29,485 bases of DNA from a virus. Of the stretch, positions 1 to 29,485 are shown one piece after another (the first letter of the stretch is position 1; each line of letters opens with the position of its first letter). The stretch is taken from IMG/VR virus record IMGVR_UViG_3300047560_000516, positions 1-29,485 of that record. One strand, written 5' to 3'. Made by a program: the position numbers and the translations under genes. The notes beneath the pieces are model-generated. The model was not told where the DNA came from, ran no database searches, and was given only the letters and a program-made list of their open reading frames with translations.

Positions 1-1482
1 ATATGTAAGTTTTTCAATGTCAAACGGGTAGTTAGCTTCCTTATAGAAAGTCTTGCGTTGCGTTAAATGTCGTTTAGCGAATTTACAGGAACTCGTAATA
101 TCCCAGATTTGTACAAAGTCCTTATCTTCTGCCTTTCTAATACCTCGTCCAATAGATTGGATAACTCGAACAAAGCTCTTTCCGGGTTCCACAAGAACCA
201 GATTGAAAATCCGAGGAATATTAATACCCACAGCGGCCACACCATAAGTCGCCACAATAACCTTGTTAGTAGCTGTAGCCACTTCATCATACTGTTCCTT
301 TCTGTCTTTCATATCAGTTTCACCAGAAACAAAACTAACTTCATAGTCTTGTTTCGACAATTCAAACGCAGTGCTTAGTCTAGTTTGAATCTCTTTACCG
401 GCACTAACTCTATCTACTAGAATCAATGTGTTGCCGGTATCTTTAATCTTTTCGAGTAAATGACAAATCGTTGTCATACGGTCATCATTCTCTAATAGGT
501 ACTTCAATTCAGTTTGGTAGTTACTGAATTCTACTTTATCTTGTAGCTGGACAATGTTAACGTGACATTGTGCCAACACACCCATCTCTTGTAATGTACT
601 AGCGGCAAGTTTATTAATAACATTACCCAGAGACACATACAACGATTGTGCTTCAAAGATTGCTTTAGGTATAGTACCAGTAAGTCCCCAACGAATCGGG
701 ATGTTAGCCATAACACCGGTCAACAACTCTTTCAACACTTCTGCCTTTGCCATGTGTACTTCATCGACCATGACGCAAACAACATCTTCTAAGAAATCAA
801 CAATCGATACTTCCGCTTCACCTGACTTAGTATTCTTCAACATGTTACCTAGACTTTGCCAGGTACAGATTGTATGTGTCTTGCCGTATTCTTTTCTATC
901 ACCAAAATAAACACCAACGTCAAGACCTAAGTTGATATAGTCTGCTTCAGTTTGTACAACTAAACTCTTGTTAGGTACGATGACAATACTACGTCCATAC
1001 GATTCTATACTATACGATAGTGCGGCTGTTATAAGAGTCTTGCCTGCGCCTGTTGCAATCTCTTGAATTGATTGTGGGTTTGTTAGAAACTGGTTAATGA
1101 TTTCAATTTGATAGTCACGCAATACAACTGGCTTACCCTCCATCGGGTGTTTAGCTGGCCATACTTTGTGTGCAAATGTTTCTTCTGTTACTTCGTTAAA
1201 GTTAAACGTAGTTGAATACTCACGCAAGTCTTCCAATTCAATATCATAACCTGCTTGGTCAAGCAAGGGAAGAATCTGAGGTAGTAGATTAACGTAAGTG
1301 CTACCACCTAAGCTAAAGAAACTAATCTTGCCGTTCCAACGACCTAATCGGACACTTGGCAAATATCTTGCACCAGGCTTCTCGTACTCGAACATCTTCA
1401 TCAATGCTTTGCGGTCACCTAGTTCTAGACCCTCAATCTTTACATTGACTTCGTCCCTAATTATTAGTTTACATTCTTTCAT
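1..1482 (-). CDS. uvsW: UvsW-like SF2 DNA/RNA helicase, 3' end cut by window edge
   Basis: Recombination helicase that in T4 remodels branched DNA and R-loops and helps switch origin-dependent to recombination-dependent replication. The frame is open from the ATG at 1482 to the window edge, about 494 codons against about 503 residues in T4, so only the last few residues are missing. Visible motifs are the Walker A stretch IATGAGKT (minus strand near 1050), the DEVH box (near 765), the SWI/SNF-like 'LTGTIPK' motif III (near 675), and the C-terminal motif VI 'QSIGRGIRK' (near 155). The N-terminal part before Walker A matches the UvsW substrate-recognition region in position. The ATG overlaps the stop of the upstream gene as ATGA, so the two are probably translated together. 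I am confident of the family; the T4 role is inferred by homology. Confidence 0.9.
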   Translation of the reverse strand, partial: MKECKLIIRDEVNVKIEGLELGDRKALMKMFEYEKPGARYLPSVRLGRWNGKISFFSLGGSTYVNLLPQILPLLDQAGYDIELEDLREYSTTFNFNEVTEETFAHKVWPAKHPMEGKPVVLRDYQIEIINQFLTNPQSIQEIATGAGKTLITAALSYSIESYGRSIVIVPNKSLVVQTEADYINLGLDVGVYFGDRKEYGKTHTICTWQSLGNMLKNTKSGEAEVSIVDFLEDVVCVMVDEVHMAKAEVLKELLTGVMANIPIRWGLTGTIPKAIFEAQSLYVSLGNVINKLAASTLQEMGVLAQCHVNIVQLQDKVEFSNYQTELKYLLENDDRMTTICHLLEKIKDTGNTLILVDRVSAGKEIQTRLSTAFELSKQDYEVSFVSGETDMKDRKEQYDEVATATNKVIVATYGVAAVGINIPRIFNLVLVEPGKSFVRVIQSIGRGIRKAEDKDFVQIWDITSSCKFAKRHLTQRKTFYKEANYPFDIEKLTY

Positions 1483-2537
1483 TTAATATCTATTGGTTTG
1501 TTGTTTGTAAGAGTCACTGTTTTTAATACTCCTAATCGTTCTCTAGAACGTTCTTTTGGTACCCATATGTTAGTGTATATTGCCACCGGCAACTTGTACT
1601 CATGTGACTTTATTGATTTAAGGTCAGACTTTCTATCAATCACTTTGCATGTAATTCCAGCAGCCACTAATTCATCTTCTAACTTTTTAGTATTGATTCT
1701 AGTGTGTGACATTGATTCAGTAATAATAGCATAGTCACATTGAATTGCTTTGAGTGATTCAACAATCGAGGGCACATCGTGCATGTCTAATTGAGGTGCT
1801 ATGCTTTTTGCAAACTGAATCAGTTTGTAGTCAATTGAGTTATGTTGCAGGGCTTCGACTACCGAATCATCGATATCGATTCCATATTCGATTACCCTAC
1901 ATATTGAATTCAAATCTAGTGAGAACTCTAAACCCTCAATAGCTTCGGCTAGTGCGTTATTGATACCAGCAATCAGCAAATTGCCGTTAGTGTAGCATAG
2001 AGTTGGGTTCCATATCTTTGCAGATTCGTACTCTATAAGGGTATTTATTATCTCAGTAGTCTTTTCACAGAAATGCAAGTTATCATAATGCTTACTGGTC
2101 ATATTGATAAAGTGCTTCAACGTTTCTTCGCACACCGGTGCAGACCAAATCTTGTTTTCTTTATTCCAATCTAATCTCAACGATGTTGACCTGAACTCGT
2201 TTACAAAATCTTTTTTGAACGGGCTACGCAATGTAACAATGTCATCTTCTATAGTGACAAATGCATGAGTAAACTCGGGCAAACTGTTCACTACCTCAGA
2301 TGTCCATGGCAACTGAACCATGTCGTTAGCATCCAATTCTTTCTTTCTAAGTTGCTTTGCATAACGCAAAACAATCTTATCCAAAAGTTCAGATTGATTA
2401 CTGGTGACTGGTTTACTATTACTAATCTGTATAGTTTGTAGGTTGTTTAGGAATCGTTTATCATAAGTTCCTAGACTGAGATTATGTAATATAAAGTAAA
2501 TTAATTGTTCCTTCGTTGTCGGCTTCACTTTTGTCAT
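1479..2537 (-). CDS. Uncharacterised protein with HARP-like segment, coupled to uvsW
   Basis: About 352 residues, no recognised full-length family. Residues about 95-130 (SPFKKDFVNEF ... LDWNKENKIWSAPV) have the spacing of hydrophobics and the W..E.KIW.AP pattern seen in HARP domains of SNF2 helicases such as SMARCAL1, which bind branched DNA. The C-terminal 100 residues (DYAIITESMSHTR ... CKVIDR ... VAIYTNIW) look like an alternating beta/alpha fold, possibly a degenerate RecA-like lobe; no Walker motifs are visible. I chose the ATG at 2537, not the in-frame TTG at 2585, because the TTG lies in the T-tail of a terminator and upstream of a good promoter whose -10 ends 6 nt before the ATG. ATGA overlap with uvsW suggests a helicase accessory factor (inference). 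Confidence 0.6.
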   Translation of the reverse strand: MTKVKPTTKEQLIYFILHNLSLGTYDKRFLNNLQTIQISNSKPVTSNQSELLDKIVLRYAKQLRKKELDANDMVQLPWTSEVVNSLPEFTHAFVTIEDDIVTLRSPFKKDFVNEFRSTSLRLDWNKENKIWSAPVCEETLKHFINMTSKHYDNLHFCEKTTEIINTLIEYESAKIWNPTLCYTNGNLLIAGINNALAEAIEGLEFSLDLNSICRVIEYGIDIDDSVVEALQHNSIDYKLIQFAKSIAPQLDMHDVPSIVESLKAIQCDYAIITESMSHTRINTKKLEDELVAAGITCKVIDRKSDLKSIKSHEYKLPVAIYTNIWVPKERSRERLGVLKTVTLTNNKPIDIK

Positions 2538-2543
2538 TCTGCT

Positions 2544-2573
2544 AGTATAATACTTATGACTATCAGAAGTCAA
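2544..2573 (-). promoter_or_regulatory. Sigma70-type promoter, predicted leaderless, for the 1479-2537 gene
   Basis: Minus-strand TTGACT (2573-2568), 18-bp spacer, TATACT (2549-2544). Only 6 nt separate the -10 box from the ATG at 2537, so transcription would start at or beside the start codon. It lies directly after a terminator. Confidence 0.65.
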
Positions 2574-2583
2574 CACTTGAGGC

Positions 2584-2607
2584 AAAAAAAGGGGACCTAA
2601 GTCCCCA
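2584..2607 (-). terminator. Rho-independent terminator
   Basis: On the minus strand an inverted repeat GGGGAC-TTAG-GTCCCC (loop counted as 4 nt) is followed by seven T residues. It lies 15 nt after the stop of the 2622-2855 gene and just before the promoter of the next gene, so it closes the operon that starts at 4394. Confidence 0.9.
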
Positions 2608-2621
2608 TAAAGCGTGTGAAA

Positions 2622-2855
2622 TTAATAATGAATGGAACCTAATACTGTAACACCTCTGTTAATCTTGTTGCAGTTGCCGCAATGACGATATTGGTACAAC
2701 GCTTTACGCTTAGTAGCTAGGAATACATTCTCATGTACGCCTTGTTGCGGATCGCCCCACATCGTCCAATTGTGGATTCCTAAACGACACCAAACACTTT
2801 TCATAAGAGGGGCCTCGTCCTTTAGAACCCTGAATGTATTTTCTTTTTCATTCAT
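2622..2855 (-). CDS. Small zinc-binding-like protein, DUF1660-type
   Basis: 77 residues. It contains C-R-L-G-I-H-N-W followed about 30 residues later by R-H-C-G-N-C, a pair of Cys/His knuckles with the spacing typical of small phage DUF1660-type proteins that open with C.LGHHDW and end with C..CGK. A zinc-binding role is inferred; no function is established for the family that I can name. The ATG at 2855 overlaps the stop of the upstream membrane protein (ATGA), and a strong terminator follows. It is the last gene of the 4394-2622 operon. Confidence 0.5.
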   Translation of the reverse strand: MNEKENTFRVLKDEAPLMKSVWCRLGIHNWTMWGDPQQGVHENVFLATKRKALYQYRHCGNCNKINRGVTVLGSIHY

Positions 2856-3187
2856 CGCTTCAATTCTTCAAATACTCGCTCACGTTCAACCAAGAAACAT
2901 TCAAACGCTGCCTTGACAATGTTGTAAACGAACGTGAACACTGCAAGCCAGAAATAGGATCCTGCGATAATACCAACTGTAGGTTTATCATCAATCAACC
3001 AAGCAGATAGCAATATTGTCACTAAACCTGCAATCAATGAGAGAATAAGAAACCCGCAGATAGCAAAGATTGAATCAGGCGCACCCTTCTTCAATTCGTA
3101 TCTGAATGTTTCAGCGAGGTTAAAACAACCACCGAACATTCTCATAAAGCACCATTTGAAAAATGCTAGGTACATCCCGACGTTCAT
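2852..3187 (-). CDS. Small membrane protein, two predicted transmembrane segments
   Basis: 111 residues starting MNVGMYLAFFKW. Two hydrophobic stretches can be seen: about residues 38-64 (SIFAICGFLILSLIAGLVTI...) and about 73-96 (VGIIAGSYFWLAVFTFVYNI...), followed by a charged tail ERERVFEELKR. Probably an inner-membrane protein. The ATG at 3187 was chosen because it overlaps the upstream stop (ATGA), the same arrangement as its neighbours; the longer frame to 3259 runs inside the upstream gene and begins with a low-complexity Ser/Asn stretch. No recognised family. Superinfection or lysis-timing roles are possible, but nothing in the sequence decides this. Confidence 0.6.
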   Translation of the reverse strand: MNVGMYLAFFKWCFMRMFGGCFNLAETFRYELKKGAPDSIFAICGFLILSLIAGLVTILLSAWLIDDKPTVGIIAGSYFWLAVFTFVYNIVKAAFECFLVERERVFEELKR

Positions 3188-3390
3188 ACTGTCTCCGTTA
3201 GTGTGGGAATCATTGCTACTGCTTGAGAAAACGCACGTAACCCGTCTACTGTTTGACACTCGGCTACAATCGTGCCCTTACTGTTATGAATGTAAAATCC
3301 ATTAGTAAGGACACTTACTTTGTATCCATAGTTCAGTAAGTCTTGCTCCCAGCTTCGGAAGCTACGAATCAATTCACTTTCTTTCATCAT
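3184..3390 (-). CDS. Small uncharacterised protein
   Basis: 68 residues from the ATG at 3390 (MMKESELIRSFRSWEQDLL), which overlaps the TGA of the upstream ATPase. The predicted fold is one helix followed by a short beta meander (YKVSVLTNGFYIHNSKGTIVAEC) and a final helix. Not recognised. The tight overlaps on both sides place it in an operon with the ATPase and the membrane protein. Confidence 0.55.
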   Translation of the reverse strand: MMKESELIRSFRSWEQDLLNYGYKVSVLTNGFYIHNSKGTIVAECQTVDGLRAFSQAVAMIPTLTETV

Positions 3391-4394
3391 GCACCTTTCA
3401 TACAAGTTGCTTTAGCCAACTCACGCCAGTTGCCCGAAATCTTAACGAGGTCAGCAACTTTCAAACACATACGCAAAGACACCTCACGCAATTTGTTGTG
3501 ATTGTCAGTGATAAATTGCATCACTTCGTCAGTTTGTTCCTGAGTAAAGTCATAGTCAGCAAACAAACCACCGTCAGCATCGCGGTGAACTTGCTTGATA
3601 CGCAAGAGTTTGTCACGCTCGGTGTCAACAGTCAGATCCAAGAAGTGACTACGACTTTGCAAAGCATCCAAGTGAGGTGTCATCTTGCTTTGCTTTTTAG
3701 TGTCAAATGTTTTGTTTGTAATGAAAATGATTGAACCATTAAAGTTGAAAGTGTTAGGCACACCCTCGTCACGCAACAAACGTGAATCTTTGTTCCAAGA
3801 GATACGGCGAGTCTTGCCTGAATCGAGAGCACCTTTCAACACGTTAACAGCGTCTTGGTCATCCCAAATATCACAGTCATCAAATACGAGAACGTTTTTA
3901 GCGTCACTGAATTTGTAAAGTTTTGCGAACAAGCCGATGCCTGACATTGCACCTTTGACAATTTCAAAGCGAGGACGCTTGCCTGCAATCTTGTCAAACA
4001 TTGAGGCTTTTTCCATTTGTGTGATAACACCATGTGACTTACCGATACCTGCAGGACCTGTCACAATCATAGCACGAATGTCACCTGCGATACAGGCACG
4101 AGACATTTCATCAAGCACTGCGAAACGACTAGCAATGCGATCCATTGCCTCAGTTTCAGATTCGACAACTTTTTCTTCAACAACAGGTGTATCACCCGAA
4201 ACGAATTGCAAGCAATCGTGGGTGTCTACATTGATACGAATTTCTGAACTACGACCGGGGAACTGACCCTCGTTACGAACTGTAACGAAACCACCTTTAG
4301 CACCAAGTTGGTAACCTTTCACGAGGGTGAAAACTTTGTCGTTTACCGGGGTGTTACGATATGTACCTGAAGTGATGCGAACTGTGCTAGTCAT
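3387..4394 (-). CDS. P-loop AAA-type ATPase, phage-encoded
   Basis: 335 residues. The N-terminal 75 residues look like a beta-rich domain. It is followed by an ATPase core with Walker A GPAGIGKS (about residues 113-120), Walker B VLVFDD (about 168-173), an 'IIFITNK' sensor-1-like segment and a C-terminal helical lid. It resembles phage AAA proteins that act as helicase or protease-like remodellers, but no specific partner can be named. The start has AGGAG about 6 nt upstream and a consensus promoter. It heads an operon that continues through three small genes. It is a different family from the MoxR ATPase at 25.4 kb. Confidence 0.75.
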   Translation of the reverse strand: MTSTVRITSGTYRNTPVNDKVFTLVKGYQLGAKGGFVTVRNEGQFPGRSSEIRINVDTHDCLQFVSGDTPVVEEKVVESETEAMDRIASRFAVLDEMSRACIAGDIRAMIVTGPAGIGKSHGVITQMEKASMFDKIAGKRPRFEIVKGAMSGIGLFAKLYKFSDAKNVLVFDDCDIWDDQDAVNVLKGALDSGKTRRISWNKDSRLLRDEGVPNTFNFNGSIIFITNKTFDTKKQSKMTPHLDALQSRSHFLDLTVDTERDKLLRIKQVHRDADGGLFADYDFTQEQTDEVMQFITDNHNKLREVSLRMCLKVADLVKISGNWRELAKATCMKGA

Positions 4395-4426
4395 TTTTTC
4401 TCCTGTGTTTCAAACTCAATACAAGT

Positions 4427-4455
4427 ATTATAGCAGATACCTGAATTATTGTCAA
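4427..4455 (-). promoter_or_regulatory. Consensus sigma70 promoter for the ATPase operon
   Basis: Minus-strand TTGACA (4455-4450), 17-bp spacer, TATAAT (4432-4427): a perfect match to consensus. The spacer starts with ATAATTC, shared with the promoter at 24905-24933. A leader of about 25 nt with AGGAG precedes the ATG at 4394. Confidence 0.9.
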
Positions 4456-4483
4456 ATTTCGGGTATCTGCAAAAGGTAATACT

Positions 4484-4726
4484 TTATTCTACGAAAGTAA
4501 CACTTTCAAAGTTGTTTTGCTTGCAAATGCGCTGGGCATGTGCTTGAACGATGCTGGGATCGACCTGAACAGTATCAAAATCATAAGTAACTAGAGCAGT
4601 CTTAGTAGTTACTTTTGGATTGTCGCTTGCTAGAATTCGCAAGCATACAATTTCATCACTGTAGGGCTTCTTTTTGAAAACAACTTTGACAAACATCTTA
4701 GACACTGCAACAGAATTGAATTTCAT
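4484..4726 (-). CDS. Small uncharacterised protein
   Basis: 80 residues, MKFNSVAVSKMFVKVVFKKK at the N-terminus, rich in alternating beta-type residues, ending in a helix and strand (VQAHAQRICKQNNFESVTFVE). No cysteine motif, signal peptide or membrane segment. Not recognised. It has its own consensus promoter and about 30 nt of leader with GAGAG before the ATG. The consensus ATPase promoter lies immediately downstream, so this is likely a single-gene early transcript. Confidence 0.6.
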   Translation of the reverse strand: MKFNSVAVSKMFVKVVFKKKPYSDEIVCLRILASDNPKVTTKTALVTYDFDTVQVDPSIVQAHAQRICKQNNFESVTFVE

Positions 4727-4757
4727 ACTAGGCTCTCTTTCAAGTGATTAAGTATGT

Positions 4758-4786
4758 ATTATATACCCAAACTGATTTATTGTCAA
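4758..4786 (-). promoter_or_regulatory. Consensus sigma70 promoter for the 4484-4726 gene
   Basis: Minus-strand TTGACA (4786-4781), 17 bp, TATAAT (4763-4758). The TGA inside the -35 hexamer (4785-4783) is also the stop codon of the upstream gene. The spacer begins ATAAATC, shared with other promoters in this window. Confidence 0.9.
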
Positions 4787-5619
4787 CCTCTGACGATATC
4801 CCAGTCACTGAGTATGAAGTGGTCGAACTCATCCAATCTACGTCTAGTGAATGTGCCCTTGATTGTCATTTGAGATTCGCTAGTAAAGATATGGTCCCAG
4901 AGGTGCTTCAACTGGTTCTTTCTCTCAACGGATATCATTACGCCTGCATCAAGTTTCGAATCCTTAAACCAATATTGAACCTGGTCTACATTCTTAGTCT
5001 TGCGATGGATGCTTTTGATTGGGTGCAACTCAGTAGATAGTTGCAATGTATAGGGCTTGTGGCTCCTATTCATTTCATCAAAGTTTTGATCCGTCTTAAG
5101 TTGTGATTTAATACTATCCAAGTCTGTATCATACTGGTGGAAGATAGGTAAGTAATATGCCATACCCATCATATTTTCTTTGAAGACTGTTCCATCACTG
5201 TGGACAAGTTTATTCAGGTCTTCTCTGAATGGTGACATTCTTTCAGTAGAACCTTTTAGTTTCATCATCATAATCTTCTGACTGTAGTATTTTCGAATCT
5301 CTGCTGCCTTCTCTCTGTCAGCATCAGTTACTTTTCGAAACAACGATTGATCCAACATCTTGTAATAAGAGTTATCACCTTCTTCTTTCAATCGGTTCAT
5401 AGTTGCTGACAATGAAATGATATCTTCTTCAGATTCAATCACTTGATACTTCTTCACTTGCGGATTGCTTAATGTAACCCAGTCATCGAATCCAGAACCT
5501 GATGCACCTATGGTGATATTTGAAAATGGTTGTGAAGACAACGGTGAAAGTGTGATAGTGTTGTTTGGCATGTTTCTTCCAGTTAGTTGTAAAAAGCCTC
5601 GGCCTTTAAAATTAGACAT
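4783..5619 (-). CDS. Uncharacterised phage protein, 278 residues
   Basis: Begins MSNFKGRGFLQLTGRN. A Ser/Thr/Pro-rich region (residues 18-50) is followed by a mainly helical charged region with SQKIMMMKLKGSTERMSPFREDLN and a C-terminal basic stretch. No membrane segment, signal peptide or catalytic motif recognised. The ATG at 5619 was chosen over the in-frame TTG at 5634, which lies inside the promoter. Its -10 box ends 5 nt before the ATG, predicting a leaderless message. Its TGA stop lies inside the -35 box of the next promoter. Confidence 0.6.
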   Translation of the reverse strand: MSNFKGRGFLQLTGRNMPNNTITLSPLSSQPFSNITIGASGSGFDDWVTLSNPQVKKYQVIESEEDIISLSATMNRLKEEGDNSYYKMLDQSLFRKVTDADREKAAEIRKYYSQKIMMMKLKGSTERMSPFREDLNKLVHSDGTVFKENMMGMAYYLPIFHQYDTDLDSIKSQLKTDQNFDEMNRSHKPYTLQLSTELHPIKSIHRKTKNVDQVQYWFKDSKLDAGVMISVERKNQLKHLWDHIFTSESQMTIKGTFTRRRLDEFDHFILSDWDIVRG

Positions 5620-5624
5620 GCTAT

Positions 5625-5660
5625 ATAATAACAAAACCTCGTACTGTTGTCAATACGAGG
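5625..5660 (-). promoter_or_regulatory. Promoter overlapping a terminator-like hairpin
   Basis: On the minus strand TTGACA (5653-5648), 17 bp, TATTAT (5630-5625). The same DNA holds an inverted repeat CCTCGTA / TACGAGG (5660-5654 and 5643-5637) whose loop contains the -35 hexamer, and the 3' arm is followed by TTTTGTTATTAT. It can therefore terminate uvsY transcripts and start the next gene. The ATG at 5619 lies 5 nt after the -10. Confidence 0.7.
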
Positions 5661-5666
5661 TCTATG

Positions 5667-6125
5667 TTAAAGGGTAATATCTTCCATTCCAGCTGTCCGT
5701 AATCGAACTATGTGACCCATTTGCCATTGTTTGGCGTCAAGTCCTTTTAAGATACCCAACCAACGATTTCGCAGCAATGCTACTTCGTTGATTAGTGTCT
5801 CATAATCAATTACTTCCTGCTCACCGTCAACATACTTTTCAGCGTCACGTGACGTAAGCGCACGATTGTATGCTTCCAGATACTTTTGGAAGTGCTTCCT
5901 ACGAATCTTACGTAGTTGAATATTAAGATGGTTCAATACTGCCTCAATTTCTTGTAGCTGATTGAAACGATGCTCAGTCACACCGGGCAATGCCGCAATG
6001 TTCTTTTCTACATTACCCCAAATCTTCACATCCTGTTTGGCAGAGTTTAGTTCTGCTTCATAGTGTGCTACAAAATCGGGTAGTCTACTGATATCGTTAC
6101 TGACTATTGTTAACCAATTTGCCAT
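5667..6125 (-). CDS. uvsY: Probable UvsY recombination mediator
   Basis: 152 residues, all-helical, against 137 in T4. T4 UvsY loads UvsX onto gp32-covered single-stranded DNA. The C-terminal 40 residues (RNRWLGILKGLDAKQWQMGHIVRLRTAGMED) carry the pattern of the UvsY C-terminus: a W..IL helix, then a short 'R/KG-F-IK-I...F..G'-like segment. The basic central stretch QLRKIRRKHFQKYLEAYNRAL would suit DNA binding. It lies in one run with uvsX (two small genes between) and gp32, the expected partners. The start codon follows directly on the upstream stop (TAA ATG). Similarity is by eye, so the call is likely but not certain. Confidence 0.65.
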   Translation of the reverse strand: MANWLTIVSNDISRLPDFVAHYEAELNSAKQDVKIWGNVEKNIAALPGVTEHRFNQLQEIEAVLNHLNIQLRKIRRKHFQKYLEAYNRALTSRDAEKYVDGEQEVIDYETLINEVALLRNRWLGILKGLDAKQWQMGHIVRLRTAGMEDITL

Positions 6126-6374
6126 TTAGTCCCATTCTTCGTCTTGGTCTTCGTCTTCGTATTCTTCGTATTCTTCTTCTTGGAAATGTTCGTCAGCATA
6201 ATCTTTCAATGCCTTAGAGATATCCTTATCTCTAAATGCTTCTTTGATTTCTTCAACTTCATGGTTGTTTTCAATCAAATAAGTGACTAACGATTCTGCC
6301 GCATCACCGCGGTCATTGAAATCGATATGCTCACGCAACAATTCCCAAACTTCTGATACTGTATCTAAACTCAT
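6126..6374 (-). CDS. Small acidic protein with poly-Glu/Asp C-terminus
   Basis: 82 residues from MSLDTVSEVWELLREHI. The body is helical (WELLREHIDFNDRGDAAESLVTYLIENNHEVEEIKEAF) and the last 18 residues are almost all Glu, Asp and Tyr (EEEYEEYEDEDQDEEWD). The ATG at 6374 has GGAGAG about 8 nt upstream and lies 4 nt after the preceding stop. Acidic tails of this kind occur on proteins that compete with nucleic acid for a basic groove, as in the T4 gp32 tail. Placed between uvsX and uvsY, it could bind one of them. Function is unknown; the placement argument is inference. Confidence 0.65.
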   Translation of the reverse strand: MSLDTVSEVWELLREHIDFNDRGDAAESLVTYLIENNHEVEEIKEAFRDKDISKALKDYADEHFQEEEYEEYEDEDQDEEWD

Positions 6375-6378
6375 GGTA

Positions 6379-6552
6379 TTACTCTCCAAGTTTAGCTTTT
6401 ATTTGCCTAACTAATTCTTTGCCTAAGTCAGCATAGAATTGTTCTTCTGTAATGCCAATTGGTTGTTTTGCCGCATCTACTGCAATAGTACCTTGGAACT
6501 CTGCTTTAGTACCGAACTGGTCTTCAACCAATTCAACGTTAGTGATAATCAT
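6379..6552 (-). CDS. Small uncharacterised protein between uvsX and uvsY
   Basis: 57 residues: MIITNVELVEDQFGTKAEFQ at the N-terminus, then a strand, and a C-terminal amphipathic helix ending VRQIKAKLGE. The ATG at 6552 overlaps the TGA of uvsX (ATGA) and the stop is 4 nt before the next ATG, so it is clearly part of the operon. No motif recognised. It is easily missed because of its length. Confidence 0.65.
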   Translation of the reverse strand: MIITNVELVEDQFGTKAEFQGTIAVDAAKQPIGITEEQFYADLGKELVRQIKAKLGE

Positions 6553-7640
6553 TCTGTAGTGTCTCCTTCATCAGTGGTTTCTACAGTATTACTTATCTCA
6601 GTCTTGTCATTTCTTAGTGGGAAGTCTTTCATCACGGTATCCAAACAACCATCAGTGTTTGCTTCCCATGCTTTGCGGAACTTCTTAATGACTTCACCAT
6701 CAACTGTTGTATAGACTAGACTGTTGCCTTCTTTCTTTAGAAGTTCAGCCTTTTCAATCATATCAGTTAATCCAGAGTATGGGCTCATACCTGTCTTGTA
6801 AGGAATCTTTACTTGCACACCCTCGAAAGGTTTTGCATAGCGAGTTTTCATAATCTTACAACCAGCACGAATACCATTTACTTCTGATACTTTGTTACCG
6901 TCTTCGTCTTCTTTCAACTTCATCTTCTTCATTGCAACAACGATTGACGATGCGTAGATGAAACCTTGACCACCAGAGATTTTGTCATCAGGGTCAAACA
7001 TATCTTGTGAGGCATAAGTGTGATTAGTAGCAACTAAGCCGATGCCTAGACTACCAAACATGTTAACGCAGTTACGAACAAGTGCTGTTAGTGCTTTAGG
7101 CTTACGACCCATGTCACCTTTCAAGTCACCTGCATCAAACTGATTAACGTCTGTTGGTGTCAATAGCATACCCAATGAATCGATGATGAATAGAACTTTA
7201 GGTCTATCTTCAACGGGCAATGCTTTATAATCAGTAACGAACTTACTGATTGTCTTGGCTACGTCATCAATCATAGCCATGTTTAGTTTTAGTAATTTTG
7301 ATTCATCAGTATCAACACCGAGATTATGCAACCAATCTTCGTCCAAAGCATTCTCGGAGTCGATGAGGATAACAAATATCCCTTGTTCTTGTGCGTGTTT
7401 AACAAGGTTACCTGAACAAATGTAACTCTTGCCCGCACCGCTTTCTCCAGCGAATACAGTAACTTTACCAAGAGGTACACCCTTATTAAAGTCACCACTG
7501 ATAAGATAGTTAAGAGCATAATTACCTGTGCTGATCCAATCAGTAGGGTCATTAAATCCAACGCTCAATCCTTCAATAGATTTTGTAATGTCCTTGCGGA
7601 ACTTGCTTATATCAAATGGTTTTCCCAATTTTATCTCCAA
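6549..7640 (-). CDS. uvsX: UvsX RecA-like recombinase
   Basis: 363 residues (T4: about 391). ATP-dependent strand-exchange protein that forms filaments on single-stranded DNA for phage recombination, repair and recombination-dependent replication. Walker A GESGAGKS at about 65-72, Walker B VLFIIDS at about 149-155, a second acidic strand ILIDSENALDEDWL, and L2-type segment DPDDKISGGQGFIYASS. The C-terminus is short, acidic and Thr-rich. The start appears to be TTG at 7640: the frame is closed upstream (TGA) and no ATG occurs before conserved sequence; GGGA lies about 7 nt before it. It overlaps the preceding gene by 29 nt. Use of TTG may lower its translation relative to the neighbours. Confidence 0.93.
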   Translation of the reverse strand: MEIKLGKPFDISKFRKDITKSIEGLSVGFNDPTDWISTGNYALNYLISGDFNKGVPLGKVTVFAGESGAGKSYICSGNLVKHAQEQGIFVILIDSENALDEDWLHNLGVDTDESKLLKLNMAMIDDVAKTISKFVTDYKALPVEDRPKVLFIIDSLGMLLTPTDVNQFDAGDLKGDMGRKPKALTALVRNCVNMFGSLGIGLVATNHTYASQDMFDPDDKISGGQGFIYASSIVVAMKKMKLKEDEDGNKVSEVNGIRAGCKIMKTRYAKPFEGVQVKIPYKTGMSPYSGLTDMIEKAELLKKEGNSLVYTTVDGEVIKKFRKAWEANTDGCLDTVMKDFPLRNDKTEISNTVETTDEGDTTE

Positions 7641-7866
7641 TATTCATTCCCGTAAAGTAATACGGTTTATTTTCTTTATCAAGCAATTCAGGCAATTTGT
7701 CTGCCATCGAATCAATCTCATAGTCGAGAGGGAAATGACGTAGTGCCGCTCTTGCTCGGTCACGAACTATGCTAGGTACTCTAGGTGTCTTACCTGGGTC
7801 ACACAATTCTTCTAATAGTTTTTTACCTGCCTTGAGGGCGCGGTATCTTTCGTCAGGTAATGTCAT
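7612..7866 (-). CDS. BPSL0761 family protein
   Basis: 84 residues beginning MTLPDERYRALKAGKKLLEEL, then TPRVPSIVRDRARAALRHFPLDYEID. The opening 'PDER.RA...G..LL' and the 'P..VR..A...LRH.P' segment match the BPSL0761 family of small proteins known from Burkholderia and relatives; their function is not known to me. It lies between gp32 and uvsX and overlaps the uvsX start, so it is translated with the recombination genes. The family link is the main hint of a betaproteobacterial host. Confidence 0.7.
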   Translation of the reverse strand: MTLPDERYRALKAGKKLLEELCDPGKTPRVPSIVRDRARAALRHFPLDYEIDSMADKLPELLDKENKPYYFTGMNIGDKIGKTI

Positions 7867-7882
7867 AACATACTCCTTAATA

Positions 7883-7902
7883 GGGAGAGGTTACCCTCTC
7901 CC
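7883..7902 (-). terminator. GNRA-type hairpin after gp32
   Basis: Minus-strand 8-bp stem GGGAGAGG / CCTCTCCC closed by the tetraloop GTAA, 7 nt after the gp32 stop. It is followed by TATTAAGG and not by a T-run, so it looks more like a 3' stabilising or processing hairpin than a strong terminator. Confidence 0.6.
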
Positions 7903-7909
7903 ATTTCAA

Positions 7910-8923
7910 TTAAGCAGTTTTGTTTTGACGAGCACGAATCATCGCTAGGATGTCTTGTGCCTTATCACTGCTCGGTGCTGATGTTGGAACTTTGATTGGT
8001 TCACTTGCTTCGGCTGCTTCGTCACCTTCCCAAGGAGCTTTAGATTCTGCTACGGGTGCTGTTGCGGGTGCAGACACAGCTTGTGCTGGTGCTGCTTCTG
8101 GTTGTGCCGCGGTTGAACCTGCAGGTGCTTCTAAGCCGAATGGGCGATAGTATGCTCCCCAACGCTCTAAGTCATATGGTTGACCATCAACTGATGCTTC
8201 AAACATTTCCTTCATAATGCGTAGTTCTGCTTCGCCTGGACGCTTTGGTAAGAAATCTGCCAATGTGTAAAGACCATGTGATTCGATTGCGGCTGCTTCT
8301 GCCTCAGTCAATGCACTTTCTTTACGAGCCCAGTTACTTGTTGAGTAATCTGCGTAACCACCTTTTGTAGTTTTCTTGATGTTGAAATCAAGACCACGCA
8401 AGAAGTCTGTTGGCAATTCTTCCATTTCAGGGTCCATCAATGAACTCTTAATGATTGTAAAGATTTGTGGGCTGATAACGAATCTACGAATTGGATTCGC
8501 AGGTGTCTTGTCATCGCCTAATGGGTTTTGACGAACAAAACCTTGGAACAAGTATGAACGCTTCTTCCAGTACTTGTTTGCCATTTCTTTCAAACTTTCG
8601 TCTTTGTACCAAGGACGAACTTCTGCCAAGATAGGACAAGTTTCTTTTGCATCGTACATTTCGATACAAGGTACTTGAACAATAACTTGGCGCATATTGC
8701 TATCACCCTTCACACCATTGAATGGTAGCTTGATGATTTGACGTTCAACCCAGAAGAATGTATTCTTGTTATCTGCATCTGGTAGGAAACGTACGGTAGC
8801 TGTTGTACCTTCGTCCATGTTCCAGTGGGGATAGATAGAATTATCTGATTGCTGACGGTCTGCGCCGTTTGACTTGTTTTCTTGTGCCGCGATACGGGCA
8901 CGAATTTCTGCTAATGATGCCAT
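7910..8923 (-). CDS. 32: gp32-like single-stranded DNA-binding protein
   Basis: 337 residues (T4: 301). Coats single-stranded DNA at the replication fork and works with UvsX and UvsY. The N-terminal basic segment MASLAEIRARIAAQ is followed by the OB-fold core: TATVRFLPDADNKNTFFWVERQI, IVQVPCIEMYDAKETCPIL and KRSYLFQGFVRQNPL, all typical of gp32 of aquatic T4-like phages. A Pro/Ala-rich linker (about 272-300) leads to an acidic patch and a final helix DKAQDILAMIRARQNKTA; the end is less acidic than in T4. Its own promoter region and 5' leader (8924-9006) contain two small hairpins. It heads the gp32-uvsX-uvsY run. Confidence 0.88.
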   Translation of the reverse strand: MASLAEIRARIAAQENKSNGADRQQSDNSIYPHWNMDEGTTATVRFLPDADNKNTFFWVERQIIKLPFNGVKGDSNMRQVIVQVPCIEMYDAKETCPILAEVRPWYKDESLKEMANKYWKKRSYLFQGFVRQNPLGDDKTPANPIRRFVISPQIFTIIKSSLMDPEMEELPTDFLRGLDFNIKKTTKGGYADYSTSNWARKESALTEAEAAAIESHGLYTLADFLPKRPGEAELRIMKEMFEASVDGQPYDLERWGAYYRPFGLEAPAGSTAAQPEAAPAQAVSAPATAPVAESKAPWEGDEAAEASEPIKVPTSAPSSDKAQDILAMIRARQNKTA

Positions 8924-8940
8924 AATAATATTTCCTTAAT

Positions 8941-8985
8941 AAATTGAGATGGTCTCTTTTTTAAATTCGCTACACACCATGTGTA
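8941..8985 (-). promoter_or_regulatory. gp32 mRNA leader with two small hairpins
   Basis: In the minus-strand leader a 6-bp stem TACACA-TGG-TGTGTA (8985-8971) is followed about 17 nt later by GAGA-CCA-TCTC (8954-8944). The loops TGG and CCA are complementary, extendable to ATGGT / ACCAT. T4 gp32 represses its own mRNA through a leader pseudoknot, so a comparable structure would be expected here; its formation is inferred. Confidence 0.4.
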
Positions 8986-9000
8986 ACTAACATAGAAGAT

Positions 9001-9040
9001 AGTTTAGCATTACTTTCTGTCTACGTCAATAGTATTTATG
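9001..9040 (-). promoter_or_regulatory. Overlapping early and late promoters of gp32
   Basis: TTGACG (9029-9024), 17 bp, TAAACT (9006-9001) is a moderate sigma70 promoter. Just upstream lies CATAAATA followed by CTATT (late core 9040-9033), a T4-type late promoter. Both would serve gp32, giving early and late expression. Confidence 0.6.
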
Positions 9041-9050
9041 CCAGATGTGG

Positions 9051-9076
9051 TAAACCTCACATTTTTGTGAGGTTTA
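9051..9076. terminator. 11-bp perfect inverted repeat, terminator-like
   Basis: Perfect 11-bp stem (TAAACCTCACA and complement) with a 4-nt loop, 10 nt beyond the stop of the 9086-10372 gene. The T-rich tail is better on the plus strand (TTTATTTTCCCTTTT), but the only known transcription here is minus strand, where it would separate the late block from gp32. Confidence 0.6.
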
Positions 9077-9085
9077 TTTTCCCTT

Positions 9086-10372
9086 TTACTTGATTAGTCG
9101 CAAGATGCTTGCTAACTCATCCGCTTCACCTACTAGTTTGCCGATGTTGTTGTTCTTGACTTTCTCTGTAGGTCCTAGTTGACCTACTGCCTTTTGGTCA
9201 GCGTCAAGCCCTTCTTCAACCCCTTGTTCTTTTTCTTTGTATGCTTTACGTGCGGCTGCTCTTTGGTCAATACCTTTAACGAACTCACCAGCACGACCTA
9301 CCATGTCTTGGTACTCATCACCATAGTCCGCTTCTTCTGGATCAACGTAGTCATCAACTTCATCATCAGTGCCTTCATCCATTAAACTATCAGCCCAATT
9401 TTCAAGTGCAATAACTTCTGCCATAGAACCAGACTCACTCAAGTTCTTGTTTAACTTACCCAAGATAGGCATTACTGATTCGATACGAGGATCGACTGTA
9501 CCTGTTCTGAACATCTCACTCAAATCAACTGTTTCTTCATCTTCCATTAAAGGTGGAGTCCATGATTCAAAATAAGCGTTGTAACCTTTCTTACCTGCTA
9601 ACTTGTGAAGTGTTTCACGTAAGCCTTGATAGTGATTGATACCTTCAGTTACTAAACGCTGTGCAGATTCATTGAATTGTTTTCCACGAGTAGCACGTAC
9701 AAAGCCAGCCATCTTAGAATATTCTTCACAGACGCTAGTGATGTGCTGGCCACGCTCATCATAAGGTGTGCCACCTTCAGCAATATGTCGTGCATACACA
9801 CGTGCGATACCTGGCTTAGTTGTTGGTGCTAAGAATCTTTCACCTTGAGCATTCTCGATGAAAATCTTTGCAACGTTACGATAACGTTGTTCACCTTCTT
9901 CAATAGCACGACTATGTTGAATGATAATCTTGCATTCAGGGATGTTATCGCTGTAGCTGGCTTTCTTACCCATTGGGTAGTAGCCTTCATCTAGTTTTTT
10001 GTTGTGTGCTCTTTTAGCCATATCGTATTTCAACTTATCTAAGTAACGAGTATCAAAACTCAATTGATGGTTATGAGCAAACTTGCTCAAACGCTTTAAT
10101 AGCATGTGCCAAGATTCAGAATCATCACCACTAACTTTAGGGCTTTTCTCTACTTTCTCTCCATAGTAAACCACTAACTGACGCAAGCCGTCAATAGTTA
10201 CTGTTACTTTTCCATAATCAACATCATCTTTGATAAAGTTGAATTGGAATACTTCTGCTTCTTCTGGAACTGGGGATTCTTTACCTGAACTGTCTAATAA
10301 GACAGGGTCATATCCTCTAGATTGTAGAAGTGCGAATAATTCTGAGTTTAATGATTCTTGGTTCTTTGGCAT
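9086..10372 (-). CDS. Uncharacterised acidic phage protein, possible virion/scaffold type
   Basis: 428 residues. The first 90 residues carry short strands (EVFQFNFIKDDVDYGKVTVTIDGLRQLVVYYG), the middle is basic and helical, and residues about 270-430 are strongly acidic (DEGTDDEVDDYVDPEEADYGDEY) with a charged helical end finishing LVGEADELASILRLIK. Aquatic T4-like phages often have proteins in the structural block with this kind of C-terminus, but I cannot assign a function. A GATAAATA late promoter lies 18 nt upstream, so it is expressed late with the terminase region. No enzymatic motif seen. Confidence 0.65.
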   Translation of the reverse strand: MPKNQESLNSELFALLQSRGYDPVLLDSSGKESPVPEEAEVFQFNFIKDDVDYGKVTVTIDGLRQLVVYYGEKVEKSPKVSGDDSESWHMLLKRLSKFAHNHQLSFDTRYLDKLKYDMAKRAHNKKLDEGYYPMGKKASYSDNIPECKIIIQHSRAIEEGEQRYRNVAKIFIENAQGERFLAPTTKPGIARVYARHIAEGGTPYDERGQHITSVCEEYSKMAGFVRATRGKQFNESAQRLVTEGINHYQGLRETLHKLAGKKGYNAYFESWTPPLMEDEETVDLSEMFRTGTVDPRIESVMPILGKLNKNLSESGSMAEVIALENWADSLMDEGTDDEVDDYVDPEEADYGDEYQDMVGRAGEFVKGIDQRAAARKAYKEKEQGVEEGLDADQKAVGQLGPTEKVKNNNIGKLVGEADELASILRLIK

Positions 10373-10390
10373 TTTGTGTTCTCAATCTTA

Positions 10391-10398
10391 TATTTATC
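10391..10398 (-). promoter_or_regulatory. T4-type late promoter (GATAAATA)
   Basis: Minus-strand GATAAATA for the 9086-10372 gene. The TAA within it (10396-10394) is the stop codon of the terminase gene. Confidence 0.65.
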
Positions 10399-11941
10399 CC
10401 AGAACGGCGTAGAAGGGGAGAGGAAGTACAATCTCATTGTGGTCACGAATCTGTTCTTCTAGGTTGTAATGATAGTCGCTTAATTGTTGTAAAATACGTG
10501 TAACTAGCAATGTTGCCATTACCAAGTCATCAGTTTCCCCGATTTTGGCTGCAAATGCACCACCAATTGCAACGAAATTCTTCAATTCTGATATTAGACT
10601 ATGACTGTGAATCTTCATTTTCTTAGATTCCAATAACGTCTTGAACTTTGCACAAGCGGCTAGTTTAGTCTTCTGACTTGTGTTAAATCCTTTGCGCTTC
10701 TTTCCGGGTTCAGAGATGAATGTGCCCGGGATGTTTGATTCACCGTATTCGTTTAGAGATACGATAGCTGCCTCACCGATGCTGTTGTTCTCAAAACTAT
10801 AGTACAGGTTGTTAGGCTCACCTGTAATCTCTACAATATACTTGTTGATTTGTGCTATCAATTTAACTTGACTTGGAATGTCGGTCTTGTTATGCTTCCA
10901 CTCACCAATTTGTGTCGTTGTGTTTGCTTCAAAGATTTGAATCGCCGCCGGGTCTCCGCCGGTACCCAGTGATGGGTCTAGTCCTACCACATATATATTA
11001 CCCTTCTCTGGTTTTTTGTACCATCGAATTTGGCCTTGTCTAAAGTTAGGTTCTACACCAGTTAAATCAATCAGTGTGTTTGGGTTAATTAACGTTTCAT
11101 CAGCAATCAAGAACTCGCAACCGATTTCTCGACGGAATCTATCTTCACCCAACTGTGCTTTCATTTGCTCTGCCCAAGCATCATCTCTGTCAGGATGTTC
11201 TCTCCAGTCAGACTTATATGCTTTGAAACCATTGACACCTAATTCTGTTTTGTTACCAAATGCATCTTCACATTTGTTAGCTTGTTTCCATATTAACGCA
11301 AACTGGTCTTCGTCTGAGTTAGGAGTACTTGTGATAATCGCTTTACCACCAGTAGATAGTGTCGGTGTAATCGCAGTCCAGAACTCTTTCGCAATACCAG
11401 GTCGAACGAACGCAAATTCGTCTAGGTATAACAGTGTAATAGACATACCACGACCTGTGTTTTCAGTAGTTGTCGCTGAAACAATACGTGAGCCGTTTTC
11501 AAAGTCTAACGAGCCTTTGTTATATGTAGTGACACCGGCTTTGATGTGGTCGGGGCAGTTCTCATATGCGTAACGAATACGCTGCATAATTTCCTGAGCT
11601 CCAGTATATTTGTGAGCCGCGATTAGAATAGTTGAGTCAGGTACGAACATAGCGTACCACAATAGATAACCTGCTGCCGATGTTGATTTACCTGTTTGAC
11701 GAGGCATGAGAGAGATTGAGTAACGATACTGATGATAGTTTTCAATCAATCGTTTCTGGAAGTCCCATGGGTGATAGTTCATCGATCCTTTTGTAGGATG
11801 TTGAATCATAAAGAAATTATCCATGAAGTACATTGGGCCCGTATTAGGGTCACAACACTTAATGAAGTCGTTTAATTCTTGCTCGTCTTTGAACTTCGTT
11901 TTTACATACGGGTCCTTGACTAAGGTAGGTGTATTTGCCAT
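10394..11941 (-). CDS. 17: Terminase large subunit (gp17-like packaging ATPase/nuclease)
   Basis: 515 residues (T4: 610). Motor that pumps DNA into the prohead and cuts the concatemer. ATPase domain: Walker A MPRQTGKST at about 79-87, Walker B LLYLDE at about 170-175, coupling motif ITSTPN at about 203-208. RNase H-like nuclease domain: D322 in VVGLDPSLG, E384 in YYSFENNS and D471/D472 in ETDDLVMA form the expected acidic cluster. Shorter than T4 mainly at the N-terminus. CTAAATA lies 5 nt before the ATG as a possible late promoter. No small terminase subunit is visible in the window. Confidence 0.95.
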   Translation of the reverse strand: MANTPTLVKDPYVKTKFKDEQELNDFIKCCDPNTGPMYFMDNFFMIQHPTKGSMNYHPWDFQKRLIENYHQYRYSISLMPRQTGKSTSAAGYLLWYAMFVPDSTILIAAHKYTGAQEIMQRIRYAYENCPDHIKAGVTTYNKGSLDFENGSRIVSATTTENTGRGMSITLLYLDEFAFVRPGIAKEFWTAITPTLSTGGKAIITSTPNSDEDQFALIWKQANKCEDAFGNKTELGVNGFKAYKSDWREHPDRDDAWAEQMKAQLGEDRFRREIGCEFLIADETLINPNTLIDLTGVEPNFRQGQIRWYKKPEKGNIYVVGLDPSLGTGGDPAAIQIFEANTTTQIGEWKHNKTDIPSQVKLIAQINKYIVEITGEPNNLYYSFENNSIGEAAIVSLNEYGESNIPGTFISEPGKKRKGFNTSQKTKLAACAKFKTLLESKKMKIHSHSLISELKNFVAIGGAFAAKIGETDDLVMATLLVTRILQQLSDYHYNLEEQIRDHNEIVLPLPFYAVLG

Positions 11942-11946
11942 ATGAA

Positions 11947-11953
11947 TATTTAG
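11947..11953 (-). promoter_or_regulatory. Possible late promoter of terminase (CTAAATA)
   Basis: Minus-strand CTAAATA, one base off the [G/C]ATAAATA core, 5 nt before the terminase ATG. Weaker match than the others. Confidence 0.4.
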
Positions 11954-11991
11954 TACCGTTACCTCTAGTATTCAGAAAACGGATCAAACAT

Positions 11992-12009
11992 AGTTTAATC
12001 TATTAAACT
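11992..12009 (-). terminator. Weak AT-rich hairpin at the end of the tail-fibre gene
   Basis: AGTTTA / TAAACT arms with a 6-nt loop, overlapping the stop of the 12003-13451 gene. AT-only stem and poor T-tail, so termination is uncertain. Confidence 0.3.
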
Positions 12010-13451
12010 TTAATGTACAATCCACTGATACTAGAGTTAGTACTGATTAGGTCTAATATAACTGTTTGGTCAGCGGTGCCAGTAATAGTCGTTGACCCAC
12101 TTGAAGTGTGGCTAGCAGTTACCCCACCGATATTAAGAGTATCAGTACCTGACCCTGATCCTTTTGTTGCTAACACTTTCACTACCCGACCTGGAGCAAA
12201 GTTGGTATATGCTAATGACATTCCGTTGTTCCAAGTACAATGAACAATATCATCGCTCGTAATATCAATAGTTAATGTACCGCCATCACTAATAGTTCCT
12301 GCATCTCTTACTACACGAGTAAGTAATCCAGATAATTTTGTAGCAGTTAAATTACCAACGTTAGCATTACCGGTTACACTTAATGCGCCGCCGGTTACTA
12401 AGTTGCCACCAGTGATGTTAGCAGTAGCAGTAAAAGTATTAGCAGTTATACCTGAACTAGTAATGTTGGCTGCTACTACACCTGCGTTAGAACCAGTTGG
12501 CGCAAGAATCATTTCTGCGTAAGTACCAGTGGCTGTGCTGGTGTTGAAATCTTCGGCAGCTTTGAAGTATAGTCCAGCGACTGGCAGTGGGTTGAATCTA
12601 TTAGTTGTCCCAGTTACCCATCCTACTGCCCCGTATACACCTAAGGTGTCGCCACCATGGCTGTAGCTTGGACTGTCAGGTGTTCCTCGGGCGGCTCTAC
12701 TGATATTCAATCCAAAGCCTGCAGTAGGGTATCCACTCACGCTGGGTTGTGGTCCACTGGTGTTGTTGTAAAAACCATCAATAGTGAAACGGGCAGCAGT
12801 GTTAGGGTTGCCAGTGATGTGTAGCATACCACCTGTGCCACGAATTGGTATAACGTTGCCAGTTGGGCTACCATTCAAACTTAACAATCCCAGAGCACCG
12901 TTGGCAACTTCTCCAGGAGCAAAGATAGTCATGTAGCCATTGTTTTCAACGTTCATAAAGATGTTGCCAGTGCCAGGTGTGCTATCAGTAGCTACAAACT
13001 GCACATTGCCCACTAACTTAACTATGGCGTTGCCTTGTGTTGCGAGGATCATGTCCTCATCTACGTTAACGATGGTCAGGATGTTGTTGTTGGCGTAGAA
13101 GTTACCAAAACTCACTGGTAAGTTAGCCGAGTCAATGGTCAATATGCCGGTGTTACCTATGGTTACCCCAGGTCCAGGTTGAACACCACCAATCTTACCT
13201 TCGGCGGCGGGAGAAATGTTTCCAGTTACAACTAAGTTACCATTGATTGTGCCTGTGTTAGCGGTGATTGAATTGAATGACGCATTCGCATCAGTGTCTA
13301 AATTAATTGGCAATCCACCGGGAGTAGAACCATCGCTAACACGAATGCTATTAGTATCGGGGTTGTACCAAAGTCTATCAGTTTGACCAACATATGCCTG
13401 GGTATTTGCGTTGTTGTCCCTGCTAGAGAAAAAGTTTTGAATAAAACTCAT
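12003..13451 (-). CDS. Tail-fibre-like virion protein
   Basis: 482 residues. The N-terminus MSFIQNFFSSRDNNANTQAY followed by DRLWYNPDTNSIRVSDGSTPGG is the well-marked start of tail-fibre or virion appendage proteins of aquatic T4-like phages. The remainder is beta-rich, Gly/Thr/Asn-rich, with repeated TGN- and TAN-type segments (TANTGTINGNLVVTGN, NTGILTI, TATANITGGN) like trimeric beta-structured fibres, and no catalytic motif. It follows the 13454 gene by 2 nt, so it is co-transcribed. A shorter fibre-like gene lies at 15.4 kb. Likely role is host recognition or adsorption; which part contacts the receptor cannot be said. Confidence 0.8.
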   Translation of the reverse strand: MSFIQNFFSSRDNNANTQAYVGQTDRLWYNPDTNSIRVSDGSTPGGLPINLDTDANASFNSITANTGTINGNLVVTGNISPAAEGKIGGVQPGPGVTIGNTGILTIDSANLPVSFGNFYANNNILTIVNVDEDMILATQGNAIVKLVGNVQFVATDSTPGTGNIFMNVENNGYMTIFAPGEVANGALGLLSLNGSPTGNVIPIRGTGGMLHITGNPNTAARFTIDGFYNNTSGPQPSVSGYPTAGFGLNISRAARGTPDSPSYSHGGDTLGVYGAVGWVTGTTNRFNPLPVAGLYFKAAEDFNTSTATGTYAEMILAPTGSNAGVVAANITSSGITANTFTATANITGGNLVTGGALSVTGNANVGNLTATKLSGLLTRVVRDAGTISDGGTLTIDITSDDIVHCTWNNGMSLAYTNFAPGRVVKVLATKGSGSGTDTLNIGGVTASHTSSGSTTITGTADQTVILDLISTNSSISGLYIKV

Positions 13452-13453
13452 TA

Positions 13454-13789
13454 TTAACCCTCAAAAGGTTCATCATTAGCAAGTTCGTCCAATGCTACTG
13501 GATTTATACCAGCATTGCGTTTAATAGCAACTAACTCATCTGGGTTGCCAGCTTCATCGTAGTAGTTAGGAACGTCAACTGCTTTCTTTAGTAATTCAAG
13601 TTTAGCTTGCAAAGGCGGCATAAACTCACCTAGTTCGTCACTGGCATCAGCCGATTGCTGCTGGTTGATTGTTTGAGTTGCTTTAGTCTGTTGAAGAAAG
13701 TTAGCTGTGTTGTTTTGCTCTGGTTCTTGTCCACCTGCAATGCTGTCTAATGTGTCAGCTAAACCTCTTAGTAATTCACTTATGTTCAT
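13454..13789 (-). CDS. Uncharacterised small late protein
   Basis: 111 residues: N-terminal helix MNISELLRGLADTLDSIAGG, a Gln/Asn-rich linker (EQNNTANFLQQTKATQTINQQQSADA), then EFMPPLQAKLELLKKAVDVPNYYDEAG and an acidic end. Possibly an assembly or virion-associated protein, judged only from its place directly before the fibre gene. ATG at 13789 has AAGGAAAT upstream. Not recognised as a named family. Confidence 0.6.
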   Translation of the reverse strand: MNISELLRGLADTLDSIAGGQEPEQNNTANFLQQTKATQTINQQQSADASDELGEFMPPLQAKLELLKKAVDVPNYYDEAGNPDELVAIKRNAGINPVALDELANDEPFEG

Positions 13790-13798
13790 ATTATTTCC

Positions 13799-14005
13799 TT
13801 ATGTCGTCCAAGGACGTCCTGCAATTAATCCGCCGGCATTAGGATTGTCAACTATGTCGTTATCCGAGTACTGTGTCGGTAATTGGGTAATATCATATGT
13901 AGCTCTGGGGTTACCATCCGCTAGTCTGTCAATCGCAGCCAGGTCAAGTTTAGCTTTTTGTTTAGCTTCTTTAGTTGATAATGTTGAGATTCCGTTAGCT
14001 GCCAT
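13799..14005 (-). CDS. Uncharacterised small late protein
   Basis: 68 residues, MAANGISTLSTKEAKQKAKL, then a helix (DLAAIDRLADGN) and YDITQLPTQYSDNDIVDNPNAGGLIAGRPW. The last part has the look of small virion-associated proteins in aquatic T4-like phages, but no function is known to me. A GATAAATA late promoter lies about 18 nt upstream, and the gene is followed closely by 13454 and the fibre gene. Confidence 0.65.
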   Translation of the reverse strand: MAANGISTLSTKEAKQKAKLDLAAIDRLADGNPRATYDITQLPTQYSDNDIVDNPNAGGLIAGRPWTT

Positions 14006-14014
14006 TTTTGATAT

Positions 14015-14036
14015 CCTATGTATTATTTATCATAGG
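14015..14036 (-). promoter_or_regulatory. Late promoter inside an inverted repeat
   Basis: GATAAATA (14031-14024) for the 13799-14005 gene. It lies between the arms CCTATG (14036-14031) and CATAGG (14020-14015). The late core also encodes the last codons of the upstream gene, GAT AAA TAA (Asp-Lys-stop). Confidence 0.65.
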
Positions 14037-14298
14037 GCGTCTCGCCTGTTATGTGTGGTTTTGCGAACCAGAGTCTAAACCACTCGTCGGTGCCGGGTTT
14101 AATATTGCGTTCTCGCTGAATTTGTCCCAGATTAGTGCCTTGCACACTAATTTCTTCACCGTAACTAGTCTTTTCATCGACCCCTGCAAGTCTTTTCAAA
14201 TCATCTATATTATCAATTGACTGCTCAGGAACAGGAACGGACTTGAGTTTATCAAATCCGTTCATTAGTTTCGCTTGTCTGAATGGGTCGAACGTCAT
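14023..14298 (-). CDS. Uncharacterised small late protein
   Basis: 91 residues, MTFDPFRQAKLMNGFDKLKS, a central DDLKRLAGVDEKT segment and the C-terminus GTDEWFRLWFAKPHITGETPYDK, an aromatic-rich end reminiscent of small proteins in the virion block of aquatic T4-like phages. The late core AATAAATA lies 4 nt before the ATG, so the message may be leaderless. The stop TAA is built into the next late promoter. Confidence 0.6.
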   Translation of the reverse strand: MTFDPFRQAKLMNGFDKLKSVPVPEQSIDNIDDLKRLAGVDEKTSYGEEISVQGTNLGQIQRERNIKPGTDEWFRLWFAKPHITGETPYDK

Positions 14299-14302
14299 TC
14301 AG

Positions 14303-14310
14303 TATTTATT
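14303..14310 (-). promoter_or_regulatory. Late promoter (AATAAATA) for the 14023-14298 gene
   Basis: Minus-strand AATAAATA ends 4 nt before the ATG at 14298. Its internal TAA (14308-14306) is the stop codon of the methyltransferase gene. Confidence 0.55.
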
Positions 14311-15007
14311 TGATATCAAGCGGTCTATTCTTAGTGGCTACGATACAATAATATCGTTCTTTTACGTTCGTAGTTGTGGGTTCACCGTTTTCATCTCTAG
14401 CAGGAACAGCTAAGTCAAACTCAATAGTATCGTTGATAACTAAATCAAATCCACAACGTTGCAGTAGTGCGTTTAACTGGGTGAATCCAAGAATACTATA
14501 GTGATTCAAATTGTATTCGTGCTTTCTATCGCTGTCCGGAGCAGGAACCTCGATATAAATCTTTCCACCTTGCTTTAATACACGATTGTATTCCATTAGT
14601 GTAAAGATAGGATATGGACTATGCTCAAGTGCGTGACGCAAAAAGATAAAGTCGATTGATTCGTCAATGAAACCATCTTTCTGTGGCAAGAAAGTCAAGT
14701 CATATCCCTTTACAGTATGACCTTTGTCCCTACAAAGTTTCTGGTCTCCGTCACTCAATGTAATTCCAGTTACATTTGTGTATTCACGTTGCTTCATCTC
14801 ATCCAAAAAGTAACCAGGACCGCAACCCATATCTAAGATGACTGCATCTTTAGGGATGTTTAACGGGTCGATGTACTTTTCAACTACGTATGTTGTTAGT
14901 TGTTTATGGAACCCACTATCACCCTCATCATAGATATGGGCAGTGTATAACCATTCGTTATAGAATTTAAGTTTGACTAGGTCAAGAGTGTTGTTAATAT
15001 CAAGCAT
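14306..15007 (-). CDS. Class I SAM-dependent methyltransferase
   Basis: 233 residues. SAM-binding motif I VILDMGCGPGYFLDEM (about residues 58-73), motif II-like VTGITLSDGDQ, acidic strand DFIFLRHALEHS (motif IV region) and VLKQGGKIYIEVPAP (post-motif), the layout of Methyltransf_11/23 small-molecule or sugar methyltransferases. No DNA-methylase DPPY motif. The C-terminal region FTQLNALLQRCGFDLVINDTIEFD fits the same fold. In this phage it may methylate a glycan made with the aminotransferase/epimerase pair at 18-19.8 kb, but substrate is unknown. CTAAATA lies 5 nt before the ATG. Confidence 0.8.
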   Translation of the reverse strand: MLDINNTLDLVKLKFYNEWLYTAHIYDEGDSGFHKQLTTYVVEKYIDPLNIPKDAVILDMGCGPGYFLDEMKQREYTNVTGITLSDGDQKLCRDKGHTVKGYDLTFLPQKDGFIDESIDFIFLRHALEHSPYPIFTLMEYNRVLKQGGKIYIEVPAPDSDRKHEYNLNHYSILGFTQLNALLQRCGFDLVINDTIEFDLAVPARDENGEPTTTNVKERYYCIVATKNRPLDIK

Positions 15008-15029
15008 GAATCTATTTAGAAACAGATTC
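15008..15029 (-). promoter_or_regulatory. Possible late promoter inside an inverted repeat
   Basis: CTAAATA (15019-15013) lies between the arms GAATCT (15029-15024) and AGATTC (15013-15008) just before the ATG at 15007. One base off the usual late core. Confidence 0.45.
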
Positions 15030-15044
15030 AGTGTTGAAATTATT

Positions 15045-15413
15045 TTATTTGAAGCCTTTGAAGCCTACTACTGTACTCTTAGTGTTAGTATCTTCAGGTT
15101 CTTTACTCTTAGAATACGGAACCATATTCTTGCTTTCTGATGGTACAGTTTTCATAGCAGAGATTAGCATGTTGTACTCTTGTTCAGTATATGGGTGGAC
15201 AGTGTTGTACTTTTCAGCAAAACTATCATAATCCATTTCTACAGCATCCTGACTCACGCCGTCAGCCATAGCCATTGCCATCCATAGACGATTCATATGA
15301 TATGTGCGGTCAAATCCACCAACGTCACGAACTCTTACGATGCCTTGGGAGGCTTGTGCGGCGTTTTTAGGGACTTTTCCCCTGCCTTCTGATAAAAATT
15401 CGTGTGCTCTCAT
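15045..15413 (-). CDS. Candidate internal head protein with capsid-targeting-like N-terminus
   Basis: 122 residues. The start MRAHEFLSEGRGK parallels the T4 internal-protein capsid-targeting sequence (MKTYQEFIAEA): M-R/K, E-F-I/L-x-E then a small residue. L-S-E followed by G also satisfies the T4 prohead protease rule of cleavage after (L/I)-x-E. After the predicted cut the protein is small and basic, then helical (DRTYHMNRLWMAMAMADG) with a Lys/Ser-rich tail ending VVGFKGFK. It would be packaged in the prohead and injected with DNA, if the analogy holds. A strong GATAAATA late promoter lies 7 nt before the ATG, consistent with virion assembly timing. Confidence 0.55.
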   Translation of the reverse strand: MRAHEFLSEGRGKVPKNAAQASQGIVRVRDVGGFDRTYHMNRLWMAMAMADGVSQDAVEMDYDSFAEKYNTVHPYTEQEYNMLISAMKTVPSESKNMVPYSKSKEPEDTNTKSTVVGFKGFK

Positions 15414-15420
15414 AGAATAG

Positions 15421-15428
15421 TATTTATC
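15421..15428 (-). promoter_or_regulatory. T4-type late promoter (GATAAATA) for the 15045-15413 gene
   Basis: GATAAATACTATT is nearly the canonical T4 late sequence. The core ends 7 nt before the ATG at 15413, so any leader is very short. Confidence 0.75.
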
Positions 15429-15431
15429 TTT

Positions 15432-16205
15432 TTATTGTGTTGCTCTATACGTAATTGTATGCGTCATCTGAGCATTAATCAACGGGGAAACAGTAACTCT
15501 TACGTTATCAGATGCAATCAACACATCATAACGAGTCAAACAATTTCCCACAAACGTTGTACCGTATGCAACATATCGCAAATCAGTGCGGTCTGGAGTA
15601 GTTGTCACTGCTAATGTTACTGTTTGACTGCTTCTATCTTCTGGATAAAGAGTATTGACTTCGATTGTTCCTGAAACAAATCTATCAGCAGGGATTTGAA
15701 AAATCGTCTGGTTAGTATCATTGTTAGGGGTAGTCGTAACAACTGACCCTATAGTCGCATTACCATAACTAATTGTACCAGTTGATACGATGTTATTAGA
15801 TGATATGTTATTAATTGTGAAGTCGGCAAGTGTAGTAGTGTTTGCGATATAGAAACTTACTGCACCGTTTGATTCTGATACGTTTACATTGCCCAAAGAC
15901 AATGCTGCCTGGCTCAAATACAGTTGATTGAACGGGTGTTCCAACGAACCCAGAGTAGCGTTAGCACTGTCTACTGGAACAATCGTAGTACCTATTGTCA
16001 GTATACCAGTATTAACATCGTAATTAAAAGACGGATCAGAGAAAAATGCATCAGCATTGTTGATTTGAATCTCACCTGTATTACCAGAGGCACCGAGACC
16101 AGCCATCTGGCCGAAATTGTTATTGATTCTTTCAAACGCTATGCGTAACGGGGAACCAGTACCATCGTTTGGTAACAGACCAAGGTCAATTAATTCTACT
16201 GACAT
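15432..16205 (-). CDS. Tail-fibre-like virion protein
   Basis: 257 residues. The N-terminus MSVELIDLGLLPNDGTGSPL followed by RIAFERINNNFGQM is the 'NDGTGD.LR.AF.KIN.NF' motif common to fibre and appendage proteins of aquatic T4-like phages, followed by a TGEIQINN segment. The middle has Gly/Asn/Thr beta repeats (ISSNNIVSTGTISYGNATIG); the C-terminal 100 residues form a separate beta-domain (TIFQIPADRFVSGTIEVNTLYPEDRSSQ...) with a single Cys. Probably a virion appendage protein. It has its own late promoter (GATAAATA at 16231-16224) and AAGGAT before the ATG. Confidence 0.75.
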   Translation of the reverse strand: MSVELIDLGLLPNDGTGSPLRIAFERINNNFGQMAGLGASGNTGEIQINNADAFFSDPSFNYDVNTGILTIGTTIVPVDSANATLGSLEHPFNQLYLSQAALSLGNVNVSESNGAVSFYIANTTTLADFTINNISSNNIVSTGTISYGNATIGSVVTTTPNNDTNQTIFQIPADRFVSGTIEVNTLYPEDRSSQTVTLAVTTTPDRTDLRYVAYGTTFVGNCLTRYDVLIASDNVRVTVSPLINAQMTHTITYRATQ

Positions 16206-16223
16206 ATTTCATCCTTATAAGTA

Positions 16224-16231
16224 TATTTATC
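16224..16231 (-). promoter_or_regulatory. Late promoter (GATAAATA) for the 15432-16205 gene
   Basis: Minus-strand GATAAATA about 18 nt before the ATG, with AAGGAT as ribosome-binding site. It is part of a divergent promoter pair with 16254-16261. Confidence 0.65.
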
Positions 16232-16253
16232 ACGGTGTTCAACTCGTTTTGGG

Positions 16254-16261
16254 CATAAATA
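16254..16261 (+). promoter_or_regulatory. Plus-strand late promoter (CATAAATA) for the endonuclease
   Basis: CATAAATA on the plus strand, 22 nt before the ATG at 16284, with AAGGAG (16273-16278) as a good ribosome-binding site. It is the only plus-strand promoter supported in the window. Confidence 0.65.
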
Positions 16262-16283
16262 GTAGACTATTTAAGGAGCATTT

Positions 16284-17111
16284 ATGCACAAATTTCTATT
16301 AGGATTGTTGTTATTAGTTTCAGCATCCGCACAAGCATGGGACCAAAGAGCCCCGTTACCCGTTCAAGCATGTCAAGTCCATAGCCCATATGGATTTGCT
16401 AACACACAGCGTCAAGCAAGTGCTATCTGCCGTGAGGGCTATCTAGTTGCTTATGACGCACCAGTTAAAATTCCGGTTTATGTAGCATATACATTGAAGC
16501 CAGAAAACGCATTAGGTTGCTTCCCTAGAACAAACGCCTTCGTGGCTGATGCTAGTGTACAAGGTGGTGCTACACCATCTGACTATGTGGGCACAGGATA
16601 CGACAAGGGACACGCGGCACCGGACGGCGACCTATCTTATACTCAGCAAGTGGAATACGAAAGTTTTTTGATGACAAACATGTATCCGCAGCATGGAAGT
16701 CTAAACCGTGGAATCTGGAAGTTACTGGAAACTTCAGTACGTGGATGGGCAGTACAAACGAACCAAAGCTATACAATATTCGTTGGAGCTATGTATGGCG
16801 CTGGTGATGAATTCATCGGTAAGAACAAAGACATTATCGTTCCACACGCATACTACAAGATTGTAATCAATAATCAAACAGGTGCTGTTGCTGGTTGGAG
16901 ATTCCCTCACACTAAGCCATATGTTAACTTGGGCAACGACTTAACTAAGTTCCGTGTACCAGTCGCTGACATTATGAAAGAAGCAGGTGTTCAATATGCG
17001 TTCCCTGGAAACGCAAAAGAATTGGCACCAGGCCAAGAGTGGCCTGTAAACTTCGGTGCTCTTACACAGGCTAAGAGAAGCAAGTGCGGTGCTAACGCTT
17101 CAGCAGATTAA
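16284..17111 (+). CDS. Secreted DNA/RNA non-specific endonuclease (NUC1 family)
   Basis: 275 residues. A Sec-type signal peptide is visible: MHK, then FLLGLLLLVSASAQA with cleavage likely after A-Q-A (about residue 18). The mature domain has the beta-beta-alpha metal motif YDKGH (H110; Lys replaces Arg of the usual DRGH), then FLMTNMYPQHGSLNRGIWKLLE, in which N141 and E148 match the Mg-binding Asn and Glu of Serratia-type nucleases. Four of the cysteines could form disulfides in the periplasm. It is the only plus-strand gene, expressed from a late promoter beside the fibre gene and ending next to the spanin genes. It would act on DNA outside the cytoplasm: periplasmic incoming DNA, or DNA released at lysis. 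Specificity is not determined. Confidence 0.88.
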   Translation: MHKFLLGLLLLVSASAQAWDQRAPLPVQACQVHSPYGFANTQRQASAICREGYLVAYDAPVKIPVYVAYTLKPENALGCFPRTNAFVADASVQGGATPSDYVGTGYDKGHAAPDGDLSYTQQVEYESFLMTNMYPQHGSLNRGIWKLLETSVRGWAVQTNQSYTIFVGAMYGAGDEFIGKNKDIIVPHAYYKIVINNQTGAVAGWRFPHTKPYVNLGNDLTKFRVPVADIMKEAGVQYAFPGNAKELAPGQEWPVNFGALTQAKRSKCGANASAD

Positions 17112-17378
17112 TTACTTGCCGATTTTGTCGTAATTGATTTTATTGATTTGATACCATTCAATCCATACATCGCTTTTCAAAGCGCATTCATAGTATGTTG
17201 AATAGTTGATATTAATAGTCTTACTAACATCACTCAACTTTGCCCCCTCTTGAAGTTTTTTCAAGTCGGGGCAATTTTCCATTGCACCAGCCTTAACAGG
17301 TGGTTCAGGGAACTTAGGTATTACAGGTGGAGTAGTGCAACCTGCAAGTAACCATAGTGATAGGACTAGTACTCTCAT
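17112..17378 (-). CDS. Rz1-like outer-membrane lipoprotein spanin (o-spanin)
   Basis: 88 residues. Lipoprotein signal: MRVLVLSLWLLAGC, lipobox L-A-G-C with Cys14 as the lipidated residue. The following TTPPVIPKFPEPP is a proline-rich linker typical of Rz1. Two cysteines later (CPDLKKL, YECALKS) are seen in many Rz1-like proteins of this type. It overlaps the stop of the i-spanin gene as ATGA, so both come from one late transcript. Its stop abuts the stop of the endonuclease gene on the other strand, with no terminator between them. Confidence 0.8.
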   Translation of the reverse strand: MRVLVLSLWLLAGCTTPPVIPKFPEPPVKAGAMENCPDLKKLQEGAKLSDVSKTININYSTYYECALKSDVWIEWYQINKINYDKIGK

Positions 17379-17803
17379 TTTGCTTTCTCCGCTGATTGAT
17401 TGTGTGCATCTACAAAGGGTTTAGGAATTACACAAGTGTTATCATACTTGGTAACTTCTCTATCAATGTAGCGAGTAATATACTCTTTCTTTGTCTTAAT
17501 CTTTTCTCTAACCTTGTCTGATTTCTTGGCTAACTTGTCATTCAATTCTTGGTTAGCTTTCTCATATTCAGCAGTTTGTTGCTTTGCTTCTTCAATACGT
17601 GCTTGCATAACATTGTAGTCATACAACCCGCCCTCTAAGAAAGTAGCGACAACTAAACCAATAACTCCGCTTAGTTTAAGCAGTAGTGTATATTGTTGAA
17701 TTAACTTAGCTTTACCAAAACCAAAGCCAAGAATCGCAGCCAACAGGCTAAGCCAGAATAATGTGTGGAAGATCCAGTCGGGGGTTATAGAGTAGATAAA
17801 CAT
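17375..17803 (-). CDS. Rz-like inner-membrane spanin (i-spanin) with two predicted TM segments
   Basis: 142 residues. Hydrophobic segments at about 10-27 (WIFHTLFWLSLLAAILGFGFG) and 42-58 (LKLSGVIGLVVATFLEG), then a long coiled-coil-like charged region (ARIEEAKQQTAEYEKANQELNDKL...) and a short end with NTCVIPKPFVDAHNQSAEKAK. Rz-type proteins span the periplasm through the coiled coil and join the lipoprotein to fuse membranes at the last step of lysis. Two membrane segments instead of one is unusual; the ends of both would lie in the periplasm. The late core CATAAATA ends 5 nt before the ATG. Confidence 0.75.
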   Translation of the reverse strand: MFIYSITPDWIFHTLFWLSLLAAILGFGFGKAKLIQQYTLLLKLSGVIGLVVATFLEGGLYDYNVMQARIEEAKQQTAEYEKANQELNDKLAKKSDKVREKIKTKKEYITRYIDREVTKYDNTCVIPKPFVDAHNQSAEKAK

Positions 17804-17808
17804 GCAAT

Positions 17809-17816
17809 TATTTATG
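17809..17816 (-). promoter_or_regulatory. Late promoter (CATAAATA) for the spanin pair
   Basis: CATAAATA ends 5 nt before the ATG at 17803. Its TAA (17814-17812) is the stop codon of the aminotransferase gene. The lysis genes are thus timed late independently of the sugar genes upstream. Confidence 0.65.
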
Positions 17817-18876
17817 CATAGAACTCGTGTACTTTATCAGAAATATACTCAACTTCCAAGTCCGTCAGTTCGGGATAGATAGGTAGACTTAAAACACCCC
17901 TAGAAAGCATAACACTCATACTTAGCATATCGGGTTTGGGTAGATTACTAGCTAAGGGCAAGTCTCCTAGTACATATTCATAGTGAATTTTACTAGAGAT
18001 TCCATTGAGCATCAGATGGGTATGTAGGGAATTACGTTGATCCAAGTAAAGTACATATTTCTGATGGGCGTGAGGTCCGGGTTCTCTGCTCAAACAGTTT
18101 AGGGGCAGGTGCTCAAATGATTCATTCCAGAACTTAGCAATCTTTGCTCTACGTTCTTGCCACTGGTCAATATATCTAATTCTTACCATCAAGTGAGCGC
18201 AATCTAATTCACTCATCTTGCTGTTTGTGCCAGTTTCTTGAAAGTATGGCTTATAGTTATCTTTATAACTTGATGCATAAAGATACAAGTGCTCGTCATT
18301 AGTTACAATTGCACCACCGTTGCCACTAGCATTTAGATTCTTTGTTGGGTCGAAACTAATTGCCATACCACTTCCTACATTACCACCCGCTTCTAACCAG
18401 TGCTGCGCTCCGTCTACAATGACACCATGACTTTCTTTGTAGTTGTGCGTTGGCCAAGGTCTGCGGCCAGTGTACCCCATGCAACATTCATATACGCCTC
18501 CGCGTGTATTAGTTAGCATGATACCATTCTTATCAGTATCTTCTAATTCAACGTTCCATCCAGCAGTTAAGAAAGCATTTAATGTAGCAGGATACGTGAT
18601 GTTAGGTAACAAAATTATAGGGTTACCCATCATGGTGCTAAGATGCTTTTGCTTTTTATATCGTGCAATAATCTCAAGTGCTTGTGTACCTGAATGCACG
18701 GTGATGGCATATTTTGTTTTAGTCTTGTGCTTCAACCATTCTTCAAACGAACGGGTAAAGTGACCACCCACAAGCTGACCATCTTTCATGGCATCAGTAG
18801 TTGCCTGAAGCAACTCAGCACCTATATGCTTAAATTGCCTTTTTAGACCAAAATGGGGAATTACTAAGCCACTCAT
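17812..18876 (-). CDS. DegT/DnrJ/EryC1/StrS-type PLP-dependent sugar aminotransferase
   Basis: 354 residues. Transfers an amino group to keto-sugar nucleotides in glycan synthesis. Visible: VHSGTQALE (PLP phosphate-binding region, about residues 61-69), IVDGAQHW (Asp that binds the PLP nitrogen), and SFDPTKNLNASGNGGAIVT (Lys that forms the internal aldimine, with the GG of the family signature). N-terminal IPHFGL replaces the usual 'IP...P'. It overlaps the end of the epimerase by 47 nt, so the two are coupled. Likely builds a modified sugar on virion, DNA or host surface; target unknown. Confidence 0.85.
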   Translation of the reverse strand: MSGLVIPHFGLKRQFKHIGAELLQATTDAMKDGQLVGGHFTRSFEEWLKHKTKTKYAITVHSGTQALEIIARYKKQKHLSTMMGNPIILLPNITYPATLNAFLTAGWNVELEDTDKNGIMLTNTRGGVYECCMGYTGRRPWPTHNYKESHGVIVDGAQHWLEAGGNVGSGMAISFDPTKNLNASGNGGAIVTNDEHLYLYASSYKDNYKPYFQETGTNSKMSELDCAHLMVRIRYIDQWQERRAKIAKFWNESFEHLPLNCLSREPGPHAHQKYVLYLDQRNSLHTHLMLNGISSKIHYEYVLGDLPLASNLPKPDMLSMSVMLSRGVLSLPIYPELTDLEVEYISDKVHEFYA

Positions 18877-19801
18877 AATACTTTTGAAATCCTTCTTCTA
18901 CATCAGTTTTAGGGTCGTAGCCAAAATCTCTACGAGCGGCATCAATGTTCAATGCACCACGACTTGGAAAGTCTGCGTCTTTGTCACGTACATTGATAGT
19001 TCCTTTACCTACAATCTTCACTGCAAGTTGTGCTGCATCTAAAAGGTTGCGACTATGAGACTTAGTAATGTTGTATGTTTTATTGTCGGTGTTGTCTGAG
19101 AGGGCTGCGGCGACGATTCCGTCTGCGGCGTCTTCGACATATGTGAAGTCGAGGGTTTCACCAGCGCCGTTGACGTTGAGAGTGCCGCCTCGCATTGCAG
19201 TGAGCATGAACTTTGCGATGACCCTGTCTTCCACGTCAAGTGGGCCGTATACAGCAGAGGGGCGTATAATAGTATAATTAAGATTGTCACGACGGCTATA
19301 ATCTTTAACAAGCCATTCGCCCGTGAGTTTGAGTATTCCGTATTGTCCTTGTGGTTTGCAGTCATAATCTTCCTTTACATCATCAGTAAAATCACCATAT
19401 ACCATTGAACTGCTGATATAAACAAACTTTCTAACATCATAGTTCTTACTTGCTTCTAATAAGTTGAGCAAGCCCTCACTCATAACTCTACTTCCCCATG
19501 CAGGATTTGCATTGACAACTTTTTGTCTCGGGAAGCTAGCCATGTGAATTACAATCTCAGGCTGTTCAATGTTGAATACTTCATCCATACGTCTAGCATC
19601 ACATATATCGTATTCATACAATCCACCTACGTCTTCAATCTTCTTTAAACGTTCTTCCATCAAGTAATCAATTTCATCTTGTGGTATGATTCCGTAGTTT
19701 GTTTTGATATCCATGATAGACACGATATGTCCCATGTCTTGTAGTCTCTTGACTACGTTGTGACCTATTAGGCCTAACCCACCTGTTACTAAAATGTTCA
19801 T
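18830..19801 (-). CDS. NAD-dependent nucleotide-sugar epimerase/dehydratase (extended SDR)
   Basis: 323 residues. Rossmann motif MNILVTGGLGLIGHNVVKRL (GxxGxxG at about 7-13), catalytic Ser in YISSSMVYGDF, YxxxK in QYGILKLTGEW and RPSAVYGP. These define a GalE/RmlB-type extended short-chain dehydrogenase. ATG at 19801 overlaps the stop of the next gene upstream. The segment 19081-19260 is about 57% GC, against 30-40% around it, and covers the region of the protein just after the catalytic Tyr. Probably makes the keto-sugar used by the neighbouring aminotransferase. Confidence 0.87.
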   Translation of the reverse strand: MNILVTGGLGLIGHNVVKRLQDMGHIVSIMDIKTNYGIIPQDEIDYLMEERLKKIEDVGGLYEYDICDARRMDEVFNIEQPEIVIHMASFPRQKVVNANPAWGSRVMSEGLLNLLEASKNYDVRKFVYISSSMVYGDFTDDVKEDYDCKPQGQYGILKLTGEWLVKDYSRRDNLNYTIIRPSAVYGPLDVEDRVIAKFMLTAMRGGTLNVNGAGETLDFTYVEDAADGIVAAALSDNTDNKTYNITKSHSRNLLDAAQLAVKIVGKGTINVRDKDADFPSRGALNIDAARRDFGYDPKTDVEEGFQKYYEWLSNSPFWSKKAI

Positions 19802-20037
19802 TCGAATTTCAACTTAAAAAATGTTATTTGTTCTGGAGTCAAGTATGCCTTGATAGCATACACATAGCTATATGAAGTATGACTGATGCCTCGATGCCAC
19901 TCAGGTTCAGGATTGCTGTTTGCCATCACATACTTTCCGGCTTCTGTTTGTTGCCATTCATATATAGGTTGCGCTATATACAAATCAGGATCATCTACAT
20001 CACCCATCAATATTCTTTTGACTATATACCCCTTCAT
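19798..20037 (-). CDS. Small uncharacterised protein in thyA-epimerase operon
   Basis: 79 residues, MKGYIVKRILMGDVDDPDLY, then QPIYEWQQTEAGKYVMANS, and a C-terminal YAIKAYLTPEQITFFKLKFE. Mixed alpha/beta, rich in aromatic residues. No recognised family. It overlaps thyA and the epimerase by 4 nt on both sides (ATGA), so it is an integral part of the operon. Confidence 0.65.
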   Translation of the reverse strand: MKGYIVKRILMGDVDDPDLYIAQPIYEWQQTEAGKYVMANSNPEPEWHRGISHTSYSYVYAIKAYLTPEQITFFKLKFE

Positions 20038-20945
20038 ACTGCCATCTTTGCTTTTATTGCGTCATAACTTTGATAATTTTCTAACACAATATCATCAGGA
20101 TTGAACTCATTAATCTTGTGCTTGTTAGCATTCAAAACTAATGTAGGTAATGGTAAGGGATCTCTAGTTAACTGTTCTTTTACCTGTTCGATGTGATCCT
20201 TGTAGATATGTGTATCACCTGTAGAGATAACCAATTCTCCGACATTCATATCACAGCATTGTGCAATGAGATGTGTTAGCAAAGCATAACTAGCAATGTT
20301 AAACGGCAATCCCAAGAATACATCAACACTGCGCTGATACATATGGCAGCTTAGTTCTCTGTTCTTATTCACATAAAATTGTGACATAACATGACAGGGA
20401 GGCAAAGCCATTTGGTCAAGTTCGCCTGCATTCCATGCATTGATAATGTGTCTACGACCATTAGGATCAGTCTTCAATCCCTCAATAAGATTTTTGATTT
20501 GATCCGTCTCTTTGACATGGAACGCCCCGCCCCGATTGTATTGACTGCCGAAGTCGTCTTTGAACGTTTCTTGTTTGTGTTCGATTGGCGTTTGCCAGTG
20601 ACGCCATTGAACTCCGTAGACACGGCCCAAGTCGCCCTCGAATTTCGCTTTAGGCTTCCAATACGGAGCAAGCGCATTGGGCGTCCAGATTGTAGTTGTA
20701 CCGTCTCTGGTACCATGTGTAAGTTCTGCGAGGCGTCTTTCGTCACTTGAGCCTTCAAGAAACCAAAGAAGTTCACCTTTGCAAGCCTTCCAAGCCAACT
20801 TCTTAGTTGTGACGGCTGGAAAGCCCCTACGCAAATCAAAGCGAAGATTACGTCCAAAAACACTAATGGTGCCCACGCCAGTTCTATCATCTTTTATTTC
20901 TCCGTTATCTAATATGTCTTGTAATAGTTCTAAGTATTGTTTCAT
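20034..20945 (-). CDS. thyA: Thymidylate synthase (ThyA type)
   Basis: 303 residues. Converts dUMP and methylene-tetrahydrofolate to dTMP and dihydrofolate. Seen: RTGVGTISVFGRNLRFDLRRGFP (folate/phosphate region), catalytic Cys in QMALPPCHVMSQFYV, the dUMP-binding MYQRSVDVFLGLPFNIASYA and the HIYKDH end motif. Start ATG at 20945 overlaps the dihydrofolate reductase stop; the in-frame extension to 20957 adds only MEKK. The central part (20521-20700) is GC-rich at about 50-60%. It supplies dTMP for phage DNA synthesis with the reductase next to it. Confidence 0.96.
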   Translation of the reverse strand: MKQYLELLQDILDNGEIKDDRTGVGTISVFGRNLRFDLRRGFPAVTTKKLAWKACKGELLWFLEGSSDERRLAELTHGTRDGTTTIWTPNALAPYWKPKAKFEGDLGRVYGVQWRHWQTPIEHKQETFKDDFGSQYNRGGAFHVKETDQIKNLIEGLKTDPNGRRHIINAWNAGELDQMALPPCHVMSQFYVNKNRELSCHMYQRSVDVFLGLPFNIASYALLTHLIAQCCDMNVGELVISTGDTHIYKDHIEQVKEQLTRDPLPLPTLVLNANKHKINEFNPDDIVLENYQSYDAIKAKMAV

Positions 20946-21397
20946 TTTCTTTTCCAAATTTGGTACACATGGTCTTCATTGTCTTCTGAGGACACAAGTG
21001 TGTAATTACTTTCTAAGTATAACAAATCAATGTAGGTATCACAAGTGTATTCGGCAAATGTCTTTGTAAGATGTACTTCATCTATAATGTGCCAATTTGT
21101 GTTGATTAACTTTGCACCACCTATCAACCAAGCATTCTTGAACTCGGTGAAATGGTTTAAGTTGTTGACAGCTATCGCTCCGATGGGCAATACTGTATCT
21201 CTGCTAGTGACTACGAAATTCAATCTACCTAACAATGGTTGTTTCGGTAAACTGTCCCAAGTGTTACGACCCATGACAATCACTTGCCCATCTGTCAAAC
21301 GTTTGAATCTTGGCAAATCGCCCTGAATTTTACTCCAGGGCAATCTGTTTTCATAGCCTATTCCTCCTTTAGGATCACAAGCTATTACGGCTTTCAT
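20942..21397 (-). CDS. folA: Dihydrofolate reductase
   Basis: 151 residues, near the usual length. Reduces dihydrofolate with NADPH, restoring the cofactor used up by thymidylate synthase. Visible: MKAVIACDPKGGIGYENRLPW (Met-20 loop and NRLPW), DLPRFKRLTDGQVIVMGRNTWDSLP (folate and NADPH contacts) and the late strand VHLTKTFAEYTCDTYIDL. The usual active-site acidic residue is seen as D in QGDLPRFK. ATGA overlaps with genes on both sides. Neighbour pairing of thyA and folA is common in T4-like phages. Confidence 0.95.
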   Translation of the reverse strand: MKAVIACDPKGGIGYENRLPWSKIQGDLPRFKRLTDGQVIVMGRNTWDSLPKQPLLGRLNFVVTSRDTVLPIGAIAVNNLNHFTEFKNAWLIGGAKLINTNWHIIDEVHLTKTFAEYTCDTYIDLLYLESNYTLVSSEDNEDHVYQIWKRK

Positions 21398-21693
21398 AAT
21401 TTATTCAATAACCTATCTGTCTCTGGTTGCACTATTTGTGCAATAGCTTCAATGTTAAGCACAATCTCGAAACTAATCATATCGTCATCCAACTCATTTA
21501 AGTTACGTGCTACGACTTCTTCAACTTCTTCTGGTTCTAAACCTTGCTTTAGAAGAAGTTGAACATTGATTGTTTTTTGCTTTTTGCCTACCAGTCTTAC
21601 TACTATCTTTTTTATAAATTGAATGGGAGGAATAGATTTCTTATCCACACCTTCTAAGATGTGCTCCCACTTCCTTAAGTATTCTGGAGTCAT
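21394..21693 (-). CDS. Uncharacterised small protein, conserved-looking in T4-like phages
   Basis: 99 residues, MTPEYLRKWEHILEGVDKKS, then IKKIVVRLVGKKQKTINVQLLLKQGLEPEEVEEVVARNLNELDDDM and a C-terminal VQPETDRLLNKL. A helix-strand-helix pattern with acidic residues in the last half. I recall similar proteins in aquatic T4-like phages but with no known role. The stop overlaps the folA start. No metal site or membrane segment. Confidence 0.65.
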   Translation of the reverse strand: MTPEYLRKWEHILEGVDKKSIPPIQFIKKIVVRLVGKKQKTINVQLLLKQGLEPEEVEEVVARNLNELDDDMISFEIVLNIEAIAQIVQPETDRLLNKL

Positions 21694-21697
21694 TTAA

Positions 21698-22396
21698 TTA
21701 TGCAAATGTTGGTGTCTTAACCTTTGGTGGGCGACCTCTACCTCTTTTAACTGGTGTTTCGGCTGTTACTTGAGTTGCTGTAGGAATACCTAACATATCG
21801 TTAGCTTGTTGTTCCAAACGTGCGCTCTCTGCTAACAAACCTTTTGCTTCTGATGCCATGCGTTGTGCTTGTTGTAGCAAGTTGTTTGCTAATACATTGT
21901 CACCTAATACACCTTGTGGTGCGTTAGTAACAGGTGGCAAATCACGTGCAGCCTGTTCGCCGCGCATCTTACGTGCAATCTCAGCTGGGTCTTGAATACC
22001 GCGGCTTGAATCAATTTCAGCTAAACGCTTAACTGCTTCTTCACCTTGTTGCATCTCATCCAAAATCTTGTTCAATTCATCTAACTTGATACGAGTAGTA
22101 GAGTTAGGTGTGACCACAACTTGTGATGTTTGTACTTTCTTCAACAAGCCCTGGCTGTGCAATACTTGCAAAATAAATTTACCATCTTTAGTATGAGTAC
22201 GATTCAAAGCGTCAGCTAAGTTCTCACTACTCTGACCGATATCGCTCTCGATACACTTCATCATCGGGTCATGGATGTGAATGTTCAATGTTTCGGTATA
22301 TGTAACTAAGCACATGTGTGGCTCGTTAGGTACTTCTCTAAAAATGATAGCTACCTTTCTATCACCATGTTTACCGACGTGTCTTAAAAAACTCAT
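21698..22396 (-). CDS. Possible RNA polymerase-binding protein (RpbA-like) with C-terminal AT-hook
   Basis: 232 residues. The first 110 residues (MSFLRHVGKHGDRKVAIIFR, EPHMCLVTYTETL, FILQVLHSQGLLKKVQTSQ, STTRIKLDELNKIL) resemble the proteins of aquatic T4-like phages that are listed as RpbA; T4 RpbA binds the host RNA polymerase core. I am not sure of this link. A helical region rich in Ala/Gln/Leu follows, and the last residues KRGRGRPPKVKTP are a clear AT-hook, which binds the minor groove of AT-rich DNA. It may thus link polymerase to DNA. AAGGAG lies 6 nt before the ATG. Confidence 0.5.
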   Translation of the reverse strand: MSFLRHVGKHGDRKVAIIFREVPNEPHMCLVTYTETLNIHIHDPMMKCIESDIGQSSENLADALNRTHTKDGKFILQVLHSQGLLKKVQTSQVVVTPNSTTRIKLDELNKILDEMQQGEEAVKRLAEIDSSRGIQDPAEIARKMRGEQAARDLPPVTNAPQGVLGDNVLANNLLQQAQRMASEAKGLLAESARLEQQANDMLGIPTATQVTAETPVKRGRGRPPKVKTPTFA

Positions 22397-22457
22397 AATA
22401 ATCTCCTTATGCCCGTAGGGCTAAAGATATTTAATATGAATTATTGCCGGTGAAAAA

Positions 22458-22718
22458 TTATTTTGATCCTGACCAGCGCAATTCGAACATCATTGCATCG
22501 GCTGGGTCTTCAAAGTAGATATATTGGGTAAGTGAAGTTACTACCATCAAGTCGTTATCAGTATCTAATCCATTGCCTATACCAAAACGACCGGTTAACT
22601 TACATTGTACCCATTCGTAAGAATCTTCTAGCACGGGTGTAGGTGCTTTAACAAAATGTTTAGGGATATGGGTAACTTCTCTTTTCCCAAACCAAACAAG
22701 TGGACTAATTTCTCTCAT
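22458..22718 (-). CDS. Small uncharacterised protein
   Basis: 86 residues, MREISPLVWFGKREVTHIPK, then SYEWVQCKLTGRFGIGNGLDTDNDLMVVTSLTQYIYFEDPADAMMFELRW. Beta-rich with the end typical of small globular phage proteins. Not recognised. ATGA overlap with 22715-23122. Confidence 0.6.
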   Translation of the reverse strand: MREISPLVWFGKREVTHIPKHFVKAPTPVLEDSYEWVQCKLTGRFGIGNGLDTDNDLMVVTSLTQYIYFEDPADAMMFELRWSGSK

Positions 22719-23122
22719 CGTGTCAGTGCGTCTAACATCTTATATTTTTTGTATGCGTCAACTACCGCAGGTGTGGTGTTCCAAGTCTTAGGTGCAAGTT
22801 CAATCCAGTTACCTGCACCACTCATTCCGGGATGAACATAGCCTCCACCGAAATTAGGGAAGCATCGTGGTTGATGAATCTTGCCGGTATTGAACAATCG
22901 CATTGCCAATTCATTGACCTCTTCAATAGTCTTAGTGCCATCTACACTTAGGTCATAGTCACTACCATTACCACTGTGATAGTAATGCTCAAGCACCGGT
23001 AACAATCGTTCTGCATCAGGTGCCATTGTTCGGGTGATAATCATCACCACGTCAGATTCGGACACTTCACCTGAAAGAATATCTTTCAAGCATTGACCCA
23101 AACTTGTACCAATCAACATCAT
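22715..23122 (-). CDS. Uncharacterised phage protein
   Basis: 135 residues. Features: an N-terminal helical segment (GTSLGQCLKDILSGEVSESDVVMIITRTMAPDAERL), a His/Tyr-rich linker (EHYYHSGNGSDYDLSVDG) and CFPNFGGGYVHPGMSGAGNWIELAP followed by a Lys-rich helix. It looks like a known phage hypothetical family without assigned function. It overlaps both neighbours by 4 nt, so the genes from 23569 to 22458 form one coupled operon. Confidence 0.6.
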   Translation of the reverse strand: MMLIGTSLGQCLKDILSGEVSESDVVMIITRTMAPDAERLLPVLEHYYHSGNGSDYDLSVDGTKTIEEVNELAMRLFNTGKIHQPRCFPNFGGGYVHPGMSGAGNWIELAPKTWNTTPAVVDAYKKYKMLDALTR

Positions 23123-23457
23123 GTTATAACCTGCTTTTTTGTTTCAATTCTATCAGAATAAATCTTTTCGCCATTCTTTCGAATGAACTCAACTAATCCC
23201 TGTGGGCTTTCTTTGAAAGTTTGTCTAATAGATTCTTCCGTAACGCCTTCGTCTGCAACAAACGAATAAATTTCATAACAACGTTGGCTATTCATTCTAG
23301 CACGGAGCATCATCATTTGAATACTTGGGCCATTGTCGATTGGTTCATCTTTCAACACTGCCCAAGTTTTCTTCTGATGCCACTCAGTAACATTGAACAG
23401 GCATTCAAGCCCGTACATGTCCCACATTGCCAAGTAGTTAGTCTTCGTACTCGTCAT
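23119..23457 (-). CDS. Uncharacterised phage protein
   Basis: 112 residues from MTSTKTNYLAMWDMYGLECL. Sequence after that includes FNVTEWHQKKTWAVLKDEP, then PSIQMMMLRARMNSQRCYEIYSFVADEGVTEESIRQTFKESPQGLVEFIRKNG. It appears helical. The ATG at 23457 was chosen because the longer frame runs into the membrane gene upstream; here the overlap is 20 nt. No function recognised. Confidence 0.6.
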   Translation of the reverse strand: MTSTKTNYLAMWDMYGLECLFNVTEWHQKKTWAVLKDEPIDNGPSIQMMMLRARMNSQRCYEIYSFVADEGVTEESIRQTFKESPQGLVEFIRKNGEKIYSDRIETKKQVIT

Positions 23458-23569
23458 TCTTCTTAATACCCTTAAGCATATAACTAAAGAACCAGAAGAA
23501 CGCAAATAACATGCCTCCTACTATTCCCGCTAACAAGATATATCCAAATGATTCTAATGCTAGTTCCAT
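23438..23569 (-). CDS. Single-pass small membrane protein
   Basis: 43 residues: MELALESFGYILLAGIVGGM, then LFAFFWFFSYMLKGIKKNDEYED. Residues about 10-32 are a hydrophobic span, with a basic stretch (KGIKKN) on the inner side and an acidic end. GGAG lies 6 nt before the ATG, and the gene begins 9 nt after the stop of the VWA protein gene. It is too short for usual gene finders. Role unknown; being next to the VWA/MoxR pair, it may anchor that complex in the membrane (inference). Confidence 0.6.
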   Translation of the reverse strand: MELALESFGYILLAGIVGGMLFAFFWFFSYMLKGIKKNDEYED

Positions 23570-23578
23570 ACTAACTCC

Positions 23579-24877
23579 TTACTTTTTATGGTCATCATAA
23601 ATTGCATACTGACCGAATGGGGGATTCGGGTTAGGGTCACCGTGAATGATCCAAGTAGTATCGCAGTAGTCAGGGTCACCCCAAGAGCCACAGGGATAGC
23701 CGTCAGTGAAGACAATCAAACGCTTGGGCACGTTGCCGACTTCTTTCAAGTAATCAAAGATAACATCGAAGTCAGTACCACCGCCACCTTGAGGTTCATA
23801 CGCTTCAATTGAGTCCATGTTCTCACTAGTGAAGTCTGCTGGGTTATACCACTTAGTATCAAAACAGAATACATGAACCTTGTAGCCATCAAACGCTTCC
23901 ATCATGCCTGCAATTTCACCCAAGAACGCTTGTGCTTGCTTGTCGCTGATAGAGCCTGACATGTCAATAGAAACAACAACGTCAATTTCCTCACCGGGTG
24001 TCATACCTGGCATAACTGCATCCATGTGCCAACCTCTGCGTGAAGGGCGCATCCAAGAATAGTCAGTACGAATTGCACTAGTCAAGTTTGTTTGAATGAG
24101 TTCACGCCAGGGCATAACTGGATCAGTTACTTGACGAACAAGACGCTCAACACCTAAGGGCAATGATCCTGCTTCGGCAGATTGTGCCGCATTGATGATT
24201 GCTTGCTTAACTTCTTGACGGATTCTGTCACGTTCTTCTTGTGACATTTTCGGGCGGCCTTTGCCCTTACCATCGTTGCCGTCGCCATCACCGCTGCCGT
24301 CACCATCATCACCTTCTTCACCATCCATGTGGTCATCTAGCAATTGGTCAATCAATGAATCAATGTTAATCTTCTGGACGTTTTTCATCAAGTCATCATA
24401 GATTTCCTCAGCTGGCTTGCCATCATACTTTTGCTCATACAAGCAAGGTACTGTGGTGATGAACTGACCAACTTTGTGTCGTTTCAAGTCGGCGTTAACT
24501 GCGTAGTCATCAGCAATGTTCCAGATTTGAGGGTCACGATGATTGCGGCGACCCATGTGGTCATAAACAACGTGTAATACTTCGTGAGCCACTAAGAATT
24601 CAACTTCTTTAGGCTTCAACATCATAATAAAGCGGCTATTGTAATAGAATGTTTGACCATCAGTTGCCGCTGTGCTACACCATTCGTCTGCGTTGACAAG
24701 TTTCAATCGAGTAGCCAAGTTACCGAAGAATGAATGACGCAAAAGCAAACCAATACGTGCTGTTACTAGGCGCTCACGTGCATCGGCATCAATTCTAGTA
24801 TCGGTGGGGCCTACAAGATTTTCAAATTTTGAACTACGCTTTTTCTTGCTTTTTGATTTGTCGAGCACTTCACTCAT
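23579..24877 (-). CDS. VWA protein with HExxH metallopeptidase-like N-terminus (DUF2201 type)
   Basis: 432 residues. N-terminal half: VEFLVAHEVLHVVYDHMGRR, a zinc motif H98-E99-x-x-H102 with another His at 107. Then an acidic Gly/Asp linker (about 186-205). C-terminal half: a von Willebrand A domain with a complete metal site, D305-M-S-G-S309, T368 in GGGGTDF and D392 in VFTDGY. This is the DUF2201 layout of a metallopeptidase-like region plus VWA-like domain, usually paired with MoxR AAA+ ATPases; a MoxR gene follows upstream at 25421. Such pairs act as chaperone-like remodellers in bacteria; in a phage the target is unknown. The promoter at 24905 is perfect consensus, so it is probably an early gene. 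Confidence 0.85.
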   Translation of the reverse strand: MSEVLDKSKSKKKRSSKFENLVGPTDTRIDADARERLVTARIGLLLRHSFFGNLATRLKLVNADEWCSTAATDGQTFYYNSRFIMMLKPKEVEFLVAHEVLHVVYDHMGRRNHRDPQIWNIADDYAVNADLKRHKVGQFITTVPCLYEQKYDGKPAEEIYDDLMKNVQKINIDSLIDQLLDDHMDGEEGDDGDGSGDGDGNDGKGKGRPKMSQEERDRIRQEVKQAIINAAQSAEAGSLPLGVERLVRQVTDPVMPWRELIQTNLTSAIRTDYSWMRPSRRGWHMDAVMPGMTPGEEIDVVVSIDMSGSISDKQAQAFLGEIAGMMEAFDGYKVHVFCFDTKWYNPADFTSENMDSIEAYEPQGGGGTDFDVIFDYLKEVGNVPKRLIVFTDGYPCGSWGDPDYCDTTWIIHGDPNPNPPFGQYAIYDDHKK

Positions 24878-24904
24878 AATGGATCCTTTTTAAGTTTATG
24901 TGTT

Positions 24905-24933
24905 ATTATAACAGATAACAGAATTATTGTCAA
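24905..24933 (-). promoter_or_regulatory. Consensus sigma70 promoter for the VWA gene
   Basis: TTGACA (24933-24928), 17 bp, TATAAT (24910-24905). The spacer starts ATAATTC as in the promoter at 4427-4455. A leader of about 25 nt with AAGGA precedes the ATG at 24877. Confidence 0.92.
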
Positions 24934-24934
24934 G

Positions 24935-25168
24935 TCACTGAAGCCTACGGTCTGTGCGGTCTGTTTCTTCAAAATGGGTGAGCAATTCCTGCAATTCGTC
25001 CTCAGGTAGATCCTCGACGGCTACCGAGTTCTCAAGGAAGTCACCACTTTCGAAAGCGGCTTCAATATCCTTTATCAACTGGTCCAGCTCTTCCTGGGTA
25101 CCATCGAAATGGTCAAAACAACCAGGCGCAAAAGTAAGTTTCAGTTTCCTAGATTCGTCTGTCATCAT
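24935..25168 (-). CDS. Small acidic protein before the VWA gene
   Basis: 77 residues, MMTDESRKLKLTFAPGCFDH, then FDGTQEELDQLIKDIEAAFESG, and an acidic end (EDLPEDELQELLTHFEETDRTD). The first part 'LKLTFAPGCFD.F.GTQEELD' looks like a small phage family without assigned role. ATGATG start overlaps the stop of the short gene upstream. Promoter of the VWA gene begins just after its stop. Confidence 0.65.
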   Translation of the reverse strand: MMTDESRKLKLTFAPGCFDHFDGTQEELDQLIKDIEAAFESGDFLENSVAVEDLPEDELQELLTHFEETDRTDRRLQ

Positions 25169-25329
25169 AGACCTCGGTATCCTGCATCAAATGCAATACG
25201 TGCGTAATCAGGTGCATTATCAATGCAGTACAAAGCCTCAGCCGCAGTTTTACTGAGACCACGGGCACGGGCACTTTGCCCACGTGTATAAAAATACATC
25301 TTACCGGAAAATGATTTACTACGCTTCAT
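25165..25329 (-). CDS. Small basic protein
   Basis: 54 residues, MKRSKSFSGKMYFYTRGQSA, then RARGLSKTAAEALYCIDNAPDYARIAFDAGYRGL. A basic first third with a helix-turn-like C-terminus. It has AAGGA about 8 nt before the ATG, in direct continuation of the T-tail of the terminator at 25341. Its stop overlaps the start of the next gene as ATGA. Not recognised, but placement, ribosome site and codon phase support it as a real gene. Confidence 0.65.
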   Translation of the reverse strand: MKRSKSFSGKMYFYTRGQSARARGLSKTAAEALYCIDNAPDYARIAFDAGYRGL

Positions 25330-25340
25330 AATATGTCCTT

Positions 25341-25373
25341 AAAAAAAGGGTGAGAACATTTCTATCCTCACCC
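25341..25373 (-). terminator. Rho-independent terminator after the MoxR gene
   Basis: Minus-strand stem GGGTGAG / CTCACCC with a 12-nt loop followed by TTTTTTT. It separates the MoxR transcript from the small genes downstream. Confidence 0.85.
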
Positions 25374-25377
25374 CCAA

Positions 25378-25393
25378 AGTGTCTTACGACACT
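25378..25393 (-). terminator. GNRA-type hairpin after MoxR stop
   Basis: Minus-strand AGTGTC-GTAA-GACACT: 6-bp stem with a GTAA tetraloop, 28 nt after the MoxR stop and directly upstream of the terminator. Same loop as the gp32 hairpin at 7883. Confidence 0.5.
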
Positions 25394-25420
25394 AGAGAGT
25401 CAACATGAGGTCGACTAAAA

Positions 25421-26530
25421 TTAACTGCCTGCATCAACGATGTACTTGCCGTACTTCTTGTGGAAGTTATCAAAGTTTTTCAACTGTGATGGTTCGATTG
25501 GCAACTTGTATGTTTTCAATGCAATCTTAGCACCCATAACGACCAACTCAGTTTCAAAGTTGTCCATCATGTATTGAATGAAGTTATATGCCATTTCGTG
25601 GAACTTCTTATTGTCAACTTTCTTGTTGTCAACCATGTCCTTCAATTCATAGCACATTGAAATTGTCAACGAATACATCGCTGAAATTTCCTTCACTTGC
25701 AAGTCTTTGACTTTGCCTGACAAGATATCTTCTGGTGCGGGCATCTTGCCTGCAACTTTGCGGTGAGCCATAAACTTCACAGCAAGACCGTCACCGATAG
25801 CACCTGCAACCAAGTTGAATTGTGTATCAGTATCCATGTCCTCGTCATTCAACAAGTCACTGACGAAACACCATGAACGAGGTGTAGCGAATGCACGTGA
25901 ACTAGATTTAGCATCAAAGTCATACATGTCATTTTTAGCGAATGACAAGTAACCAACAACGTCCTTGTGAATGTTGTTGTTCACAGCCCACAACTGCCAA
26001 GATGCAAAGTCGGGGCGCATTTCTAAGTGAACGAAACGATTAGCGAGGGGCATTGGCATGCGATATGTCACACCTTTGTCACTATCACGATTACCTGCCG
26101 CAACGATGACGACATTATCAGGGAGTTTGTACTTACCGACACGACGGTTCAAGATAAGTTGATAACCTGCAGCCTGTACTGCTGGAGGTGCTGAGTTCAT
26201 TTCGTCCAAGAACAACACGACTGTTTTGAACTGTGATGCGAATTCTTCGCTAGGCAAATCGACTGGCTCAGCCCAATCCATCTTACCGTTCTCTTTGTTG
26301 AAGAATGGGATACCACGAATGTCAGTGGGTTCCATTTGTGCCATACGCAAGTCAATCATAGCATCAGGTGAACCACCAAGCTCGACTGCAAGTTGTTGCA
26401 CAACATCAGACTTACCGATGCCGGGAGGGCCCCACAAGAATACGGGACGCTTAGATTTCATTGCTTGCTTAAGTGATTTGGCAGCTTGCAACGATGTGAT
26501 TGTGTGATTGTCAGAAACGACTGATGCCAT
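25421..26530 (-). CDS. MoxR-family AAA+ ATPase
   Basis: 369 residues. Walker A GPPGIGKS at about 34-41, Walker B VVLFLDE at about 104-110, then MNSAPPAVQAAGYQLILNRRVG (arginine-containing segment) and sensor 1 VIVAAGNRDSDKG. This is the MoxR/RavA pattern; MoxR proteins work with VWA proteins as ATP-driven chaperones for complex assembly or metal-centre insertion. The VWA gene lies about 550 nt downstream with two small genes in between. ATG at 26530 has AGGAG upstream and a strong promoter; a terminator follows at 25341, so it is transcribed separately from the VWA gene. Confidence 0.9.
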   Translation of the reverse strand: MASVVSDNHTITSLQAAKSLKQAMKSKRPVFLWGPPGIGKSDVVQQLAVELGGSPDAMIDLRMAQMEPTDIRGIPFFNKENGKMDWAEPVDLPSEEFASQFKTVVLFLDEMNSAPPAVQAAGYQLILNRRVGKYKLPDNVVIVAAGNRDSDKGVTYRMPMPLANRFVHLEMRPDFASWQLWAVNNNIHKDVVGYLSFAKNDMYDFDAKSSSRAFATPRSWCFVSDLLNDEDMDTDTQFNLVAGAIGDGLAVKFMAHRKVAGKMPAPEDILSGKVKDLQVKEISAMYSLTISMCYELKDMVDNKKVDNKKFHEMAYNFIQYMMDNFETELVVMGAKIALKTYKLPIEPSQLKNFDNFHKKYGKYIVDAGS

Positions 26531-26572
26531 TGTTAACTCCTGTTGTTGGCTTTAAGAAAATTTAGAATGTGT

Positions 26573-26601
26573 AGTATATGACAGATTGGATTTATTGTCA
26601 A
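26573..26601 (-). promoter_or_regulatory. Near-consensus sigma70 promoter for MoxR
   Basis: TTGACA (26601-26596), 17 bp, TATACT (26578-26573). The TGA in the -35 box (26600-26598) is the stop codon of the upstream zincin gene. The spacer starts ATAAATC. Confidence 0.9.
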
Positions 26602-27056
26602 ATACTTTTTGAAAGTTTTTTGAATCGTTTGCCCAATTCTTTTTCGCAATAAACTAGGGCACGTGATGCTAAAAGTCTCTCGCGGGCAAATGCTTCTTGT
26701 TCCCAGGGACGCTCGTGATAGACTGTGTTGACCTTTTGACCCAACCAAGTTTGACGTTGCTTGGAGTCAAGTTGAAGTTGACCTTTTGCGATTTGTTTCA
26801 CGTGAACCATTTCATGTGCTAGACACTGAACCAAGTCAGCTTCGCCTAGGCCCCCATCAATCATAATTACGATATCACGATAGGCAACCTCAGAGCATAC
26901 TCCGTTGTAGCCTTCCCGTTTACGCAATCCAGGGGAATTGTAAATTGTTAACGCATATTTGCTTTTCTCCAGTTTTAATTCTTTACGCAAGAATTGGGTT
27001 GCAAGTTCAATCGTAAGTTTACGCTTGACAGAACGAGTTACAATTTCGATTTCCAT
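26598..27056 (-). CDS. Zincin-type metallopeptidase-like protein (HExxH)
   Basis: 152 residues. VQCLAHEMVHVKQIAKG carries HEMVH, the zinc-binding HExxH, and the later RPWEQEAF offers a third ligand Glu, in the manner of small gluzincin or SprT-like phage proteins. The first third has short strands and a basic stretch (VKRKLTIELATQFLRKELKL). Whether it cleaves protein is not shown. It has its own promoter with the -10 only 6 nt before the ATG (predicted leaderless), and the stop is inside the MoxR promoter. Close to the MoxR/VWA genes, so possibly part of the same early function. Confidence 0.75.
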   Translation of the reverse strand: MEIEIVTRSVKRKLTIELATQFLRKELKLEKSKYALTIYNSPGLRKREGYNGVCSEVAYRDIVIMIDGGLGEADLVQCLAHEMVHVKQIAKGQLQLDSKQRQTWLGQKVNTVYHERPWEQEAFARERLLASRALVYCEKELGKRFKKLSKSI

Positions 27057-27062
27057 ACTGTA

Positions 27063-27091
27063 AGTATAACACCTAAGTGATTTATTGTCAA
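27063..27091 (-). promoter_or_regulatory. Near-consensus promoter, predicted leaderless, for the zincin gene
   Basis: TTGACA (27091-27086), 17 bp, TATACT (27068-27063), then 6 nt to the ATG at 27056. Spacer begins ATAAATC. Confidence 0.85.
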
Positions 27092-27116
27092 CTTTTATTT
27101 GTGTAGTACTAAAGTA

Positions 27117-27515
27117 TTACCACATTTGGGGTTCAGACACTGGCTCGTCTTTGAGCACCTTTACAATTTCTTCCTTCTCAGTAAAGATTAGTTTACATTC
27201 TTCTAAGACTTTTCTACGTTCCTCTGTAGATAACTTTGTCCATGCATCAACAATCTCATAAGAACCATGTGTGATTCCATGAGGCATTTCGTTGACAATG
27301 AAAGACACCAGTTTTTTCAATGCGGGAATTGTGTTGGCTGGGTGCGAACGAGCAACAGCATCCATGAAGTCATTTGCCAACACGCTTGTGAAGAAGGATC
27401 CGGGATTGAACCCATGCACAAGATAATTGTAGATGGGGTCGGAAAAGTCTTTGTCTACTTTGTAGAGTGCCATTTTGTTTTGTAGCTTGTACTTACCGTA
27501 CTTTGTCAAATTCAT
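27117..27515 (-). CDS. Uncharacterised phage protein after the TOPRIM gene
   Basis: 132 residues, MNLTKYGKYKLQNKMALYKV, then DPIYNYLVHGFNPGSFFTSVLANDFMDAVARSHPANTIPALKKLVSFIVNEMP and a helical, Lys/Glu-rich end. The central 'YNYLVHGF.PG.FFTSVLANDF..A...SHP.N....L..L..FI' is seen in a phage hypothetical family; role not known to me. ATGA overlap with the TOPRIM gene suggests they act together. Confidence 0.65.
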   Translation of the reverse strand: MNLTKYGKYKLQNKMALYKVDKDFSDPIYNYLVHGFNPGSFFTSVLANDFMDAVARSHPANTIPALKKLVSFIVNEMPHGITHGSYEIVDAWTKLSTEERRKVLEECKLIFTEKEEIVKVLKDEPVSEPQMW

Positions 27516-28030
27516 GCGAACTCCTTCAATAAATTAGTAACATATTCATCACTACTATCACCCAAGTCATGATCCTCACAGAAAACAGCAACATCGCCGA
27601 ACTTTGCTAACTTACGACCCGCGGTGTCATTATCACAGACAGCTACTACTTTTCTGTTAAGACAAGTAAGCCAGTTACGCAAGTCGGGAGTAGGGTTGTT
27701 GCTTAATACTGCTAACGCACTAACACCACGCTCAGTGAGTCGGGCGGCATCGAACAAACCCTCACACACAAACACGACATTAGGAGTCAGGTGCAAACTT
27801 TCTACACCCCAAACTGTAAGAGTAGGTTGCTTTCGGTAAGTAAAGTACTTGCCCTCTTTGGGATTGTTGTTAGGTTTCTTTTCGCCATCAGGTCTATATT
27901 GTTGGTAGCCAACTAACTGACCACTCAAGTTCCAAAGATAAAATGTGGCGACACGCTCTACATCATCAAGCATTGGACGATGTAGTTCTAAGTCTAGATG
28001 GCGACTACGAAGGTGTTCAGTAAGATTCAT
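27512..28030 (-). CDS. Stand-alone TOPRIM domain protein
   Basis: 172 residues. TOPRIM signature: VVFVCEGLFDAARL (conserved Glu) and KVVAVCDNDTAGRKL (conserved D-x-D) about 45 residues later, followed by DLGDSSDEYVTNLLKEF. The N-terminal part (FYLWNLSGQLVGYQQYRPDGEKK) matches the region before TOPRIM in phage primase-like proteins, but there is no zinc finger, no polymerase part and no helicase, so it is only about half the length of T4 gp61. Could be a primase remnant, a nuclease of OLD type without its ATPase, or a separate regulator. The promoter -10 is 6 nt before the ATG. Confidence 0.75.
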   Translation of the reverse strand: MNLTEHLRSRHLDLELHRPMLDDVERVATFYLWNLSGQLVGYQQYRPDGEKKPNNNPKEGKYFTYRKQPTLTVWGVESLHLTPNVVFVCEGLFDAARLTERGVSALAVLSNNPTPDLRNWLTCLNRKVVAVCDNDTAGRKLAKFGDVAVFCEDHDLGDSSDEYVTNLLKEFA

Positions 28031-28036
28031 GTTTGT

Positions 28037-28065
28037 ATTATATCAGTTTTGGTAATAACTGTCAA
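28037..28065 (-). promoter_or_regulatory. Consensus promoter, predicted leaderless, for the TOPRIM gene
   Basis: TTGACA (28065-28060), 17 bp, TATAAT (28042-28037), then 6 nt to the ATG at 28030. Perfect hexamers. Confidence 0.88.
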
Positions 28066-28100
28066 TCTGTGAACTAGAAAAACGCAGGTACGTTGATAGG

Positions 28101-28355
28101 CTATTTACACAACTGGGCGATAAGGAGTAACTTCTCTAAATGGTCGATTGCTTTATTAATAGCATCGACCTTTTCTTTATTGTACTCGGGTTTGTTGAGC
28201 CGTCTGGTTTCTACTTCGGCAGCACTTAACTCTGCTACCATATTGCTAATGTTGTTTAACATTCTACGCAAGTCAGGATTAAAAGGAACCTGTCCAATCT
28301 GAGTTCTCAATTCAGAATGAACATGGTTCCAGTCGAGAGAAGATTGTATTTGCAT
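28101..28355 (-). CDS. Small helical uncharacterised protein
   Basis: 84 residues, MQIQSSLDWNHVHSELRTQI, then VPFNPDLRRMLNNISNMVAELSAAEVETRRLNKPEYNKEKVDAINKAIDHLEKLLLIAQLCK. Mostly amphipathic helix, likely forms a helical hairpin or coiled coil. No recognised family name. The promoter -10 ends 6 nt before the ATG, giving a predicted leaderless message. Confidence 0.65.
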   Translation of the reverse strand: MQIQSSLDWNHVHSELRTQIGQVPFNPDLRRMLNNISNMVAELSAAEVETRRLNKPEYNKEKVDAINKAIDHLEKLLLIAQLCK

Positions 28356-28361
28356 ACCCTA

Positions 28362-28390
28362 AGTATATCACAACTTAGAGTAGAAGTCAA
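28362..28390 (-). promoter_or_regulatory. Sigma70-type promoter, predicted leaderless, for the 28101-28355 gene
   Basis: TTGACT (28390-28385), 17 bp, TATACT (28367-28362), then 6 nt to the ATG at 28355. The -35 box begins right after the TAA stop of the zinc-ribbon gene. Confidence 0.8.
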
Positions 28391-29194
28391 TTAAGCAAAT
28401 AGTTCTAAACTTGTTCCGCATTCACTGCAAAACTTGTTTGTTGCTTTGTTTTGCTTACCGCAAGTAGTACACTTGGGTTTCATCTTGACGTTGACAGGTT
28501 GTAACACTGGCTTGTTGTCAGCAGTCTCACCCAACAACATAAAGATGATTGAATGCTTCTCAGCTTCCAACACACCCATAGATGTAGTAGTGAATCGTTG
28601 TTCACTCTTACTACCTGCCACAGTGATACCAACATCGTTCATTGACTGTGCTTGAGCCGAAACATTCATTGAGTTAGTCATTGCGCCACTAGCACTAAGC
28701 CAAGCACCATCACCAGTTGAGCCACTTACGCTACTATACAATGCGCTTCCAGTTCCTTGCGGGACAGCGAACGTGTCGCCACCGATACCACGCATGATGC
28801 TCTTGTTATAGATTTGATTGCTGACAAAGAACTGATTCATGTCGTATAGTTCAAACTGAAACTCAATACGAATCAATCCATCTTCTAGTTTGATACCACG
28901 GTGTTTCTCTACTGCACCGGTACGTTCAATGAACTTGAACTTGTTACCTTCACGTAGATTGCCGTTTTTGATTGAGCGTTCCAAGTCAATCTCTTGACCT
29001 GCATTGATAACAAGACCACCGGGTGTCATGTCTTCACCGTCAATGAATACATTGACTAATGCTCGTTTTGTGTTTAGGTTTTTTAGTAAGAAGCTATATT
29101 CGCTGCCGAAGGGAATATAAACATTGTCTTTAAATTCGCGGAGAATTTTACCATTGGCTTTTAGGCTCGCCACGAGCTTGTTTGCGTACATCAT
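28391..29194 (-). CDS. Zinc-ribbon protein of unknown function
   Basis: 267 residues. The C-terminus has C-TTC-GKQNKATNKF-C-SEC, a typical four-cysteine zinc ribbon. The first 130 residues are beta-rich (KDNVYIPFGSEYSFLLKNLNTKRALVNVFIDGEDMTPGGLVINAGQEIDLER...), as in phage proteins with a beta-sandwich core. The middle (about 140-190) is Gly/Ser/Ala-rich and looks like a flexible linker (GTGSALYSSVSGSTGDGAWLSASGAM). It could be a nucleic-acid or RNA polymerase binding factor, or a scaffold; no further evidence. Its mRNA would begin with a 9-bp hairpin (29247-29267). Starts MMYAN; ATG at 29194 or 29191. Confidence 0.65.
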   Translation of the reverse strand: MMYANKLVASLKANGKILREFKDNVYIPFGSEYSFLLKNLNTKRALVNVFIDGEDMTPGGLVINAGQEIDLERSIKNGNLREGNKFKFIERTGAVEKHRGIKLEDGLIRIEFQFELYDMNQFFVSNQIYNKSIMRGIGGDTFAVPQGTGSALYSSVSGSTGDGAWLSASGAMTNSMNVSAQAQSMNDVGITVAGSKSEQRFTTTSMGVLEAEKHSIIFMLLGETADNKPVLQPVNVKMKPKCTTCGKQNKATNKFCSECGTSLELFA

Positions 29195-29246
29195 ATTTTC
29201 CTTTTACTGCTCACAGACTAAGAGCATCTTGGTTAAAGTCTGTTGA

Positions 29247-29267
29247 ATTGCTAGACCATCTAGCAAT
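29247..29267 (-). promoter_or_regulatory. 5'-end stem-loop in the leader of the zinc-ribbon gene
   Basis: Perfect 9-bp stem ATTGCTAGA / TCTAGCAAT with a 3-nt loop (TGG on the minus strand). It starts 6 nt after TATACT (29279-29274), so the hairpin would lie at the very 5' end of the mRNA. The -35 is poor (TTTAGA at 16 bp). 5'-terminal hairpins protect mRNA from decay in other systems. Confidence 0.55.
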
Positions 29268-29291
29268 GTATTTAGTATAACACAAACCACC

Positions 29292-29485
29292 TCAATCTAA
29301 AACTTTTAGGTCAAATTGAAGAATCAAAAAAGACACAATAGAATGATCCTTATCTAGTTCAAGTTTGTACCCGGAAGTATATAACGGTTCAAAATTAGCC
29401 CATCTACGAACAGGGTAGTACTTTACCCCGCTCATAGTGATGTGCTTAAAAACTTCATTAAAGTCTGCGCTCTTGACAAATAGTT
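29292..29485 (-). CDS. C-terminal fragment of a gene entering from beyond the window
   Basis: An open frame reads into the window from the right edge and stops with TGA at 29292; 63 residues are visible, for example FVKSADFNEVFKHITMSGVKYY and YKLELDKDHSIVSFLILQFDLKVLD. Predicted strands at the end. Nothing to identify it. The 100 nt to the next gene hold the promoter and stem-loop described at 29247. Confidence 0.55.
   Translation of the reverse strand, partial: LFVKSADFNEVFKHITMSGVKYYPVRRWANFEPLYTSGYKLELDKDHSIVSFLILQFDLKVLD

Follow-up and report, generated by a model that had tools for sequence, protein, structure and literature searches.

In a 29,485-nucleotide stretch of viral DNA (the window; positions 1 to 29,485 of IMG/VR virus record IMGVR_UViG_3300047560_000516) we identified a linked pair of genes encoding a MoxR-type AAA+ ATPase and a VWA protein with a fused N-terminal HExxH metallopeptidase domain. 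Relatives preserve the linkage of the two genes, the catalytic and metal residues they encode and their separate promoters, and both genes are under purifying selection. We tentatively read the pair as a phage chaperone-peptidase that acts on phage-encoded proteins, most probably ones on the path to virion assembly, a reading we hold at a little under even confidence.

The pair itself is not new: it is genuine, strongly conserved and known from many other phages. New here are the conservation of separate MoxR and VWA promoters across relatives, a 33-43 aa single-TM ORF found right after the VWA gene far above chance, a third syntenic gene (21698-22396) tracking the pair in jumbo phages, and, found by mass matching, a MoxR homologue among the phAPEC6 virion proteins.

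Domain content and promoters of the locus

The features of the locus, all on the minus strand, are as follows.

21698..22396, minus: third syntenic gene (phrog_15894), accompanying the MoxR-VWA pair among jumbo phages
23569-23438, minus: 43-aa single-TM microprotein directly 3' of the VWA gene
24877-23579, minus: VWA cochaperone with N-terminal HExxH metallopeptidase domain (P0001; DUF2201_N + DUF2201; phrog_1314; N4 gp25 family), 432 aa, assigned by motifs, profiles and fold
24905..24933, minus: promoter of sigma-70 type for the VWA gene: TTGACA-17-TATAAT with 0 mismatches
25168-24935, minus: small acidic protein of 77 aa, encoded between the MoxR and VWA genes, in few near relatives only
25329-25165, minus: small basic protein of 54 aa, encoded between the MoxR and VWA genes, in near relatives only
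26530-25421, minus: MoxR-type AAA+ ATPase (P0002; phrog_1297; N4 gp24 family), 369 aa, assigned by motifs and profile matches
26573..26601, minus: promoter of sigma-70 type for the MoxR gene: TTGACA-17-TATACT with 1 mismatch
27056-26598, minus: accessory zincin (P0003; phrog_10499/16532), 152 aa, HEMVH 81-85 with a conserved RPWExEA..RE
27063..27091, minus: promoter of sigma-70 type for the zincin gene: TTGACA-17-TATACT with 1 mismatch

The coordinates and motifs given in a preliminary description of this DNA (MoxR Walker A and B, a VWA protein with MIDAS and HExxH, a separate HEMVH protein) were confirmed, and the 43-aa TM ORF and two small genes are present as it claimed. MoxR carries the Walker A motif GPPGIGKS with K40 and the Walker B motif VVLFLDE with D109/E110. 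An alignment of 17 MoxR relatives shows no variation at K40, D109/E110, N147, R165 or R218, the Walker A, Walker B, sensor and arginine-finger positions. The protein matches phrog_1297 (E 5.8e-99) and exceeds the Pfam cut-offs for both AAA_5 and AAA_3. As to aerobic cobaltochelatase CobS/CobT, the matches to phrog_249 and phrog_17276 were weak; the window is a fragment, and a CobN gene may lie outside it.

The VWA protein combines HEVLH at 98-102 with a MIDAS made up of DMSGS 305-309, T368 and D392. An alignment of 31 relatives, reaching as far as N4 gp25 at 28% identity, shows no variation at H98/E99/H102, D305/S307/S309 or T368 and almost none at D392. Pfam places DUF2201_N (PF13203; E 2.5e-44, 152.4 bits, cut-off 23.2) and, C-terminal to it, DUF2201 (PF09967; E 2.6e-15, 57.1 bits, cut-off 26.4), and the match to phrog_1314 has an E of 1.2e-108. 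The structure model shows a VWA fold (VIA Z up to 12.5). Almost all listed matches to the whole model were VWA domains, so that the N-terminal domain was hardly probed by fold; this domain matches MJ1213 (4qhf) with E 8e-4. We rejected the HNH endonuclease label of phrog_1314 for this protein, since Pfam sees only DUF2201_N and VWA-type domains; it is apparently a mistake of annotation.

HEMVH is invariant among relatives of the accessory zincin, whose comparison with SprT/WLM proteins gave a weak match to Spartan 6mdw (E 0.27) and Pfam matches under the cut-off. It adjoins MoxR in 14 of 48 viral relatives, all of them in the nearest clade, is missing from a locus whose MoxR is 94% identical, and evolves faster than MoxR and VWA. 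Given this patchy occurrence (14/48) we rejected a fixed place for the zincin in the machine.

Consensus promoters had been proposed for each part of the cluster, and sites with 0-1 mismatch do lie 5' of the VWA, MoxR and zincin genes, those of MoxR and VWA being conserved in relatives. The whole window contains 7 TTGACA-17-TATAAT-type sites (0-1 mismatch), all on the coding strand; in shuffled sequence ~0.5 sites are expected when the -35 must be perfect and the -10 may differ at no more than 1 position. These promoters are of host type, which implies that expression starts early. In 14 of 33 relatives the VWA gene has a small single-TM ORF (33-43 aa) right behind it, compared with 7 of 368 control ORFs; checks of both neighbourhoods found none adjoining the VWA gene of 121Q or RaK2.

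Distribution of the pair and its known relatives

A search of related genomes for the same genes in the same order upheld the MoxR-VWA part of the cluster and not the zincin, present in only the minority given above. MoxR is paired with VWA and precedes it in all relatives long enough to cover both genes. Relatives of the VWA protein occur in ~775 phage records, and the ~775-819 phage records with relatives come from unrelated hosts and morphologies, the hosts spanning Escherichia to Bacillus and cyanobacteria. dN/dS is ~0.06-0.14 for the two genes, and the catalytic residues of both proteins are kept as far as N4 and rV5. A near-DNA search of annotated phages with the window returned no match, and an NCBIfam search no useful assignment. 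The T4-like context proposed earlier needs revision: relatives of the window sit on contigs up to 367 kb, which makes the source a jumbo phage with T4-type core genes, not a close T4 relative.

Such pairs, termed 'group 2.2' MoxR-vWA with N-terminal metallopeptidase, have been described in jumbo phages with Atu_ph07 ASV44729.1/ASV44728.2 as exemplars (Iyer et al. 2021, PMC7824862). The Atu_ph07 pair has the same two proteins, domain fusion and order, each window protein being 35.7% identical to its counterpart, and its VWA record bears the note 'Sll7028 protein'; the window differs in its separate MoxR and VWA promoters, nearby accessory zincin, small genes and TM microprotein. N4 gp24/gp25, core genes of 25 N4-like phages (PMC4193335) and of the Schitoviridae, are a homologous adjacent ATPase and DUF2201/VWA protein with catalytic residues kept; they are ~28% identical to the window's pair and are transcribed as middle genes, and tblastn found no homologue of the 21698-22396 gene in N4-like phages. 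They have been termed 'rIIA/rIIB-like' (PMC9525291), a label at odds with the N4 record, which assigns rII to gp33/gp34. The structure of the 21698-22396 protein found no match in the PDB (best E 1.4) and eight viral models only at E ≤ 0.001, seven of them without a name.

Bacterial plasmids also encode the pair. The DUF2201-VWA/MoxR operon of Synechocystis pSYSA shares the window's two-gene arrangement, its genes overlapping; operons of this type are plasmid-borne, ~27% identical to the window's and without phage context. A scan of bacterial contigs for the pair yielded four loci only, mostly fragments.

NorQ/NorD is a work-alike of the window's pair, and RavA/ViaA and CbbQ/CbbO are likewise MoxR-VWA couples, each joining an AAA+ ring to a MIDAS VWA partner. 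These three couples differ in having defined enzymes as substrates, and we know of no fused HExxH domain in their VWA partners.

Candidate targets of the machine

In the machine we infer, the two proteins would form a complex in which MoxR makes up an ATP-hydrolysing ring and the VWA domain with its MIDAS sits on the ring pore or inside it, presenting or recognising substrate; the geometry of a ring with a VWA plug has been shown for NorQ/NorD (PMC9976466). The fused HExxH domain, putatively an active, small gluzincin-like metallopeptidase, would cleave or grip the remodelled protein. Expression of the machine would start early, from strong promoters of its own that are of host type, and the small TM protein whose ORF comes right after may tether it to the membrane in the nearest clades.

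Virion assembly and peptidolysis have been proposed for exactly this pair, with the tail-assembly pair of Acidianus two-tailed virus as precedent (PMC7824862). That virus likewise encodes a MoxR-VWA couple, cited there as needed for tail assembly, although it is archaeal and its couple lacks the peptidase domain. Structural genes flank the 121Q and CBB pairs. The phAPEC6 virion protein gp265c, an 'ATPase' of 49.52 kDa with 6 peptides, corresponds to the 121Q MoxR by mass (49.51 kDa) and gene order, and the PA5oct MoxR is annotated with the note 'ESI-MS/MS'. Thymidylate synthase is also in the phAPEC6 virion table, so MoxR may have been carried over; the VWA protein is absent from that table, and neither protein is in the CBB virion table. 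The early host-type promoters and the middle-gene status of N4 gp24/gp25 count against virion assembly, and the occurrence of the pair on bacterial plasmids indicates that it is not inherently about virions. In the literature covered by our search we found no experimentally tested role for N4 gp24/gp25; neither is mentioned in the CRISPRi-ART main text, whose gp25 belongs to PTXU04.

The preliminary description favoured host takeover or defence, for which we found no direct support. A machine expressed early from host sigma-70 promoters could remodel or cleave some complex of the host, perhaps one reached at the inner membrane through the TM protein, and we regard this as possible though less probable than a phage target. 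The strong promoters conserved before MoxR and VWA leave room for a host target, the TM ORF following VWA (14/33 loci vs 7/368 controls) would suit a membrane site, and bacterial MoxR-VWA pairs target host enzyme complexes. However, hosts ranging from Escherichia to Bacillus and cyanobacteria fit better with a phage-intrinsic target, MoxR was detected in the phAPEC6 virion proteome, and no TM ORF was found adjoining the VWA genes of 121Q and RaK2.

We think it unlikely that the pair instead matures or remodels phage DNA-replication or nucleotide-metabolism enzymes. The window's neighbours include frd, td and a primase-like gene, the N4 pair sits among middle replication genes, and the pairs of 121Q, RaK2, CBB and Atu_ph07 lie near thymidylate synthase, but this evidence is one of neighbourhood and the 121Q and CBB pairs adjoin structural genes too. 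Slightly less likely again is the reading in which, in this phage lineage, the machine is made early and, anchored by the co-encoded microprotein, serves as an ATP-driven membrane protease. Its target would be either a complex in the host membrane or prohead initiation at the membrane, and the 21698-22396 protein would be its adaptor or substrate, specific to jumbo phages.

MoxR-vWA couples form the core of described bacterial conflict systems (PMC7159879), but a defence or counter-defence role, such as superinfection exclusion or an anti-defence module, is improbable here: the scanned neighbour genes include no VMAP, iSTAND, FtsH or propeller third component, bpMoxR scores 20.1 bits on MoxR against a Pfam cut-off of 27, PADLOC yields weak generic AAA+ matches only, and the pair is core in N4-like phages, unlike patchy defence genes. 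Hardly credible is a single fixed four-part machine of MoxR, VWA, second zincin and TM protein spanning the 3.6-kb region, whose genes are adjacent with promoters of one type, but whose zincin is confined to 14 of 48 relatives and evolves faster, the two small genes occurring in fewer still.

Significance of the gp24/gp25 family

The gp24/gp25 pair, core in N4-like phages, is among the more widespread gene pairs of large phages that carry no functional name, and its VWA half is routinely mislabelled 'HNH endonuclease'. Correct naming, promoter conservation, a microprotein linked to the pair and the mass match to a virion protein together turn its role into a question that can be tested in the tractable N4 model.

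Gene content of the window and known counterparts of the pair

Almost all coding sequence of the 29,485-base window lies on the minus strand and includes T4-type core genes (UvsX-like recombinase, single-strand DNA-binding protein, large terminase, thymidylate synthase and dihydrofolate reductase) together with a primase-like Toprim protein. Viral contigs carrying the closest relatives of the window reach 367 kb, and the window is therefore part of a jumbo phage genome. A nuclease (phrog_14168) whose N-terminus resembles a signal peptide is encoded by the sole plus-strand gene (16284-17111). On the minus strand, the structural genes are separated from those of nucleotide metabolism by sugar-modification genes for an aminotransferase-like protein and a nucleotide-sugar epimerase (17812-19801). 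The 172-aa Toprim protein (27512-28030, minus) matches only positions 147-336 of the 435 of phrog_849 (phage primase), and given this restriction to the middle-to-C-terminal part the primase may be split in the window. The genes and motifs reported for 23438-27056 in the preliminary description were correct to the residue.

Features at and beside the MoxR/VWA pair
26530-25421, minus: MoxR ATPase P0002; phrog_1297 'ATPase' (E 5.8e-99), AAA_5/AAA_3 over Pfam cut-offs
24877-23579, minus: VWA protein P0001; DUF2201_N (putative metallopeptidase) and DUF2201 (VWA-like), both over Pfam cut-off; phrog_1314 (1.2e-108)
23438-23569, minus: single-TM microprotein, directly 3′ of the VWA gene
21698-22396, minus: phrog_15894 gene, downstream of the pair in nearly all long viral loci

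The MoxR/VWA-metallopeptidase pair is already described and the window holds a further member. In group 2.2 jumbo phages, Iyer and colleagues (PMC7824862) described a MoxR (ASV44729.1) paired with a vWA protein (ASV44728.2) that has a metallopeptidase domain at its N-terminus, proposing a role in virion assembly with peptidolytic processing; these are adjacent Atu_ph07 genes (202253-204869), to which the window MoxR and VWA proteins are each 35.7% identical. The RaK2 pair is annotated as gp24-like and gp25-like after phage N4, and gp24/gp25 belong to the core genes of 25 N4-like phages, N4 included (PMC4193335). N4 gp24/gp25 are described as rIIA/rIIB-like in PMC9525291, which contradicts the N4 record, in which gp33/gp34 are rII.

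Relatives of MoxR were present in about 819 and of the VWA protein in about 775 of 50,697 phage records. The P0002 residues K40 (Walker A), D109/E110 (Walker B), N147, R165 and R218 do not vary in an alignment that extends from the window by way of PA5oct and rV5 to N4 gp24, which is 28% identical. In the VWA family, P0001 residues H98, E99, H102, H107, D124 and N128 as well as the metal-site (MIDAS) residues D305, S307, S309 and T368 are the same in all 31 sequences compared. A VWA domain is clearly recognisable in the AlphaFold model of P0001 (mean pLDDT 75.8; VIA-align Z up to 12.5), with NorD of a NorQD complex and the Rea1 MIDAS among Foldseek matches of weak E-value. The N-terminal domain has a profile match (E 8e-4) to MJ1213 (4qhf), the minimal metallopeptidase selecase. 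The 'HNH endonuclease' label of phrog_1314 is backed by no HNH domain and has spread to many RefSeq records, including those of N4, PA5oct, RaK2 and CBB. An rV5-like VWA gene (27.9% identity, 91% query coverage) is also present in the E. coli plasmid record CP057073 (137,565 bases), which probably represents a vequintavirus genome deposited as a plasmid.

Conserved and accessory neighbours

In a comparison of 48 viral loci, MoxR preceded a same-strand VWA gene on every contig of sufficient length, in some cases with as much as about 4 kb of intervening genes. The zincin described as part of the same cluster was found in 14 of the 48 loci, all of the closest clade, and was missing from one locus (L002) whose MoxR is 94% identical to that of the window. 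Only near relatives share the two small genes that separate MoxR from VWA. The phrog_15894 gene occurs in 56 annotated phage records, nearly the same set as the 57 jumbo phage records with the VWA protein; Salicola phage SCTP-2 is the clear exception. It usually lies just downstream of the pair; in PA5oct it is on the opposite strand and in Atu_ph07 and Phosso several kb off. The predicted structure of its product had no PDB match.

Right after the VWA stop, 14 of 33 relatives encode a TM microprotein, scored as an ORF of 28-60 aa that contains a 19-residue segment of strong hydrophobicity; among the remaining ORFs of these loci, which are not independent of one another, 7 of 368 qualified. 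By sequence these single-TM microproteins (33-43 aa) form at least three groups that look unrelated, but the recurrence of their position and topology suggests membrane coupling of the pair in some lineages.

Allowing at most one mismatch to TTGACA-16/18-TATAAT, the window contains seven promoter sites, all on the coding strand, with one each 5′ of VWA, MoxR and the zincin and none from ~5.7 to 24.9 kb (uvsX, terminase, td, frd). Further genes with near-perfect sigma-70 promoters are 3387-4394 (AAA-like, phrog_1250), 4484-4726 and 4783-5634, all minus. Sites in 30 relatives numbered 127 on the sense vs 8 on the antisense strand, and most MoxR and VWA upstream regions have a 0-1 mismatch site ~50-80 bases ahead of the start, compared with a best of usually 3-4 mismatches in shuffled regions. 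The separate promoters initially proposed are thus real and conserved, and imply transcription by a host-type RNA polymerase. Those of the 121Q and RaK2 pairs are weaker (2-3 mismatches) and none was seen for the PA5oct, N4 and rV5 pairs.

Virion association, mechanism and target

Virion mass spectrometry of phAPEC6 identified an 'ATPase', gp265c (49.52 kDa, 6 unique peptides; PMC7247149). phAPEC6 and 121Q are the same species, the computed mass of the 121Q MoxR is 49.51 kDa, and the order of the genes and the masses of neighbouring products are consistent as well (td, 35.51 kDa in both). The 121Q homolog of 21698-22396 (25.03 kDa) matches gp262c in mass (25.02 kDa, one peptide), and the PA5oct MoxR record bears the note ESI-MS/MS. 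Thymidylate synthase in the phAPEC6 virion list warns of carry-over; the VWA protein is absent from that table, and neither MoxR nor VWA appears in that of CBB.

In MoxR/VWA couples such as NorQD the pore of an ATPase ring is plugged by its VWA partner (PMC9976466). The partner in the window also bears a conserved HExxH domain. By analogy, the MoxR ring would unfold or remodel a substrate with the VWA partner at its pore, and because of the HExxH domain the natural reading is that cleavage would be coupled to this activity. Phages with the pair infect a very wide range of hosts, and this, together with the place of the two genes in the N4-like core and the virion detections, points to a substrate encoded by the phage. 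Early-type promoters and the TM microprotein still speak for a possible host target, perhaps one at the membrane. The original observations were confirmed and their interpretation is supported in part; PADLOC found no defence signature. The role of the pair is now easily testable in N4.
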